From: Intestinibaculum porci
Lineage (GTDB): Bacteria; Bacillota_I; Bacilli_A; Erysipelotrichales; Coprobacillaceae
Assembly (NCBI RefSeq): GCF_003925875.1
Contig: NZ_AP019309.1
Span: 1,674,001-1,738,000, forward strand
DNA length: 64,000 bases
Direction: 5' to 3'
Both the position numbers and the translations under genes were made by a program. Below the pieces are notes generated by a model. That model ran no database searches. It was not told the DNA's origin and saw only the letters and a program-made list of their open reading frames with translations. Within the stretch, counting starts at the first letter, position 1. The number at the start of each line of letters is the position of its first letter. Shown here one piece after another: positions 1-64,000 of this stretch.

Positions 1-174
1 ATTGCCTAAACCTAAGCCTTCTAAGTTTTCGACATCTAAGCCGTTTTTCGCTTCAGCGATATGTTTGATAGTATTGGCGCCTTCATCGCCAAATTTTGCG
101 GCATCTTCCGCGTTGCCAATGCCCATGGAATCACAGACAATGACAAAAATACGTTTGTAAAGTTCGTTACTCAT
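1..174 (-). CDS. deoB: Phosphopentomutase, N-terminal part (cut by window edge)
   Basis: The first 58 codons read [20 protein letters not shown] and then a [12 protein letters not shown] stretch. This is the characteristic start of phosphopentomutase, a metal-dependent alkaline-phosphatase-fold enzyme that interconverts ribose 1- and 5-phosphate in nucleoside salvage. The Asp of VCDSMG is a family metal ligand. The ATG is preceded by a strong AAAGGAG ribosome site and lies two bases after the xerD stop, so the two are co-transcribed; xerD-deoB is also the B. subtilis order. The rest of the gene is outside the window. Identification rests on the N-terminus only, but that motif is distinctive. 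Confidence 0.88.
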
Positions 175-175
175 G

Positions 176-1066
176 TTATGTTCTCCTTTTACTGCCAGGA
201 TGGTATTTGGTATAATCCTTTTTTATTTTTGCGTGGTTGACGTGGGTATAGATCGTTGTCGTAGAAATATCACTATGCCCTAATAGTTCCTGAATACTGC
301 GCAGATCCGCATTTTCTTCAAGAAGCGTCGTCGCAAAAGTATGTCTGAGTTTATGGGGTGTAAAATGGGTTTTGACCCCAGATGCCTGAGCGCGGTTATT
401 TAAGATCCGATAGAAGTTTTCGCGACTGATTGGTTTGCCGTATTTACCGACAAAAAGAAGCAGACTGCCCTCTTTATTTAGCTCTGGTCGATCATTGTAA
501 AGATAGTTTTTGATCTGCTTTAAAGTGATTTCATCAAGAGGAATAATGCGCTCCTTATCCCCTTTCCCAATCACATCGAGGGTGCGCGCATGAAAGTTAA
601 CATCACTCACCTTCAAGTGGACCATTTCACTTACTCGTAAGCCGCTGTTGATTAATAAGGCAATCATACAGGCATCTCGATGATCAACCGGCTCATCACC
701 AGTGATCGAGGCGAGCACCTGGGCGACTTCCTGTAAAGAGACTGTTTCTGGCAGTTTTTCACTTTGCTTTGGTAAATCAAAGGCTTCCATCATATTGGTT
801 GTCATGATGCCTTCACGCATCAGATACTTGCTAAACTGACGAAAAGCGACCATCTTTCGCTGCATTGAGGATGCGCTGTAATGATCATGACCATAAGCTA
901 AATAGGAAGAAATATCTTCCTGGGTGATTTCTTCTATCATCTCTTTATGGAGATAATCCATCAGCTGCGTAAGATCATCAATATAGCTGATCACGGTATT
1001 TTCACTGCGTCCTTTTTCTAAGGTTAAATAGGTTTTAAATTCACGAATTGCCTCGATGCATCTCAT
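176..1066 (-). CDS. xerD: Tyrosine recombinase XerD
   Basis: A 296-residue site-specific recombinase that, with XerC, resolves chromosome dimers at dif. An N-terminal SAM-like core-binding domain (about 1-90) is followed by the catalytic domain. All expected catalytic residues are present: R144 in SGLRVSE, K168 in GKGDK, H238 and R241 in HKLRH, H264 in GHSD and the nucleophile Y273. An AAGGTGAG site precedes the ATG. Its position directly before deoB, as in B. subtilis, and the lack of phage genes around it argue for the housekeeping XerD rather than an integrase. XerC cannot be excluded without a tree. Confidence 0.9.
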
Positions 1067-1119
1067 AAACTCACCTTCTTTATTATATCAAGTTACGTGT
1101 TTCTTTGCCAATTATATGA

Positions 1120-2307
1120 TTAATGTGTCTTTTCTCCTTTTAACAAGCTGCTTGCTTTCATTAAATGGAAGTCATTTTCCTTATTAAAGGTTTTAATAAT
1201 ATCATCAACCTTTAATTCATGCGGTTCTTCTTTCACAGGTTCATCAAATATTGACATCTGAATTTTTAACTGATCCTTGCGGACGACATTATTCAGAGTG
1301 ATGCCAATGAGGCGCACCGGCTTATGATTATAGTGTTCACGAAAGAGCATCATCGCATAAGAAAAAATTCTTTCAAAATCATTCGTATAGGAAGAAATAT
1401 TCATCTGTCTAGTAATATGATTGGCCAGATCATAACGGATAGTAATAGAAATATTATTAGAGACCATATTGCTCTTCTGTGCTCTTGATGAGACATTGAG
1501 GGCAATTTCTTTAAAACGGTCTTCTAATAACTTTTCATCACTGATATCTTCTTCAAAAGTGGTCGTATTACCAATGGATTTAACATCTGTTTCCTGATAA
1601 ATGACCTTGGCATCATCACGACCATTCGCTTTATTGTAATAAATCAGGGCATGACGACCTAAAAGCTGGCGTAATGTCTGATAATTGGCATAGTTTGCCA
1701 CATCCCCAATCGTTTCAATACCAGCCGCTTTCAGCTTCGGCGCGGTTTTTTTGCCAATGCCAAAAAAGGCATCGACAGGAAGCGGCCAAAGAAGCTGTTT
1801 AATATTTGACCTGGTTAACATCGTAATCCCCATCGGCTTACGCATATCACTCGCCATTTTGGCTAAGAACTTATTAGGAGCAATACCAATTGAACATGGT
1901 AAATGGAGCTCTCGCATAATCCGCTGCTGAATTTCTAAAGCTAAATCCGCCGGATGGATATGATGTTCAATAATATAATCGCTGACATTTACGTAACATT
2001 CATCAATTGAGGCCACTTCCATGATATAGGAATAAGAGGAAACAATCTTAAAAAACGCATGCGACAGGCGGCGGTATAGATCGAAATGAGGTTCCACAAT
2101 GAGTAATTGCGGACATTTCTGTTTCGCTAAATAGAGCGGCATGGCCGAATGAATGCCAAACTTCCGGGCTTCATAAGAAGCCGTCGAAACGACTGAGCGC
2201 CGTGAATCATGAGCGATGACCATGGGTTTATGGGCATATTCGGGATGCTGAGAAATCTCACAGTTGGCAAAGAATGCATTCATATCAATATGAAAAATGA
2301 CCCGCAT
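1120..2307 (-). CDS. dinB: Y-family DNA polymerase IV (translesion)
   Basis: A 395-residue Y-family polymerase that copies past damaged template bases. The palm residues are visible: D8 in FHIDMN, and D102/E103 in the SIDE motif. F12-F13 provide the steric-gate position. Helix-hairpin-helix and little-finger regions follow. Near residue 365 the sequence QMSIF fits the sliding-clamp binding consensus. A GAGGAGG ribosome site precedes the ATG. It lies 54 bp before xerD and just after the recN terminator, so it probably starts its own transcript. No LexA-type operator was recognised upstream. Confidence 0.9.
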   Translation of the reverse strand: MRVIFHIDMNAFFANCEISQHPEYAHKPMVIAHDSRRSVVSTASYEARKFGIHSAMPLYLAKQKCPQLLIVEPHFDLYRRLSHAFFKIVSSYSYIMEVASIDECYVNVSDYIIEHHIHPADLALEIQQRIMRELHLPCSIGIAPNKFLAKMASDMRKPMGITMLTRSNIKQLLWPLPVDAFFGIGKKTAPKLKAAGIETIGDVANYANYQTLRQLLGRHALIYYNKANGRDDAKVIYQETDVKSIGNTTTFEEDISDEKLLEDRFKEIALNVSSRAQKSNMVSNNISITIRYDLANHITRQMNISSYTNDFERIFSYAMMLFREHYNHKPVRLIGITLNNVVRKDQLKIQMSIFDEPVKEEPHELKVDDIIKTFNKENDFHLMKASSLLKGEKTH

Positions 2308-2324
2308 AAATATGCCTCCTCTCT

Positions 2325-2348
2325 AAAAAAAGCACTTAAGAGTGCTTT
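2325..2348 (-). terminator. Rho-independent terminator of recN
   Basis: On the minus strand AAAGCACT-CTTA-AGTGCTTT is followed by a T run. The stem overlaps the recN stop codon. It ends the yqhY/nusB-to-recN transcript. Confidence 0.8.
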
Positions 2349-3991
2349 AATAAACGACGTGCATTATCCATTGCTTCGGGGGTAATCGCTTCCCCTGATA
2401 ACATTTTCGCAATTTCTTCAACACGTTCCTCTTTCGTTAATGGTTTAATACTTGAATAGGTCGCTTCCTCATCACTGCGTTTGATAATCGCATAATGATG
2501 CGCCGCATTGACAGCGACCTGCGGTAAATGGGTAATACAGATGACCTGCTTACTTTGACCTAAAGAAGCCATTTTTTCACCAATACTGCTCGCGACCTTG
2601 CCACTCACACCAGTATCCACTTCATCAAAGATAACCGTATCAACATCACCTTTTGCAAGGATAATTGTTTTGATTGCTAACATCAGACGAGAAACTTCCC
2701 CGCCGCTGGCTGATTCATTTAAAGGCGTGAAATTCTGTCCTTCATTCATCGCCACCATAAAGGTCACATTATAAGCGCCAACTGACGATAAAGCTGTTTT
2801 CGCAAAGTCGACTTTAAACTTTGCATGTGGCAAATAGAGGTCATTTAATTCCTCTTTAATTTGTTTTTCAAAAGTATTGGCATACTGTGTTCGCACCTTT
2901 TGTAAATCTTCGGCGGCTTGTTTGGCTTCTTTTTCTAACTTGGCTTGCTGACGTTTGAGCTTTTCTAGGATCTCTTCGCGATGGGTTGCCGCTTCAATCT
3001 TATCAGCTAATTCATCACGAGCGGTGTAAAGATCTTCCATCGTGTAACCATATTTGCGTTTTAAACGCTGGAGATTATACAAAATTTCCTGTAATTCATT
3101 GAAACGATATTCATCAAAATCAAAGCCCTGATAGGTATTCATAACATTATCATGAAGATCTGATAAATTGTAATACAGGTTATAAAGATCATCATAAGGC
3201 TGACTGAACTCTTCCATATCTTTAATCGCCTCTAGCGAAGATAAAGCGCTATGAATTGCTTCTAAAGCGCCCTCTGAACTATCTAGAGCCTGATCAAAAG
3301 CCTGAATATGACCGCTTAAAGATTCGAAGTTCTTCATGACCTCTAATTCATTTTCCATCGCCTCAACATCTTCATCACTGTAGGAAAGACCTTCTAATTC
3401 CTGATACTGGCTCTGATAGTATTCAATTTGCTCATCAGAAAAGTCTTCCTCTTCGATCTGTCTGATCTTTTTGGATGTTTCAACATATTGTTTATAAAGA
3501 TCCAAATAAGCCTCTTTTACCGCGTTAAGCTCATCACCGATATATTCATCTAGAATCGATAAATGATTTTTAACGGAGAAAAGACTTTGCGTCGCAAACT
3601 GCGAATGCACATGAATGAGATAAGGGGCTAAGGCTTTTAAAGCACTATTGGTCATCGGCCGATAGTTAATTTTAATAGATGATTTACCATTGGCATAAAT
3701 CTCTTTTGTGATATTGATTTCCTCGTCTTCGTCTAATCCTAAAGAAGCCATCGTTTCATTTAACTCAGGGGTTGGATCGACTTCAAATAAGCCAGTAATG
3801 ATCGCTTTATTCTCTCCTTTACGGACAAAACTATTGGACGCGCGGGCTCCGCATAACTGCATAATCGCATCAATAATGATCGATTTTCCGGCTCCGGTTT
3901 CTCCAGTTAAGACTGACATGCCATCTTCAAAATCAACACTCATTTCATCAATGATGACAAATGATTTTACATACAGACTTTTTAACATCAT
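2336..3991 (-). CDS. recN: DNA repair ATPase RecN
   Basis: A 551-residue SMC-like ATPase that gathers at double-strand breaks and helps recombinational repair and transformation. The Walker A motif GETGAGKS is at 30-38, a long coiled-coil middle spans about 150-370, and the signature SGGEVSRLMLAIK and Walker B IFDEVDTGVSG lie in the C-terminal half. The length is typical. It is the last gene of the xseA-xseB-ispA-dxs-tlyA-recN run, with a 9-bp gap after tlyA. B. subtilis has ahrC between tlyA and recN; it is absent here. Confidence 0.95.
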   Translation of the reverse strand: MMLKSLYVKSFVIIDEMSVDFEDGMSVLTGETGAGKSIIIDAIMQLCGARASNSFVRKGENKAIITGLFEVDPTPELNETMASLGLDEDEEINITKEIYANGKSSIKINYRPMTNSALKALAPYLIHVHSQFATQSLFSVKNHLSILDEYIGDELNAVKEAYLDLYKQYVETSKKIRQIEEEDFSDEQIEYYQSQYQELEGLSYSDEDVEAMENELEVMKNFESLSGHIQAFDQALDSSEGALEAIHSALSSLEAIKDMEEFSQPYDDLYNLYYNLSDLHDNVMNTYQGFDFDEYRFNELQEILYNLQRLKRKYGYTMEDLYTARDELADKIEAATHREEILEKLKRQQAKLEKEAKQAAEDLQKVRTQYANTFEKQIKEELNDLYLPHAKFKVDFAKTALSSVGAYNVTFMVAMNEGQNFTPLNESASGGEVSRLMLAIKTIILAKGDVDTVIFDEVDTGVSGKVASSIGEKMASLGQSKQVICITHLPQVAVNAAHHYAIIKRSDEEATYSSIKPLTKEERVEEIAKMLSGEAITPEAMDNARRLLKHS

Positions 3992-4000
3992 CTCACCGCC

Positions 4001-4801
4001 TTAGAAATGTCGATGGGCTTCCTCAACGACATCTTGAATGTGAATATTTGCATTCGGCTCATCGCTTTTCACGAAATAGCCTAAAAATTCGATATTGCCT
4101 TCACCGCCAGTAATCGGTGAATAGGTTAAACCTTGCATTGAAAAGCCATTATCATTGGCATAGGTCATGACTTTAGAAATGACCTCTTCATGAACTTTAG
4201 GATCTTTCACAATGCCATGCTTTCCTACTTCTTCACGTCCCGCTTCAAACTGTGGTTTGATTAAGGCTACGACCTGCCCTTGAGGGGCAATAATGTCTTT
4301 TAAAGCATGGAATATATGCGATAAGGAAATAAAAGAAACATCGATAGACGCAAACGTAATCTCGCCCTGATCAAAATCTTCTTTTTTCGCATAACGGAAA
4401 TTATACTGTTCCATCGCTTTGACACGCTCATCATTACGCAGTTTCCAGACTAACTGATTGGTCCCGACATCAACGGCATAGACAAACTTTACGCCATTTT
4501 GCAGGGCACAGTCGGTAAAGCCGCCAGTTGAAGAGCCAATATCAATCATAATCTGATCCTGTAAGTCAATGGGAAACGTCGCTAAAGCTTTTTCTAATTT
4601 TAATCCGCCGCGTGAGACATATTTTAGTTTTTCCCCTTTGATCGATAAAACAGTATCCCGAGGAATTTTCATTCCAGGTTTATCTAAGCGTTCATGGTCA
4701 TTATGGACGATGCCGGCCATGATCGCTCGTTTGGCTTTTTCGCGGGAATCAAATAAACCTTGTTCCACGCATAAAACGTCAACTCTTTCTTTCTTCATCA
4801 A
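4001..4801 (-). CDS. tlyA: TlyA-family rRNA 2'-O-methyltransferase
   Basis: A 266-residue protein with an N-terminal S4 RNA-binding domain (about 5-65) and an FtsJ/RrmJ-like methyltransferase domain whose SAM motif DIGSSTGGFTD is at 87-97. Family members 2'-O-methylate ribosomal RNA and are often annotated hemolysin A. The start overlaps the dxs end by 23 bp, indicating translational coupling, and the B. subtilis counterpart yqxC has the same neighbours. The exact target nucleotide cannot be told from sequence. Confidence 0.88.
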   Translation of the reverse strand: MMKKERVDVLCVEQGLFDSREKAKRAIMAGIVHNDHERLDKPGMKIPRDTVLSIKGEKLKYVSRGGLKLEKALATFPIDLQDQIMIDIGSSTGGFTDCALQNGVKFVYAVDVGTNQLVWKLRNDERVKAMEQYNFRYAKKEDFDQGEITFASIDVSFISLSHIFHALKDIIAPQGQVVALIKPQFEAGREEVGKHGIVKDPKVHEEVISKVMTYANDNGFSMQGLTYSPITGGEGNIEFLGYFVKSDEPNANIHIQDVVEEAHRHF

Positions 4802-6650
4802 GCGCCTCCTTGATTTTATGTAATAAGTCTTCAGGACTTAAGTTTTCAATATGTAATAAGGTTGGGATATCACCATGGGTGACATAGTGATCACCAATCG
4901 CCATAAAGTCCATTTTCACATTTCTGTGATGTTCTTCATAGTATAACGCCATCGCGCTGCCAAGAGAACCTTTATGCATCACGGTTTCATAAACAATGAT
5001 ATGGGTATTACTTATTTCCTTTAACATTTCTTCGTCCATTGGCTTAATAAACCGGGCATTAATGACGTTGACTGGCAGATTATTTTGTTCCACAACATTT
5101 TTAGCCATGCGTACATGATCACCATAAACCACCACAGTGACTTTATTCTCTTTTTTATAAACAATCTCATCCCAGCTGCCCACTTGAAGTGTGTTAGTGA
5201 CATGACGGGAATGTTTATGAATCATGCCCTTAGAATAGCGAATGACATAAGGATGATCATGAAGCGTATAAGCCGTATTGATCATGCGTTCTGCTTCATA
5301 TTGATTATGTGGTGCCATAATGATCACATTAGGAATCGCTAACAAATAGGAAATATCAAAGACACCATGATGGGTGGATCCATCACTGCCAACTAATCCA
5401 GCACGATCTAAGCCGATCAAACATGGCAGATCCATTCGGGCGATATCATGATTGATCTGATCATAAGCTCGCTGAGAAAAAGATGAATACACCGCTAAAA
5501 AAGGAAACTTTCCAGCGACGCTTAAACCCGCCGCAAACGTTGCTGCATGCTCTTCGGCGATGCCGACATCAAAACTGCGAGCAGGGAACTTTTTAAAGAT
5601 ATCCCCTAACTGACTGCCGGCAATCATCGCCGGGGTAATGACACAAATATCATCATGTTCATGCATCAGATATTCAATATGATTCGCGATCGCTTCACTC
5701 CACATCTGATGATGTAAATGATGAGGTTTAATAACCCCTTTCGATAAATCAAAAGGACCAACACCATGGTAAAGACCGCTTTTATCTTCTTCGGCTAAAG
5801 GATAGCCTTTGCCTTTTGTCGTGATGACATGCAGAATCACGCTATGATCTAATTCTTTAACAGTTTCAAGAGCGCGAATCAGTTCCTCCATATCATGACC
5901 ATTAACAGGTCCGATATAGTCTAAGTCAAACTGGGCAAAGGCTGAATCAGCTAACACCCTTTCTTTGACTTTATCTTTGACTTTTTTCGTTGCATCATAA
6001 ACACGCTGTCCGGTTTTTGAACGCATCATCCAGCTGGTATAATTATCTTTAACATCTTTATACTGCTTTGATGTACGAATATCCGAAAGCATATTTGAGA
6101 AACCACCAACATTTTTGGAAATCGACATATTATTATCATTTAAAATGACAATGACTTTATGTTTTGAACTGCCTAAGTAGTTGAGTGCTTCAAAAGACTC
6201 TCCGCTCATCATTGCCGCATCACCAACGACGGCGATGACATTGTAGTCATCATGATTGAGATCGCGAGCTGTCGCAATGCCGATGGCCCCAGAAATTGCC
6301 GTTGATGAATGCCCTGCTTCCCATGGATCATATTCTGATTCATGACGGCGCTGAAAACCAGAGATCGAACCAAACTGACGTAAACGTTTAAACTCTTTAG
6401 CCCGGCCAGTTAAGATCTTATGGACATAAGACTGATGACCGACATCAAAGATGATTTTATCACGTGGCGCATCAAAGACATAATGCATCGCCACGGTCAA
6501 TTCGACGATCCCTAGATTCGAAGAAAAGTGACCACCAGTCGTAGCGACACTCTGCATGATGAAACGACGAATTTCCTGTGACAGATCTTCTAATTCGTTG
6601 ATATTTAATTGTTTTAAAAATTGCGGATTTTTGATCTCCTCAATATTCAT
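4779..6650 (-). CDS. dxs: 1-deoxy-D-xylulose-5-phosphate synthase
   Basis: A 623-residue thiamine-diphosphate enzyme that condenses pyruvate and glyceraldehyde 3-phosphate, the first step of the MEP isoprenoid pathway. The GHQSYVHKILTGR region, the diphosphate-binding segment VVGDAAMMSGESFEALN and the transketolase-type domain with GIAEEHA are present. The usual GDGA of the cofactor motif reads GDAA here. It follows ispA by 1 bp, and dxr and uppS lie elsewhere in the window, so the pathway is represented at several points. Confidence 0.95.
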   Translation of the reverse strand: MNIEEIKNPQFLKQLNINELEDLSQEIRRFIMQSVATTGGHFSSNLGIVELTVAMHYVFDAPRDKIIFDVGHQSYVHKILTGRAKEFKRLRQFGSISGFQRRHESEYDPWEAGHSSTAISGAIGIATARDLNHDDYNVIAVVGDAAMMSGESFEALNYLGSSKHKVIVILNDNNMSISKNVGGFSNMLSDIRTSKQYKDVKDNYTSWMMRSKTGQRVYDATKKVKDKVKERVLADSAFAQFDLDYIGPVNGHDMEELIRALETVKELDHSVILHVITTKGKGYPLAEEDKSGLYHGVGPFDLSKGVIKPHHLHHQMWSEAIANHIEYLMHEHDDICVITPAMIAGSQLGDIFKKFPARSFDVGIAEEHAATFAAGLSVAGKFPFLAVYSSFSQRAYDQINHDIARMDLPCLIGLDRAGLVGSDGSTHHGVFDISYLLAIPNVIIMAPHNQYEAERMINTAYTLHDHPYVIRYSKGMIHKHSRHVTNTLQVGSWDEIVYKKENKVTVVVYGDHVRMAKNVVEQNNLPVNVINARFIKPMDEEMLKEISNTHIIVYETVMHKGSLGSAMALYYEEHHRNVKMDFMAIGDHYVTHGDIPTLLHIENLSPEDLLHKIKEALDEERKS

Positions 6651-6651
6651 G

Positions 6652-7503
6652 CTAATTCACTCTCTTCATAACTTTATTGATCATTTCAATCATTAATCCA
6701 TGATTGAAGGTCAGTCCATAGACTTTCTCAAGACAGGACTGGAATAACTGTTCTTCATACGCCCGTGCTTTCTCGATACCTAATAAGCTTACGTAAGTCG
6801 ATTTATGATTTTCAATATCACTACCGACCGGCTTGCCTAATGTTTCTGTATCACTGGTGACATCTAAAATATCATCCTGAATCTGGAAAGCTAACCCTAA
6901 AGTAAAACCTAAATCACTTAATTTTTCTTGATCAGCGGGAGCGCAGATCGCTCCTGCCATGGCCAATGGCGCCGCGATCAAGCAGCCAGTTTTATAATGG
7001 TGGATATCCTGTAATTCCTCTAGCGTCGCTTGATGCTTTTCAAAGTACATATCCTGTTGCTGGCCATAGATCATGCCATTCATGCCGGATGCTTTGTATA
7101 AAATCTGTAATAAATGAATTTTTAAATCATTATTAATATTCATCCGTAAAATGACATTCATGGATTCATTTAACAGTGCATCACCCGCTAAAATAGCTGT
7201 CGCTTCATCGAACTGTTTATGGCAGGTTGGTTTACCTCTTCTTAAATCATCATTATCCATGCCTGGCAGATCATCATGAATGAGCGAATAGGTATGAATC
7301 ATTTCAATCGCGCAGGCGGCATCTAAATAAGGATGATAATCAACGCCATAGCTGCGCAGCGTATTTATAAGTAATAACGGACGCAAACGTTTCCCGCCCG
7401 CCATCACAGAATATAACATGGCATCCTGGACATCGCCTTTTTTGATCGTCGTAGTAATAATTTTCTCAAGGCGGTCATTGATTTCTTTAATGATTGTCTC
7501 CAT
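6652..7503 (-). CDS. ispA: Polyprenyl (farnesyl) diphosphate synthase
   Basis: About 283 residues. It chain-elongates dimethylallyl/geranyl diphosphate with isopentenyl diphosphate, feeding undecaprenyl synthesis. The first aspartate-rich motif DDLPGMDNDDLRRG and the second DDILD (QIQDDILDVTSD) are intact. The start chosen is METIIKEI at 7503, because AGGAGGGTCAGG sits directly upstream; a longer reading would start inside xseB without a ribosome site. It overlaps the xseB end by 17 bp. The product could be geranyl- or farnesyl-chain length; the context favours farnesyl. Confidence 0.92.
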   Translation of the reverse strand: METIIKEINDRLEKIITTTIKKGDVQDAMLYSVMAGGKRLRPLLLINTLRSYGVDYHPYLDAACAIEMIHTYSLIHDDLPGMDNDDLRRGKPTCHKQFDEATAILAGDALLNESMNVILRMNINNDLKIHLLQILYKASGMNGMIYGQQQDMYFEKHQATLEELQDIHHYKTGCLIAAPLAMAGAICAPADQEKLSDLGFTLGLAFQIQDDILDVTSDTETLGKPVGSDIENHKSTYVSLLGIEKARAYEEQLFQSCLEKVYGLTFNHGLMIEMINKVMKRVN

Positions 7504-7720
7504 CCTGACCCTCCTGATAATCCTCGAAGCCGTGACCATTATAGATTTTTGTCACTTTTTCTTCGACATTTTTTAATTTGGCATCGCAGTACGCTGCCAG
7601 TTCAACACCTTCCTGATAAAGCGCAATGCTTTCATCGAGGCTGGCTTTATTATTTTCCAGCGTGGTGATGATTTCATCTAGACGCGTCATCGCCTGTTCA
7701 TATGTTAATTTCTTTTCCAT
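7487..7720 (-). CDS. xseB: Exodeoxyribonuclease VII small subunit
   Basis: A 77-residue helical subunit of ExoVII, which degrades single-stranded DNA with XseA. The family signature is visible as MTRLDEIITTLEN, then SLDESIALYQEGVELAAYC. The ATG at 7720 is preceded by AGGTGAAG. A GTG nine bases earlier overlaps that ribosome site and is less likely. It lies immediately after xseA and overlaps ispA, forming a coupled cluster. Confidence 0.92.
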   Translation of the reverse strand: MEKKLTYEQAMTRLDEIITTLENNKASLDESIALYQEGVELAAYCDAKLKNVEEKVTKIYNGHGFEDYQEGQDGDNH

Positions 7721-7729
7721 TATCTTCAC

Positions 7730-8977
7730 CTACTTAATGATGGCTTCTTTTGTGCCATCCTGTAATTGAATTGTGACCTGATCATTCGTTTTTAAAGCAT
7801 TGATTGACTCAACCACCGTTTCTTCTTTTTTTACGATCGCATAGCCGCGACTCAAAATCTTTAACGGAGAAACGAGATCAAGCTTTTCTGCTTTCTTTGA
7901 TAAATCATAGCGGGCACTTTTCATATGAGCCTGCATCGCATAATCCATCTGGCGCACACGCGTTTCGATTTCATGACTATGCGTTGAGACGAACTGTTTT
8001 CCAAAGTGGGCCAAATGATCTTTTGCATTATTTAAGCGCATCCATTCATTTTCGTAGAGATGCTCAGGATTTTTCATGATGTAATGATGCAAAGCCCGAT
8101 CTAAATGTTCACGTTCTAATTTAACGCGCATCATAATCACCTGATTGAGGCGATCACGGTGCATCTGAATATCTTCCCGCATTTCTATTTCATTAGGCGT
8201 AGCAGCGACGGCCGCAGCGGTTGGCGTGGCAGCGCGTAAATCGCTGACAAAGTCTACAAGAGTAAAGTCGGTTTCATGACCAACACCGGTAATAATTGGT
8301 GTCTTCATCTCATAAATAGCCCGCACTAAAGCTTCTTCATTGAAGTTCCATAAATCTTCAATCGAGCCGCCTCCACGCACTAATAAGACAACCGGAAAGC
8401 CGATGCGATCGACGCCTTTTAATGTTGCAATGATATGTTTATAAGCGTCAATGCCCTGCACCGGTACCGGGAAGATAAAAACTTTCGCTACGGGAAAGCG
8501 CATATGAATAGTTCGCAAAGTATCCTGCAAAGCTGCGCCAGATTTGGCGCTTAAAACGGCAATAGCCCCAGGATAGTGCGGAATCGCTTTCTTATGTGAT
8601 TCATCAAAAAGCCCTTCGGCTTGCAGCTTTTTACGTAAAGCTTCAAACTGGGCATAGAGATTACCGATCCCATCCTGCGTCATTTCTGAAACATAAAGCT
8701 GATAGACACCGGTTTTTGGATAAACAGAGACATGGGCACGCACTAATACCTTCATCCCATTCTCTGCTTTAAAATCCAATTTTTTCGCACTTGATGCGAA
8801 CATAATGGCGCTGACGGCCGCATTTTCATCTTTTAATGTGAAATACATATGACCTGATGGATGTGGACGATAATTGGAGATTTCTCCTTTGATGTACACA
8901 TTCTGCAGGCTCTCATCAGAATCAAATTTGCCTTTAATATACTGATTTAAGCGAAAAACAGTAATATAGTCATTCAT
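7730..8977 (-). CDS. xseA: Exodeoxyribonuclease VII large subunit
   Basis: A 415-residue catalytic subunit of ExoVII. An N-terminal OB-fold (about 1-100, including YIKGEISNY and HMYFTLKDENA) binds single-stranded DNA. The catalytic core has the conserved LVRGGGSIEDLWNFNEE and GVGHETDFTLVDFVSDLRAATPT segments, and a coiled-coil region follows. Its start overlaps the nusB stop by one base. In B. subtilis folD lies between nusB and xseA; it is missing here. Confidence 0.95.
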   Translation of the reverse strand: MNDYITVFRLNQYIKGKFDSDESLQNVYIKGEISNYRPHPSGHMYFTLKDENAAVSAIMFASSAKKLDFKAENGMKVLVRAHVSVYPKTGVYQLYVSEMTQDGIGNLYAQFEALRKKLQAEGLFDESHKKAIPHYPGAIAVLSAKSGAALQDTLRTIHMRFPVAKVFIFPVPVQGIDAYKHIIATLKGVDRIGFPVVLLVRGGGSIEDLWNFNEEALVRAIYEMKTPIITGVGHETDFTLVDFVSDLRAATPTAAAVAATPNEIEMREDIQMHRDRLNQVIMMRVKLEREHLDRALHHYIMKNPEHLYENEWMRLNNAKDHLAHFGKQFVSTHSHEIETRVRQMDYAMQAHMKSARYDLSKKAEKLDLVSPLKILSRGYAIVKKEETVVESINALKTNDQVTIQLQDGTKEAIIK

Positions 8978-9384
8978 TATTCGGCAACCTTATGTAAGAC
9001 ACCATTGATCAGTTTGTATGCATCATCATCACAGAATGCTTTTGCATTTAGAATCGCTTCATTGATGACAATTCTTGGATCTAATTCTGATTCTAATAGT
9101 TCGCATGTTCCCACTAAAAGAATAGCTGCTTCCATTTTTCCTAAACGTTCAAAACGCCATCCTTTTTTCAGATACTTATCGATTAAAGCGATATAAGAAT
9201 CCATATTTTCTAATGTGGTATCAACTAACCATTCACAGAATTCATAACCTGACTGACCAGGATGCAGTGTATCGTCACTGCGGACGAAGTTCATAATATC
9301 CTTTTTGCTGGCATCTACCGTTAAATGCTGATAGATCCCAATGATTGCTTTTTCACGCGCAATTTGTCTGATTGATTTTCCCAT
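8977..9384 (-). CDS. nusB: Transcription antitermination factor NusB
   Basis: A 135-residue all-helical protein that joins S10, NusA and NusG in rRNA antitermination. The N-terminal SIRQIAREKAIIGIYQ and the C-terminal PRIVINEAILNAKAF followed by FINGVL-like KLINGVLHKVAE match the family. It is preceded by GGAGG and by its own short promoter region after the yqhY terminator. It heads the nusB-xseA-xseB-ispA-dxs-tlyA-recN transcript. Confidence 0.93.
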   Translation of the reverse strand: MGKSIRQIAREKAIIGIYQHLTVDASKKDIMNFVRSDDTLHPGQSGYEFCEWLVDTTLENMDSYIALIDKYLKKGWRFERLGKMEAAILLVGTCELLESELDPRIVINEAILNAKAFCDDDAYKLINGVLHKVAE

Positions 9385-9446
9385 TTTAAAAGACCTCCAC
9401 TAGTTAAACATTTTATCACAGTATACAAGAAAATGAAAACAAAGGC

Positions 9447-9478
9447 AAAAAAGAAAAGCAAGAAATTTCTTGCTTTCT
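9447..9478 (-). terminator. Terminator of yqhY
   Basis: On the minus strand AAGCAAGAAA-TTTCTTGCTT is followed by a TCTTTTTT tract, right at the stop codon of the Asp23-family gene. Confidence 0.8.
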
Positions 9479-9821
9479 AAAATTCGATATTCACAACAAC
9501 AATATCGACACTTTTTACCGTGACATTCGTCAGCTCTTTAATGCTGGAAGCGATCCGCTGCTGAATCTCTTTTGTTTTTGAAGAGACATTCACACCGTAT
9601 TTGATTTTCAGATGTACAGTAATATACACTTCGTTATCTACGATACGGCAGTTTACCAGATCACGTGAGCCGGACATAGAAAAACCTTTCGTCTTATCTA
9701 AGCTGACATCTTTGTCTTCGCCAATCACCTGTTTAGTAATGATATCAAAAACCTGAACACTCATTAGGATATCGCCATTGATTGGACTTTCTTTGTAAGT
9801 ATAATATTCTACATTTGCCAT
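9477..9821 (-). CDS. yqhY: Asp23/Gls24 family protein (YqhY-like)
   Basis: A 114-residue protein with the Asp23/Gls24 fold: the segment ISGSRDLVNCRIVDNEVYITVHLKI and then an amphipathic helix with IQQRIASSIKELTNVTVKSVDIVV. Family members associate with the envelope or with acetyl-CoA carboxylase regulation. In B. subtilis YqhY lies between accC and nusB. Here nusB is conserved downstream, but the accB-accC pair is missing and an IscB element sits upstream. The GGGG-type ribosome site supports the start. Biochemical role is not established by sequence. Confidence 0.82.
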   Translation of the reverse strand: MANVEYYTYKESPINGDILMSVQVFDIITKQVIGEDKDVSLDKTKGFSMSGSRDLVNCRIVDNEVYITVHLKIKYGVNVSSKTKEIQQRIASSIKELTNVTVKSVDIVVVNIEF

Positions 9822-9908
9822 GGTCTAACCCCTTTTCTTCATAAATTAATTGTATAGAAAAATAGCAAAGAATACAAGCTCTTTCATTGATATATAGGCA
9901 CAAGGATA

Positions 9909-9928
9909 CCTGCGAATTCATTCGCGGG
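9909..9928 (-). repeat. Right-end subterminal hairpin of IscB element 1
   Basis: Stem CCTGCGAA paired with TTCGCGGG and loop TTCA. It sits about 25 bases after the iscB stop codon and is nested in an outer pair GGCACAA/TTGTGCC. The matching hairpin lies at the other end of the element. Confidence 0.65.
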
Positions 9929-9951
9929 AGGAATTGTGCCATCCTCCTTCT

Positions 9952-11307
9952 CTATTTAACAGGCATATACCCACCTGCATGAATAATCTTCTCTACTTTC
10001 TTAACAGGCACTGACTTCTTGGCGTCTGTCACAACATATGTGCCTTTGTTATGAACGCCCTTGGCCCTATGCTTCTCTCCGCCAATAACAACAGTATCGC
10101 CAGGACGCAGTGTATAGTGGCTTCTTCTGATCACGCGTCTGCCTTTCGAAACTTTCCGCTCTCTGAATACGCGAAGGTTCTTCTCGGAGTGTCTTGACTC
10201 GCTTCTGGCTGTGCGTCCGCATGACAGCTCTGCACCTTTCTTTGTCTTGCCGTCTCGCGCATCAACGTATTTTGCATCAAAGAATTTTTCAAGGATGCGG
10301 TTATTCCGTCTCAGCTTCTGAAAATGCATAAAAGGCGTCCTGCGTCTTGGATGGAATTCTCCCATGGCGTAGGCGTCATTGGCATGCGACTTTTCAAGGT
10401 GTAGGACTTTTCTTGCCTCCTGCGTAGCAGCGCCATATGTCATGTGCCATTCTACATCAGGATGGGTGCTTTTCAGCGTTCTGAACATCTGCCATCTGAC
10501 AGCGTTCATGAAGGCTGCGCCGTTAAACGGCTTCGTCCTAGGCTTCAGGTCGTACAGCTTTCCGCCCGGCTTGTGGTTTGCCGAAGTATGGCATTTTGTG
10601 CAGACGGTCAGCAGATTGCTCATGCGGTTCGTATGATCGCCTGTTTCGAAGCCGATATGATGCACTCTCAGAATAGCGCCTTCATCCGCGGTTTCCCCGC
10701 ACACCTGGCATGTGTAATTGTCTCGATAGAAAACGGCTTTTCTCAGCGTGTTCATGCCGTATCGCGGCCCCTTCTGATAATCATCGCCTTTAAGCACGGT
10801 GCCTGTTGCCTCAAACTCATGCATGGCGTGGACGTCAAACGAGCCCATTTCAAACGTGGCTGAGACTATCGGCATGACCTCAAGGAACCGCTCAAAAATA
10901 CGGATATGCTGATCACGGATGTTTCTCAGCGACGGCGCCAGCCATCCTTCCTTTTTGGAAGCTGTCCGATTATCAAAACGGGGCTTTCTGTAGCGAAGCC
11001 TGTTTCTTCTTGCGCGGCGCATTTTCCGACGGTCATCGTGCCGCTTCTTCTCATCCTGAAGCATCTCAAATTGGCAGTCAAAATACTCGTGCTTTTCTGA
11101 TTTGATGGATACACCAATATGTTTGTATCCTGTATCGCAGCAGTACTCGATCGGCTGCATATTCTCGCTTACGATTCTTGTAAGCATGATCGTGAACGGC
11201 TTATACTTAAAGATAACAGCCTTACCGCTTTTCAGCAGCTTTCTTGCACGGTACTCGCTTGTCGGCATCAGCGGCTTTTTATCCGGCGCTACAACGCATA
11301 CGCTCAT
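9952..11307 (-). CDS. iscB: IscB RNA-guided nuclease (HNH within split RuvC)
   Basis: 451 residues. The N-terminus has the PLMP motif (12-15) typical of IscB. RuvC-I aspartate D58 is in CCDTGYKHIGV, and an Arg-rich bridge helix spans about 92-112. RuvC-II E153 is in TFEMGSFD. An HNH domain has C200/C203, H216-H217, N231 and C236/C239-H240. RuvC-III is H308..D311 in KSHANDAYA. All catalytic positions appear intact, so it should be an active OMEGA-type DNA nuclease directed by an RNA from the upstream region. The start has AAAGGAGG. Cas9 is excluded by size and absence of a CRISPR array; TnpB lacks the HNH insertion. Confidence 0.9.
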   Translation of the reverse strand: MSVCVVAPDKKPLMPTSEYRARKLLKSGKAVIFKYKPFTIMLTRIVSENMQPIEYCCDTGYKHIGVSIKSEKHEYFDCQFEMLQDEKKRHDDRRKMRRARRNRLRYRKPRFDNRTASKKEGWLAPSLRNIRDQHIRIFERFLEVMPIVSATFEMGSFDVHAMHEFEATGTVLKGDDYQKGPRYGMNTLRKAVFYRDNYTCQVCGETADEGAILRVHHIGFETGDHTNRMSNLLTVCTKCHTSANHKPGGKLYDLKPRTKPFNGAAFMNAVRWQMFRTLKSTHPDVEWHMTYGAATQEARKVLHLEKSHANDAYAMGEFHPRRRTPFMHFQKLRRNNRILEKFFDAKYVDARDGKTKKGAELSCGRTARSESRHSEKNLRVFRERKVSKGRRVIRRSHYTLRPGDTVVIGGEKHRAKGVHNKGTYVVTDAKKSVPVKKVEKIIHAGGYMPVK

Positions 11308-11696
11308 GGAAATTCCTCCTTTCCTGTAAAATAATAACGTTTGAATATATAAACTTAATCAGCTGAGCTAAGATTGATGAATAAGTGTGCGCTTACGCAC
11401 GCCTGCATACGCTTGCCAGAGGCAGTATATATGCAGCTTCTCCCTTTCGGGGTAGTTCCCATCGCCAAGGTTATCCGCAGTTGTGTATGACATGCACACT
11501 TCTCCTGCCCGTCAGAGATGTTTAATGCATGCCCGCAGAGCGAGGGACGTGGGAAGAATCCCCAGGTGCCTGTATTTTTGCGGATAACGTAGTGCCTAAG
11601 GCACATTAGGCTAATCAGCTAGTACGTATGTACCGACGCCAGTCTTAGGCCTGCGCGAGACAAGCCTGCGACTTTAGTCGCGGGTAGTTGACTCCA
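11308..11696 (-). ncRNA. Candidate omega-RNA region of IscB element 1
   Basis: About 390 bases without a credible gene between the left-end hairpin and iscB. It is rich in short GC stems, as expected for the guide RNA scaffold that IscB families encode just upstream of the protein. In that family the guide lies at the 5' end, at or beyond the element's left boundary, here next to the efp terminator. No covariance model could be run, so the boundaries are only approximate. An 83-codon ORF inside it is not accepted. Confidence 0.6.
11665..11684 (-). repeat. Left-end subterminal hairpin of IscB element 1
   Basis: Stem CCTGCGAC paired with GTCGCGGG and loop TTTA. In the coding sense it is flanked by GTCAACTACC, a layout common at left ends of IS605-type elements. 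Confidence 0.65.
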
Positions 11697-11713
11697 TAAA
11701 ATAAGGAATACGA

Positions 11714-11734
11714 AAAGCCGCGAGATGCGGCTTT
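11714..11734 (-). terminator. Terminator of efp
   Basis: Stem AAAGCCGC, loop ATCTC, stem GCGGCTTT, then TTCG on the minus strand. It lies about 20 bases from the IscB element left end. Confidence 0.75.
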
Positions 11735-11737
11735 AAT

Positions 11738-12295
11738 TTAGGCACGGCCTGAATATTTTCCATCAACAGTGTTGACAACGATAGTCTGACCAGCTTCGAT
11801 AAATAAAGGTACTTTAAGTTCGAAACCAGTTTCGATTTTCGCATTTTTCATAGCACCAGTTGCAGTATCACCTTTAACAGCCTGTTCTGCTTCGATGACT
11901 TTGAATGGGACGTTGACTGGTAAAGCAACACCTAAAACTTCACCTTCGAAAGTTGTTACTTCGACATTATCAGATTCTTTCATGAAGTTCATTTCCCATG
12001 TTAAACGATCAGCAGGGATTTCAATCTGATCATAAGTATCATTATCCATGAATACTAACATCCCGCCATTATCGTAAAGATACTGCATTTTTCTCTTTTC
12101 GATCTGGGCACGCGCAACTTTTTCTGAGTTACCGAAAGTTGTTTCGGTTGTTGTCCCGGTTCTTAAGTTTTTCATTTTAACACGAATATTTGCGGCAGCT
12201 CTTGCTGTTTTATTGTGTGAATATTCTAATACAATGTATAAGTTTCCGTCATACTGGAAAGTCATACCTGGTCTTAAATCACCAACGTTAATCAT
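11738..12295 (-). CDS. efp: Translation elongation factor P
   Basis: 185 residues, three beta-barrel domains. EF-P binds between the ribosomal P and E sites and relieves stalling at polyproline. The start at MINVGDL is supported by AAAGGAGAT upstream. The loop that reaches the P-site tRNA reads HNKTARAAAN, placing R32 at the tip where B. subtilis and E. coli have a modified lysine in KPGKG. Arginine at this position is known from rhamnosylated EF-P of Pseudomonas and Neisseria. Whether it is modified here is unknown. Its neighbours are comG upstream and, past the IscB insertion, yqhY. Confidence 0.95.
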   Translation of the reverse strand: MINVGDLRPGMTFQYDGNLYIVLEYSHNKTARAAANIRVKMKNLRTGTTTETTFGNSEKVARAQIEKRKMQYLYDNGGMLVFMDNDTYDQIEIPADRLTWEMNFMKESDNVEVTTFEGEVLGVALPVNVPFKVIEAEQAVKGDTATGAMKNAKIETGFELKVPLFIEAGQTIVVNTVDGKYSGRA

Positions 12296-12397
12296 ATTTG
12301 TAATATCTCCTTTCAAATAACCGTTACGATTATAACAAACTTCCCCCTTGTTGTAAAAGGGAAATAAGTGGCACAGCGGTATATTTTAGAAATTTTC

Positions 12398-12793
12398 TTA
12401 ATTCAAATACTTAAAACTGCGAATTTTTAAGTCCTCGGTATTCATTTCCATATAAGCGCGATAATGCGTCTCTTTTATGTTTATGTCCGCATTAATAATA
12501 AAGTAACTGCCCATATCATCCATCGTGTAGCGAATATCCCCCGCTTCGCCATGAATCGTCCCTGATAAAAGGAGATCCTGATCTTCAGTCTTGCGGCAGT
12601 AATGACGAAATAAAACTTCCACGACCCGCTCTTGATCCATCATTTTTTCATAGCGATACAACGCACAGGCATTTTTCATCATCACGCCATAAGTCATAAT
12701 CGTCGTTAACAAAATAAGAAAGATCACTAATACGACCTGTAAAATTGAGCCGTTACGATTTTGCAGGATTTTCAGGCTCTTTCTTTTCTTCAT
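12398..12793 (-). CDS. comGG: ComGG-like pseudopilin or accessory protein
   Basis: About 131 residues, the last gene of the comG operon. After a basic N-terminus (MKKRKSLKILQNRNGS) there is one hydrophobic segment, roughly residues 18-40, and then a globular part rich in acidic residues. It resembles ComGG in position, size and topology rather than by motif. There is no canonical prepilin cleavage motif. The gene overlaps comGF by 41 bp. The chosen ATG has only a weak ribosome site (GAGTGAG), and a longer reading is possible. Function would be assembly or tip structure of the transformation pilus. Confidence 0.65.
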   Translation of the reverse strand: MKKRKSLKILQNRNGSILQVVLVIFLILLTTIMTYGVMMKNACALYRYEKMMDQERVVEVLFRHYCRKTEDQDLLLSGTIHGEAGDIRYTMDDMGSYFIINADINIKETHYRAYMEMNTEDLKIRSFKYLN

Positions 12794-13250
12794 CAGGCTC
12801 ACTCTCTTTCTCATCCGGCTTACTTTCTTCAAGTTTTGTATAACAATCCCCAATCAGATATGTATACTCCTGGGATTCCCGCGTTACATTCATATAGAGG
12901 AAGTCCCCTTTGGTAAAGAAGCGGACATGATCAATATCTGTCATCAGGATTTCATAGCCAGGCTTTTTCACTAAGCGACGCTTATTGTCTAAAAAGACTT
13001 GAAAAGTGCCATCATGATAATCTTCATAGGTAAGTGTCTCATCCACACTTTTCACCGTCGCACTCATCAGATAATCCGCTAAAGACTTCGCCCCAGTAGG
13101 AATATCCTCGTTATATTTGAGCTCTTTCACGGACGCCGCTTTCATCATTGGGACCACCGATAAAGTAATCATCAAGGTGATCGATAAGGCTAGTAAAAGT
13201 TCGATGAGGGTAAAGCCACCTGTTACTTTAAAGCTTTTTCTAACATTGAT
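12753..13250 (-). CDS. comGF: ComGF-like pseudopilin, start codon missing
   Basis: An open frame of about 165 codons with an intact class III prepilin signal, VTGGFTLIELLLALSIT, then a globular domain and an acidic Lys/Glu/Pro-rich tail. Between the in-frame TGA and the prepilin signal there is no ATG, GTG, TTG or CTG; only ATC lies at a sensible distance after AGGAGGAG. The first usable TTG (13175) would delete the signal. The frame is -1 to the end of comGE. One extra A in the A5 run at 13235-13239 would supply ATG in frame. It may be a real defect, a rare start, slippage or a base error. Confidence 0.6.
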   Translation of the reverse strand: MNVRKSFKVTGGFTLIELLLALSITLMITLSVVPMMKAASVKELKYNEDIPTGAKSLADYLMSATVKSVDETLTYEDYHDGTFQVFLDNKRRLVKKPGYEILMTDIDHVRFFTKGDFLYMNVTRESQEYTYLIGDCYTKLEESKPDEKESEPDEEKKEPENPAKS

Positions 13251-13438
13251 TTGGCATCTCCTCCTTCATCTCCATAAGATTCTTCATATTGGATCGTCTC
13301 CTTTTGCTTTTTCGCAAGGGTTACACTTGTTTTATTGAGCGTTGTCATCAACGAGACAAACATGACTAAGACAACGACGTAAATACTGAAGGCAAAAAGC
13401 GCCTCAATCAAGGTTGATCCTTTGGTGTTATTTAACAT
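13223..13438 (-). CDS. comGE: ComGE-like minor pseudopilin
   Basis: 71 residues. A short leader MLNNTKG is followed by STLIEALFAFSIYVVVLVMFVSL, the prepilin peptidase site and hydrophobic helix. The residue after the cleavage Gly is Ser, not the usual Phe. The start at 13438 is preceded by GGAAGTGG and overlaps the comGD end by 11 bp. It is a minor subunit of the competence pseudopilus by context. Its stop lies inside the region that should encode the start of comGF. Confidence 0.75.
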   Translation of the reverse strand: MLNNTKGSTLIEALFAFSIYVVVLVMFVSLMTTLNKTSVTLAKKQKETIQYEESYGDEGGDAKSMLEKALK

Positions 13439-13841
13439 AAAATGTACCACTTCCAATCTGAAAGACAAAACGATAGGTATGTTTCGGGCCTTCTAAAATA
13501 AGTGTTTTCGGTCTTTTGATACGGCCAGAGGTGTTATATGAGAACGTATGCGTCGTTTCAAAGCGATAACCTTTGGCTAATTTGATATGGTGGGAATCAT
13601 GGCTGTCATAGATATAGATGTCTGTCTCTTCAACATCGATTGTCTGTTTTTCTTTTAACGCACAGGCTTTCATCCGCGCATTTTTAAAGGTGTCACTCAG
13701 GAGGCGAACCTCCTGAGTTTCTGGCACCTTCGGCATATGAAACCTGAAGCCTAACGCCGCAAGAATCAAGGTAATAGAGAGGACAAACATCATTTCTAAG
13801 AGGGTAAAGCCACGCTTATTATGAAGCATAAGCCTGCCCAT
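13428..13841 (-). CDS. comGD: ComGD-like pseudopilin (GspH type)
   Basis: Up to 137 residues. The prepilin motif HNKRGFTLLEMMFVLSITLILAA shows a short basic leader, cleavage after Gly, then Phe and Glu5, the classic type IV pilin pattern. The C-terminal domain has GspH-like beta content. The start may be 13841 or the ATG twelve bases later (MLHNK); neither has a well-spaced ribosome site. It overlaps comGC by 23 bp. Confidence 0.8.
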   Translation of the reverse strand: MGRLMLHNKRGFTLLEMMFVLSITLILAALGFRFHMPKVPETQEVRLLSDTFKNARMKACALKEKQTIDVEETDIYIYDSHDSHHIKLAKGYRFETTHTFSYNTSGRIKRPKTLILEGPKHTYRFVFQIGSGTFYVK

Positions 13842-14139
13842 CAGAAATAGTGATTTTCTTGTGATTTGGACACGTTGCCTGTTTCTTCGTCAAATAGTTT
13901 TTAGAGACCAGCTGTCCGACGGAAGTCGGCAATCTGTTATTCTCAATTTCGTAAAGGACAATTTGGGAATTCACAACTTCCACCTGGGCATCACAGCTCT
14001 TATCCTTAACGAGGTTATTCTTCTTCGTTACGAACGGAATGACAAGCAGCAAAATAACAAGGATAACGGAAATACAAAAGATCATTTCAATCAAGGTAAA
14101 GGCATGCTCGTTTTTGATTAATTTTTTTACAATTTTCAT
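13819..14139 (-). CDS. comGC: Major competence pseudopilin ComGC
   Basis: 106 residues. The prepilin signal is KNEHAFTLIEMIFCISVILVILLL, with Ala in place of Gly before Phe+1 and Glu at +5. Two further cysteines (about 49 and 90) could form the intramolecular disulfide known in ComGC. This is the main filament subunit that captures extracellular DNA. It follows comGB by 34 bp and overlaps comGD. Confidence 0.88.
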   Translation of the reverse strand: MKIVKKLIKNEHAFTLIEMIFCISVILVILLLVIPFVTKKNNLVKDKSCDAQVEVVNSQIVLYEIENNRLPTSVGQLVSKNYLTKKQATCPNHKKITISDGQAYAS

Positions 14140-14173
14140 AGTATGACTCCTTATAAAATGTAAGTTTTAAACA

Positions 14174-15172
14174 TCAGATATCACCAACGATATTCATCAT
14201 TGGCATAATAATTGAAAAGTAAACAGAAATGACAAATAAGGCTACAAAGCCATAGACACAAGGGACAAAGTATTTGAGAAAACGGGCTAGCACCATCTGA
14301 ATTTTGGTATAGGTTAAATCGATATAACCTTGCATATTACCAATCTCATCGGGAGAACGTAAATACATATTGTACATTTCACAAAAGAGTGGATCAAAAT
14401 ACTCAAAATGGCTGATGATGTCTTCAAATGACTCCCCTTCCTGAATTCTGGTATAAATCTCATAGATCATAATCTTGATATCACTATCACTCATCTGTTG
14501 ATTTAAAGTGACGATGATTTCATTGGCATTGATATGATCTGAAAGAAGTTCATTGAAATAGAGACAGAATTTTAATGAGAAGTACGTCTGAAGCGGTTTC
14601 CTTAACAGAGGAATTGCCAAATAACGTTCAATAATCAGATACTTCTTGTGTCTTAAAGCGTAGATTAAATAGGAGATACCAGCAATGCTGCCACCCGCCG
14701 CTAACATAAAGGCAATCGGCAACAGTTTCATTAAGAAAAAGACGGCAGTGAAAAATAAAGATGTTTCCACCGCAAAGGAATCAAAGAGTGCATGGACCTG
14801 GGGAAAGAGTACAAAGGTCACGAATAAAGAAAACATCACTAAAAACGTTAAGAGAATGAGCGGATATGTCAACTGACTGCGCAGCTTTGCCTTTGTTTCT
14901 TTAATATGCTTACAGATACGTAAGCTGTTTTTAATCGCATCAGATAAATTAAAACGTAAGGCAAAGAACTCATAGTATTCAAGGAAATCGCGAGGCAGAT
15001 GATCATCTTTTAAAGCTTCGGGTAACGACATCCCCGCTTTCACTTTTTCCAAAATACTCTCCGCGGCGGGATGATGACTCATACTGTTACAAATAGTTAA
15101 GGTTTCTTCAATGCCATAGCCCTGCTCTAATAAGTGATAAAGATTGTCTAAAAAGAAATAATCGTTATTCAT
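14174..15172 (-). CDS. comGB: Competence pilus inner-membrane platform protein ComGB
   Basis: 332 residues, GspF/PilC-type platform protein with two related cytoplasmic halves and three hydrophobic segments: LILLTFLVMFSLFVTFVLF, a second around AFMLAAGGSIAGISYLIYAL, and a C-terminal YGFVALFVISVYFSIIMP. The start at MNNDYFFLDN is chosen because GAGGAGCTTGAAG precedes it; it overlaps the comGA stop by 8 bp. It anchors the pilus and transmits the ComGA ATPase motion. Confidence 0.88.
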   Translation of the reverse strand: MNNDYFFLDNLYHLLEQGYGIEETLTICNSMSHHPAAESILEKVKAGMSLPEALKDDHLPRDFLEYYEFFALRFNLSDAIKNSLRICKHIKETKAKLRSQLTYPLILLTFLVMFSLFVTFVLFPQVHALFDSFAVETSLFFTAVFFLMKLLPIAFMLAAGGSIAGISYLIYALRHKKYLIIERYLAIPLLRKPLQTYFSLKFCLYFNELLSDHINANEIIVTLNQQMSDSDIKIMIYEIYTRIQEGESFEDIISHFEYFDPLFCEMYNMYLRSPDEIGNMQGYIDLTYTKIQMVLARFLKYFVPCVYGFVALFVISVYFSIIMPMMNIVGDI

Positions 15173-16157
15173 CTTCAAGCTCCTCGGCAAACAGTTTGGC
15201 ATCAAAATGCTTTTCCTCAATCAGATATAAAGCATGTTTCTTAAAATTCGCATAATCAACGTATTGCTCATGTAAGAAAGCACGAATCTCTTTCTTTGTT
15301 AAAATTTCTGGTAAAACAATGACTTTCCCATGGACTTTATCGTATTTGATGCGCTGGGCTACAATACCGACACAAACATCTTCTAAATCTGTATCACTCA
15401 CTCCTAAGTTCAGCATTCTTTTTAAGACTAACGGCGCTGTTGAGGCATGGATGGTTGATAAGACAAGATGTCCTGTTAAAGCGCAGGTAATTGCTAATTG
15501 CGCCGTTTGGGCATCACGAATCTCACCGATCATAATGACATCAGGGTCATGGCGTAAGATCTGTTTTAATGAAGAATAATAGTTAATGCCCATATCTTCA
15601 TGCATCTCAATCTGCAGGCAGTGCTCTTTGATCATTTCAATTGGATCTTCTAATGTGACAATATTCCGGCCCCCTTCTTCAATGATCCGATCCAATATTG
15701 AGTATAAGGATGTGCTCTTTCCCGAGCCAGTGGCACCCGCAACCAAGAACAAGCCCTGTCTTTTCTCACAAATGTTTTCTAAAAAAGATGTGAATGTGGG
15801 AATATCACTCAGTTTTTCAATCGTGATGCCTTCATGGTTGTTAAGGATACGAATAACAATACTTTCAAATCGTAATCCCGGCAGATAAGATACACGCAAG
15901 AAATACGTATGATGATCAAGTTCATAGTGAAAGGCGCCGGTTTGCGGCTGCATCTTATAATTGACATTGATCATCGAACGATATTTCAGGTAGTTCATCA
16001 GCTTCGCTCCTAAGGCGCGATCAAAACTTTTGAAAAAAGTTAACTCCCCATAAATACGTAAGCTGATTGTTAACTGCTTTTCATCTAATTTGAAATGTAA
16101 GTCGGTTGCTTTATCTTTTAAAGCTTCAAAGATCAGATTTTCAAACAGTTCATCCAT
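15165..16157 (-). CDS. comGA: Competence pilus assembly ATPase ComGA
   Basis: 330 residues, GspE/PilB-family ATPase that drives pseudopilus extension. Walker A GATGSGKSTSLYS, the Asp box (NIVTLEDPIEM), Walker B (DPDVIMIGEIRDAQTA) and the His box (ALTGHLVLSTIHA) are all present. There is no tetracysteine zinc motif, as is usual in Gram-positive ComGA. An AAAGGAG site precedes the ATG. It heads the seven-gene comG operon. I found no convincing ComK or sigma-type competence box upstream. Confidence 0.93.
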   Translation of the reverse strand: MDELFENLIFEALKDKATDLHFKLDEKQLTISLRIYGELTFFKSFDRALGAKLMNYLKYRSMINVNYKMQPQTGAFHYELDHHTYFLRVSYLPGLRFESIVIRILNNHEGITIEKLSDIPTFTSFLENICEKRQGLFLVAGATGSGKSTSLYSILDRIIEEGGRNIVTLEDPIEMIKEHCLQIEMHEDMGINYYSSLKQILRHDPDVIMIGEIRDAQTAQLAITCALTGHLVLSTIHASTAPLVLKRMLNLGVSDTDLEDVCVGIVAQRIKYDKVHGKVIVLPEILTKKEIRAFLHEQYVDYANFKKHALYLIEEKHFDAKLFAEELEDE

Positions 16158-16264
16158 AGTTGATCTCCTTTCTGCAGGTTCTCCTGCTTTTACTCTCTAT
16201 ATAGATTAAAGACAGTTTTGGGTGCATTTCTCACAAAAATCAGGTAACTTTTTTAAAAAAATCA

Positions 16265-16298
16265 TCAAAAAAGAGCCCATTTCCAGGCTCTTTAGACA
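16265..16298 (-). terminator. Terminator of the CAP-domain gene
   Basis: On the minus strand AAAGAGCC-TGGAAAT-GGGCTCTT runs into TTTT. It separates the CAP gene from the comG operon. Confidence 0.8.
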
Positions 16299-16396
16299 AA
16301 CACTATTAATTTGTATAAAAAATTATATCTTATTTGTATCAAAAATATCATAAAAGAAGAAGTCGTGACGGCTGATTCCATCATGGCTTCTCTTGT

Positions 16397-17518
16397 CTAT
16401 TTCTTATGCTTTGCCTTTTTCTTATGAGAGGTTTTTTTACGAGAAGCTTTTAACGCTTTCTGATAAGCTTTCTTTGCCTTGGCAAGCTGTTTATTGATTT
16501 TTTTAATTTTCTTGACTTTGTTATTGGCTTTCGCATAAGCATTTTTAGCGTTTGTAATTGCCTGCATAGCTGCAGTGATGGCAGATTGGTCTGCGACAGT
16601 TTGATCATAAGTCGCTTTGGCACTATTGAGAGCTGTCTCATAAGGTGCTACATAACCATTTAGTGCTGTTTCAAATTCATCAACATTCACCTGTGTTCCT
16701 GATTCTCTTGCACTATTGAAATCAGCAGCGCTTGTACCCGTAGTTTCATTGATCGTCAATCCTACATAGTCATAATCACCCATACAATTTGTATAATGAC
16801 CAGTGACACCATTGCCGCCCGCATCATACACTGCTTTTTCTGCTGTATACCAGCCATCTAATGGATCATCTAAGCCCCATGCCAAATTCACTGCCCAAGA
16901 AACATGAACAGCTTCAGGACAGTTTCTAAAATAAGTATGATCACCTGTACTATTCCCAATAAAGCCAGAAATACTAGCAAAGACCATCAGATCATAATCA
17001 ACACCTAAGGCTTTTGAATGAGGAAAGTTACTATCAGTATCACGATCATTATTGAGTTCTCTGATTAAAGTAATATCCCTTTTAAGATTTGTCGTGGCAA
17101 GCGTACTCTTCACAGATTCGTCTAAACCATTTACGTAAGCTGCAAGATTGGCATCATTAGCCATGCCCTCTTTAGAATTTTGATAATAATGAACAGATGC
17201 TTTACTCATAATGAAATCATAGCCAGCAGCTTCATAAGCGCTAGAAGCAGCATCATAATTTGTCTTAGCATTCGCTACATTTGTATGGTATGCACCAACA
17301 GCATTACTATAAGCCTGATTCGCATCATCTACCGCTTTCTTCTTTTGGCTTAAATTCTTCTGGGCATTTTTTAAACTGCCAAGTTTCTTTGCTTGTTTCT
17401 TATACTGCATATAAGTCTTTTTGGTGGCTGTTAAGCGTGATGTTTTTGCATAAGTATGACTCATACCCATACCAAAAATAAGCGTCAAAGCCATCATCAA
17501 TGAAAACAATTTCTTCAT
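16397..17518 (-). CDS. Secreted CAP/SCP-domain protein with Lys-rich coiled-coil ends
   Basis: 373 residues. A signal peptide (MKKLFSLMMALTLIFGMGMSHTYA) is followed by an Ala/Lys-rich helical stretch to about residue 110. A CAP-like domain follows, with NLAWGLDDPLDGWYTAEKA and GHYTNCMGDYDYVGL motifs around 205-260. A second coiled coil and a very basic C-terminus (KKTSHKKKAKHKK) complete it. Bacterial CAP proteins are secreted and of varied function. The basic tail may bind wall polymers, which is inference. No sortase motif or transmembrane anchor is seen. It has its own ribosome site (AAAGGGGATAGG) and terminator, and stands alone between comG and the mobile island. Confidence 0.78.
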   Translation of the reverse strand: MKKLFSLMMALTLIFGMGMSHTYAKTSRLTATKKTYMQYKKQAKKLGSLKNAQKNLSQKKKAVDDANQAYSNAVGAYHTNVANAKTNYDAASSAYEAAGYDFIMSKASVHYYQNSKEGMANDANLAAYVNGLDESVKSTLATTNLKRDITLIRELNNDRDTDSNFPHSKALGVDYDLMVFASISGFIGNSTGDHTYFRNCPEAVHVSWAVNLAWGLDDPLDGWYTAEKAVYDAGGNGVTGHYTNCMGDYDYVGLTINETTGTSAADFNSARESGTQVNVDEFETALNGYVAPYETALNSAKATYDQTVADQSAITAAMQAITNAKNAYAKANNKVKKIKKINKQLAKAKKAYQKALKASRKKTSHKKKAKHKK

Positions 17519-17647
17519 CTTCCTATCCCCTTTCTTCTATCTCCATTTTAACATTTTCCCATTACAAATACATTTAAACATAGCAGTGAAAATTAAAAAT
17601 CGTATTTTAATGTAGAGTTCTGCTTAACTATGATATTATTAAAAAAA
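17519..17647. other. AT-rich intergenic region upstream of the CAP gene
   Basis: Between the CAP gene start and the island boundary. It should contain the CAP promoter, but no convincing -35/-10 pair with standard spacing was found. Nothing else is recognised. Confidence 0.4.
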
Positions 17648-17678
17648 GAGCCTATTTAGCCAACGTTATTAAGTTAAG
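17648..17678 (+). repeat. Left terminal inverted repeat of the island
   Basis: Begins GAGCCTATTTAGCC and ends ATTAAGTTAAG. The partner is at 21929-21957 on the opposite strand. Confidence 0.6.
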
Positions 17679-17784
17679 ATCACATAATTCATATGCGATC
17701 TTTTCTTGTGCATAAATTGAATCAAGCCTGTTAAGTTAACGATGTGTCAGATGCGATACACATCGTCGCTTTCGTTCTTGCATC

Positions 17785-17812
17785 AAAAAAGCAGAACAAT
17801 TATTTTGTTCTG
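17785..17812 (-). terminator. Terminator downstream of the IS4 transposase
   Basis: Minus strand: CAGAACAA, loop, TTGTTCTG, then CTTTTTTG. A second hairpin (CGATGTGT..ACACATCG) lies at about 17741-17766. Confidence 0.65.
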
Positions 17813-17882
17813 GTTCATAAAATATGAACTTTTGTCCACGATGAAACAGGTACCTTTTAACAGGCCCTCCAATATATCCTAA

Positions 17883-19126
17883 TTAGGCTACTCTATAGCT
17901 GAAGCAGACAGCGCCTTTTTTAATGATCATCTTTCGGCGGTCAGCACGCCCGGGTCGGACGGGAAGTATATATCTGGCAATTTCCGATTCCGGATCATCA
18001 GTATTCATTCCCCGAAAGTAGAGACGGCATATATAAAAGCCCATGGTATAATTGATTTGATAGGTGTGTTTCCTTTTGCCAACATGAATAACGGCTTTTG
18101 CCATAATGCGTTCACAGAAATTATACATGACAATGCGGGCAAGAATCTCCTGCCTGATGAATTTCGCTTTTCTGGCATGAAATGACGTCAGCCCGATAGC
18201 ATATTTGAGTTCGCGAAAGCTCGTTTCAATGCCCCATCTCATAAAGTACATCTTCCTGATGAGTGCAGGTGAAAACACATCTCTTGGAAGAGACGTTGCG
18301 ATTGTTTCATAGCTGTCATCCGTTATTTTAAAGTGGACAATTCTAACAGGTATTTCACAGGAAGTCTCAAAATCCCATGCAGGCGATTTCAGCTTTGTTC
18401 GCTTTCCTCTGCCGGGGATCCATTTTGCTTCTCCGTTTGCAAAGGCATCCTTGTCTGCATTTGTCTGCGTTGTTCTGATTTTCAGGGTGATATCAGCGTC
18501 CAGACTAGTCATTGGAAGATCGCGCATTTCCTTCCAGAGATGATCCTTGATTCTGAAAAGATAATCAACATTTTCAATGCGGTTAAGATGCTCAATCAGG
18601 TTCATGCCACCATATCCTCTATCACCAATAATGATGACCTGTTCGCTGCTCTTTGTCTTTTCAGCCATCTGCCAGCAGGCTTTCTGCTCATTTGCCTGCG
18701 GATTAGGCTGAATAATAACATCAGCATATGTTCTGTTCATGAGATTATAAAGAGCATTGACATGATACTGATTGACGCCGTTTCCAGTGTTAGGCATATA
18801 GATGTCGTCAGTATCATAGCCGCTATATGTACATACAGTTCCGTCCACCGCAGGTATGCAAAAGCCTCATCAGATATTTTGTCACGCTGCTGAACAAATG
18901 CTGAGGGAGTGACTTCTTTCCCGCCGTTTTTGGCAAAGTCGTAAAGCTCCTTTGTCAGTGAATTGCCGCCGATGCTCATGATAAGAGACACCATCGTGCG
19001 GAAATTAAGCGAACGTTCTCTTGTAAAATCATGACCATGATTTTCAGAGAAAAGCTCTGCGTGATCAGCCATGTCATTAATGATGCCGGTTATTTTGTTT
19101 TTCATCTGCTTTGAAAATCTGCCCAT
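17883..19126 (-). pseudogene. IS4-family transposase, broken by deletion/frameshift
   Basis: Two frames make up one DDE transposase. The N-terminal part (19126 down to about 18840) starts MGRFSKQMKNKITG. The C-terminal part (from about 18848 to 17883) has the catalytic D in VDGT, the second D in IGDRGYGG, and the IS4 signature Y-x2-R-x3-E-x6-K in YFMRWGIETSFRELK. The frame changes at codon AFAYL/PAVDG. Residues normally found just before the first catalytic Asp also appear missing, so this is a small deletion with frame loss. No slippery heptamer supports programmed frameshifting. Probably inactive. Confidence 0.85.
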
Positions 19127-19132
19127 GCAAAA

Positions 19133-19158
19133 AGACTCCTTTCTTTTTCTAGGAGTCT
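19133..19158 (-). promoter_or_regulatory. Hairpin masking the transposase ribosome site
   Basis: AGACTCCT pairs with AGGAGTCT across a 10-base loop. The 3' arm contains the AAAGGAG Shine-Dalgarno of the transposase, 7 bases from its ATG. Such hairpins are known in insertion sequences to block translation of read-through transcripts. Confidence 0.6.
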
Positions 19159-19188
19159 CAAAAAATCATACTATTTGTGGAATCGCTG

Positions 19189-19304
19189 TTGACAGGTGTG
19201 CGTGCCAGATGTATAGCGATACCAGATAAGGAGGAAGGCTCCTGATGAAGAGCTGTGACGTAAGATCGCCAAATCAAAGACGTCTCAGCTCTTTTGCTTT
19301 TTTT
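19189..19304 (+). ncRNA. Candidate plus-strand small RNA upstream of the transposase
   Basis: A near-consensus promoter reads TTGACA at 19189-19194, a 17-base spacer and TATAGC at 19212-19217. About 25 bases later a hairpin GGAG/CTCC is followed by a long stem, AGAGCTG..CAGCTCT with inner GACGT/ACGTC (19249-19292), running into a T-rich tract to 19304. A transcript of about 80 bases on the strand opposite the transposase is predicted. It could be antisense to the transposase leader. No homologous RNA family was recognised. Confidence 0.4.
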
Positions 19305-19426
19305 AAATATAAAACTGTATTCTAATATAGAAGTATTGCTTCAAAAGAACAAATTTTCAACAGAAAACGCATATTTAATGGGTGTTTTCTTCATTTTAGG
19401 CATCACATTAACATGATGCAAAAACA

Positions 19427-19613
19427 CTATTCTTTCAGATTTCTGAACATGTCGTTTACCGTTTTATTGTGTCTGAAATAGTAGTCAAGTGCGTTTTCTA
19501 CGATTGCTGTTTTTTGACATTCCGCTTTTGCCGGCCATGCGTTCAAGCTTATCCATGAGAGATGATTTAATCTTTGTATTGAGGTAACATCCATCATTTT
19601 TCTTTCTAGCCAT
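19427..19613 (-). pseudogene. Ribbon-helix-helix (CopG-like) protein, frameshifted
   Basis: Reads MARKKNDGCYLNTKIKSSLM, DKLERMAGKSGMSK, then, after a one-base shift in the A6 run, TAIVENALDYYFRHNKTVND and a stop. The pattern beta strand, helix, helix with MSKTAIVENALDYYF is the CopG/Arc-type DNA-binding fold, about 61 residues. The 187-bp length is one base too long. Without the extra A it would be intact. Such proteins regulate plasmid copy number, toxin genes or mobilisation. Its partner here may be the truncated ORF upstream. Confidence 0.6.
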
Positions 19614-19625
19614 TAGTTGTCACAT

Positions 19626-19859
19626 CTATTTCAGAAGCTCGTATTCGAACAGCGTATCAGCAAGATTGTCAATGTAATACTGCTTAAGCAGTTTTTTTAT
19701 TTCTTTGATAAGGTTATCCATATCACCATATCTGGGACGATTCTTTATTTTGCCGTTTCCAATATCAACCGGGTCCTTCAAATTAATTTCTTCGTCGATC
19801 TGATAGAGTCCGTATGTATATTCGGGATTGTAGTTTTCTTTTGGGTGATGCGTCCGTCT
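19626..19859 (-). pseudogene. C-terminal fragment of an unrecognised protein
   Basis: A 77-codon open frame without a start codon, ending 12 bases before the ribbon-helix-helix gene. It contains NPEYTYGLYQIDEEINLK, GDMDNLIKEIKKLLKQYY and ends DTLFEYELLK. Its 5' part is cut off where the iscB 3' flank begins, so it looks truncated by the insertion. I do not recognise the family. Confidence 0.45.
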
Positions 19860-19895
19860 TTAATATATTATGATCTGATTTTCGTATAAAAACAT

Positions 19896-21602
19896 CTAGT
19901 CAATGACAAGATTCTTTGGCTTTTTAAGCTGCTTCTTTCTGCGGACTTCTGCCTCTTTGCGTGCCATGGAAAGACAGTCAGCAAGTCTGATCGTTCTGAT
20001 GAACTTCAGAGACCCCGCTTTGATTGGTCTGCAGTACTTCATTAGCGGCGATTTCTTTCCGTATCGTCCGCTTTGATCTCCATACTTTACCTTGCCGTTA
20101 AACATGTCAATTTCCTCAGCCACAAAAACGGCTTTCTTTGTAATGCCTGACGTTTTGTTGCGCTTTTCATAGCGTACCGTGTCGCCGATATGAACCGGAG
20201 AGACAAGCTTCTGCTTTCTGTATGTGTATGTTCTTCTGGCAGGGATAATTTTCAGCTCGTGGAAATGTCTTCTGCATTCCGCTTCGCTGTGCTTCTGCGC
20301 ATATCTGCTCATATAGTCATCCAAAGCCGGTTCCTTCTGATCAGTGCGCTTGTGGCGGTTGACAGCGACGACTTTGCCTTTTAGCTTATAGACACGCTGA
20401 TTGAGCTTTTGAATAATGCTGCCGGATTTCTTCCTGAATCTGCGCATCATGCAGACGGAATCAGTCAGGCAGACGTTATTAGCATTTCGTCCATACAGAC
20501 TGATCGCATAGCCATCGGTGCAGTGATCCTTCGGAATGCCGTATCTTTTTCTTGCTTCATAAGTGTCGAAGCCCGTGCATGTGTCGTAGACAATGCCTCT
20601 GGCATCGCATAACGCACGCATCTGTCTGTCTATTTCAGGCATGGCACTGTTTAATACCGAAATGCAGGTCTTGGGCGTTCCGAACTCCTCCTGAAGACGC
20701 TTATCCATATCTCTGTCGCTATGCAGCTTCTGATGGCATTCAGGGCACAGACCGACCAGATTGCCTACGCGATCCGATCCTCCCTTTGCTCTGTGCATGG
20801 CATGATGGCAGATGGCGATTTTTTTATCGCAGAAATAACATTTGCCATTCTGACGTGCCCATACGTAATCAGCAGGACTTTTGAAACCGTGCAGAGGTCC
20901 ATCGGAATATTCCCAGTTTTTGATCTCGACATTGGCAAGCTTCTGAAAGTCAAATGACACCATTTCAATCGTGATATGCGTGACGGGCAAAAACTTCATG
21001 ACGTTTCTGACGATGCGCATATGCGTCTGAATCAGCTGTCTCGCACTTGGCGTCTGCCATCCTTCATCCCGTCGTCTGTTGGCGATCCTGGCTTCTTTGC
21101 CTTTGATCACTTTGTGTGTGACTGGATTTTTACACCCAGGGTACCGAATATCACGGCCGACCGTTTTGCGTGTATGGCGTTCGCCTTTGACAGCGGGTCT
21201 GCCGTTTTTCATCTCGGATTTTTTTGCGTGGGCATGGCGCTGTTTCTTCTCACGTCTGTGGCGTCTGCGTGACATGCGATAAGCCCTGCGATCGCTCATG
21301 GCTTTCGTAACAGCCTTGTTCTTTGTTTCTACATCAGACAGGAAAACGTTCTCGCCGTTTTCAAGAGAAGCGCCGACGCCAATGTTTTCACGCCCGGTGT
21401 CAATGCCGAGATGGATCGGCTGTGTTCTGCCTGGAATATCATATTTCAGCTTAACCACAAACGGATGCGTGCTGATAGGCACTGCCTTGCCTTCCTTAAG
21501 AAGGTGGCGGATCCGTCCGGGTCTTCTTGACGGCATGACAGGATTGCCATGTCGGTCAACAACATAGATGTAATGGTTAGATTTGTTTTTCTTTCCGGAC
21601 AT
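19896..21602 (-). CDS. iscB: Second IscB-type RNA-guided nuclease, large variant
   Basis: 568 residues from the start at MSGKKNKSNH, supported by GAGGAT upstream. It has PVMP (21-24), RuvC-I D68 in GIDTGRENIGVG, an Arg-rich bridge (105-120) and a basic insertion about 120-180. RuvC-II E213 is in TIEMVSFD. The HNH has C255/C258, H266-H267, N281 and C286/C289-H290. RuvC-III is H360..D363 in DHCTDGYA, and about 200 further C-terminal residues follow. All catalytic residues are present. It shares only motifs with the IscB at 9952 and has no matching end hairpins. It appears to be the only intact gene in the island. Confidence 0.85.
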   Translation of the reverse strand: MSGKKNKSNHYIYVVDRHGNPVMPSRRPGRIRHLLKEGKAVPISTHPFVVKLKYDIPGRTQPIHLGIDTGRENIGVGASLENGENVFLSDVETKNKAVTKAMSDRRAYRMSRRRHRREKKQRHAHAKKSEMKNGRPAVKGERHTRKTVGRDIRYPGCKNPVTHKVIKGKEARIANRRRDEGWQTPSARQLIQTHMRIVRNVMKFLPVTHITIEMVSFDFQKLANVEIKNWEYSDGPLHGFKSPADYVWARQNGKCYFCDKKIAICHHAMHRAKGGSDRVGNLVGLCPECHQKLHSDRDMDKRLQEEFGTPKTCISVLNSAMPEIDRQMRALCDARGIVYDTCTGFDTYEARKRYGIPKDHCTDGYAISLYGRNANNVCLTDSVCMMRRFRKKSGSIIQKLNQRVYKLKGKVVAVNRHKRTDQKEPALDDYMSRYAQKHSEAECRRHFHELKIIPARRTYTYRKQKLVSPVHIGDTVRYEKRNKTSGITKKAVFVAEEIDMFNGKVKYGDQSGRYGKKSPLMKYCRPIKAGSLKFIRTIRLADCLSMARKEAEVRRKKQLKKPKNLVID

Positions 21603-21928
21603 AATAACATATCCTCGCTTTCTTCCTTCCCGCAGGAAGGATAATGCAGTACTCACTCTTTTCCGGAGAAAGGAGCTTTCCTGTTACTGCCTTCGTGAGC
21701 TGGGTTTTGCGTCTGGAAAACGCAGAGTTTCACTCCTGGCATGCACTGACAATATCATCATCGGCTGTAGCGCAGAGCCGGCACCTGTGCAGGGGCGCCG
21801 GGTGATTCCTTTGATGTTATCCTCACATGCATCAAACTTATTCCATGCATTCTGAATTATGTGAAGAAAAAAAGCCTGTCAATGTTTATAAGTTAGGAGA
21901 GCTTAACGACCGAAATCATCAGTTTTCC
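21603..21928 (-). ncRNA. Candidate omega-RNA region of IscB 2
   Basis: About 325 bases with no accepted gene upstream of iscB 2, dense in GC stems, for example CCTTCCTGC/GCAGGAAGG near 21626-21646 and CGGCGCC/GGTGCCG-type pairs near 21780. IscB guide RNAs are normally encoded here. Boundaries and the guide segment cannot be fixed by eye. The outermost 29 bases next to it are the island's inverted repeat. Confidence 0.45.
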
Positions 21929-21957
21929 CTTAACTTAATGACATTGTATTTAGGCTC
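21929..21957 (-). repeat. Right terminal inverted repeat of the island
   Basis: On the minus strand it begins GAGCCTAAATAC and ends ATTAAGTTAAG, pairing with 17648-17678. Its outermost bases overlap the stop codon of the neighbouring 64-residue gene. Confidence 0.6.
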
Positions 21958-22150
21958 AATAGCGGTAAAGAGATAAAATCTCTTCATAAGTTTTATTGCC
22001 GGCAATGTAGTCTTTAAAGACAATCAATGGATCTTTATTATGGAACATGACACAGATCCCGCAGGCATCACAGTCTGCTTTACAAGCATAAGTGGTTTTA
22101 ATAAATGCTTCGCGCTCTTCCCTTGAAGACGTCTTAAGTTCTGGTACCAT
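21956..22150 (-). CDS. Small four-cysteine protein of unknown function
   Basis: 64 residues, mostly charged and helical, with C23, C27, C30 and C33 in a CxxxCxxCxxC cluster that could bind zinc or an iron-sulfur centre. AAGGAGG precedes the ATG. It follows the metallo-beta-lactamase gene by 37 bp and is probably co-transcribed. The TGA stop overlaps the first bases of the island's inverted repeat, so the original 3' end may have been slightly altered by the insertion. I do not recognise the family by name. Confidence 0.7.
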   Translation of the reverse strand: MVPELKTSSREEREAFIKTTYACKADCDACGICVMFHNKDPLIVFKDYIAGNKTYEEILSLYRY

Positions 22151-22187
22151 ACCATCGCCTCCTTAGCTTTATTGTAGCACAACGGGC

Positions 22188-22799
22188 TTAAAGCTGCGCG
22201 AAATATGCATTCGTTTGGCGTTCCTGATCTAAAGTCGTTGTTCCCATATGCCCAGGATAAACTGTTGCGTCAAATGGTAACTCTTTGAGCACTTTTAAGG
22301 AATGCATTAGGGTACTAAGGTTTCCGGTTGGAAAATCGGTCCGCCCGGCAGAGCCTTGAAATAATGTATCACCGGTAAATAAGGCTTTTTCCTGAGGGAC
22401 ATAAAAACAGACATCTCCATCTGTATGACCCGGTGTGTTGATGACTTCAATTGATAGATCTAATAGTTTGAGTTCATCTGGTAAAGTCTTGATCGGGCTC
22501 GATAAAGTAAAGGGCGTAAACTGATCAGACAAATTGGTATAACTGTTTTGGGACATATTGATGGCTTCACAAGACGCATAGATCGGACAGTGGTAAGCCT
22601 CATAAAGTTCGTCGACAGCGCCGATATGATCAAAATGGGCATGGGTTAATAAAATTGCGATGAGTGGCTTTTGCGTCTTAGAAATAGCCGCTTTAATCTT
22701 TGTACATTCAGCGCCGGGATCAACGATAATAACGCCCTGCTCACGCATGATCAGATACGTGTTCTCTTGCATAAAGCCAACGGTTAAATGATCGATCAT
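22188..22799 (-). CDS. Metallo-beta-lactamase-fold hydrolase (YqgX/glyoxalase II-like)
   Basis: 203 residues from the ATG at 22799, which has a perfect AAGGAGG. The zinc ligands are in THAHFDHIG, NTPGHTDGD, FTGDTLFQGSAGRTD and the final YPGHMG. The small size and GSAGRTD are typical of the YqgX group, thioester hydrolases related to glyoxalase II that lack the C-terminal substrate domain. In B. subtilis yqgX lies just before comG, which fits. Substrate unknown. Confidence 0.85.
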   Translation of the reverse strand: MIDHLTVGFMQENTYLIMREQGVIIVDPGAECTKIKAAISKTQKPLIAILLTHAHFDHIGAVDELYEAYHCPIYASCEAINMSQNSYTNLSDQFTPFTLSSPIKTLPDELKLLDLSIEVINTPGHTDGDVCFYVPQEKALFTGDTLFQGSAGRTDFPTGNLSTLMHSLKVLKELPFDATVYPGHMGTTTLDQERQTNAYFAQL

Positions 22800-22821
22800 A
22801 ATATAAACCTCCTTAGACAAA

Positions 22822-22843
22822 AAAATAAGCCATATGGCTTATT
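22822..22843 (-). terminator. Terminator of rpmG
   Basis: AATAAGCC-ATAT-GGCTTATT followed by TTTTTG on the minus strand, overlapping the L33 stop codon. Confidence 0.8.
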
Positions 22844-22988
22844 TCTTTTCTTTATGAACTGTTTTCTTCTGACATCTAGGACAGTATTTTTTGATTTCCT
22901 GTCTTTCAGGGTGAGTTCTCTTATTCTTAGTGCCGATGTAGTTTTCTTCGCCACATTCAGTACATTTATAAGTAACGTTTTCTCTCAT
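22839..22988 (-). CDS. rpmG: Ribosomal protein bL33 (zinc-ribbon form)
   Basis: A 49-residue gene read directly from the sequence: it starts [19 protein letters not shown] and ends [14 protein letters not shown]. Two CxxC pairs make it the zinc-binding (C+) form of L33, a component of the 50S E-site region. GGAGGT precedes the ATG. It lies between the PBP gene and the yqgX-like gene, as rpmGA does in B. subtilis. It has its own terminator. Confidence 0.95.
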
Positions 22989-23064
22989 TATTTCCACCTC
23001 CAGTGAATATTGCCTTTACATAATATCATAGACATACGCGAAATGCAAAAACTTTTTTATAAAG

Positions 23065-25173
23065 TTACGTTGACTGCTTTGTCGTTGTCGCTGCTTTTTC
23101 TTTTTTCGCTGGTTTTTGACCACCGTAGCCATACTTTTCAAAGTACTGCGTTAAGGCATACTTGAAGACGCCTGGCGCTGAGTTATTGGCTTTCTGACGT
23201 TCAACGATGACCGTGCAGACAATTTCCGGATTCGTTTTCCCGGCATAACCGATGACCATATGATTTGGATAATCGGTTGGATAAGAATAGCTATAATCTT
23301 CAGCGGTCCCGGTTTTCGCCCAGACATTGTACTTAAAGCCCGCCATCTGTGATGCTAAAGTTCCGTAGCTGACAACGGCTTTCATCCCTTTTTTGATCTG
23401 CGCAAAGGCCGTTTTGTGATCACTGACATCATCCATTACTTGTTTTTTAGCCTGATTTAATGTCACGATTTCACCATCATCATCAACGGTATAAGAGCTC
23501 TTATAAAGGTGTGGTTTTAAACGAACACCGCCATTGGCTAAGGTCGTTGCATAAGTTGCTAACTGCACATTCGTATACGTATCATACTGACCGATCGCGA
23601 AGTTGAGTAATAACCCTGGATTGGTTCCCTTACCACGGTAGCCTAACGCTTCACCATTAATATCGATACCGGTCTTCACGCCTAAACCAAGTTCACCGGC
23701 CCCATTTCTTAATTTCGTAAAGCCAATTGGATTGATTTTTAATGGACGATTATACTGATAATGACCACCAGCTAATTTGATAATAACTTTCATCATCCAG
23801 ATATTTGATGAATATGCAAAAGCGGAAACTTCGGTTAGGTTTCCGAAACCAGATTTACGCCATGAATGCTTAGTAGCCGTGCCGGCAATCTTTAACCCTT
23901 CCGGCCCGTCAGATTCATAGTGGTTTGGTTTAATAACATGATTTTTAAAGGCCGTATAGACAACCGCTGCTTTCATTGTTGAACCAATCAGATAAGCAGA
24001 ATAGTAGTTACCGGCTGAATAATCAATGATCTTGCCAGTTTTCCGATCCATCTGACGACCGACCATCGCAATAATTTCACCCGTTTTCGGATCTTCTAAG
24101 ATACAGTAGATATGCTTATTAAAAGGTTCACCGCGATGCGCTTGTAACTGCTTATCGATATAATTAGAAATATTTTTCTGAATATCATAATCAATCGATA
24201 ACTGAACATTCGCCCCGTTCGTCCCTTCGGAAACCTGTGATACCTGTGGTGTCCCATTTGTTCCGTAAGTTAACTGATACGTTGAAGGCACCCCTTTAAG
24301 GATATCTTCATAGGACTGTTCAATTCCTGAAGTCCCGACGCGGGCATCGTTGGTATAATCTAACGCCAACAAACGATCTTTTAAAGTAGCTGGCAGCCCT
24401 TGCTTTTTAGTTGTCAGACGGCCTAAGGTCTGATGCATCAGGGAAACGCCAAAGGCCCGTTCCCAGTCACTCGTGACCTGAATTCCTCTTAATAAAGTAC
24501 TGTTTTCCGCAATGATACTAGCTTCCTTAACAGAGATCCCTTGTAATAACACGGCAGAGCCTGAGGTACACTGTTTGATTGTGGAATACAATTTGTAATA
24601 CTTGATATCATTATCGGATAATTTCTTTTTCAGGATATCATCACTAATACGTTTTAATTCCAGGTTATAGTACTTCGTTGAGTAATCATCATCACTCTCT
24701 AAAGCTTTCTTTTCTGATTTGGTAATTAACGATTCGACATATTTCGGATCCTTCATAATCAGATAATCTTTCTTTTCACGTTTTGTGACCGAAGAGATAT
24801 CAACTTTACAGTTGGTCGTTAAGAAACGGACAATCGCTTTGATTTCCTGATCCTTAATCCCTTTGACTGAATAATAAGTCGCACAGATGACATTCTTATT
24901 ATAAACTAACTGTTTATAATTACGGTCGGTGATTTCACCACGAACAGCATCAACATTAAACATGTTGGTGTTATACTGTTCTAATTTCCCATCATAATAT
25001 TCCGCGTTACGAATTTGGGCATTGAAAAGCCTGATCGCAAAGATGCAGCCAAAGACGACAATGACCCCCATGACGATATAAAAACGCCGAGCGACCAGTT
25101 TATCGACCTGGTTACGCATCTGTTCGTTAGACTCTTTCCTGCCTTCAAAACGAATGCGTTTATTTTTAAACAT
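23065..25173 (-). CDS. pbpA: Class B penicillin-binding protein (PBP2-type transpeptidase)
   Basis: 702 residues. A cytoplasmic basic N-terminus and one membrane helix (about 31-50) precede a PBP dimerisation domain and the transpeptidase domain. The catalytic S398-x-x-K401 (STMK), S455-S-N457 and K620-T-G622 motifs are intact. It cross-links peptidoglycan outside the membrane. Position beside rpmG corresponds to B. subtilis pbpA, the elongation-type PBP2a, and MreC/MreD are also in this window. A role in division cannot be excluded. The C-terminus is Lys/Ala/Thr-rich. Confidence 0.88.
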   Translation of the reverse strand: MFKNKRIRFEGRKESNEQMRNQVDKLVARRFYIVMGVIVVFGCIFAIRLFNAQIRNAEYYDGKLEQYNTNMFNVDAVRGEITDRNYKQLVYNKNVICATYYSVKGIKDQEIKAIVRFLTTNCKVDISSVTKREKKDYLIMKDPKYVESLITKSEKKALESDDDYSTKYYNLELKRISDDILKKKLSDNDIKYYKLYSTIKQCTSGSAVLLQGISVKEASIIAENSTLLRGIQVTSDWERAFGVSLMHQTLGRLTTKKQGLPATLKDRLLALDYTNDARVGTSGIEQSYEDILKGVPSTYQLTYGTNGTPQVSQVSEGTNGANVQLSIDYDIQKNISNYIDKQLQAHRGEPFNKHIYCILEDPKTGEIIAMVGRQMDRKTGKIIDYSAGNYYSAYLIGSTMKAAVVYTAFKNHVIKPNHYESDGPEGLKIAGTATKHSWRKSGFGNLTEVSAFAYSSNIWMMKVIIKLAGGHYQYNRPLKINPIGFTKLRNGAGELGLGVKTGIDINGEALGYRGKGTNPGLLLNFAIGQYDTYTNVQLATYATTLANGGVRLKPHLYKSSYTVDDDGEIVTLNQAKKQVMDDVSDHKTAFAQIKKGMKAVVSYGTLASQMAGFKYNVWAKTGTAEDYSYSYPTDYPNHMVIGYAGKTNPEIVCTVIVERQKANNSAPGVFKYALTQYFEKYGYGGQKPAKKEKAATTTKQST

Positions 25174-25246
25174 TCTTTTCCACCTCGTTTACGTTTCTTA
25201 TTATATAGAAGCGCTATAAAATATCAATAAAAAGCGTCTTGATAAG

Positions 25247-25276
25247 ATGAAATGAAGACCACTGGTCTTCATTTTT
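25247..25276 (-). terminator. Terminator of lepA
   Basis: AAATGAAGACC-AGTG-GGTCTTCATTT-type palindrome followed by CATCTT, overlapping the lepA stop. Confidence 0.65.
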
Positions 25277-27080
25277 ATTCATCATCAACGGAAAGAATCG
25301 CCATAAAAGCTTCCTGTGGAATTTCCACAGAGCCCACGGCTTTCATACGCTTCTTCCCTTCTTTCTGTTTTTCTAACAGTTTCTTCTTACGGCTGATATC
25401 CCCTCCGTAACATTTTGCTAAAACGTTCTTACGCACAGCTTTAATGTTCGTACGGGCAATAATCTTGCCGTTAAAAGCGGCCTGGACAGGAATTTCAAAC
25501 TGCTGCCTTGGAATTAATTCTTTTAATTTGTTGCAGATAATACGGCCACGATCATAGGCGAAGTCTTTGTGTACAATCGTTGAAAGCGCATCGACCACTT
25601 CCCCATTTAACATGATATCCATCTTCTGCAGTTTAGACGGACGATAGCCTTCTAATTCATAATCAAAAGAAGCATAACCTTTTGTACATGATTTCAGTTT
25701 ATCGAAAAAGTCAAAGACAATTTCGGATAATGGGATGGAGTAAATGACATTACGACGGTTATCATCGAGATATTCAATGTCCTGATATTCCCCGCGCTTA
25801 TTCTGACATAATTCCATAATTGGCCCAATGTATTCTTCTGGCGTCATAATCGATGCTTTGACATAGGGCTCTTCGATCCGTGATAATGTTGTTGGATCAG
25901 GCATTTCCGCCGGATTGGCAACTTCCACCATCGTGCCATCGGTTAAATAGGCATGATAAACAACCGATGGAGCTGTAGCGATCAAATCTAAATTGAATTC
26001 ACGTTCTAATCGCTCTTCAATAACATCCATATGTAATAATCCTAAAAAGCCGCAGCGGAACCCGAAACCTAAAGCCTGAGAGGTTTCTGGTTCAAAGACT
26101 AATGAGGAATCGGATAATTCGACTTTTTCTAAGGCTTCGCGTAAATCGCTGTAACGCGCATTATCAACGGGATAAAGCCCGCAGTAAACCATTGGATTCA
26201 TCTTCTTATAACCAGGCAATGGGGCGCTGGCTGGATTTTCAATGGTCGTTACAGTATCACCGACATGAACATCCTTAATTGTTTTAATAGAAGCGGCGAT
26301 CCAGCCGACTTCCCCGGTTACTAATTCATCCTGTTTGACTTCATGAGGTGTACGCACCCCTAATTCTGTCACTTCATAGACGGAATCGGTTGCCATAAAG
26401 TGAATATGATCACCGACTTTGATCGATCCTTCTTTCACACAGACGATAATAATAACACCGCGATAAGAATCATAATAAGAATCGAAGATCAGCGCCTGAG
26501 TGGGATTATTGACGCTGCCTTGAGGGGCTGGGACATTTTTCACGATATCTTCTAAAACATCCTGAACGTTTAACCCGGTTTTTGCGGAGATCCGCGGTGC
26601 ATCATCAGCGGGTAAGCCAATTTCATCTTCGATTTCATGAATGGTGCGATCAACGTCTGCACTAGGCAAATCCACTTTATTAATAACGGGCAGGATTTCG
26701 AGGTCGTTGTCTAAAGCTAAATAGACATTGGCAAGCGTCTGGGCTTCCACGCCCTGTGACGCATCCACAACTAAGACAGCCCCTTCACAGGCTGCCAGGG
26801 AACGCGATACTTCATAAGAGAAGTCGACGTGGCCCGGTGTATCGATTAAGTGAAAGAGATAAGTTTTGCCATCTTTCGCCGTATAGTGTAACTGTACGGC
26901 ATTTAACTTAATGGTAATGCCTCTTTCCCGTTCAAGTTCCATACTGTCTAATAACTGATCTTTCATCTCACGATCGCTGACAGTATGTGTCAGCTGTAAG
27001 ATGCGATCGGCTAAAGTGCTTTTTCCATGATCGATATGGGCAATGATGGAAAAGTTTCTAATCAGTGATTGATCTATCAT
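25275..27080 (-). CDS. lepA: Elongation factor 4 (LepA GTPase)
   Basis: 601 residues, full length. G1 [14 protein letters not shown]3 DTPGHVDF, and G4 NKVDLPSAD are present, as are EF-G-like domains and the LepA-specific C-terminal domain ([28 protein letters not shown]). It acts on stalled or newly formed ribosomes. It is the last gene of a run that includes acpS and the SSB-like gene, ending in a terminator. Confidence 0.97.
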
Positions 27081-27089
27081 ATTGTACTC

Positions 27090-27410
27090 CTACTTTTTCT
27101 TTTTCATCAGCTGCTGTAAGTCATAATCTAAAACCTGACAGCTCTCTGCTTTGAGAATAATGGTATTCACATCCTCGGCTTTGTTTAACAAGCGTCCTTT
27201 CACTTCTAAAATGGATCCGACCACTGCTTCATCACTAATGCGCCTCGCTAAGCCCGGCCAAAGCAGTACGGGCAGCTTAACATAATTATGTGCAGGATCA
27301 TATTCATCATAAGGCTTTTTGACCTTCAGATAAATCAAATAATCATTTTGATGGGAAAGACTGCTTGGCATGGAAACTAAAATACCGGTAATAAAAAACT
27401 GATTAAACAT
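27090..27410 (-). CDS. Small OB-fold (SSB-like) protein
   Basis: 106 residues. The opening FFITGILVSMP and later GSILEVKGRLLNK and IILKAESCQVLD follow the beta-barrel pattern of single-stranded DNA-binding proteins, but it lacks the acidic tail of a standard SSB and ends in MKKKK. The start is supported by GTGAGGTGA. It lies 9 bp before lepA. It is probably a divergent SSB or PriB-like nucleic-acid-binding protein; no specific function can be assigned. Confidence 0.6.
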   Translation of the reverse strand: MFNQFFITGILVSMPSSLSHQNDYLIYLKVKKPYDEYDPAHNYVKLPVLLWPGLARRISDEAVVGSILEVKGRLLNKAEDVNTIILKAESCQVLDYDLQQLMKKKK

Positions 27411-27497
27411 AGGGTATCACCTCACCCTTAGCTTAAGGTATAAAGTTATCCCCGCAAAGCACCGAGGTCGTTTTTCACGATTTTTTTCTCGTTTTGT

Positions 27498-27830
27498 CTA
27501 CTCTTCGATAACGACAAAGGCGACGACGTAATCTTTTTCATGAGAGATCGAGATTTGCGCTTTCTCATCATTGAGATAGGGTGCGCCATCCTCATGATTT
27601 AAGATCTCAATATCGTGAAAAGGCTTGCCGCCAATGCCGGTGTGGAGTGCTTTTAAATACGCTTCCTTCCCGGCAAAGCGACCGCCTAAGTATTCTCGCC
27701 TTCGTTTATCTGAGCTTAGTTTTTGAAAACAAGCATATTCTTGTGGTGAAAGAATATGCTTGATCAAGGTTTCGTTATCGAGATCGAGTCGACGTAAATC
27801 GAGAATATCTGTCCCAATACCTTTAATCAT
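27498..27830 (-). CDS. acpS: Holo-[acyl-carrier-protein] synthase
   Basis: 110 residues. It transfers 4'-phosphopantetheine from CoA to acyl carrier protein. The N-terminal GIGTDILDLRRL, with its metal-binding Asp, and FAGKEAYLKAL, with the Glu ligand, are the family signatures. The C-terminal ISISHEKDYVVAFVV is also typical. The start overlaps the stop of the upstream 285-residue gene by one base, so translation is coupled. Confidence 0.93.
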   Translation of the reverse strand: MIKGIGTDILDLRRLDLDNETLIKHILSPQEYACFQKLSSDKRRREYLGGRFAGKEAYLKALHTGIGGKPFHDIEILNHEDGAPYLNDEKAQISISHEKDYVVAFVVIEE

Positions 27831-28687
27831 TATTCTTTCTTAAACTTCTTTTCATAAAGGTTCATCAGTTCATCTAAGCTCATATTGTCATCGACTTCAT
27901 TAATTAAAGAGTCATCCTCTTTTTTAAAGTCTAATTTGAATTTTCCTGTTCTTTCTTCGATGATTTTCATATCATCTTCGGTCTGCTCGGTTAGCGATGC
28001 GATATTTTTTAAACGATCTTCCACATTGTTGATGACTTCATCAGGCTTTTGTGGCTTACGCTGTGGTGTTTCTTCTTTTTTCGCATGTTTGTATTCTTTT
28101 TTCGCCTTTTTTGGCGCTTCAGTTTTCACCGGTGTTTTTTCTTTAGCCGGCGCTGCCTTGTCCTTCTTAACTTCGCTCGCCTGCTCTTCTTCATCTTCTG
28201 GTCCAAAGATTGGGGAGATCACCGGAATCAGTTCATCATTATTCATTTTGAACTTTTTCTTACGATTCGCCTTCTTGCGAATAACTGGCGCTTCTTCTTC
28301 CGAAACGGAGACACCGCTCATTGGTGAGATGATCTGTGTCATGACATAGGTATCTTTCGCTGGCGCAGCGGGCGCTTTTTGTTTAGGTTTATTCACTTTT
28401 TTCTCTGGCATGCTCTTTGGTTTAGGAGCAGGCGCAGGTTTTGGCTTAGGTTTTGGTTTATTGACCTGTGGTGCGACCTGCTGAGGCGCTTCTTTCACCG
28501 TTTCACGAACCGGCTGCTTGATCGCGGGTGCCGGTTTTTTCTCTTCGACTGGCGCCTGATAAGAAACCGGCGTTGACACTTTTTCTTTCCGGCGCTCTTC
28601 TAAAATCGGATCAAGGAAATCTTCCTCATCGTCTTCATCATTACCTAATAACCAGTTCTTCAGTTTAGATCCAAAATTATTCTTCAT
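27830..28687 (-). CDS. Low-complexity Lys/Pro/Ala-rich protein with repeated ISP-x-x-G motif
   Basis: 285 residues, not recognised by family. Acidic N-terminus (NDEDDEEDFLDPILEE), then a long Pro/Lys/Ala region (about 45-110). Two copies of a short motif follow, IISPMSG at 119-125 and VISPIFG at 157-163, each followed by acidic residues. More charged linker leads to helical C-terminal segments, about 218-245 and 265-285. There is no signal peptide or membrane segment, so it should be cytoplasmic and largely disordered. It lies between the thioredoxin-like gene and acpS. It may be a scaffold that binds partners through the repeated motif; this is inference. Confidence 0.65.
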   Translation of the reverse strand: MKNNFGSKLKNWLLGNDEDDEEDFLDPILEERRKEKVSTPVSYQAPVEEKKPAPAIKQPVRETVKEAPQQVAPQVNKPKPKPKPAPAPKPKSMPEKKVNKPKQKAPAAPAKDTYVMTQIISPMSGVSVSEEEAPVIRKKANRKKKFKMNNDELIPVISPIFGPEDEEEQASEVKKDKAAPAKEKTPVKTEAPKKAKKEYKHAKKEETPQRKPQKPDEVINNVEDRLKNIASLTEQTEDDMKIIEERTGKFKLDFKKEDDSLINEVDDNMSLDELMNLYEKKFKKE

Positions 28688-28718
28688 GATATTCTCACCT
28701 CATCATTACGCTCTTACA

Positions 28719-29039
28719 TTACTTTACTGAATCGAGGAAGTGCTGCACTTCTTCCTGGGTTTTTCTTAATTTAGACACAAATCTTCCAGTTTCCTTGCCA
28801 TCTTCATAAGTGATGAAGGAAGGAATCCCTAAAATGCCTAATTCAATACATAAATCTAATAATTCATCACGATCGACTAAATAGAACGTGAATTCTGGGT
28901 TCTTTTCAACGACGTCCGCAATATACATCTTCGTATATGTACAATCCGGACACCACGTTGCACTAAACATCACGCAGGCTTTCTGTTTGATCGCCTGTGC
29001 GTATTCTTCCACACTATTAATCTTTGTTAAGTGATCCAT
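28719..29039 (-). CDS. Thioredoxin-like protein (CPDC)
   Basis: 106 residues with a thioredoxin fold. The redox motif is CPDC in ATWCPDCTYTK, and the cis-proline is in GILGIPSFITY. It resembles the B. subtilis YtpP group more than TrxA because of the CPDC site and ATWCPDC context. Cytoplasmic. It overlaps the trmB end by 23 bp and is co-transcribed with it. The reduced partner is unknown. Confidence 0.8.
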   Translation of the reverse strand: MDHLTKINSVEEYAQAIKQKACVMFSATWCPDCTYTKMYIADVVEKNPEFTFYLVDRDELLDLCIELGILGIPSFITYEDGKETGRFVSKLRKTQEEVQHFLDSVK

Positions 29040-29685
29040 TTTCTCTCTCCTTATAAATCACATCCGCCCGGTAAATAGGTCCACGCGGTGCGAACTTTCT
29101 TTCATATTCGGTTTCAATGTTGTCTTCATAGCCTTCACTATGATGTAAGTCTAAACAGATATCATTAAAATAAAGACCATAATTGGCAAAGGAAGCCAGG
29201 GAATATTCAAATAACCCCCGGTTATCTGTTTTTAAGACCAAATGCCCTTCCTCTTTTAATAATATTTTATAAATATCCAGGAAGGTTGGATAAGTTAAAC
29301 GTCTCTTGGCATGGCGCTTTTTAGGCCATGGATCAGAGAAGTTTAAGAAGATCTGTGCCACTTCTCCAGGGGCAAAAACCTCTGGTAAAACGGTCGCGTC
29401 TTCTTTCATATAACGTAAGTTAGGCAAATGCTCTTCAATGCCTTTGTTTAAAGCAATCGCACAAACCGTTGTATATTTTTCAATACCAATAAAGTTAATA
29501 TCAGGATAACGTCTTGCATTTTCCAGGATAAAGTCTCCCTTGCCCATGCCAATTTCAATAAAAATAGGATGATCATTACCAAAAACGTCATGCCATTTCC
29601 CTGCCATATCCTTAGGATTAACAAAGCAGAGATCGCTATGGGCCTGTAAAATATCCAAGGCGTCTGGGTTATTTCTTAATCTCAT
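29017..29685 (-). CDS. trmB: tRNA (guanine-N7)-methyltransferase
   Basis: 222 residues from the ATG at 29685, which has GGAGGT directly upstream. It methylates G46 of tRNA with SAM. Motifs include IFIEIGMGKGDFI (SAM binding), INFIGIEKY, FLNFSDPWPKKRHAKRRL (the family signature) and the C-terminal TEYERKF. It follows the pseudouridine synthase gene, and its end overlaps the thioredoxin-like gene. Confidence 0.95.
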   Translation of the reverse strand: MRLRNNPDALDILQAHSDLCFVNPKDMAGKWHDVFGNDHPIFIEIGMGKGDFILENARRYPDINFIGIEKYTTVCAIALNKGIEEHLPNLRYMKEDATVLPEVFAPGEVAQIFLNFSDPWPKKRHAKRRLTYPTFLDIYKILLKEEGHLVLKTDNRGLFEYSLASFANYGLYFNDICLDLHHSEGYEDNIETEYERKFAPRGPIYRADVIYKERENGSLNKD

Positions 29686-29709
29686 GTCTACCTCCAAAAC
29701 TAGAAATCA

Positions 29710-30417
29710 TTATACCATAGTTTTAGGCGCGAGGCTATGGATTTCCTCGGCTGTTAAAGGGCGATAAGAGCCAACTTCTAAGTTAGGATCTAAGGTTAAG
29801 CTGCCCATCTTGATACGTTTTAAAAAAAGGACTGGTTTCCCGATTTTCAGGAACATTCTTTTGACCTGATGGAACTTACCTTCCATAATCGTCACATGAC
29901 AGAGATGTTTTTGCACGTCAATAACTTCTAATGTGGCTGGCAGACAGGTCATATCATCTAAACTCATGCCAGAGGCAAACAAGGCAATATCCTCTTTTGT
30001 CACATCGCCATCACAAATCACTTCATAAGTTTTGGGGCAATGCGATTTCGGAGACGTTAACTGATGACCTAAAGCGCCATCATTACTGATAATGAGCAAA
30101 CCTTCCGTATCGACATCCAAACGGCCGATGGGAAATAAGTCGGTATGCACATCATCAATCAGATCGATAACTGTCGGATAGACATTATCAATCGTTGCCG
30201 AAACATAACCTTGCGGCTTATTGAGCATAAAGTAAACTTTTTCCTGGTAATTGACAGCTTCCTCATCAACGGTAATGTGATCCGTTGCCGGATCAACCGG
30301 AAAGCGATCTTGTTTAATCACTTCGCCATTCACGGTGACCCGTTTGTCTTTTAATAGCTTTTTTACTTCTTTTCGCGTGCCATAACCGGCATGCGCTAAT
30401 AGTTTATCAATTCTCAT
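29710..30417 (-). CDS. rsuA: 16S rRNA pseudouridine synthase (RsuA family)
   Basis: 235 residues. An N-terminal S4 domain (about 1-60; MRIDKLLAHAGYGTRKEVKKLL) is followed by the synthase domain with catalytic Asp in GRLDVDTEGLLIISNDG. The length and HLTSPKSHCPKTYEV suit RsuA (position 516 of 16S rRNA) rather than RluB, but this is not certain. The start overlaps the stop of the lipoprotein gene by four bases. Confidence 0.87.
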   Translation of the reverse strand: MRIDKLLAHAGYGTRKEVKKLLKDKRVTVNGEVIKQDRFPVDPATDHITVDEEAVNYQEKVYFMLNKPQGYVSATIDNVYPTVIDLIDDVHTDLFPIGRLDVDTEGLLIISNDGALGHQLTSPKSHCPKTYEVICDGDVTKEDIALFASGMSLDDMTCLPATLEVIDVQKHLCHVTIMEGKFHQVKRMFLKIGKPVLFLKRIKMGSLTLDPNLEVGSYRPLTAEEIHSLAPKTMV

Positions 30418-30896
30418 GGTTTTACCTCAATGACTCTCGTTACCTTATGGGTGTATTTTTTATTTGTATAATATGTCAGGCTCATTTGAATAGCGGTCTT
30501 ACGATAAACCCGACCAGATAAGTCAAAGCCTTTCACATACCCTTTTTTCTTATTAACATATCCAGGAACCATCGTATAGCTTTCTTCATCAAAGATGCCA
30601 ATACTAGGATGATACTGATCCTTAATGGCTGATGAATAAGCTAACGCCGAGATCTTATACATCTTGATCTTAGGATCATGAACAATCAGATCATAGGTAT
30701 AGTATTTTCCCATATTACTAAAGACGAGTTTTGTCTCGAAATCCTTAGAATAATCATAAAATGACTTTGTATTTTCTATAATCTTTAATGCTTTTCGATA
30801 GTTTTGCAACTGCGTACTTGAAGCGTCGGATGTCTTTTTAGAAGTTGTACATCCACAAAGTACAAATAAGGTTAACAAGAGGATTCCTTTTTTCAT
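30414..30896 (-). CDS. Small predicted lipoprotein
   Basis: 160 residues from the ATG at 30896, preceded by GAGGTGG. The signal peptide MKKGILLLTLFVLCGC ends in an LCGC lipobox, so Cys16 should be lipidated and the protein held on the outer face of the membrane. The mature part is beta-rich with many Lys/Tyr and no recognised domain. It is coupled to rsuA by a four-base overlap, an odd pairing probably reflecting shared promoter rather than function. Confidence 0.75.
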   Translation of the reverse strand: MKKGILLLTLFVLCGCTTSKKTSDASSTQLQNYRKALKIIENTKSFYDYSKDFETKLVFSNMGKYYTYDLIVHDPKIKMYKISALAYSSAIKDQYHPSIGIFDEESYTMVPGYVNKKKGYVKGFDLSGRVYRKTAIQMSLTYYTNKKYTHKVTRVIEVKP

Positions 30897-30985
30897 AGTA
30901 CCACCTCGTTTATTATAACATAACATCTCTAATGACTAAAGCTTATTTATTGATTTCACTTAAGGGCAAATACGTTTTATGATAA

Positions 30986-31016
30986 GCAAAAAGAAGTGCC
31001 GAAGCACCTCTTTCTT
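30986..31016 (-). terminator. Terminator of the nagA/epimerase unit
   Basis: AGAGGTGC-TTCG-GCACTTCT followed by TTTTGC on the minus strand. Confidence 0.75.
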
Positions 31017-31017
31017 A

Positions 31018-31893
31018 CTATTTGATTTCAATCGCAAAGTCGCAGCTGAAGCTTTCGCCCTTCTTTAATGTGACAATGCTTTCTTTGTCTTTAAATTCAC
31101 CATGAAAGTCAACATAATCCGTATGACCTACCCATGGTTCAATCGCCAACAGACCACCGGTATGTTTGCTTGTCCATAAACCTAAATGATCAAAGCCATG
31201 CATATGGAATGTCAGCACTTTATCATTCACTAATGATTTTAAAGAAACAGATTCACTCTTGAAATGCGGAATGACAATCGCATCGCTGTTGAAAAGTGCC
31301 TGACGGATAAAGAAGCGACGTTCATTTTCAAAGAATGGTTTCGTTTCATGACTCATTCCGCCACGCGCTGGATAAATCACTTTCTGACTCAGCGTTTCGT
31401 TTTCTGAGAACTCGATATAGTAATCATTGGCTGCTTCCCCTTCTAAAAATGGGCAGGTAAAAGCGGGATGACCGCCAATCTGGAAATAGATATGATCTTC
31501 TTTGTTGTTTTCTACTTTGAAAGCCGCTTTTAAGCTGTTGCCAGCTAATGTATAAGTGACATATAAATCAAAAGCGTAAGGATACATCTTTTTCGTTTCT
31601 TCACTGTCACTTAAGTGGAAGATGACATGGGTATCATCACTTTCGACAATCTCATAAGTGCTGTTACGAGAAAAACCATGCTGATTCATTTCATAAGTGT
31701 GGCCCTCAATGACTGTCTTGCCATCTTTTAAGGCTCCGACAATCGGAAATAAGACCGGTGCACTATGGCCCCATAAAGCCGGATCCTGTTTCCACATATA
31801 ATTGATCCCATCCTGCTTACCAATCAGTTTCGCAATTTCCGCACCTTTAGGATCTAAGTGTGCTTCTAAATAATCATTGTGTAATGTAATCAT
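31018..31893 (-). CDS. Aldose 1-epimerase-like protein (LacX type)
   Basis: 291 residues with the galactose mutarotase beta-sandwich. The N-terminal LHNDYLEAHLDPKGAEIAKL, the HGFSRNS segment with a likely catalytic His, and the GGHPAFTCP motif are LacX-like features. It probably interconverts sugar anomers or sugar phosphates. It lies 13 bp after nagA, suggesting a joint role in amino-sugar use. Substrate unresolved. Confidence 0.8.
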   Translation of the reverse strand: MITLHNDYLEAHLDPKGAEIAKLIGKQDGINYMWKQDPALWGHSAPVLFPIVGALKDGKTVIEGHTYEMNQHGFSRNSTYEIVESDDTHVIFHLSDSEETKKMYPYAFDLYVTYTLAGNSLKAAFKVENNKEDHIYFQIGGHPAFTCPFLEGEAANDYYIEFSENETLSQKVIYPARGGMSHETKPFFENERRFFIRQALFNSDAIVIPHFKSESVSLKSLVNDKVLTFHMHGFDHLGLWTSKHTGGLLAIEPWVGHTDYVDFHGEFKDKESIVTLKKGESFSCDFAIEIK

Positions 31894-31906
31894 CTTTGTA
31901 CCTCTT

Positions 31907-33034
31907 CTAATATTTCTTTTGTCCTTTCACAAACGCTGCTTTGACATCAATGTTTTCATCAAAAAGAATCAGATCGGCAATAAAACCTTCTTTAATTAAA
32001 CCTAAGTCTTTGATATGAAGTGATCGCGCCGGATTGTACGACGCCATTTTGACAGCCGTTAAGAGTGGGATATTTAAGTGAGTGACGGCATTTCTGACTT
32101 CTTCATTAAGACCGGTAATACTGCCGGCAATCGTGCCATCTGCTAACTCAGCGCGGCCACCTTTGACCCATACCTTCTGACCGCCAAGCATATACTGTCC
32201 CACTGGCATGCCAGCACATTCTAAGGAATCAGTAATCAGACATAAGTGATCAGGTCCTTTGAGTCGCGCTAAGATTTTTGCCGATGGCCAATAAACATGT
32301 TTGCCATCTAAAATCAGTTCCGCATAGACATCAGGACTATTCATGACCGCCCCCACAATACCAGGAGCGCGGTGTTTTAACGGCGTCATCGCATTAAACG
32401 TATGGGTGGTGGAATTCGCGCCTAAGGCAAAAGCTTTCATCGCCTGCTCATACGTCGCATCGCTATGCCCGACAGAAACAGAGATGCCTTCTTCATATAA
32501 TGCGCGAATAAGCACGTCTGCGCCTTCATTTTCTGGGGCTAACGTAATTTTCTTGACAATGTCATGACCACCAGTTAAAGCTAAAAAGTTTTCTAGCGTA
32601 GCGGGAATGATATTTTTGGCATCCTGAGCGCCTTTATGCGTTTCAGAAATAAAAGGTCCTTCCATATGAACCCCTAAAATACGAGCACCGGCTTCATGAC
32701 CCATGACCCGTGCGACCGCCGCAATAGCCTGCGCGACATCGCTAATGGGCATCGTCATCGTGGTGGGCAGATAAGACGTACAGCCAGTGGTGAGATTAGC
32801 CTCTGAGATCGTCTGCAAATGATCCTCTAAGGCATCCATCGTATCACAGTTTTTACGACCATGAGTATGCAAGTCGATAAAACCTGGGGAAACATAATAA
32901 CCTTTGGCATCAAAAACCTGCGCACCATCTGGCACGTCATGGCTTAAGGCCACGATTCGCCCCTCACTGACAATAATATTGACCTGGGCAATATCATCTT
33001 CAAGAAGAACGTTTCCATTTTTAATACATAACAT
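31907..33034 (-). CDS. nagA: N-acetylglucosamine-6-phosphate deacetylase
   Basis: 375 residues, amidohydrolase fold. It removes acetate from GlcNAc-6-P in amino-sugar and wall recycling. Metal and substrate motifs are visible: DLHTHG, GVHMEGPFIS, SVGHSDATY, THTFNAMTPL and the catalytic Asp in LITDSLECAGM. GGAGG precedes the ATG. An extended -10 (TGCTATAAT) lies about 30 bases upstream. nagB is not in the window. Confidence 0.93.
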   Translation of the reverse strand: MLCIKNGNVLLEDDIAQVNIIVSEGRIVALSHDVPDGAQVFDAKGYYVSPGFIDLHTHGRKNCDTMDALEDHLQTISEANLTTGCTSYLPTTMTMPISDVAQAIAAVARVMGHEAGARILGVHMEGPFISETHKGAQDAKNIIPATLENFLALTGGHDIVKKITLAPENEGADVLIRALYEEGISVSVGHSDATYEQAMKAFALGANSTTHTFNAMTPLKHRAPGIVGAVMNSPDVYAELILDGKHVYWPSAKILARLKGPDHLCLITDSLECAGMPVGQYMLGGQKVWVKGGRAELADGTIAGSITGLNEEVRNAVTHLNIPLLTAVKMASYNPARSLHIKDLGLIKEGFIADLILFDENIDVKAAFVKGQKKY

Positions 33035-33068
33035 AATAATATTCCTCCTATCGCCATTATAGCATAGC

Positions 33069-33098
33069 GCAAAACAAAAGGGAGGAAATTTTCCCTCC
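33069..33098 (-). terminator. Terminator of the nusA-rbfA operon
   Basis: GGGAGGGAAAATTT-CCTCCCTTTTGTTTT type hairpin and T tract on the minus strand, just after rbfA. Confidence 0.75.
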
Positions 33099-33104
33099 CT
33101 GATC

Positions 33105-33443
33105 CTACTTCTTATGTAAATTGGCTAACAGTTCATCAATATGATTGCCATACTGAATGGACTCATCCTGTACGAAATGTAATTCCGGACATTTACGAAG
33201 CGGTAATGTTTTTGATAATTTTGAACGAATAAAGCCTTTTGAACGTTCTAACGCTTCCATTGAGCGTTTATTATGTTCCATAAAAGAAACATAGACTTTC
33301 GCAATGGATAAATCATTCGTACATTCAACGGCCGTAACGGTCACGGTTTTCACGGCTGGGTCTTTGACTTCATCACGTAAAATCAGCGACAGTTCACGGA
33401 GAATCAAGGCATTCGTTCGTGATACTTTGACTTGATTGGCCAT
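33105..33443 (-). CDS. rbfA: Ribosome-binding factor A
   Basis: 112 residues with the KH-like fold of RbfA, a late 30S maturation factor. Family features are the N-terminal SRTNALILRELSLILRDEVKDP and the central LSIAKVYVSF. Its ATG overlaps the infB stop by one base. It ends the nusA-ylxR-ylxQ-infB-rbfA operon. B. subtilis has ylxP between infB and rbfA; it is absent here. Confidence 0.93.
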   Translation of the reverse strand: MANQVKVSRTNALILRELSLILRDEVKDPAVKTVTVTAVECTNDLSIAKVYVSFMEHNKRSMEALERSKGFIRSKLSKTLPLRKCPELHFVQDESIQYGNHIDELLANLHKK

Positions 33444-35305
33444 TAAGCTCTTTCTACCTCTTTCATAATATAGCCTTCAACGATATCGCCTTCCTTGATA
33501 TCATTAAAGTTTTCAATCATCAGCCCACATTCAAAGCCCTGAGCGACTTCCTTCGCATCATCTTTGAAACGTTTTAATGATGATAATTTACCTTCATAAA
33601 CGACAACCCCATCACGAATCAGACGGACGCCGCTGTTACGTTTGATCACCCCATCAGTGACATAGCAGCCAGCGATATTACCAAGTTTAGAAACTTTGTA
33701 AATCTGACGGATTTCAGCCTGACCAGTGACAACTTCTTCTAATTCAGGAGCTAACATACCCTTCATGGCAGCTTCAATTTCTTCAACCATCTTATAGATG
33801 ACATTATGTAAACGAATTTCTACGCCTTCTTCTTCCGCTTTACGACGCACATTAGCATCCGGACGGACATTGAAGCCATAAATAATCGCTTTTGAAGCGC
33901 TCGCTAAGAGGACATCAGATTCTGAGATTGCCCCGACAGTAGAGCGAATCACATTGACTTTAGCCCCTTCGATATCAATCTTTTCTAATGATGAACGCAC
34001 CGCTTCCGCAGTCCCGTTGACATCCGCTTTAACGATGACATTTAAGTTGGCCACTTCGCCTTCTTTGATCTGATTGAATAAATCGTCTAAAGACATCGCT
34101 GAAGAAGTATTTCTTTCTTTTTCCTGTTTGATCTTCGCACGTTCTTCACCGATTCGACGAGCTTCTTTTTCTGATGGGAAGACCATAAATTTATCCCCAG
34201 CTTCTGGAACATCATTTAAACCAGTAATTTCCACTGGTGTAGCTGGTCCAGCATCTTTTAAAGAGCGTCCTGAATCATTTAACATCTGACGCACACGCCC
34301 GAACGTTGAACCAACAACGATTGGATCACCGGCATGTAAAGTCCCGTTCTGAACTAATAACGTCGCTACCGGGCCACGGCCACGATCTAAGCGGCCTTCA
34401 ACAACTGTCCCTAAAGCTAAACGTTTTGGATTCGCTTTTAATTCAGCCATTTCCGCAACGATGATGACGGTTTCTAATAATTCCGTAATCCCAATGCCTT
34501 TTTTCGCTGAGATATTACAGTAAGGTACATCTCCGCCCCAGTCTTCTGGTAATAGGCCCAGTTCTGAGACTTCATTTTTAATACGGTCAGGATCAGCGCC
34601 TTCCTTATCGATCTTATTGACCGCAACGATGATTGGTACATTGGCTGCTTTCGCATGGTCAACGGCTTCACGTGTCTGAGGCATAACCCCATCATCAGCC
34701 GCTACGACGATAATAACGATATCGGTACACTGTGCCCCGCGCGCACGCATCGCTGTGAACGCTTCATGACCTGGCGTATCTAAGAAGGTAATCTTCTTGC
34801 CATTCACTGGTACCTGATAAGCCCCGATATGCTGCGTAATACCACCAAATTCACCTTCGGCTACACGCGATTTACGGATATGGTCAAGCAAAGTTGTTTT
34901 CCCATGATCGACATGTCCCATAATTGTGACAACTGGTGGTCTTGGCTGTAAATCCGCAGGATCATCAACGATATCCATATCTTCGAAGTTTAATGCAGAG
35001 GCATTATTAACCTTCTTCGCTTCATAACCGTATTCCAGACAGATCAATTCGACCTGTTCATCATTTAATGAAGAGTTGATGGTCACCATCGTTCCTAACA
35101 TGAATAAGACTTTGATGACTTCCGCTGGTGTTTTACCTAATTTTTCTGCTAATTCTTCAACTGTGACACCGTCTTCATATTCACAAATGCCATCATTGAG
35201 CAGTTTCTTATCATCTTTTTTGTTAGGGAAGCTGGCACCCGTTTTCTTTTTGTTTTTATTGTTACTGTTATGTCCCTTTTTGTTGTTCTTTGTTTTTTTC
35301 GCCAT
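33443..35305 (-). CDS. infB: Translation initiation factor IF-2
   Basis: 620 residues. It brings initiator tRNA to the 30S subunit. G1 [13 protein letters not shown]3 DTPGHEAFT, and G4 NKIDKEG are present, followed by domains II-IV. The N-terminal extension is short and very Lys/Asn-rich ([18 protein letters not shown]), so the protein is shorter than the B. subtilis form. It is separated by 2 bp from ylxQ and overlaps rbfA. Confidence 0.97.
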
Positions 35306-35307
35306 AA

Positions 35308-35625
35308 TTAACCTCCTAACTTTTCTTTTAATTTCTGCGCAAAGCCCCGATCAAGAATGGCTATAACCATGCGGTTATTTTTCCCAATCGCATGTGACAA
35401 TGCGTCTGCACTGTTCCAGATGACATAATCGACATCATAGAACTTACATTTATCAGAAAACTTCTTTTTCGTATTATCGCTTGCGTCGCTAGCGATAATG
35501 ACGAAAGAAGCCTTCTTGCTTTGAATTGCCTTTAAGGCGGTTTCTCCGGTCGCGACTTTGCGCGCCCTTGCCGCCAAGCCGATATAATTTAAAATATCAG
35601 CTGACATATTTTGCGAGTTCGTCAT
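35308..35625 (-). CDS. ylxQ: L7Ae-family RNA-binding protein (YlxQ)
   Basis: About 105 residues, L7Ae/L30e fold, a K-turn RNA-binding protein of the nusA-infB operon. The segment [17 protein letters not shown] and the end [10 protein letters not shown] match YlxQ. The start is uncertain: ATGs at 35634, 35625 and 35607 are all possible and none has a good ribosome site. It overlaps ylxR, so coupled translation is likely. Confidence 0.85.
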
Positions 35626-35851
35626 AGATCTCATCGGGAATTTCAACCCCTAAAGAGCGTTTTAAGATGCCCTTCTTTTTGGCTAAGTCAATCGCTTCCT
35701 GGCTGCGTTTTAAATAAGCGCCGCGGCCATTGGCTTTGCCAGTGGGATCGACGAACACGTCTCCTTCTTTATTTTTGACAATCCGGATCAGCTCTTTTTT
35801 AGGAAGCTGTTCCCCGGTTGCGACGCATCTTCGTAATGGTACTTTTTTCAT
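35597..35851 (-). CDS. ylxR: YlxR/RnpM RNA-binding protein
   Basis: 84 residues, DUF448 fold. The signature PLRRCVATGEQLPKKELIRIV and GRGAYLKRSQEAIDLAKKKG are typical. The B. subtilis homologue (RnpM) binds RNase P RNA and affects its activity. It lies 13 bp after nusA. Confidence 0.92.
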   Translation of the reverse strand: MKKVPLRRCVATGEQLPKKELIRIVKNKEGDVFVDPTGKANGRGAYLKRSQEAIDLAKKKGILKRSLGVEIPDEIYDELAKYVS

Positions 35852-35864
35852 GTAACCACCTCAA

Positions 35865-37247
35865 TTAGTCATAATATTTATCATATTCATCGTAATCGAT
35901 ATCTTCATCATATTTTGGATCATAATCAGGTTTCTCTTCTGATTCTTCATCATCATCTTCAGAGATCACTTTGACATAATCCGTATCTTTTTCTTCATTC
36001 GCTTCTCTTAATGCTTCAATGTCGATTTTAACACCGTCATCTTCATCATCAAATGATTCGTTATCATCAAATGATTCATCCGTGTCGAATGATTCATCAC
36101 TGTCAAAGGATTCGTCATGACCTTCACCAGCCATCATTGCTAATAAATCATCCTGATCATCATTGTCACTTAAATCAATACCTTCTTCAGCGACTTCTGA
36201 CTGGGATTTAATATCGATCTTCCAGTTTGTTAAATGAACAGCTAAACGAGCATTCTGACCTTTTTTACCGATGGCTAATGATAACTGATCATCAGGCACA
36301 ACAACTAATGCAGAATTGTCTTCTTTGTTTAATTTCACATGTGACACTTTCGCTGGCGATAACGCATTAGAAATGAAAACAACAGGATCTTCATTCCATT
36401 CAACGATATCGATCATTTCACCATTTAATTCATTGACGACATTCTGCACGCGGGTGCCCTTAGGGCCGACACATGAACCAATTGGATCAATATCTGGGTT
36501 AGCTGTATAAACGGCAATTTTTGATCGTTCACCGGCTTCACGGGCAACGGATTTAATTTCCACAGTACCGTCATAGATTTCTGGTACTTCTGCTTCAAAT
36601 AAACGTTTCACTAAACCTGGTTCCGTTCTTGAGACAGCGATATGTGTACCCTTAGTATTCTTATCAACCGCCGAAACATAAACTTTTAAATGCTGACCTT
36701 CGGTTAGTTTTTCACCAGGGATCTGCGCTTTAACTGGTAATAAAGCACCCGTCTTACCGATATTAATGATCGCAAAACGTTCTTCCACGCGGTCGACAAT
36801 CCCGGTAATGATATCATCTTTCTTATCCACATATTCATTGTATAAAGCTTCTTTTTCTGCTTCACGAATCTTCTGACGTAAGATCTGTTTCGTCTGGATC
36901 GCAGCTAAGCGGCCAAATACATCTGGTGAGACTTCTGTGACAACATCATCACCAACATGATATTTAGGATCGATTTCCTGCGCTTCTTCTTCACTTAATT
37001 CATAATCTTCGTCCATGACATCATCAACGACATGTTTAATTTCGAATAATTCGATCTTGCCAGTGACATCATCAATATTAACTTTGACGATCGAATCAGG
37101 GCCTAAATAGTTTTTCTTATAAGATTTTTCTAATGCTTCACTTAAGGCATCAAGAACGGTCTGTTTAGAGATCCCTCTTTCTTCCTCTAATGCATTTAAC
37201 GCTTTAATAAAATTTTTAGCGCTTTTCGTTTCTTTGACTTTAGCCAT
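35865..37247 (-). CDS. nusA: Transcription factor NusA with acidic repeat tail
   Basis: 460 residues. An N-terminal RNA polymerase-binding domain, S1 (GIVDRVEERFAIINIGKTGALLP) and two KH domains (DPIGSCVGPKGTRVQ; LSLAIGKKGQNARLA) are present. From about 360 on, an extra acidic tail contains four tandem copies of a six-residue unit, DESFDS/DESFDT/DESFDD/NESFDD (about 385-408), and ends YDEDIDYDEYDKYYD. The tail is unusual for a low-GC Firmicute NusA, which normally stops after KH2. Confidence 0.96.
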   Translation of the reverse strand: MAKVKETKSAKNFIKALNALEEERGISKQTVLDALSEALEKSYKKNYLGPDSIVKVNIDDVTGKIELFEIKHVVDDVMDEDYELSEEEAQEIDPKYHVGDDVVTEVSPDVFGRLAAIQTKQILRQKIREAEKEALYNEYVDKKDDIITGIVDRVEERFAIINIGKTGALLPVKAQIPGEKLTEGQHLKVYVSAVDKNTKGTHIAVSRTEPGLVKRLFEAEVPEIYDGTVEIKSVAREAGERSKIAVYTANPDIDPIGSCVGPKGTRVQNVVNELNGEMIDIVEWNEDPVVFISNALSPAKVSHVKLNKEDNSALVVVPDDQLSLAIGKKGQNARLAVHLTNWKIDIKSQSEVAEEGIDLSDNDDQDDLLAMMAGEGHDESFDSDESFDTDESFDDNESFDDEDDGVKIDIEALREANEEKDTDYVKVISEDDDEESEEKPDYDPKYDEDIDYDEYDKYYD

Positions 37248-37265
37248 TGGTTATTACTCCTCCTA

Positions 37266-37727
37266 TTAAAACTTCACAGCTAATCTTATAAAACGTACAT
37301 TATCATAAGGCACGACAATTTTCTTCTTCCGGCCTTTGACAAAATACTGTAGGGTAATTGTTTGATCTTCTGCACTTAAGATGGTCCCTTCCACTTCGTG
37401 CAGACCTTCCTTAGGATCTTTAAAATCAATATGAACATAATCATTGACGGCCTTGACGACCTGATCCCAGTTTCTTAATGGTTTTTCAATACCTGGTGAA
37501 GAAACTTCTAAATAATATTCATCTTTGATCACATCAAGCTGATCCAGTTTCTCACTCACGGCTTCACTGACGGCCACACATGTATCCATATCGAGGCTGC
37601 CATTATTCTTTTCAATATAAACGCGTAAATACCATTCCCCTTTTTCCTGTTCGTACACCAGGTCATCGAGGTAACAGTCCTGCGCCTCAATTAAAGGAAC
37701 GATTGCTTCTTTAATTTTTTCTAACAT
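37266..37727 (-). CDS. rimP: Ribosome maturation factor RimP
   Basis: 153 residues. It assists 30S assembly. N-terminal EAQDCYLDDLVYEQEKGEWYLRVYIE and the central YYLEVSSPGIEKPL are the family signature, followed by a small SH3-like barrel. GGAGG precedes the ATG. It heads the rimP-nusA-ylxR-ylxQ-infB-rbfA operon with a clear promoter and a leader hairpin upstream. Confidence 0.95.
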   Translation of the reverse strand: MLEKIKEAIVPLIEAQDCYLDDLVYEQEKGEWYLRVYIEKNNGSLDMDTCVAVSEAVSEKLDQLDVIKDEYYLEVSSPGIEKPLRNWDQVVKAVNDYVHIDFKDPKEGLHEVEGTILSAEDQTITLQYFVKGRKKKIVVPYDNVRFIRLAVKF

Positions 37728-37750
37728 AGATCCTCCATTTCACAAAAGAA

Positions 37751-37770
37751 CGAGAGGGTTGCCCCTCTCG
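37751..37770 (-). promoter_or_regulatory. GC-rich hairpin in the rimP leader
   Basis: Stem CGAGAGGG paired with CCCTCTCG around a four-base loop, ending about 24 bases before the rimP start codon. The following tract is TTCTTTTG, an imperfect T run, so it could be a weak attenuator, an RNA-stability element or a protein-binding site. Confidence 0.5.
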
Positions 37771-37784
37771 TTGAATGCAATAAC

Positions 37785-37813
37785 ACTATAACATAACGCG
37801 AGGTGTAAGTCAA
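37785..37813 (-). promoter_or_regulatory. Promoter of the rimP-nusA-infB operon
   Basis: TTGACT at 37808-37813, 17-base spacer, TATAGT at 37785-37790 on the minus strand; near-consensus sigma-A type. Confidence 0.75.
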
Positions 37814-37893
37814 ATGGCCTGACAAAAAGCCCTCTTCGATAATTATCTCGATCTTTTCTTAAAAAAAGACCCACAACAAGTATACCACATAAT

Positions 37894-37922
37894 AAAAAAA
37901 GATGTTCGAAAATAAGAACATC
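37894..37922 (-). terminator. Terminator of polC
   Basis: AAAGATGTTC, loop, GAACATCTTT then a T run on the minus strand, immediately after the polC stop. Confidence 0.8.
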
Positions 37923-37923
37923 T

Positions 37924-40900
37924 TTATAAATCAAATAAGGATAACTGATCCGATTCATTGAGGGCATCTAAAACACCCATGCGCTGTAAAATCTCAATAT
38001 GCGTATTAGAGAGGCGGGTGCGCTTTTTGACATCTTCAATACTCGTGAACTCATGTTCATTGCGCGCGGTGATAACACTTTCGCCAACGGAATCCCCTAA
38101 CCCATCAATCGCCGTAAATGGCGGCACGATGGCAAAGGCATCATCGGGATCAAGCGTAAAGGATGAAGCATCAGATTTGTTTAAATCAATCGGGCTGAAT
38201 TTATAGCCGCGATCAAACATTTCCATCGCTACTTCAAAGATCGTAATAAGCCCTTCATCTTTATTTGAGGCATTGCCATCGGCTTTCAGCTTTAAGATTT
38301 CCTGATAGCGCGTATAGGTGGCTTCTTTGCCGGCGATAAGGGTTTCAATTTCATAGAAATCACAGCGAGCAGTGAAGTATACGGTATAGTATTCACGCGG
38401 ATAATACACTTTCCACCAGGCAATGCGCAAGGCGCTGTAAACATAAGCGGCGGCATGGGCCTTAGGGAACATGTATTTGATCTTCAGACAGGAATCAATA
38501 TACCACTGCGGCACATTATGATCCTGCATCAGTTTGACATAGCCTTTCTGGGGGAAGACTTTAGGCGCTTTCCCTTTACGGGTCGTTTCCATAATATCGA
38601 AGGCATCTTTATTTGGCAAGCCCTTATCAATGAGATAAACCATGATATCATCACGACACCCGATGACGTTTGAAAGCGTACAAGTCCCCGTCTTGATCAA
38701 GATTTCCGCATTGCCTAAGTACACATCAGTCCCATGGGATAGTCCCGAAATAATGACTAAGTCATTGAAGGACTGCGGCTGGGTCGCATCTAACATCGAA
38801 CGGACAAAGCGCGTCCCGAATTCTGGTAAGCCGATCGCCCCGGATTTACAGTTTAAATACGTTAAGTCGACGCCGAGTGCTTCAGACGTTCTAAACAGGC
38901 TCATAACATGCGGATCATTGGTTGGAATAGACATTGGATCAACACCGGTTAAATCCTGCAATTTACGGGTAACAGTCGGATCGACATGGCCTAAGATATC
39001 GAATTTTAAGACGTTATCATGAATCTTATGGAAATCGAAGTGGGTTGTTCGCCAGGTCGCTGTGACATCATCAGCCGGATACTGATACGGCGTAAAGTCA
39101 AAGACTTCCATATCATCCGGGATGACGATGATCCCAGCCGGATGCTGACCGGTTGTTCGTTTGACACCCTGACAGCCATTAGCTAAACGCTGCAGCTCTG
39201 CGGAGCGAATCGTATCATCGACGCCTAGTCTTTCCGCATACGCTTTGGCGTAACCATAAGCTGTCTTTTCCGCGACCGTGGCAATCGTTCCGGCTCTGAA
39301 AGCGTGATCGCTGCCGAACATCTTACGGACGAATTCATGGGCTTTCGGCTGATATTCACCAGAGAAGTTTAAGTCGATATCAGGGACCTTGTCCCCATTG
39401 AAACCTAAGAATGTCTGGAATGGAATATTGTGACCGTCACCTTTCATATAGGTGCCACAGACCGGACATTTCTTATCTGGCAAGTCAAAACCGTTGGCAA
39501 TATCTTTCACAAATTCAGTATGACGACACTTTGGACAATGATAATGCGGCGGCAGCGGATTGACTTCGGATATACCAGACATTGTGGCCGCAAATGATGA
39601 ACCGACGGATCCTCGCGAACCAACTAAGTAGCCATCATCGTTAGAGGCATGTACTAATAATGCGGAAATATAATAAATAACGGCATAACCATGTTTGATA
39701 ATGTTGTCGACCTCAAACTCTAAACGATCCTGCACGATTTGCGGCAGCACATCACCATAGGTTTCATGCGCTGTTTTAAAACACATATCTCTAAAGAGGT
39801 TATCGACGTTATCGATATGCGGCGGATACAGTTTATCTTTGACAACCTGAATGTTATCTTCAATCATATCGGCAATCTTATTGGTATTGGTTACGACATA
39901 TTCATAAGCCTCATCCTCCGATAAATACGGAAATCCCTTCAACATTTCTTCCGTTGTCCGGAAGTAACAATCCGGGGTTAAAGCTTTTGGATCCCCGCGC
40001 ACTAAAAGCGGATGCGGACGGCCGTTGATGGTGATTTTTTCATTAGAGGTAAAGATATCTCTAAAGACTTTATCGCGCGGATTGAGGAAGTGTACATCAC
40101 CGGTGGCAACGATCAGTTTCCCCTCTTTTTTAGCACAGCGAATAATGCGTTCATAAATTCTTTGAATATCGTCTAACGATTCATACTTACCGCGATAAAC
40201 CATCCAGTTGGCATCTTCTAACGGCTGAATTTCAATATAATCGTAGAAGCGGATCTCTTCGCATAATTCTTCTTCACTGCGGGTCGCCGCTAATTCAAAG
40301 ACTTTCGAATTGATGCAGGAAGAGCCAAATAATAAGCCATCACGATAGTGGGTCAGTCTTTCTCTAGGAATGCGATCACTGCGGTAAAAATAAGTTGTAC
40401 TCGCTTCCGAGACGATACGGAACATATTTTTTAGGCCATCATGATTGAGTGCTAAAGCGGTCATGTGATAACAGAAGGCATGCTTATAAGCATCTTCTAA
40501 TGGCAGAGCATTGATTTGATCGACATTGGTCACATTGCGTTTACGCATATCTTCGATCATCGCATTAAAAGCTAAGCCTAGGACTTCCGCATCATAATCC
40601 GCGCGGTGGGCCGCTTCGCCATCATAAGGAATCTTATAATAAGAGCAGACACGTCCTAAACGATAAGACTGCATTAACGGAATGAGATGACGGGCTAATG
40701 GCAAAGTATCGATCCAGCAGTTTTGAATTTCTTCTAAGCCCATCTTTTTCAAGTCGGCATTAAGCATGCCGATATCGAAACGTCCGTTATGCCCAATGAC
40801 TAAGTCATCGCCAAAGAATTCTAAGATCTTTGGCATCAGTTCCTGAATCGTTGGGGCATTTTTGATTTGTTCATTGGTAATGCTGGTCAGTTCGGATACC

Positions 40901-42234
40901 TTTGGCGGAATCGGCTTAGGTGAACGGACAAAGGAATCAAAACGGTCAATGATTAAGCCATTACGCATTTTGACGGCCCCAAATTCGGTAATTTCATCAT
41001 CAATCTGGGATAAGCCCGTCGTTTCTAAGTCGAAAGAGACAAAGGTTAAATCTTTTAAATCAATCGATTTGACGTTTCTCACCGAGGTAAACTCCGGATC
41101 AATCATATTCAATTCCACGCCATAGATCATTTTAATATCTTTGCCTTGAATAGCTGCCTGAGCATCTGGGAAAGACTGCACGTTGCCATGATCGGTGACC
41201 GCGATCGCCTTATGGCCCCATTTCACCGCCTGATCAATGTATTCATCAATCGGATTGATGCCATCTAAAGTCGACATGGAAGAGTGTAAGTGTAATTCTA
41301 CACGTTTCTTCTCGGCTTTATCCATGCGCCCCTTCGCCGCCGGAATTTCTTCTATATCATTGGCAATGATCACGAGTTCTTTCGCAAAGTTATCAAAGTT
41401 TAACTGACCTTTGATGCGGACCCATTTCCCGCCTTTGGCGTATTTATTCAGTTCATCAATATTATTCTTGCCTTTGTTTTCAAAGCGTTTGACTAAAATA
41501 GAATCCGTATAGTCGGTAACATATAAAGTCTGAATATGTTTGCCTTTACGGGTTTCAATCATTTCACTGCTGAAGATATAACCCTGGATTTGTACCTCAC
41601 GCATCGTATTATCGATATCTTTTAACTGAATATGTTCATATTCCCGTTTATAAGAGCGATACTGCGTCGAAGCTGGAGCTTCGCTTTGGTTACGATCCAT
41701 CATTTCAATAACCTGCGCATCGACATGCACGGTATTGTCCGCATTCATTTCCTGCTTAATCGCCTGATATTCTTCATTGCTGACATCAACATAAGCCTGA
41801 TAGTGCAGTTTAAGGCCAAACTTCGAGAAGTAATGATCAAATAATGCAGATAAGCTATTGATTGTCGAGGCCATTAAATCATTGATCACCTGGATCTTTA
41901 AGGTCTGACCTTCATATTTTAACGCCTCGCGCTGAATCGATAGCAGTTCCGGATGTTTGGCCGCTAACGCCGGAAAGATGAAGTCCGCATAATCGAGAAC
42001 TTCATCTTTTTCATAAGACGGATCACAAACAAATCGGAACTCACAAGGATAAGGAAAGTTTTGACGCTGTTTTAATAACACTTTCACTTCCTCTAATGGT
42101 AATAAATGATCAGCTTCCACGGTAAAGGTGTAATGATCATCGCTATGCACGACCACATGCGTGATGGTGCTCGCCGCTAAAGCAGGACAACTATCAATTG
42201 ATAACTGCTTTAGCAGGATTTCCATTTTGTTCAA
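37924..42234 (-). CDS. polC: DNA polymerase III PolC-type alpha subunit
   Basis: 1436 residues, the Gram-positive replicative polymerase. In order: an N-terminal domain, an OB-fold (about 210-300), a PHP domain split by the exonuclease (VELHLHSSMSTLDG; AVTDHGN), and the 3'-5' exonuclease beginning FVSFDLETTGL with FDIGMLNADL and HRADYDAEV. The Zn-finger follows (CPKCRHTEF..CPVCGTY), then the palm with PDIDLNFSGEY and the C-terminal tandem HhH region. It ends in SLFDL, a probable clamp-binding motif. It follows rseP by 14 bp; proS, which lies between them in B. subtilis, is absent. Confidence 0.98.
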   Translation of the reverse strand: MNKMEILLKQLSIDSCPALAASTITHVVVHSDDHYTFTVEADHLLPLEEVKVLLKQRQNFPYPCEFRFVCDPSYEKDEVLDYADFIFPALAAKHPELLSIQREALKYEGQTLKIQVINDLMASTINSLSALFDHYFSKFGLKLHYQAYVDVSNEEYQAIKQEMNADNTVHVDAQVIEMMDRNQSEAPASTQYRSYKREYEHIQLKDIDNTMREVQIQGYIFSSEMIETRKGKHIQTLYVTDYTDSILVKRFENKGKNNIDELNKYAKGGKWVRIKGQLNFDNFAKELVIIANDIEEIPAAKGRMDKAEKKRVELHLHSSMSTLDGINPIDEYIDQAVKWGHKAIAVTDHGNVQSFPDAQAAIQGKDIKMIYGVELNMIDPEFTSVRNVKSIDLKDLTFVSFDLETTGLSQIDDEITEFGAVKMRNGLIIDRFDSFVRSPKPIPPKVSELTSITNEQIKNAPTIQELMPKILEFFGDDLVIGHNGRFDIGMLNADLKKMGLEEIQNCWIDTLPLARHLIPLMQSYRLGRVCSYYKIPYDGEAAHRADYDAEVLGLAFNAMIEDMRKRNVTNVDQINALPLEDAYKHAFCYHMTALALNHDGLKNMFRIVSEASTTYFYRSDRIPRERLTHYRDGLLFGSSCINSKVFELAATRSEEELCEEIRFYDYIEIQPLEDANWMVYRGKYESLDDIQRIYERIIRCAKKEGKLIVATGDVHFLNPRDKVFRDIFTSNEKITINGRPHPLLVRGDPKALTPDCYFRTTEEMLKGFPYLSEDEAYEYVVTNTNKIADMIEDNIQVVKDKLYPPHIDNVDNLFRDMCFKTAHETYGDVLPQIVQDRLEFEVDNIIKHGYAVIYYISALLVHASNDDGYLVGSRGSVGSSFAATMSGISEVNPLPPHYHCPKCRHTEFVKDIANGFDLPDKKCPVCGTYMKGDGHNIPFQTFLGFNGDKVPDIDLNFSGEYQPKAHEFVRKMFGSDHAFRAGTIATVAEKTAYGYAKAYAERLGVDDTIRSAELQRLANGCQGVKRTTGQHPAGIIVIPDDMEVFDFTPYQYPADDVTATWRTTHFDFHKIHDNVLKFDILGHVDPTVTRKLQDLTGVDPMSIPTNDPHVMSLFRTSEALGVDLTYLNCKSGAIGLPEFGTRFVRSMLDATQPQSFNDLVIISGLSHGTDVYLGNAEILIKTGTCTLSNVIGCRDDIMVYLIDKGLPNKDAFDIMETTRKGKAPKVFPQKGYVKLMQDHNVPQWYIDSCLKIKYMFPKAHAAAYVYSALRIAWWKVYYPREYYTVYFTARCDFYEIETLIAGKEATYTRYQEILKLKADGNASNKDEGLITIFEVAMEMFDRGYKFSPIDLNKSDASSFTLDPDDAFAIVPPFTAIDGLGDSVGESVITARNEHEFTSIEDVKKRTRLSNTHIEILQRMGVLDALNESDQLSLFDL

Positions 42235-42248
42235 TGTGAATCCCCCTT

Positions 42249-43334
42249 CTATTTCATAAATCGTAAAATATCCTGATAGGTGACAACCACCATCAGTAAA
42301 AGAAGTAGTGATAAACCAGCTAACTGCAGGTAGTATTTCGCATTTTGCGGCAGTTCATGGCCAATAATGCCTTCGATGATCGCAAAGATCGTCTGGGCGC
42401 CATCTAAGCCCGGAATTGGTAATAAGTTAAAGATTCCAATATTGACAGATAATAAGGCCATCAGATAGAAGATATTCGCCACCTGACCGCTTTCGGTCAC
42501 CTGGGCGGTAATTTTATAAATACCAACCGGACCACTCATTTGTTTGACCGTTCCGGCAAAATTAATAACCAACTGTTCTAACGCTGCAAAGATCGCTAAG
42601 GACATCGAGCCAATTTGACTAAAGGTTGATGTCATTGGTTCTAATCCCTGCATTTTCCGTGTTGGCTGGGTAATACCTAAATAGTATTTCCCCGTTTCCT
42701 TATTAACGGGTGCTTTAATGTTTTTCACCATCACTTTGCCGTCACGTTTAAAAGTGATCGTAAAGGTTACCGAAGCCGAGCTATTGGTTTTATTAACTAA
42801 GGCATCGGTAATATCAGTATAATTGTGAATAGTATAAGATTTGTGAGAATCCGTATTAACCATTGTCATAATCCGATCGTCTTTTCTTAAACCATATTTA
42901 TAGGCTGCTCCATCTTTGAGAACACTGCCTAAAACCGGCGTATTAACGGGTTTAACGCCCATTGTAAAGTTAAGACACATCATAATCACGATCGCTAAAA
43001 CAAAGTTCATAAAGATGCCGGCTAAGAAGATGATCACTTTCTGATACGTCTTTTTCCCTTTGAGGGTACGATCTAAAGGCACATCTTTAAAGTAAGGATT
43101 ATCTTCCTGATCCGCTTCGCCTGCCATTGTGACAAATCCGCCAATTGGTAAAGCGCGAATCTGAAATTCCGTTTCTTTGCCCTTCTTGCCAAAGATCTTC
43201 GGGCCCATGCCAATACTGAAAGCACCGCAGTAAACATTAAAGATTTTGGCAGCAACGAAATGACCAAATTCATGGATTGTAACAATTCCCGTTAAGATCA
43301 GTAAAAAGACAATAATATTAATGAGCAGCTGCAT
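42249..43334 (-). CDS. rseP: Site-2 intramembrane metalloprotease (RseP/RasP)
   Basis: 361 residues, a membrane zinc protease that trims remnant signal peptides and anti-sigma factors within the bilayer. The zinc motif HEFGH (TIHEFGHFVAAK) is in the first membrane helix, a PDZ domain lies around 150-230, and NLLPIPGLDGAQ carries the third ligand in a later helix. The 5' end overlaps dxr by 17 bp. Confidence 0.93.
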   Translation of the reverse strand: MQLLINIIVFLLILTGIVTIHEFGHFVAAKIFNVYCGAFSIGMGPKIFGKKGKETEFQIRALPIGGFVTMAGEADQEDNPYFKDVPLDRTLKGKKTYQKVIIFLAGIFMNFVLAIVIMMCLNFTMGVKPVNTPVLGSVLKDGAAYKYGLRKDDRIMTMVNTDSHKSYTIHNYTDITDALVNKTNSSASVTFTITFKRDGKVMVKNIKAPVNKETGKYYLGITQPTRKMQGLEPMTSTFSQIGSMSLAIFAALEQLVINFAGTVKQMSGPVGIYKITAQVTESGQVANIFYLMALLSVNIGIFNLLPIPGLDGAQTIFAIIEGIIGHELPQNAKYYLQLAGLSLLLLLMVVVTYQDILRFMK

Positions 43335-44484
43335 GCAATTCCTCCACTTTCTTTAAGACAAAGTCACGCGCCCATTCATCAATGACGATCAAGCGATCTA
43401 AGTTTGGATTTTCTTCCACTTCATGAGCATTCATCGCGGCTTCGACTAAATCGACAATTTCTAAGAAGGTGATCTTCCCTTCTCTAAATAAAGCGTTCGC
43501 CATCTCATTGGCACCATTGAAGACACATGGCATACTGCCGCCGGTTTTCCCCGCGCGATATGCTAGTGGTAAAGCTTTAAAACGCTCAGGATCAGGGCGT
43601 TTAAAATGTAGTGTTCCAATATCCGCTAAGGATAATCTTTTGGCATTCACTAACGGCATACGATGAGGATAAGAGAGCGCATACTGAATTGGTAAACGCA
43701 TATCTGGGGTTCCCATCTGACCAATCACCGCGGTATCTTCAAATTCCACCGCTGAATGTAAAACACTTTCCGGATGAATGAGCACTTCAATATCATCATA
43801 ATCAACATCAAAGAGCCAACGGGCTTCCATCACTTCTAAGCCTTTATTGATTAAGGTCGCCGAATCGATCGTGATCTTCGCCCCCATATTCCAGTTTGGA
43901 TGATTAAGGGCCTGCTCGACTGTCGCCCCTTTTAATTCTTCTAAGCTCTTATCGCGAAAACTGCCGCCTGAGCAAGTTAATAAAATCTTCGAAACTTCCC
44001 CATGCTGGCCCCCGCGCATCGACTGCCAGATCGCTGAATGTTCACTATCGACGGGTAATAAAGCAACATGGTTTTCTTTGACTAATGGCATAATGATATG
44101 GCCTGCCACAACTAACGTTTCCTTGTTGGCAATGGCAATATCCTTATGGGCTTTGATCGCATTGATTGTTGGTAATAAACCAGCAAAACCGACGATCGCA
44201 TTTAAAACGATATCCGTTTCTTCTAAGGTGGCAATCGTATTTAAACCTTCCGCGCCATAATAGAAATGACATTCAGGATACTTTTGCGCTAAGGCATCGG
44301 CATCTGCCTTCTCTAACACGCAGATATGACGCACAGGCAAAAGCTCCATAATTTCTTCCAGCTTGGCGATATTATGGCCTGCGGACATCGCGACAATTTC
44401 AAAGTCTTCCTGATGATGAGCGACAACATCAACGGTCTGGGTGCCAATCGATCCTGTCACTCCTAATACTGTAATCTTTTTCAT
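43318..44484 (-). CDS. dxr: 1-deoxy-D-xylulose 5-phosphate reductoisomerase
   Basis: 388 residues. It catalyses the second MEP step with NADPH. The N-terminal nucleotide motif GVTGSIGTQTVDV, the ANKETLVVAG segment, the metal-binding VDSEHSAIWQ and the substrate loop SGGSFRD are intact. Coupled to rseP; a hairpin separates it from cdsA upstream. Dxs is encoded about 37 kb away in this window. Confidence 0.96.
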   Translation of the reverse strand: MKKITVLGVTGSIGTQTVDVVAHHQEDFEIVAMSAGHNIAKLEEIMELLPVRHICVLEKADADALAQKYPECHFYYGAEGLNTIATLEETDIVLNAIVGFAGLLPTINAIKAHKDIAIANKETLVVAGHIIMPLVKENHVALLPVDSEHSAIWQSMRGGQHGEVSKILLTCSGGSFRDKSLEELKGATVEQALNHPNWNMGAKITIDSATLINKGLEVMEARWLFDVDYDDIEVLIHPESVLHSAVEFEDTAVIGQMGTPDMRLPIQYALSYPHRMPLVNAKRLSLADIGTLHFKRPDPERFKALPLAYRAGKTGGSMPCVFNGANEMANALFREGKITFLEIVDLVEAAMNAHEVEENPNLDRLIVIDEWARDFVLKKVEELHAAAH

Positions 44485-44498
44485 AAGTCCTCCTTATA

Positions 44499-44526
44499 AA
44501 AAGAAATCTCTGTCTTGCAAGAGATT
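44499..44526 (-). terminator. Terminator-like hairpin between cdsA and dxr
   Basis: AGAATCTCTTG / CAGAGATTTCT type imperfect stem followed by TTTTTAT on the minus strand. It may reduce read-through into dxr. Confidence 0.5.
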
Positions 44527-44532
44527 CTTTAT

Positions 44533-45312
44533 TTAATGTGGAATGTAATTTAATAAATAACCTAATACCATGGCATTGAAGATAATTGAATCGAAACGAT
44601 CTAAGATTCCCCCATGACCAGGGAAAATATTGGAATAGTCTTTAATGCCAAATGATCGTTTAATACTGCTGAATGATAAGTCGCCAATCTGACCAGTTGT
44701 CGATAAGACAAAACTGATGATTACTAATGAGACCATTGGTAACTGCATTTTTGCAAAAAAGCCATAGGCTAAAGCTAAAGCGCCGCCTAAAACGATCCCG
44801 CCAATCGAACCTTCGATGGTTTTCTTTGGCGATAAACGTTCGTTGAGTTTATGTTTCCCAATCGCGCGGCCAACGAAATAGGCAAAGGTATCAGCGCCTA
44901 AAGTCGCACAAGCTAAGAGTAAAACATAATCTAAGCCAAGAGCCATACGCATATAGTAAACCATGCGTAAACCCACCGCCACTAATGTGCCGGATGTGAA
45001 ATAATAAGATAAACGCATGAAGTCCATGCTGCTATCAAAAATACCAGCCGTTAATAAGACGATCAAATATAAAACAATATAAGTGACATCCACTAACTCT
45101 TTTTTACTAAATAAGAGTGAACCGATGATGAACACCCCTAAAACTGCAAATAAATAATATTTCGGATCAGGGTCATGAGCCACGTGTAAGAGTTCATAGG
45201 TAGCGCCGGCTGCAACGACAACCATTAATACCTGAAAAGGCACCCCGCCGATCGCTACGAGCGGAATAAATACAGCTAATAAGACAATGGCAGTAATAAT
45301 ACGTTGTTTCAT
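44533..45312 (-). CDS. cdsA: Phosphatidate cytidylyltransferase
   Basis: 259 residues, integral membrane enzyme with about seven to eight hydrophobic helices that makes CDP-diacylglycerol for phospholipid synthesis. The signature region LSPKKTIEGSIGG and the C-terminal SNIFPGHGGILDRFDS are conserved. Its ATG overlaps the uppS stop by one base. Confidence 0.95.
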   Translation of the reverse strand: MKQRIITAIVLLAVFIPLVAIGGVPFQVLMVVVAAGATYELLHVAHDPDPKYYLFAVLGVFIIGSLLFSKKELVDVTYIVLYLIVLLTAGIFDSSMDFMRLSYYFTSGTLVAVGLRMVYYMRMALGLDYVLLLACATLGADTFAYFVGRAIGKHKLNERLSPKKTIEGSIGGIVLGGALALAYGFFAKMQLPMVSLVIISFVLSTTGQIGDLSFSSIKRSFGIKDYSNIFPGHGGILDRFDSIIFNAMVLGYLLNYIPH

Positions 45313-46049
45313 TATTTGCCACCTCCAAAACGACGTGAGCGATGCTGATAAATATAAAGATCTTTATGCAGCTGCGCTTCATCAAAATCTGGCCATAATG
45401 TCTCATCAAAGATTAATTCACTATAGCTTAACTGCCATAACAGGAAGTTGCTTAAACGGACTTCCCCGCTTGAACGGATCATCAGATCCACTGGCGGTAA
45501 GCCAGCAGTCATAAGCTGATTTTCAAAATTTTGTTCATTGATCTCATCTAAAGAGATTTCGCCATCTTTATACTGCTGCGCGAGTTTCTTTGTGGCACAG
45601 ATAATATCATCACGGCCACCATAGATAAAGGCAATGACCAGTTTTAAACCGGTATTGTTCTTTGTTCTTTCAATGCAGCGTTTGATGACTTTCTGAGTTC
45701 TTTCAGGAGCTAATTCCAGATGACCGATGGTGAGCATCTGAACGTTTTGTTCAACCAATTCATCAATATAGCTATTAAAGAATTCTTCTGGTAATTTGAA
45801 GATATAATCTACTTCATTTTTTTCTCGTTTAAAGTTTTCTGTCGAAAAAGCATAAACAGTCATAGCTTTAATGCCAAGTCTATTACATTCTAACGCTAAC
45901 CGTCTGACTGTTTTCGTCCCTTCGTGATGACCAAAGTATTTTGGTCGATGATGTTGTCTTGCCCATGTCCGATTGCCATCCATAATGAAGGCAATATGTG
46001 CGGGAAGATGTTCTAAATCTAATTCATAGGTTTCGTTTGTTTTTCCCAT
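45312..46049 (-). CDS. uppS: Undecaprenyl diphosphate synthase
   Basis: 245 residues, cis-prenyltransferase making the C55 carrier lipid for wall synthesis from farnesyl diphosphate (IspA product). Catalytic Asp in IMDGNRTWA, the YFGHHEGTKTVRR helix, YAFSTENFKREKNEV and the C-terminal RSSGEVRLSNFLLWQLSYSE are conserved. Usual MDGNRRWA reads MDGNRTWA. It has its own promoter upstream. Confidence 0.96.
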   Translation of the reverse strand: MGKTNETYELDLEHLPAHIAFIMDGNRTWARQHHRPKYFGHHEGTKTVRRLALECNRLGIKAMTVYAFSTENFKREKNEVDYIFKLPEEFFNSYIDELVEQNVQMLTIGHLELAPERTQKVIKRCIERTKNNTGLKLVIAFIYGGRDDIICATKKLAQQYKDGEISLDEINEQNFENQLMTAGLPPVDLMIRSSGEVRLSNFLLWQLSYSELIFDETLWPDFDEAQLHKDLYIYQHRSRRFGGGK

Positions 46050-46068
46050 TTTTTAGCACCTCAAGGCT

Positions 46069-46096
46069 ATTATATCATAACTGTATAGTGTTTCAA
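46069..46096 (-). promoter_or_regulatory. Promoter of uppS-cdsA
   Basis: TTGAAA at 46091-46096, 16-base spacer, TATAAT at 46069-46074 on the minus strand. Confidence 0.7.
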
Positions 46097-46106
46097 ACAC
46101 TAAAAA

Positions 46107-46134
46107 GGCTATCAGGAAATTGATAGCCTTAAAA
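46107..46134 (-). terminator. Terminator of frr
   Basis: AAGGCTATCAA-TTTCC-TGATAGCCTT then TTTAG on the minus strand. It separates pyrH-frr from the uppS unit. Confidence 0.8.
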
Positions 46135-46137
46135 TGA

Positions 46138-46683
46138 TTAAACAGTCATTAAATCTTTTTCTTTATCTTTGGCAATCTCATCAATCTTAGCGGTATATTT
46201 CTTAATGAGATCCTGTACTTCTTCTTTGCCTTCTTTTTCTTCATCTTCGTTATCAGCGGTTTTCTTAATGTCATCATTAGCGCTGCGGCGAATGTTTCTT
46301 AAGGCAACTTTGTCTTCTTCCGCCATTTTGTTGACCTGTTTTACCAGTTCCTTACGGCGATCTTCAGTGAGTGGCGGTACATTGATACGGATCACTGTGC
46401 CATCATTTTGTGGTGTTAAACCTAAATCCGCTTCATAAATGCCTCTTTCGATATCTTTTAAAGAGTTTTTGTCATAAGCCTTAATGACTAACTGACGTCC
46501 TTCAGAAACGCTGATCCCCGCAATCTGATTTAAAGGTGTTGGTGCCCCATAGTATTCTACCATGACGCTATCTAACATTGCTGGAGAAGCACGGCCAGTT
46601 CTGACTTTCGCAATGCGGCCAGTGAAACTTTCCACTGTTTTCTCCATCTTCTCTTCCGCTTCTAGTAATACTTCATCAATCAT
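46138..46683 (-). CDS. frr: Ribosome recycling factor
   Basis: 181 residues, typical length. It splits post-termination ribosomes with EF-G. The family signatures VRTGRASPAMLDSVMVEYYG and INVPPLTEDRRKELVKQ and RRSANDDIKK are present. A short acidic insertion DNEDEEKEGKEE lies in the last third. It lies 3 bp after pyrH. Confidence 0.97.
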   Translation of the reverse strand: MIDEVLLEAEEKMEKTVESFTGRIAKVRTGRASPAMLDSVMVEYYGAPTPLNQIAGISVSEGRQLVIKAYDKNSLKDIERGIYEADLGLTPQNDGTVIRINVPPLTEDRRKELVKQVNKMAEEDKVALRNIRRSANDDIKKTADNEDEEKEGKEEVQDLIKKYTAKIDEIAKDKEKDLMTV

Positions 46684-46686
46684 GTA

Positions 46687-47403
46687 TTATTCCCCTTTCG
46701 AAATGATTGTTCCGTTGACTTTATTTTCGCAGGCTAAAGCGATATTGCCTTCCTGCTGCATATTGAAGACTGATAAGTCAATATCATTGTCTTTACATAA
46801 TGTGATCGCCGTCTGATCCATGATCTTTAAATCTTTATTTAAGACATCTAAATATGTTAAACGATCATATTTTGTCGCCTTTGGATCAATCTTAGGATCA
46901 GCACTATAAACACCATCAACACCGTTTTTCGCCATTAAGATGACATCAGCGTTAATTTCAGCAGCTCTTAAAGCAGCGGTTGTATCCGTTGTAAAATAAG
47001 GTGAACCCGTTCCCCCAGCGAAAATAACAATCCGTCCTTTTTCTAAGTGACGAACAGCTCTCCGACGGATATAAGGTTCAGCAACTTCTTTCATTTCGAT
47101 TGCTGTCATACATCTTGTATCCACACCGATTGATTCCAACGCATTCTGCAGTGCTAAACCATTCATAATCGTGGCTAACATGCCCATGTAGTCAGCACTT
47201 GCTCTTTCCATGCCCATATCAGCGCCAGTTTTACCTCTCCAGATATTACCGCCGCCGCACACAACAGCCATTTCAACGCCTTTTTTATGCGCATCTTTAA
47301 TCTGTTTTGCAATATTTAAGACAACTTCAGGGTCAATACCAAAGCCTTTTACACCAGCTAAAGCTTCACCACTAATTTTTAATAAAACTCTATTATATCT
47401 CAT
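46687..47403 (-). CDS. pyrH: UMP kinase
   Basis: 238 residues, bacterial-type uridylate kinase of the amino-acid kinase fold. [33 protein letters not shown] and [15 protein letters not shown] are conserved. Because a 383-bp gap and a near-consensus promoter precede it, pyrH-frr appears to be transcribed separately from rpsB-tsf. Confidence 0.97.
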
Positions 47404-47745
47404 CGTTTTACTCCTTTTCTCAAACTAATATCATTTTATAGTAGATTTATGATAGCGTCAATTCATTTTACGAAGTTTCAAAAAATCATTATAAATGTCT
47501 TAAACAATGCTTTTGTTCTCATCTTATGATCACATACAAAATATTATTTTTTAGACATGTATAATGCTATATTTCTAAATTTAGAATGAAACATGCCTCC
47601 CCTCAAAATAAGCCTTACTTAATCCCGTATCATATCTTTTTGTCAGTTTCGAAAGCAAGCTATGTTTTCATTTATTAACAATATCTTCTCGTACCATCAG
47701 AGGCTTCATCAAAGTGAACTCACTTCATTGTATCGTTGGCGCACA
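47404..47745. other. AT-rich gap between tsf and pyrH
   Basis: About 340 bases between the tsf terminator and pyrH. Apart from the pyrH promoter near its end, I see only very short ORFs (15 codons or fewer) and no convincing RNA structure. This gap is unusually long for a conserved rpsB-tsf-pyrH-frr cluster. Confidence 0.5.
47433..47461 (-). promoter_or_regulatory. Promoter of pyrH-frr
   Basis: TTGACG at 47456-47461, 17-base spacer, TAAAAT at 47433-47438 on the minus strand, about 30 bases before the start codon. Confidence 0.75.
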
Positions 47746-47775
47746 AAAAAAGACTAGACGTGTGGTCTAGTCTTC
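47746..47775 (-). terminator. Terminator of rpsB-tsf
   Basis: AAGACTAGACC-ACAC-GTCTAGTCTT followed by TTTTT on the minus strand. Confidence 0.85.
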
Positions 47776-47786
47776 ATGTAACATTA

Positions 47787-48680
47787 TTAGTCAGCAGCTT
47801 TCATCTGAGCAGCAACTTCAGCAGCGAAATCTTCTTCTTTCTTTTCGATACCTTCGCCAACTTTGAATCTGATCATTGCTTCTACTTTACCTTTACCTAA
47901 GTATTTAGCAACTGTCTGATCTGGATCCTTAACGAATTCCTGATCTACTAAGCAAACTTCTTTGAAGTTTTTCTGTAAACGACCAGAGATGATTCTTTCT
48001 AAGATGTTAGCCGGTTTTGGTTTAGCAGCTTTCGCATTTTCTTCTTCAGCCTGAGTCTTTAAGACATTTAATTCTCTTTCACGTACGTCAGCTGGGATAT
48101 CTTCTTCAGTGATGTACTTAGGAGCCTGAGCAGCAACGTGCATTGCAACGTCTCTTGCTTTTTCTTCAGTAGAATCAGCGATCTTTACTAAAGCAGTAAC
48201 GCTGCCACCCATATGTGAGTAAGCACCGAATACTTCGTTATCATTCTTTTCAACGACAGCGATTCTTCTTAAAGTTAATTTTTCACCGATCTTACCAGTT
48301 TTTTCTTTGATTAATGTATCTAAGTCTTCACCGTTGACATTTAATTTTAAAGCAGCTTCAACATCAGCTGGTTTATTCGCACAAACAGCCTGCGCAATTG
48401 TGTTTACTAATTCAACGAATTCCTGGTTTTTCGCAACGAAGTCAGTTTCTGAGTTGACTTCGACAACAGCAGCTGTATTACCATCGATATGGAATGCAGT
48501 TAAACCTTCAGCAGCGATACGGTCAGCTTTTTTAGCAGCTTTAGCGATCCCTTTTTCTCTTAACCAGTCGAAAGCAGCTTCGAGGTCACCGTTTGTAGCG
48601 TCTAAAGCTTTTTTACAGTCCATCATACCTGCGCCAGTTTTTTCACGTAATTCTTTTACTAATTTAGCACTTACAGCCAT
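47787..48680 (-). CDS. tsf: Translation elongation factor Ts
   Basis: 297 residues. It is the nucleotide exchange factor for EF-Tu. The N-terminal UBA-like part VKELREKTGAGMMDCKKAL and the dimerisation core with AVVEVNSETDFVAKNQEF are classic. It follows rpsB by 69 bp and ends in a strong terminator. Confidence 0.97.
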   Translation of the reverse strand: MAVSAKLVKELREKTGAGMMDCKKALDATNGDLEAAFDWLREKGIAKAAKKADRIAAEGLTAFHIDGNTAAVVEVNSETDFVAKNQEFVELVNTIAQAVCANKPADVEAALKLNVNGEDLDTLIKEKTGKIGEKLTLRRIAVVEKNDNEVFGAYSHMGGSVTALVKIADSTEEKARDVAMHVAAQAPKYITEEDIPADVRERELNVLKTQAEEENAKAAKPKPANILERIISGRLQKNFKEVCLVDQEFVKDPDQTVAKYLGKGKVEAMIRFKVGEGIEKKEEDFAAEVAAQMKAAD

Positions 48681-48749
48681 TTTTTATTCCTCCACTATGT
48701 ATTTTTATAAAAAATAAGGAAGCTAACGCTCCCTTATTTATGAACAATA

Positions 48750-49601
48750 TTAGTTATTGTTGTTAGATGCGTTATTGTTGTTATTGTTTCTTGGGTTTCT
48801 GTTTCTACGAGCGTTCTTATATCTAGGACCTCTTGATTTGTTTTCTTCTACCGAAGCAACAGCATCATTCATAGTAACTTCTTTGTCTTCTTCATCTTTT
48901 ACATAAGCAACAGTTGTTGGTTCACCTTTTGCTTCACAGATCGCATCAGCCATAGCTGCAGTGATTAACTTAACAGCACGGATTGCATCATCGTTTGCAG
49001 GGATTACATAATCAACTTCATCAGGATCACAGTTAGTATCAACGATACCAAATACTGGGATACCTAAGATTTTTGCTTCGGCAACTGCGTTATGTTCAAC
49101 TTTAGGGTCAACAACAAATAAAGCGTCTGGTAACTTCTTCATTTCTTTGATGCCGCCTAAGTTTCTTTCTAACTTATCTTTTTCCTTTAACATTAAGATT
49201 TTTTCTTTCTTAGTGTAAACGTCTAAAGAACCGTCTTCTTCCATCTTTTCTAATTCGATTAATCTCTTGATTCTCTTAGTGATTGTCTTGAAGTTTGTTA
49301 AAGTACCACCTAACCAACGAGAATTAACATAGAATGAGCCAGATCTTTCAGCTTCAGCCTGAACAGCTTCCTGAGCCTGTTTCTTAGTCCCTACGAATAA
49401 GACTTTACCACCTTTAGCAGCGATATCCATCATAGCTTTGTAAGCTTCATCGATCTTTTCAGATGATTTCTTTAAATCGATGATGTAGATCCCGTTTCTT
49501 GATGTGAAGATGTATGGAGCCATCTTTGGGTTCCATCTCTTTGTCTGATGTCCGAAATGAACACCAACTTCTAATAATCTTTTCATTGAAATTACAGCCA
49601 T
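48750..49601 (-). CDS. rpsB: Ribosomal protein uS2 with Asn-rich tail
   Basis: 283 residues from the ATG at 49601, which has GGAGGAAG upstream. [31 protein letters not shown], and [14 protein letters not shown] identify S2. The C-terminus extends beyond the usual end as a basic, then Asn-rich tail: [16 protein letters not shown]. The tail is encoded by AAC/AAT repeats. Confidence 0.95.
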
Positions 49602-49642
49602 TGTAACTTCCTCCTTTTCGTTTTTTCCTCCACTGTTTCTAA

Positions 49643-49673
49643 CTATCTGCACCTTTTTGGCACTCGCAGATAG
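49643..49673 (-). promoter_or_regulatory. Leader hairpin upstream of rpsB
   Basis: CTATCTGC pairs with GCAGATAG around a 15-base loop, 42 bases before the start codon. It may be a regulatory leader (S2 autoregulation is known in other bacteria), but no known motif was recognised. Confidence 0.4.
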
Positions 49674-49708
49674 AATCCACAAGTGTGTGTAATTAAAACA
49701 CCTTGAGT

Positions 49709-49737
49709 ATTATGACATAAATAAAAAAGGTTTGCAA
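49709..49737 (-). promoter_or_regulatory. Promoter of rpsB-tsf
   Basis: TTGCAA at 49732-49737, 17-base spacer, CATAAT at 49709-49714 on the minus strand. The -35 box lies in the loop of a terminator-like hairpin (AAAGGT/ACCTTT, about 49725-49745). Confidence 0.6.
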
Positions 49738-49749
49738 CACCTTTTTGCT

Positions 49750-50018
49750 AAGAAGCAATATGAGTAATTATTTTTACATTTTTATTCATAATGATTATTA
49801 TAAAAAGATTTTATGCACATATTAAATAATTGGCTTGAAGGATGATATATCTATATTAAGATCATTTAGATTGTTTATTACTCTATTATCATATCACAAT
49901 CTTTATAATAAAAAAGCATGAAGGATCTTACTTTGACCATTCATGCTGCTAAATAAAATATTACGATATTTGATGCTGAGTCGAACTATATATAGTTCTT
50001 GTGCTTTAAAATTTTATT
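49750..50018. other. AT-rich region between rpsB promoter and the accessory patch
   Basis: No credible gene. It contains the terminator of the upstream accessory gene and a 16-base perfect palindrome GAACTATATATAGTTC near 49985-50000. The rest is featureless A+T-rich sequence, marking the edge of the low-GC patch. Confidence 0.5.
49911..49949 (-). terminator. Terminator of the DDYS-repeat gene
   Basis: GCATGAA, 21-base loop region, TTCATGC followed by TTTTTT on the minus strand. Confidence 0.6.
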
Positions 50019-52034
50019 TTAATTATTGTTCTTGCAAACATCATTAATATACTTGGTAGTTTGTTTCCCAGTTGGCAAATAAACTACTTCATAGACATAT
50101 TTCTGCTCGCTCTCTTCGGTATCATCTTCATCATAATCACTAGAACTAGAGCTATAGTTATTATAATCATCTGAATAGTCATCATCCGAATAGTCATCAT
50201 CTGAGTAATCATCATCCGAATAGTCATCATCCGAATAATCATCATCTGAATAGTCATCATCTGAGTAATCATCATTCGAATAGTCATCTTCATCGTAATA
50301 AACTCTTTGAGTATTATTAGATTTAAATGATAGAGGCACTATTGAGTTATGGATATCATTATTTGTGCTTGCGAATACAGTGCTTTGTAAAGAAATAGGT
50401 TTTAATACATTATCCAACGTTTGACTGTCGGTGATAATATTATCAGAGGAAGGCGCAAATATGATTAGCATTGAGTAGGTTCTATTCGAATAATCATAGA
50501 TTTCCGGCTTAGTTATATCTTTTTCTAGATTATCAAAATCATAGTGGTACTTTTCTGATTTTTCTTCAGTGTCTAGTTTGTACGAATCAAAATTATATTG
50601 GATTTTATTTAGTCTTCCTTCTAGTTCATCAAGGGATACAGGATCGTCACTATTCTTTAATCGAACAACTGATAATTTTTTATTTTTAAAATAAAATTCG
50701 CCACTATCATAATCTATACTAGATACGGTAACGCACGCTAAATTATACCATTTTATTGATCCTTTATGATTAGTCTCATAGCTTAGAGCGTTCTTTTTAC
50801 TTAACTTTTTAATTGCGGATATATTCTTTTTATAAGTATCATTAAATCCAATATTTTTTGAAATATATGATATAGGTAAATGTGTTAATTTATATTCTCT
50901 TTTCATCTTTTCATTAATTTTAAGATAAATTGAACCTGAAACATACACAAGAACAAAGCATAATAAAGCAATTATCACTTTTCTTTTCTTTTCATCCCTT
51001 AATGCTTTATTTAATTTATATGGAATTTTATTATAATCCTGATAACAAGAGTGAATCTTTCTTTTTAGATCATCAATTTTTTCCTTTTTATCCTTAAAGT
51101 CAGAATTGTCAGAATTTTTTACTAGTTTCTCATAATCTTCTAAATCTTTTTGGAGATCATTAACGAGTTTCTCTAAATTATTCTGATAAACATCTAAAAT
51201 CGTTGCTGTCTTCTTTTTGATTTCTATTTTCTTTTTGAGCCCTTTGGCTTTTAATAGTTCTTCTCTTAAGCGTTCCCGTCTTTGCATTCTTTCCTGATAA
51301 ATTTTTGTGATATCACTGAGCTTCTGCGGGAAATTATTTTTGATATTTTGATAGGTATTGTAGTTAAAAGTGATATACGATATGAGTCTTACTCTATTTT
51401 CATTTAAATGATTATTGAATTCATCATAAGAAAAATCAAAAGATTTATTTTCAAAATTCAAATTAAAATCATTAAAAGATATAATTTTATACTCTACTAG
51501 TTTTTTAAATAGATCCTCTGGTAAAATTTTAAAGTGATCATTTATCCGTTTGATAAGTTGATCCAAATCACAATCTTCATAAATTGAACTCTTATAAGAT
51601 AAGTCTTTAAATATGTAATTCATGCATTCAATTAATTTATCATCATTATTAAAAGCTTGTAGAAGTATTTGATATATTCTTTTAATACTTTGAGAGTTTT
51701 GGCTTTTATCAAATGTAAAAATATTTTGATATATTTCTTCGTCTGTTTTTTTATTGTAATTTTTAATGATATCTATGTAGGGGGTTAAATCTAATTTAAA
51801 GTCACCATTTAAAAAGCTGTTAATATCCGATCTACATTGTTGATAAAGTTTGGGCAGCAAAAGATTCTCGATCCCAAGAAACAAAGGTATTTCTGCCGTC
51901 TTTTTATCTAGTTTATGATATTTTATTAAGGAACCATATATATTCAAATTAGAAGGATCCTTTAAAAAAGCTTCATAATAATAGTTTTCATCTTTTTTTT
52001 TGATCAAGTATTCTTTGCGCAGTTTCAGGATCAT
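50019..52034 (-). CDS. Unknown membrane-spanning protein with acidic DDYS repeat (3' part of split locus)
   Basis: About 670 residues, not recognised. A Lys/Asn/Tyr-rich helical N-terminal half with coiled coil (about 245-345) is followed by one membrane helix, VIIALLCFVLVYVSGSIYL, around 358-376. A beta-rich outer part follows, then a tandem five-residue repeat DYSDD (about seven copies, near 595-632), a Ser-rich stretch and a short C-terminal domain. It lacks a convincing start and ribosome site. Dropping one A from the A9 run at 51993-52001 would join it in frame to the ORF upstream as one protein of about 890 residues. Base composition is far lower in G+C than core genes. Confidence 0.6.
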   Translation of the reverse strand: MILKLRKEYLIKKKDENYYYEAFLKDPSNLNIYGSLIKYHKLDKKTAEIPLFLGIENLLLPKLYQQCRSDINSFLNGDFKLDLTPYIDIIKNYNKKTDEEIYQNIFTFDKSQNSQSIKRIYQILLQAFNNDDKLIECMNYIFKDLSYKSSIYEDCDLDQLIKRINDHFKILPEDLFKKLVEYKIISFNDFNLNFENKSFDFSYDEFNNHLNENRVRLISYITFNYNTYQNIKNNFPQKLSDITKIYQERMQRRERLREELLKAKGLKKKIEIKKKTATILDVYQNNLEKLVNDLQKDLEDYEKLVKNSDNSDFKDKKEKIDDLKRKIHSCYQDYNKIPYKLNKALRDEKKRKVIIALLCFVLVYVSGSIYLKINEKMKREYKLTHLPISYISKNIGFNDTYKKNISAIKKLSKKNALSYETNHKGSIKWYNLACVTVSSIDYDSGEFYFKNKKLSVVRLKNSDDPVSLDELEGRLNKIQYNFDSYKLDTEEKSEKYHYDFDNLEKDITKPEIYDYSNRTYSMLIIFAPSSDNIITDSQTLDNVLKPISLQSTVFASTNNDIHNSIVPLSFKSNNTQRVYYDEDDYSNDDYSDDDYSDDDYSDDDYSDDDYSDDDYSDDDYSDDYNNYSSSSSDYDEDDTEESEQKYVYEVVYLPTGKQTTKYINDVCKNNN
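50165..50292 (-). repeat. 15-bp in-frame tandem repeat (DYSDD)
   Basis: Several nearly identical 15-base units such as GAATAGTCATCATCC (plus strand) encode DDDYS. Unit number can vary by slippage, changing tail length without a frame shift. Confidence 0.85.
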
Positions 52035-52701
52035 ACTGATCAAGTTCTTCCTGGTTCATCTGGCCATATTTAACTAGTAATGACTCGGTGAGGGTTTGCA
52101 TATAATTACCTATATTCTCAATAAGATCTTCACTTTTTAAAAAGTAATTACTTCCTAATGACTTACCAAGTTCATTAAGTTGTTCCTCAGCTTGTTGTTT
52201 AATATAAGTCACTAATTTATAAAGTTCTTCTGTTGCTTTTTTCTCTTGTTTGTTTACTGCTGCATTACTTACTAAATCATAAGCGATCATAGAGGAAACA
52301 GAATTTGTAATTACTCCGAACCCCGGTCCAGTTATTGTGGAAGCGGCTTGGGCTTTTGCCTGATCAATTGCCTGTGAACCGGCTTGATCTATTTCCTTTA
52401 CTGCGTTATTATAATAGCTTTTTAAAACATAAAGCATTTCTCGAAATTGGTTAACGTAAGGATTATCATTCACCAAATTACTGTCACTAACTATATATGA
52501 ACTATATATTTCAAATTCAGTGGCATATTTGTCTATTATCCCCTCTAAATCCTCCCAATTATGCAATTTAAAATTAAAGTTAGTCATTTTATAACGTAAT
52601 TCTCTCGTCAAGTTAACGTTTAGCATTGTTAATGCAACTCTAATTTTCAGTTGATCTGAAATCTTATAATGATTGCCTAAAAAAACCACATCAACTAACA
52701 T
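51988..52701 (-). CDS. Unknown protein (5' part of split locus)
   Basis: 237 residues, not recognised. GAGGTGAT precedes the ATG. The N-terminal 95 residues look globular, followed by a helical region with IDQAGSQAIDQAKAQAAS, a Gly/Ala/Ser-rich possible membrane-contacting segment (ITGPGFGVITNSVSSMIAYDLV) and a charged coiled coil. It ends RILDQKKR where an A9 run shifts into a stop. Read one base differently, RILDQKKDENYYYEAFLKDP continues smoothly into the downstream ORF, strongly suggesting one ancestral protein. Confidence 0.6.
   Translation of the reverse strand: MLVDVVFLGNHYKISDQLKIRVALTMLNVNLTRELRYKMTNFNFKLHNWEDLEGIIDKYATEFEIYSSYIVSDSNLVNDNPYVNQFREMLYVLKSYYNNAVKEIDQAGSQAIDQAKAQAASTITGPGFGVITNSVSSMIAYDLVSNAAVNKQEKKATEELYKLVTYIKQQAEEQLNELGKSLGSNYFLKSEDLIENIGNYMQTLTESLLVKYGQMNQEELDQYDPETAQRILDQKKR
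51993..52001 (-). repeat. A9 homopolymer at the junction of the split locus
   Basis: Nine A on the coding strand (T on plus) lie exactly where the two reading frames would join. A one-base loss (or two-base gain) fuses the ORFs. Confidence 0.85.
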
Positions 52702-52776
52702 TTATTATCACCTCATAATTATTTATCCGTATGTTTTTATTTTATCATAGAAGTCACATAAATTATACAGAATTAT

Positions 52777-53106
52777 TTATATTATTTTATATGTTATCTC
52801 GATGTCAGTCATATTATGAATACCATAATGCTCATTAATCCCTTTTTTGGTTTCCAAACGATGAAGAAAGATTGCGAAGATGATGAGAAGTGATGCTAAC
52901 AAAATGATTAGCTTTTTCTTAGAAATCTTGAGATGGAGTTTAAGATCGTCATTTGAGAAGAGACTATAAAGAAAAGCTGCAATAAAGGTGGCCAATAAGA
53001 GCTGTAAACTATAATGAGGGTAAAAAAGAATTATGATTTTGATTGCAAGGTTTGCAAAGCACATAATTATCACGATAGCCATCATAAATAATATGAAATC
53101 TAGCAT
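52777..53106 (-). CDS. Small membrane protein of unknown function
   Basis: 109 residues from the ATG at 53106, chosen for its GAGGAGGGG ribosome site. Three to four hydrophobic segments are seen: MLDFILFMMAIVIIMCFANL, IKIIILFYPHYSLQLLLATF, and KLIILLASLLIIFAIFL after a basic loop. A hydrophilic C-terminus of about 25 residues follows. No motif recognised. It lies 75 bp upstream of the split locus and may share its transcript. Confidence 0.6.
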   Translation of the reverse strand: MLDFILFMMAIVIIMCFANLAIKIIILFYPHYSLQLLLATFIAAFLYSLFSNDDLKLHLKISKKKLIILLASLLIIFAIFLHRLETKKGINEHYGIHNMTDIEITYKII

Positions 53107-53265
53107 GCTGGTTTCCCCTCCTCTTCTTGCTGATCCAAAAAACAATAATTCAAGAAACAAGTTTATCATAATGATATTTGAATGCATAGTGATCTTTATT
53201 AATTAAGGGAACTTTCAGCTGCTATAAACATTTTGATTCTTTTCCCACCACTTTCAAATGAAGAC

Positions 53266-53302
53266 AAAAAAAGAGCTTAGTCATTTTGACTAAACTCTCC
53301 CT
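53266..53302 (-). terminator. Terminator after the broken secreted-protein gene
   Basis: GAGTTTAGTCA-AAA-TGACTAAGCTC then TTTTTTT on the minus strand. Confidence 0.75.
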
Positions 53303-53352
53303 ATTACGGTGGATTTTAGCTTAACTTGATGAAATCTTCGCATGTCTTTTTT

Positions 53353-54242
53353 TTATTTGGAAAACTTTTTTGTGATTCTCTTATTTTTAGCATTTGTGTA
53401 GGTAAAGCTGTGCTCGCGAATAGTCCATATACGATTTTTGTCTTGAGTCCGAGTACGATCAATTTTACCTGCTTTTGTTTTATAAATCTTTGTATGACAT
53501 GTGAGGACAGTAGAACCTAAATATTTTTTATGTTTTCCATTATAATCGATCTTATAGAAACGATAGCTCGCTTTTAATACGTTTTTCTGATTGCTTGTAT
53601 ATGTAGGCTGGCTATAATAGAAAGCCTTCTTTCCCAATGTCTTTCCTGCTAGACTGATGCGCTGTTTTGTATTTACAACTTTCACGCCATCACTTGTAAA
53701 CGTGGCTAAATACGCCTGAGCTGTCTCATCTTCATCTCTGCTGTTTTTTGCAAACACAGCATGTTTATCGTTGATCGCATCATCTTGGATCAGGAAAAGA
53801 TTATCTCCAAGCTTTTGCGTGCTTCCCTTATTGATGTCGTAAGCATTTAAAGTTTGTTTTTCGTCCCTTTTTCGAAAAGAATATAATGACTAGCCTGATC
53901 ATAGCTATTAATTTTTTTCAGAATCGTTTTTGATGTCTTATGGGCGAGATCATACTTTAGCAAATCACCGACATTGCCATTATATTTTGAATAAAAAAGA
54001 TATTTACCATTCGTAAAGGCATAACTATAAGTATCTTGCTGAACCGTCGTATAAGGGCCATTTTTGCTTGTGCTGTAGCAGATACCTTTAAGAGCGTCGT
54101 TCTTAAAATAGTAATTACCAATCTTATTCGCATGGTCATACTCAATAAACTGATAAGCATCTTGTGCATGTACCTGCATGATTGCACCACTTTCCATGGT
54201 GAGTGCCGAAATTAATACACATAATGTTTTTTTCATCTTCAT
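53353..54242 (-). pseudogene. Secreted Tyr/Lys-rich protein, broken by one-base shift
   Basis: Two ORFs (54242-53847 and up to 53353) form one protein of about 296 residues if one base is inserted in the A-rich stretch at 53857-53872. YILFEK then reads on through QTLNAYDINKGSTQKLGDNLF. The N-terminus looks like a signal peptide (MKMKKTLCVLISALTM..MQVHA). The body has repeated YDxxxKxxxYY-type strands, resembling cell-surface beta-propeller-like repeats. As it stands the first part stops at GTKNKL. It could be a pseudogene, a slippage-controlled gene or a base error. Confidence 0.6.
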
Positions 54243-54430
54243 TTTCCTCCCAAAAAATTATGTTATTCTCAAATTATACTGTTTATGATAAGTATTGTAA
54301 TCAGCTATACTGATCATTAAAGGCGTATACTGAAGATCACCTAACAGTATTATAGCATATTTTTACAATATTGATTAAAAATAAGATTATATTGTTTATA
54401 GTCCTGAAGCAAGAGTCTTCATATGCACGC

Positions 54431-54460
54431 AAAAAAAAATGATGGTTGCCCATCATTTTT
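54431..54460 (-). terminator. Terminator of mreC-mreD
   Basis: AAATGATGG-GCAA-CCATCATTT followed by a long T run on the minus strand. Confidence 0.85.
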
Positions 54461-54986
54461 AAGAAAATTCACTTTCATCAGTCTTGAAGTCAAATAAGCT
54501 GTAAATACCATAGACACCAGCACCAATAATCGTATTGATCAGGGTTGTCGGTAAGAGTCTTAAGCGCACAAAGCTTAAGAATGTTAAGGACGTCACATCC
54601 GTTGCGACCATCAGGTAATACACAACCAGCTCCTTAAGTAATAAGATAATAAACATCAAGACTAAATATTCTAATAGCGTAATATGATCATTGCGATAAA
54701 TATAGCTGCGCACAAAGGCGATCGCCACATAGACTAAAACGTAGATTAATAATGAGTTAGAATACACCACGCAATAGTATAAACCACATAATGCACTAAA
54801 GAAGAAACGTTCTGACGGATCATGCAAGGTCATTACCAATAATGTAAACATCATTAACCCGATTGAGGGGATAAAGCTGATGCCCGTCTTAGATAAGTTA
54901 TAAGGCAGGAAAAAGCTGATGATACTATCAAGCAGATAACATACAATCATGATCAGGAAGTTTTTATATAACTGCTTTTCAATCAT
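54459..54986 (-). CDS. mreD: Rod-shape protein MreD
   Basis: 175 residues, about five membrane helices, small and hydrophobic with a charged C-terminus (DFKTDESEFS). Overlap with mreC by four bases and family topology (IPSIGLMMFTLLVMT, GLYYCVVYSNSLLIYVLVYV, LVLMFIILLLKELVVYYLM) identify it. It works with MreC in positioning wall elongation. Confidence 0.85.
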   Translation of the reverse strand: MIEKQLYKNFLIMIVCYLLDSIISFFLPYNLSKTGISFIPSIGLMMFTLLVMTLHDPSERFFFSALCGLYYCVVYSNSLLIYVLVYVAIAFVRSYIYRNDHITLLEYLVLMFIILLLKELVVYYLMVATDVTSLTFLSFVRLRLLPTTLINTIIGAGVYGIYSLFDFKTDESEFS

Positions 54987-55828
54987 GCGTTACTCCTCTG
55001 AACGACCGCTACATAGCTTAAATCATCAAAGTCTACGGATGGTTTGACAGTGACAGTCTTCCCGGTTGCGGAAGCGTTGTTGCTTAAGCCTTTAACAGTG
55101 CCGACAAGAATACCTTTTGGGGTTTTCCCTTTGCCGCCTAAACCACTGGTCGTTACACTTGAACCCACTTTTAATTTATTTACGGTAGAAAGCATCTGCA
55201 CTTTATACGTCTGACTTTCCACATTGTAATCATTTAATAAACCATAATAATATTTACCATTAGACTTGATCATGACCGGCAGCTGCACAGAGCGATCTTC
55301 ACTCGTTAATAAAGTCACCGTTGAAGATACGCGGTTAACACTTGAGACAATCCCGATCATTCCTTTAGACGTAATCACAGCCATGCCTTTCTTCACATTA
55401 GAACCGCTGCCGATATCAATAATGACTTTGTTATCCCAGTTTTCTGAATCACGTTTAATAACCGTTGTATATTTGACTTTATAATCGGTTGGCAGCGATT
55501 TGATCTTAGTAATCGAACGCATTTCCTGTAATTCATCCGCTAATACATTATTCAAAGCCAGCTCTCTGGCATAGTTATCAAGGGAACGTTTTAAACGTTT
55601 GTTTTCACGATAAACTTCTTTGAGTTCATTATATTCCCCTAACACCCCACGTACATAATTCAGTGGTGCTTTGATCACATAATACTCGACATTAGCGACT
55701 GTATCTCTGACTATTCCGGATCCCGGAATATTGTTTGTGCTTGTCAAAAGAGAAATCACACTGGCGGCTACTAGGACAATGGTTATCCAGAACATCCGCT
55801 GACTCCTCTTATCTTTTTTATTAAACAC
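54983..55828 (-). CDS. mreC: Rod-shape protein MreC
   Basis: About 281 residues from a GTG at 55828 preceded by GAGGTGAGG; a TTG start 18 bases earlier is also possible. One membrane helix (FWITIVLVAASVISLL) is followed by a coiled coil (about 65-105) and two beta-barrel subdomains with VIIDIGSGSNVKKGMAVI and GLVG-like IGIVSSVN. It scaffolds PBPs on the outer face. mreB is not adjacent. Confidence 0.92.
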   Translation of the reverse strand: MFNKKDKRSQRMFWITIVLVAASVISLLTSTNNIPGSGIVRDTVANVEYYVIKAPLNYVRGVLGEYNELKEVYRENKRLKRSLDNYARELALNNVLADELQEMRSITKIKSLPTDYKVKYTTVIKRDSENWDNKVIIDIGSGSNVKKGMAVITSKGMIGIVSSVNRVSSTVTLLTSEDRSVQLPVMIKSNGKYYYGLLNDYNVESQTYKVQMLSTVNKLKVGSSVTTSGLGGKGKTPKGILVGTVKGLSNNASATGKTVTVKPSVDFDDLSYVAVVQRSNA

Positions 55829-55877
55829 AGTCCTCACCTCAAGCAAACATTATAGAGGAAGGCTCATTAAATTGCAA

Positions 55878-56558
55878 TTATTTATCGTGTGCGTTATACA
55901 ATGTTTCAGCTTTCATGCTGTAATACTGATGGGCCCCGATAATCAGGTGATCAAGAACATCAATGCCCATCACCTCACCCGCTTCCATTAAGTGCGAGGT
56001 GGCGATTTCATCATCTAAGGAAGGCAGTGCTTCCCCGGAAGGATGGTTATGCACGGCAATCATCGCCGAGCCGTTATGGGCTAAGACTTCTTCAAAGATT
56101 TCTCTAACGGAGATGGTCGTCGCATTATTAGGACCAATAAACATCAGTTTGCGAGCTAATAAGCGATGCTTATAATCTAAAATGAGAATTTCAAAGTGTT
56201 CCTGCTTAAAATCACTCATATCTTTCATATACTCATAAATATCCCGTGGGGTATTGAGTTTAATCCCCGGCTTAATTGGAACATTCAAGCGTTTGGCTAA
56301 TTCGCCAATGGCTAATAACTCTACTGCTTTCGCTTTCTTAATACCTTTGATGCTAATCAGCTTGTGATAGGTAACATGTTTTAAACCCTGCAGCCCATCG
56401 ATTTCTCTTAATAAACGCGTTGCTAAGGTCATAACGGATTCATGACGGGAACCGGTATGTAAACATAAAGCTAATAATTCAGTATTGCTTAACGCACCAA
56501 TCCCCAAGGCAATCGCTTTTTCCCGTGGATTTTCTTCCGGCGGTAAGGATTTGATCAT
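55878..56558 (-). CDS. radC: RadC/JAB-domain protein
   Basis: 226 residues. N-terminal helix-hairpin-helix (LISIKGIKKAKAVELLAIGEL) and C-terminal JAMM metalloprotease-like motif with HNHPSGEALPSLDDEIA. Historically linked to DNA repair; actual role is uncertain. The ATG overlaps by one base the stop of the 54-codon peptide gene upstream, forming TGATG, so it is translationally coupled to that peptide. B. subtilis has maf next to radC and mreB after it; neither is here. Confidence 0.9.
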   Translation of the reverse strand: MIKSLPPEENPREKAIALGIGALSNTELLALCLHTGSRHESVMTLATRLLREIDGLQGLKHVTYHKLISIKGIKKAKAVELLAIGELAKRLNVPIKPGIKLNTPRDIYEYMKDMSDFKQEHFEILILDYKHRLLARKLMFIGPNNATTISVREIFEEVLAHNGSAMIAVHNHPSGEALPSLDDEIATSHLMEAGEVMGIDVLDHLIIGAHQYYSMKAETLYNAHDK

Positions 56559-56722
56559 CAGTCATTCCCCCATTCAATAGTAATAATCTTCGGCAGGGAA
56601 ATGCGGCCGCGCTTTGAGCGCCATAAACGATAGAACGCGGCGCCTAATAAGGCATAGACAATATACTTCATCGGACCACCGCCATTTAAGCTGCGCATCT
56701 TTTCTTCAGACAATTCATACAT
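56558..56722 (-). CDS. 54-residue peptide with double-glycine secretion leader
   Basis: The ORF starts MYELSEEKMRSLNGG and continues with 39 residues, GPMKYIVYALLGAAFYRLW, a basic SKRGR, then ISLPKIITIEWGND. Relative to GG at -2/-1, Leu is at -12, Ser -11, Met -7 and Leu -4, matching the double-glycine leader used by class II bacteriocins and peptide pheromones for export by peptidase-containing ABC transporters. The mature part is a hydrophobic helix and a basic segment. No transporter or immunity gene is near. It overlaps radC by one base. The ribosome site is weak. Function is inferred from the leader only. Confidence 0.65.
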   Translation of the reverse strand: MYELSEEKMRSLNGGGPMKYIVYALLGAAFYRLWRSKRGRISLPKIITIEWGND

Positions 56723-56847
56723 ATAATCAACCGCTATAAGTGTGGCGAGGAAAGACTTATAGTTTTCCTTTCAAGAGTCAGGGGCCACCAGGCTTTCATC
56801 TCCCCCTACTTAATTAAAGACATTTCAGGGAGTGAATCTCACAAAAA
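56723..56847 (-). promoter_or_regulatory. Structured leader of the peptide-radC unit
   Basis: The 125 bases between the valS terminator and the peptide contain an AGGGG/CCCCT stem enclosing GCC-TGGT-GGC, and a perfect 8-base inverted repeat CTATAAGT..ACTTATAG spaced by 13, ending 13 bases before the ATG. These may form an RNA switch or operator. I did not match them to a known riboswitch. TTGAAA nearby could be a -35, but no good -10 was seen. Confidence 0.4.
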
Positions 56848-56878
56848 AAATGAGGAAAAATTTTCCTCATTTCTTATC
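56848..56878 (-). terminator. Terminator of valS
   Basis: ATGAGGAAAA-TTTTTCCTCAT followed by TTTTTTT on the minus strand. Confidence 0.85.
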
Positions 56879-56880
56879 GC

Positions 56881-59499
56881 TTACTCAAAGCTTGCTAATT
56901 TTTCTTTAGCAGCTTTATATTTAGCCTCATAATCAGCCTGTTTTTTCTTTTCTGCTTCAACTTTTGCAGCTGGCGCTTTATTGACGAAGTTTGGATTAGA
57001 AAGCATTTTCTTCGAACGTTCAAGTTCTTTTTCTAACTTTGCAATTTCCTTTTCAGCTTTCGCTTTTTCCGCTTCCATATCAATGTAAGCTCCTAAGTTG
57101 ATCGATAACGTATTCCCGCCTTTGATGACTGCATTCGCGCTATTGCGATCAACCGGCAGGTTGTAGCCAGCCACTTTCGCATTAACTAACTTAGCAATAA
57201 ATGGTGCCATATCCTGAAGTAAATCTTCTAAGTCATCGCTGTTTGTCGACATGATATATGCGACTTCAACGCTGTTTTTGATGACGTACTGATGTCTGAT
57301 TTCACGAATGGCTTTGACGATATCAATTAAGTAAGCGAACTGATCATCAATCTTATCATTAGCGAAACGTTCATCAGCTTCCGGCCAAGAAGCGATCACA
57401 ATCGATTCTGCTTTATGAGGAATCGCCTGATAGATTTCTTCCGTCACAAATGGCATGAATGGATGTAATAAACGTAACGTCGCATTTAAGACATACACTA
57501 AAGTCGAACGCGTGGCGATCTTGGCTTGCTGATCATCACCATTTAAAGTTTCTTTCGCTAATTCGATATACCATGAACAGAATTCATTCCAGATAAAGTC
57601 ATATAATTCAGAGCCAACATTTCCAAATTCAAATTTATCCATATTGTTATTGACGGAAGTAATGACTTCGTTTAAACGGTTTAAGATCCACTGATCAGGT
57701 AAGTTCAAATGCTCTAAAGTAATATCATCATAGCTCATATCTTCATCAATATTCATTAAAACGAAACGTGCGGAGTTCCAGATCTTATTGATAAAGTGGG
57801 AAATGGATTCCAGTTTTGATGGAACATAACGCATATCCTGACCAGGTGCGGTATTGTTCGTTAAGAAGAAACGTAATGTATCCGCTCCATACTGATCAAT
57901 AACATCCATTGGATCAACCCCGTTGCCTAAAGATTTTGACATCTTACGACCCTGTTCATCACGGATTAAACCATGGATTAAAACATGATTGAAAGGACGA
58001 CGTTTAGTGAATTCTAAAGACTGGAAGATCATTCTTGAAACCCAGAAGAAGATGATATCATAACCAGTCACTAAGGTATCCGTTGGGAAATAACGCTTGA
58101 ATAATGGCGCCTCAGTGTCTGGCCAGCCCATTGTACTAAATGGCCATAACGCACTTGAGAACCAGGTATCTAAGACATCTTCATCCTGTTTCCAGTTTTC
58201 AATATCTTTTGGCGCTTCTTTACCGACATAGACTTCGCCCGTCTGTTTATTATACCAGGCTGGAATCTGATGCCCCCACCATAACTGACGGGAAATACAC
58301 CAGTCTTCAATGTTTTCCATCCACTGGGTAAAAGTCTTTTCAAAACGTTCAGGAACAAAGTTAACTTTGTCATCTGTTTCCTGATTCTTTAAAGCGGCCT
58401 GGGCTAATGGTTTCATCTTGACGAACCACTGCTTAGATAAACGCGGTTCCACGATCGCATGAGAACGTTCACTATGACCAACCGGATGGACGATTTCTTC
58501 AATATGATCCACGACGCCAGCGGCTTCAAAATCTTTCACTAAAGCATCACGGCATTCAAAGCGATCCATGCCTTCATATTTACCGCATAACGCATTCATA
58601 TGACCATCATCAGTCATACAAATTGGCATTGCTAAACCATATTTCTTACCTAAAGCAAAGTCATTAGGGTCATGGGCTGGCGTACATTTCATAACGCTGG
58701 TCCCTTTGCCAAGTTCGATATAATCATCAGCCATGATTGGTAAAGCTTCACCATTAGCTGGGTTGATGGCTTTCATGCCAACATATTTGGTATAACGTTC
58801 ATCATCAGGGTGAACGAAAATCGCCGTATCCCCAAACATTGTTTCCGGACGCGTCGTTGCAACAACTAAGGTATCATCACTGCCTTCAATCTTATATTTG
58901 AAGTAGTACATATAGCCTTTGATATCTTTATGGTACACTTCGATATCCGATAAAGCGGTTCTCTGAACAGGGTCCCAGTTAATAATACGTTCGCCCTGAT
59001 AAATCAGACCTTTGTTGTAAAGGGTGACGAAAACGGTCTTTACCGCTTCGCTTAAACCTTCGTCTAACGTGAAACGTTCTTTCGAATAATCCAAAGATAA
59101 GCCTAATTTGGCCCACTGGCTACGAATAATAGACGCATATTCTTCTTTCCAGCTCCAGGCTTTTTCTAAGAATTTTTCACGGCCTAAATCATAACGAGAG
59201 AGACCTTCTTCACGCATTCGGGCTTCAACTTTCGCCTGTGTGGCGATACCGGCATGGTCCATTCCTGGCAGCCATAAAGCATCATAGCCCTGCATTCTTT
59301 TATAACGGATAATAATATCCTGAAGGGTTGTATCCCAGGCATGTCCTAAATGTAATTTCCCGGTGACATTTGGTGGCGGAATAACGATACTGTATGGTTT
59401 TTTAGACGTATCGCCCGCTTCAAAATAGCCTTTCTTAACCCAGTTGTCATATTTATCACCTTCTACTTGATGGTGATCATACTTATCTTGTAGTTTCAT
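56881..59499 (-). CDS. valS: Valyl-tRNA synthetase
   Basis: 872 residues from the ATG at 59499, which has AAAGGAG upstream. Class I motifs: [15 protein letters not shown] (HIGH) and [14 protein letters not shown] (KMSKS). An editing domain lies between them, and a C-terminal coiled coil with [21 protein letters not shown] is the ValS arm. It overlaps the upstream 212-residue gene by 17 bp, so both are read from the T-box-controlled transcript. folC and comC, which follow valS in B. subtilis, are missing. Confidence 0.97.
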
Positions 59500-60121
59500 C
59501 TTCTTCTCCTTTAAATAATTCTTTGTTTTCTCTGATATAGCTGATAACTTTCTTTTCAAAGTTTGTCCCGGCAATCATTGATTTATAGGCGGCGGTAAAA
59601 TCAGAAAAGTTATATTTCGCATACTCCCCGTCTTCTTCATCAGCGCGCATACCTTCCATGACTTCATTTAAACGCTTGGCGGCGTTTAACAGTTCAATGA
59701 ATTCGGGCGCTTTGACATTGGTGAAGATGTCATCGATCGCGTCAACGTATGGTGCCATCGCCGGTGTCATAAAGAAGGAACGTAAACCAATGGAACTCGT
59801 TAAACACTGATTGATGTTGTAAATCCCATAGACGGTCTTTTCCACTTCATTGAGATGATCGAAGTAATTTTCATCTTCGTCTTCTTTCCGCTGGCATTCT
59901 AAGACAATCGCCCCCGGCAGATTCTCATCTTCACATTCATCGATGAGTGCCGGCGTAAGATGCGCATATTTGTCTTTGAAATCCGCTAGGCGCGCAGCTT
60001 GTCTGACTTTACGCTTGCGGCTTTTGTGTAATAAACGGATTAACACAAAGGCAAAAACAAACAGCGCCGCAAAAAAGAAGATCCAGGTAAAAAGAATCGC
60101 GGTCGCATTTCCTTGCTGCAT
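59483..60121 (-). CDS. Single-pass membrane protein co-transcribed with valS
   Basis: 212 residues. An N-terminal membrane helix ([22 protein letters not shown], about 7-28) is followed by a very basic stretch and a cytoplasmic helical domain of about 160 residues with [29 protein letters not shown] and repeated acidic segments. I do not recognise the family with certainty. It lies between the T-box leader and valS and overlaps valS by 17 bp, so its synthesis should rise when valyl-tRNA is short. Its role is unknown. Confidence 0.65.
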
Positions 60122-60141
60122 AATGTCCCCCCTTTACTTAT

Positions 60142-60352
60142 AAAAAAACGAGGCATCGCAAAGGACGATGTCTCGTGGTACCACCTTTTTTCGCATATTG
60201 CTATGCCTCAAAACTTTAACGCAGTTCTACGAAATAAGCTACTTCATTCACCTATTTAGCTCCCAGGCTACCTTCCATAACACTCCATGTCTCTTTTCAC
60301 CAGCTAAGACTCTCTTTAATGCAGGCGGTTATGTACTCCTCCTGTTCAACGC
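60142..60352 (-). promoter_or_regulatory. T-box leader of the valS operon
   Basis: The leader has the T-box sequence GGTGGTACCACG (about 60174-60186), an AGAGAG and GCTGGTGAAAAG stem I arrangement upstream, and an intrinsic terminator CGAGACATCG/CGATGCCTCG followed by seven T at 60142-60176. Uncharged tRNA binding would favour the antiterminator. GTA in AAGGTAGCC is a plausible valine specifier, but I could not fold the RNA to confirm it. Confidence 0.85.
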
Positions 60353-60358
60353 ATGTCT

Positions 60359-60387
60359 ATTCTATCAAAGCCCAGGCTATTCGTCAA
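60359..60387 (-). promoter_or_regulatory. Promoter of the T-box/valS operon
   Basis: TTGACG at 60382-60387, 17-base spacer, TAGAAT at 60359-60364 on the minus strand. The -35 overlaps the stop codon of the PTS IIB gene. Confidence 0.75.
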
Positions 60388-60695
60388 TGGACGGCGCGAT
60401 TTTCAATCAGAGATAAAGCTGTTTTTAAAACGTTTTCGCCATCCATCATCCCATAGTCACGCATTGAGATCATCGCACAAGGCGCATTTAAATCCTTCGT
60501 TAATTTGTCTTTGGCATAAAGAACCTGCGGACCTAGTAAAATGCAATCCGCATTTTCACCTTCCTGATGCACCTGACCCGCTCCCACGGCGATAATATTC
60601 GCGTCAATACCCTGTTCTCTCGCTGATCGTTTCATTTTCTCGACAAGCAGGCTGGTGGACATACCTGATGCGCAGCAAATGACAATTTTATACAT
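60384..60695 (-). CDS. PTS sugar transporter IIB component (lactose/cellobiose family)
   Basis: 103 residues. The phospho-accepting Cys8 is in ICCASGMSTSLLVEKM, the lactose/cellobiose IIB signature. A stand-alone IIB domain carries phosphate from IIA to the sugar bound in IIC. No IIA or IIC gene is adjacent, so it is an orphan. The substrate could be cellobiose, chitobiose or another diglycoside. The stop overlaps the valS promoter. Confidence 0.85.
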   Translation of the reverse strand: MYKIVICCASGMSTSLLVEKMKRSAREQGIDANIIAVGAGQVHQEGENADCILLGPQVLYAKDKLTKDLNAPCAMISMRDYGMMDGENVLKTALSLIENRAVH

Positions 60696-60754
60696 ATGAT
60701 GTCACCCCATTTCCTATTTCTATTATAAGTGTAATGGCTTTCAAAAGCAAAACA

Positions 60755-61588
60755 TTACTGATGATGAAGTGTCACTAATGTCATTTCTGGCGGATTAAGG
60801 ACGCGCAAAGCAATATCACTAGCGCCAAGCCCCGCCGAGATATACATTTTCGTTGCCCCTTTTTCAAAAAGTCCGCGATCATATGTTGGAAACAGCTTCT
60901 GATGCGGCGCCACTAACGCGCCAATAAAAGGAAAACGAATTTGCCCGGCATGGGTATGGCCACATAAGACGAGCGGGATTTGATGCTTGACATAGACATC
61001 AAAACATTCCGGCCGATGACTTAATAAAATGCGATACATTTGACTTTCTCCTAAACCCTTGACCTCTTCGTCGATGATTTGAGCCTGTTCAATGGTTTTA
61101 TGGGCTTTAAAGCTTGGATCATCAATCCCGGAAAGCAAGATTTCATCTTTGCCCTGATACAGTCTTACCGTTTCATTTCGTAAAACCGTAACACCGCATA
61201 TTTTTAATCCTAAAATGAATTGCATGAGGTCCGTTTTATTAAGCAATGTCTCATGATTACCGCAAATAAAATAGACGGGCGCAATCGTCTGTAAGCTTTT
61301 CACATAGTCAATGACTTCCCCTAGCGGTGTGTGACTATTAACGATCACATCACCCGTGATGACAATCAGATCTGGCGCACAGCTTTTCGCTTTTTTCAAA
61401 AGTCGATGCTGTTTATAGCCAAACTTAGCCTGATGGACATCGGTAATCTGTAAGATACGAAAGCCATCGAAGCTCACTGGAATCCTTTCATCGGCAATAT
61501 CTAATCGTTTGATAGTCAGACTTTTGTTATCCCGCACATACATCGTCATGAGCGCACCTAGCGCCAGTGGTATTAAGGCTTTTTTCAT
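60755..61588 (-). CDS. Membrane-anchored metallophosphoesterase (YkuE/YaeI-like)
   Basis: 277 residues from the ATG at 61588, which has GGAGGAT upstream. A short hydrophobic N-terminus (ALIPLALGALMTMYV) precedes a calcineurin-like core: ITDVHQAKFG, VITGDVI, CGNHET, LLSHRPE and CGHTHAGQIRFP. YkuE and its relatives hydrolyse envelope or lipid phosphates on the outer face; substrate here is unknown. It has no clear partner gene. Confidence 0.85.
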   Translation of the reverse strand: MKKALIPLALGALMTMYVRDNKSLTIKRLDIADERIPVSFDGFRILQITDVHQAKFGYKQHRLLKKAKSCAPDLIVITGDVIVNSHTPLGEVIDYVKSLQTIAPVYFICGNHETLLNKTDLMQFILGLKICGVTVLRNETVRLYQGKDEILLSGIDDPSFKAHKTIEQAQIIDEEVKGLGESQMYRILLSHRPECFDVYVKHQIPLVLCGHTHAGQIRFPFIGALVAPHQKLFPTYDRGLFEKGATKMYISAGLGASDIALRVLNPPEMTLVTLHHQ

Positions 61589-61628
61589 AGCGATCCTCCT
61601 GAAAGACAAAAAGCCAGGATACCCTGAC

Positions 61629-62219
61629 TTAATGACATAATTTTAAAATTTCTTCCCAAACCTGTTCCACGCCGACTTTCTTCAAGGAAGAGAATCGAAT
61701 AAAGACATCATGTTCTTCATCGAATCCTAAATCATCTTTAATAATCTTTTCATTCTTCTTCAGATCATTACGTTTTAACTTATCTTCTTTAGTCGCCACG
61801 ACAATGACAGGAATTTTATAATATTTCGCATAGTCATACATCGTGAGATCATCATCTTTAGGCGGATGACGATAGTCCACTAACAGAATTAAAGCTCTTA
61901 AGTTTTTACGCTTAGTAACGTAGGTTTCAAACATTTCCCCAAACTGGGCAATGATCTTTGGCGGCACTTTCGCATAGCCGTAACCAGGCACGTCAACTAA
62001 ACGCAGTTCATCATTGACATTAAAGAAGTTCAGCGTCCGGGTTTTACCAGGTGTCGAAGACACCTTGGCAAGACCTTCGGTATGGGTAATAGTATTAATA
62101 AAGCTTGATTTTCCGACATTAGAGCGACCAGCCATAATGAACTCTGGTTCATCACCGGCAGGCCACTGTGACTCCCAGGCAGCACAGCAGATAAATTCTG
62201 CTTTTTTAATGGTATACAT
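61629..62219 (-). CDS. engB: Ribosome biogenesis GTPase EngB (YsxC)
   Basis: 196 residues from the ATG at 62219, chosen for AGGTGAAG; a GTG nine bases earlier overlaps that site. It helps assemble the 50S subunit. G1 GRSNVGKSSFINTI, G2 region KVSSTPGKTRTLNFF, G3 DVPGYGYAKVP and G4 ATKEDKLKR are intact. It follows lon by 9 bp, as in B. subtilis. Confidence 0.96.
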   Translation of the reverse strand: MYTIKKAEFICCAAWESQWPAGDEPEFIMAGRSNVGKSSFINTITHTEGLAKVSSTPGKTRTLNFFNVNDELRLVDVPGYGYAKVPPKIIAQFGEMFETYVTKRKNLRALILLVDYRHPPKDDDLTMYDYAKYYKIPVIVVATKEDKLKRNDLKKNEKIIKDDLGFDEEHDVFIRFSSLKKVGVEQVWEEILKLCH

Positions 62220-62228
62220 CGTCTTCAC

Positions 62229-64000
62229 CTATTTCGCCAAAGCGTTTTCTAAGACGGTATCAATATGATCCGCTAAGATAATCTTAAGATCTTTACGGAC
62301 AGATTCTGGAATATCATCGATATCCTTTTCATTATCCTTTGGAATAATGATCGTTGAAATACCAGAGCGGTGTGCAGAAATAGATTTTTCCTTTAATCCG
62401 CCAATTGGTAAGACTTCACCCGTTAAGGTAATTTCACCAGTCATCGCCACATCGTTACGTACTGGCGTTTTGGTGAATGATGAATAGAGCGCGGTTGTTA
62501 AAGTGACCCCGGCACTTGGTCCATCTTTCTTGACCGCCCCTTCTGGGACATGAATATGAATATCCTGTTTTTCGAAATCTTTTTCACTTAAGCCATATTT
62601 TTCCGCATTCGCTTTCATATAGTCTAAGGCGATCGAAGCGGATTCTTTCATGACATCCCCTAACTGGCCTGTCACAATAAATTTGCCAGAACCTGGGAAG
62701 TGGTTCACTTCAATCGGCAGAATATCGCCGCCAAACTGCGTCCAGGCTAAGCCTGTGACAACACCAATCTGGTTTTCTTTCATCTTCTTTGTATGATCGA
62801 AGATCGCTTTGCCTAAGTAACCTTCCAGATCTTCCACCTTAATGGTGATATTATCTGGATGATCTTTTAAGATTTTTAAGACAGATTTACGCATCAGCGC
62901 TGCGATCAGACGTTCTAACTGACGCACCCCAGCTTCACGGGTGTAATGCTGGATGATGTACATAATGGTCTCATCTTCAATAGTGATCTGTTCTGGTTTA
63001 AGGCCATGTACTTTCAATTCTTTAGGAATGAGATGACGACGGGCAATTTCCACCTTTTCCTGTTCCGTATAAGAAGAAAGTTCGATAATTTCGAGACGGT
63101 CTCTTAATGGTCCCGGAATGGTGCTTAAATCATTGGCTGTTGCAATGAATAAGACCTGTGATAAATCATAGGGTTCCTCGATATAATTATCAGAGAAGAA
63201 TGAGTTCTGCTCAGGGTCTAAGACTTCCAGCATCGCAGCTGTAGGATCACCTTTGTAGTCGCTCGCCATCTTATCAATTTCATCTAATAAGAAAACCGGA
63301 TTGACGACACCGGCACGTTTCATGCCCTGAATAATACGACCAGGCATTGAGCCTAAGTACGTACGACGATGACCACGGATTTCTGATTCATCAGTAACGC
63401 CGCCTAAGGATGCTTTCACAAACTTACGGCCTAAAGCATGGGCAATCGATTTTGCAATCGAAGTTTTCCCGGTTCCTGGCGGACCGACTAAACAGATAAT
63501 TGGCGCATTGAGTGACTGCGTCATCTGTTTCACTGCTAAGTGTTCCACGATTCTTTCTTTTGGTTTTTTCAGACCATAATGATCACCATCTAAGATCGCT
63601 TCAACATCGGCGATGTCTTGATTATCTTCGGTCTTTTCCCACCAAGGAAGTTTGATCACCCAGTCAATGTAAGTGCGGATGACATTGGCTTCTGGGGAAG
63701 AGGCTGGCATCATTTCATAACGCGTTAATTCTTCTGTTAACTTGTCTTTGATATTTTGTGGATAAGGGTTTTCCTTGATCTTTTTACGGATCGCATCGAC
63801 ATCATCTTCGCCGTTAGGAACATCCCCTAATTCTTCTTTAATCGCTTTTAGACGTTCACGTAAGTAGAATTCCTTCTGATTTTCATCGATAGATTTCTTA
63901 ACTTTTTCGTTGATCGTTGATTCGATTTCATTAATTGTCTTTTCTTTCTGCATGCTTGCAAGAACTAATAAAAGACGTTTATTGATATCGGCTTCTTCTA
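62229..64000 (-). CDS. lon: ATP-dependent Lon protease, C-terminal part (cut by window edge)
   Basis: The open frame runs beyond 64000. Visible are the end of the N-terminal helical region (YLRERLKAIKEELGD), the AAA+ module with Walker A GPPGTGKTSIAKS and Walker B VFLLDEIDKM, and the protease domain with catalytic Ser in KKDGPSAGVTLTTAL and Lys in GGLKEKSISAHRSG. Lon degrades damaged and regulatory proteins in the cytoplasm. About 590 codons are inside the window. Confidence 0.97.
   Translation of the reverse strand, partial: EEADINKRLLLVLASMQKEKTINEIESTINEKVKKSIDENQKEFYLRERLKAIKEELGDVPNGEDDVDAIRKKIKENPYPQNIKDKLTEELTRYEMMPASSPEANVIRTYIDWVIKLPWWEKTEDNQDIADVEAILDGDHYGLKKPKERIVEHLAVKQMTQSLNAPIICLVGPPGTGKTSIAKSIAHALGRKFVKASLGGVTDESEIRGHRRTYLGSMPGRIIQGMKRAGVVNPVFLLDEIDKMASDYKGDPTAAMLEVLDPEQNSFFSDNYIEEPYDLSQVLFIATANDLSTIPGPLRDRLEIIELSSYTEQEKVEIARRHLIPKELKVHGLKPEQITIEDETIMYIIQHYTREAGVRQLERLIAALMRKSVLKILKDHPDNITIKVEDLEGYLGKAIFDHTKKMKENQIGVVTGLAWTQFGGDILPIEVNHFPGSGKFIVTGQLGDVMKESASIALDYMKANAEKYGLSEKDFEKQDIHIHVPEGAVKKDGPSAGVTLTTALYSSFTKTPVRNDVAMTGEITLTGEVLPIGGLKEKSISAHRSGISTIIIPKDNEKDIDDIPESVRKDLKIILADHIDTVLENALAK

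Follow-up and report, generated by a model that had tools for sequence, protein, structure and literature searches.

The valS-radC interval and its short gene

The window, by which we mean the whole 64-kb stretch of DNA that was analysed, carries a short open reading frame (ORF) on its minus strand between valS and radC. The features of this ORF and its neighbours are:

56722..56558, minus strand: coding sequence of a GG-leader microprotein of 54 aa, with ATG at 56722 and a TGA ending at 56558; MYELSEEKMRSLNGGGPMKYIVYALLGAAFYRLWRSKRGRISLPKIITIEWGND
56678..56722, minus strand: leader of 15 aa, MYELSEEKMRSLNGG
56561..56677, minus strand: predicted mature peptide of 39 aa, GPMKYIVY...EWGND, delimited by the leader pattern and the starts of leaderless homologs
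56618..56671, minus strand: predicted hydrophobic/transmembrane helix, residues 18-35 (AlphaFold2 model, hydropathy)
56567..56611, minus strand: conserved C-terminal GRISxP..EW segment, a predicted beta-hairpin, residues 38-52 (AlphaFold2 model, invariant residues)
55878..56558, minus strand: radC (UPF0758/RadC; Pfam RadC 1e-37, UPF0758_N 1e-22)
54983..55846, minus strand: mreC (Pfam MreC 4e-35)
54459..54986, minus strand: gene of an mreD-like membrane protein, named by position (no significant Pfam match)
56881..59574, minus strand: valS, the upstream neighbour, kept beside the peptide gene (domain match and synteny)

The first-pass annotation had described a double-glycine leader followed by a 39-residue cargo, with a stop codon overlapping the start of radC. 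All of this is borne out on the minus strand: the leader has L-12, S-11, M-7, L-4, G-2 and G-1 where claimed, and the ATG of radC and the TGA of the peptide gene have the A in common (TGATG). The peptide shows the traits by which GG leaders are recognized (an end in GG, GA or GS, L-12, and hydrophobic residues at -7 and -4), with Lys at -8, the Glu(-8) of the ComA type being missing. A stricter pattern, i.e., a hydrophobic residue at -12, S/T at -11, a hydrophobic residue or Q at -7, a hydrophobic residue at -4, and GG, occurs once in the 64 kb, in this very ORF, versus 0.075 matches expected per dinucleotide-shuffled 64 kb. None of the Pfam and NCBIfam models matched the peptide. Alone among the orthologs listed, the window copy is without a recognisable Shine-Dalgarno sequence and its expression is therefore not assured. 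A scan of the minus strand around the ORF for promoters and terminators found nothing; by eye, an AT-rich inverted repeat with a run of T follows valS (window 56723-56880).

Conservation in relatives had been proposed as a check on this gene. A six-frame search of 98 relatives showed that, of the 43 genomes belonging to the window's family (f1), 40 have a homolog, with the frame maintained. The leader length of 15, L-12 and GG are present in 33/33 aligned orthologs, an alignment that leaves out paralogs and the variant of genome G005, where GE replaces GG and the C39-ABC transporter (see below) is intact. Close, non-saturated pairs of peptide genes have dN/dS values of 0.02-0.18, indicating strong purifying selection; at greater distances, pairs are at or close to saturation. 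Between the window and G009, pN is 0.20 and pS 0.86, and the comparison with G020 gives a dN/dS of 0.47 on a rough alignment. The genomes without the peptide are G001 (82% complete) and G011, also without a radC match, and G010, whose radC match carries an in-frame TAG stop. Hence, the claim that an unannotated real gene lies here is confirmed by genomic comparison: the ORF is under constraint.

Some genomes, including those of genus g8, have tandem copies of the peptide gene. In genus g4 (L014, L019, L027-L029, L038-L040, L042), a second short GG-leader ORF follows the main one, e.g., MKELTTKQQRQISGGSSLVYVV...FFARR, and has a weak, sub-threshold match to the EntF induction-factor model. In G003, the main peptide is preceded by two more small ORFs with a GG leader (L011, 1240-1496, oriented), and in G016 (L007/L052) an insertion with a transposase-like ORF (TnpB-like, by eye) parts the tandem peptides from radC.

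The adjacency to radC had led to the suggestion that envelope or competence state is tied to a secreted signal. The conserved order in the family is valS-peptide-[SPOR]-radC-mreC: in most members other than the window genome, where it is absent from this place, a gene for a SPOR-domain membrane protein separates the peptide from radC. In two genomes (G003/G004) the order extends to valS-peptide-SPOR-radC-mreC-mreD-minC-minD-..-rplU-ysxB-rpmA. In families f5 and f16, whose genomes read TGA as Trp and to which we give the inferred taxon label Mollicute-like, a related peptide precedes rplU and radC is not there. Because of the intervening SPOR gene and this rplU location, we reject functional coupling to radC/mreCD as the main reading; judging from these gene orders, the position before radC is inherited, i.e., ancestral, and is not a matter of function. 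A search for related loci with radC returned only three, all distant.

The C39 partner and its fate in a sister family

The genome-wide search for a C39 transporter, also proposed at the outset, found exactly one strong C39 peptidase in the window genome. It is part of a 669-aa protein that combines the catalytic motifs with an ABC part, as C39-ABC (PCAT) transporters do, and it is encoded at a separate housekeeping locus (about 2,704,764-2,706,773 on the chromosome). This gene comes after an argD-like gene and dapE/dapH/dapF-like genes and before ybeY-cdd-era-recO, names that we assigned by sequence resemblance. The argD-like gene precedes the C39-ABC in 18 fetched relatives, and ybeY follows it in the window's own genome, in G005, in G010 (a diverged copy), and in the Mollicute-like G384 and G372. 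Among the 40 peptide-bearing genomes of the family, 39 have a C39, the exception being G002 (69% complete), and wherever the pattern is readable, the core copies have the catalytic Gln/Cys/His/Asp motifs. In a C39 tree, the core copies of the family form one clade that follows the genera, with the very divergent G010 copy apart; the sister group of this clade is made up of the f5 and f16 copies (Mollicute-like), and f12 lies outside. Together with the conserved loci, the tree indicates that peptide and C39 have both been inherited vertically, each at a housekeeping locus of its own and unlinked to the other.

Two further observations concern these relatives. G010, which has no detectable peptide, encodes a very divergent C39-ABC of 540 aa before ybeY (L252:2928-4550). 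In f12 (L174-L188), bacteriocin-like GG-leader peptides, often paired, are found by a C39-ABC and an accessory membrane protein of ~140 aa.

The sister family f2 bears on the relation between leader and peptidase. An alignment search of the order identified homologs of the peptide in 101/295 genomes. In f2 the gene lies before SPOR or radC and takes three forms: with a GG leader, with a leader that has GK, GS, GL, GM or GR, or leaderless. In the leader-bearing genomes the C39-like protein stands alone and has about 111-127 aa; ybeY immediately follows its gene in eight of them (G063, G076, G094, G096, G220, G069, G100, G110). Its AlphaFold2 model (pLDDT 85) matches the peptidase domains of PCAT1 and LahT150, whose structures are known. 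In the scored set, the stand-alone C39 is present in 16 of the 20 leader-bearing genomes and in none of the 27 leaderless ones. The Fisher p of 3e-9 for this association is computed on raw counts and ignores kinship; there was one independent change of the leader on well-supported branches and four on the best tree, so few that a phylogeny-corrected test is without power. The four leader-bearing genomes without a C39 match are 79-89% complete, and the C39 call in G192 is a Pfam match only. Outside the scored set, G087 is leaderless and yet has a C39 protein, a different, full-length one. In genus g64 (G125, G193, G282), weak C39 hits with stops were considered as pseudogene remnants; these stretches have no ybeY locus and we therefore treated the hits as chance.

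The leaderless ORFs begin 0-3 residues past the inferred cleavage site and have strong ribosome sites, as if they were the precursor with just its leader dropped. Comparison among these genomes thus shows that the leader and the putative maturase are kept, altered and lost together.

Related peptides in Mollicute-like genomes

The peptide profile of the window's family hits a related ORF before rplU in the genomes reading TGA as Trp (f5, f16), and inspection of these regions revealed GG-leader ORFs upstream of rplU in several f5 genera. A profile built for the f5 peptide has members in 51 of the 60 genomes and 10 of the 12 genera of f5, and most of those read lie just upstream of rplU. A profile-profile comparison with the window's family gives E values of 3e-7 to 4e-7 (probability 93%). 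Homology between the two groups is also supported by the peptide-radC block of G003 and G004, since rplU is downstream in it. In G419, the C39-ABC is down to fragments and the GG of the peptide has become EV. Genus g115 (f16) is an exception, with leaders ending in PG or VG and a C39 present.

The best NCBIfam match of the window genome's own C39-ABC is the Mbov_0121 mycoplasma family (NF045998; E 2e-67), at 228 bits versus a curated cut-off of 500, which it does not reach. Gene 0401 of JCVI-syn3A encodes a transporter of the Mbov_0121 type for which no GG peptide candidate was known, nor was one known in other mycoplasmas, and a role as lipoyl importer was tentatively proposed for it (PMC6609329). 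The Mollicute-like C39 copies are the sister clade of the copies in the window's family, and in contrast to 0401 their genomes have related GG peptides, mostly before rplU. This suggests the peptide as a possible substrate of the C39 transporters that are orphans in mycoplasmas, 0401 for example.

Nature of the mature peptide

The AlphaFold2 model of the peptide (pLDDT 80) has a short leader helix, a helix at residues 18-35, and a C-terminal hairpin (38-43/47-52). Residues S36, G39 and W51 are invariant across 26 diverse homologs. The hydropathy of the helix in the window's own peptide is modest (0.98 over 17 residues), and by the positive-inside rule the charge distribution probably favours a cytoplasmic C terminus.

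We find it reasonably probable that a dedicated C39 matures the peptide, which would be a membrane microprotein of the core genome and not a bacteriocin. The C39 domain would cut the precursor after Gly15, and the ABC part would insert or move the 39-residue product, which would finally span the membrane once, the basic C-terminal segment and the beta-hairpin probably facing the cytoplasm. In f2, some lineages would have lost the ABC part and kept the stand-alone C39; others, where both C39 and leader are absent, would make the peptide directly in its mature form. Since the f2 lineages without the ABC part or the C39 keep the cargo, the cargo seems to be the useful product and this ABC exporter seems dispensable there. 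The related peptides of apparently wall-less Mollicute-like genomes, where radC is not adjacent, make a role in general membrane biology likelier than one in peptidoglycan or RadC function. Export of the cargo is what a complete C39-ABC normally brings about, which counts against a membrane-resident product, and in f1 the product may be exported as well.

The peptide had been called bacteriocin- or pheromone-like. The likeness stands as far as the GG leader and the C39 transporter are concerned, but vertical conservation, and the persistence of the cargo in lineages devoid of leader and C39, make either role less likely. As a conserved secreted signal, the peptide would be cut and exported by the C39-ABC and, via a receptor, would report on cell density or state. 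The canonical leader and complete transporter of the window's family agree with this, and other pairs of C39 and peptide often serve as signals (PMC6363468). However, the cargo is conserved across genera, without the diversification that pheromones tend to show, it persists in leaderless, C39-free lineages, and no receptor gene accompanies it in the loci read; we regard a pheromone as unlikely.

That the peptide is an antimicrobial of the class II bacteriocin type, inherited with unusual stability, also seems improbable to us. The GG leader, the cationic cargo and the tandem copies of genus g8 and others would fit, as would the GG peptide pairs of f12, which adjoin a related C39-ABC and one of which matches Bacteriocin_IIc below threshold. 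Class IIb/IIc pairs are likewise small GG-leader peptides, sometimes tandem or paired, as in f12 and genus g4. In contrast to them, the window-family peptide has the GRISxP..EW hairpin segment as a conserved feature and is not flanked by genes for immunity or transport, its neighbours being valS and SPOR/radC. It is moreover nearly universal, vertically inherited and under strong purifying selection, and matches no bacteriocin family model in Pfam or NCBIfam.

The leader and the C39 could also have no functional tie, their joint retention in f2 reflecting the shared ancestry of a few lineages, as the small number of independent leader changes (one supported, four on the best tree) would allow. 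The separate co-decay in G419, the coincidence of the leaderless starts with the cleavage site, and the fact that the window's own genome has no second peptide of this type and no second C39 render this very improbable. Finally, a chance ORF in the valS-radC gap, compatible with the missing Pfam/NCBIfam family and Shine-Dalgarno sequence, is refuted by conservation, frame maintenance and dN/dS and has next to no probability.

The peptide and its C39 come closest to known C39-ABC systems with GG-leader substrates. ComC/ComA, class II bacteriocins, PCAT1-CtA and LahT likewise have L-12, hydrophobic residues at -7/-4 and GG in the leader and the C39 catalytic motifs. Unlike in known C39-ABC systems, substrate and transporter here occupy different housekeeping loci, are passed on vertically and occur in nearly every genome of the family; the cargo persists without leader and C39, and part of f2 has the C39 domain without ABC. 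We found no description of this pair in a literature search that covered few subscription journals and in which PMC6609329 and PMC6363468 were the relevant papers. A broader reading, which we put forward tentatively and with slightly less than even confidence, is that the window's order and the Mollicutes share a core, vertically inherited GG microprotein with its dedicated C39 maturase. The pre-rplU peptide would then be the hitherto unrecognised substrate of the orphan C39 proteins of mycoplasmas and spiroplasmas, the minimal-cell lineage included, and its product a housekeeping membrane peptide, neither weapon nor signal.

C39 transporters and GG leaders are usually regarded as tools of bacteriocin or pheromone production, and in the present case they look like a pair that serves maturation as a housekeeping task. 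It provides a natural series: a full C39-ABC with a GG leader, a C39 domain alone with an altered leader, and neither of the two. A question of minimal-cell annotation, namely which peptide belongs to a C39 transporter for which none was known (PMC6609329), also receives a testable answer.
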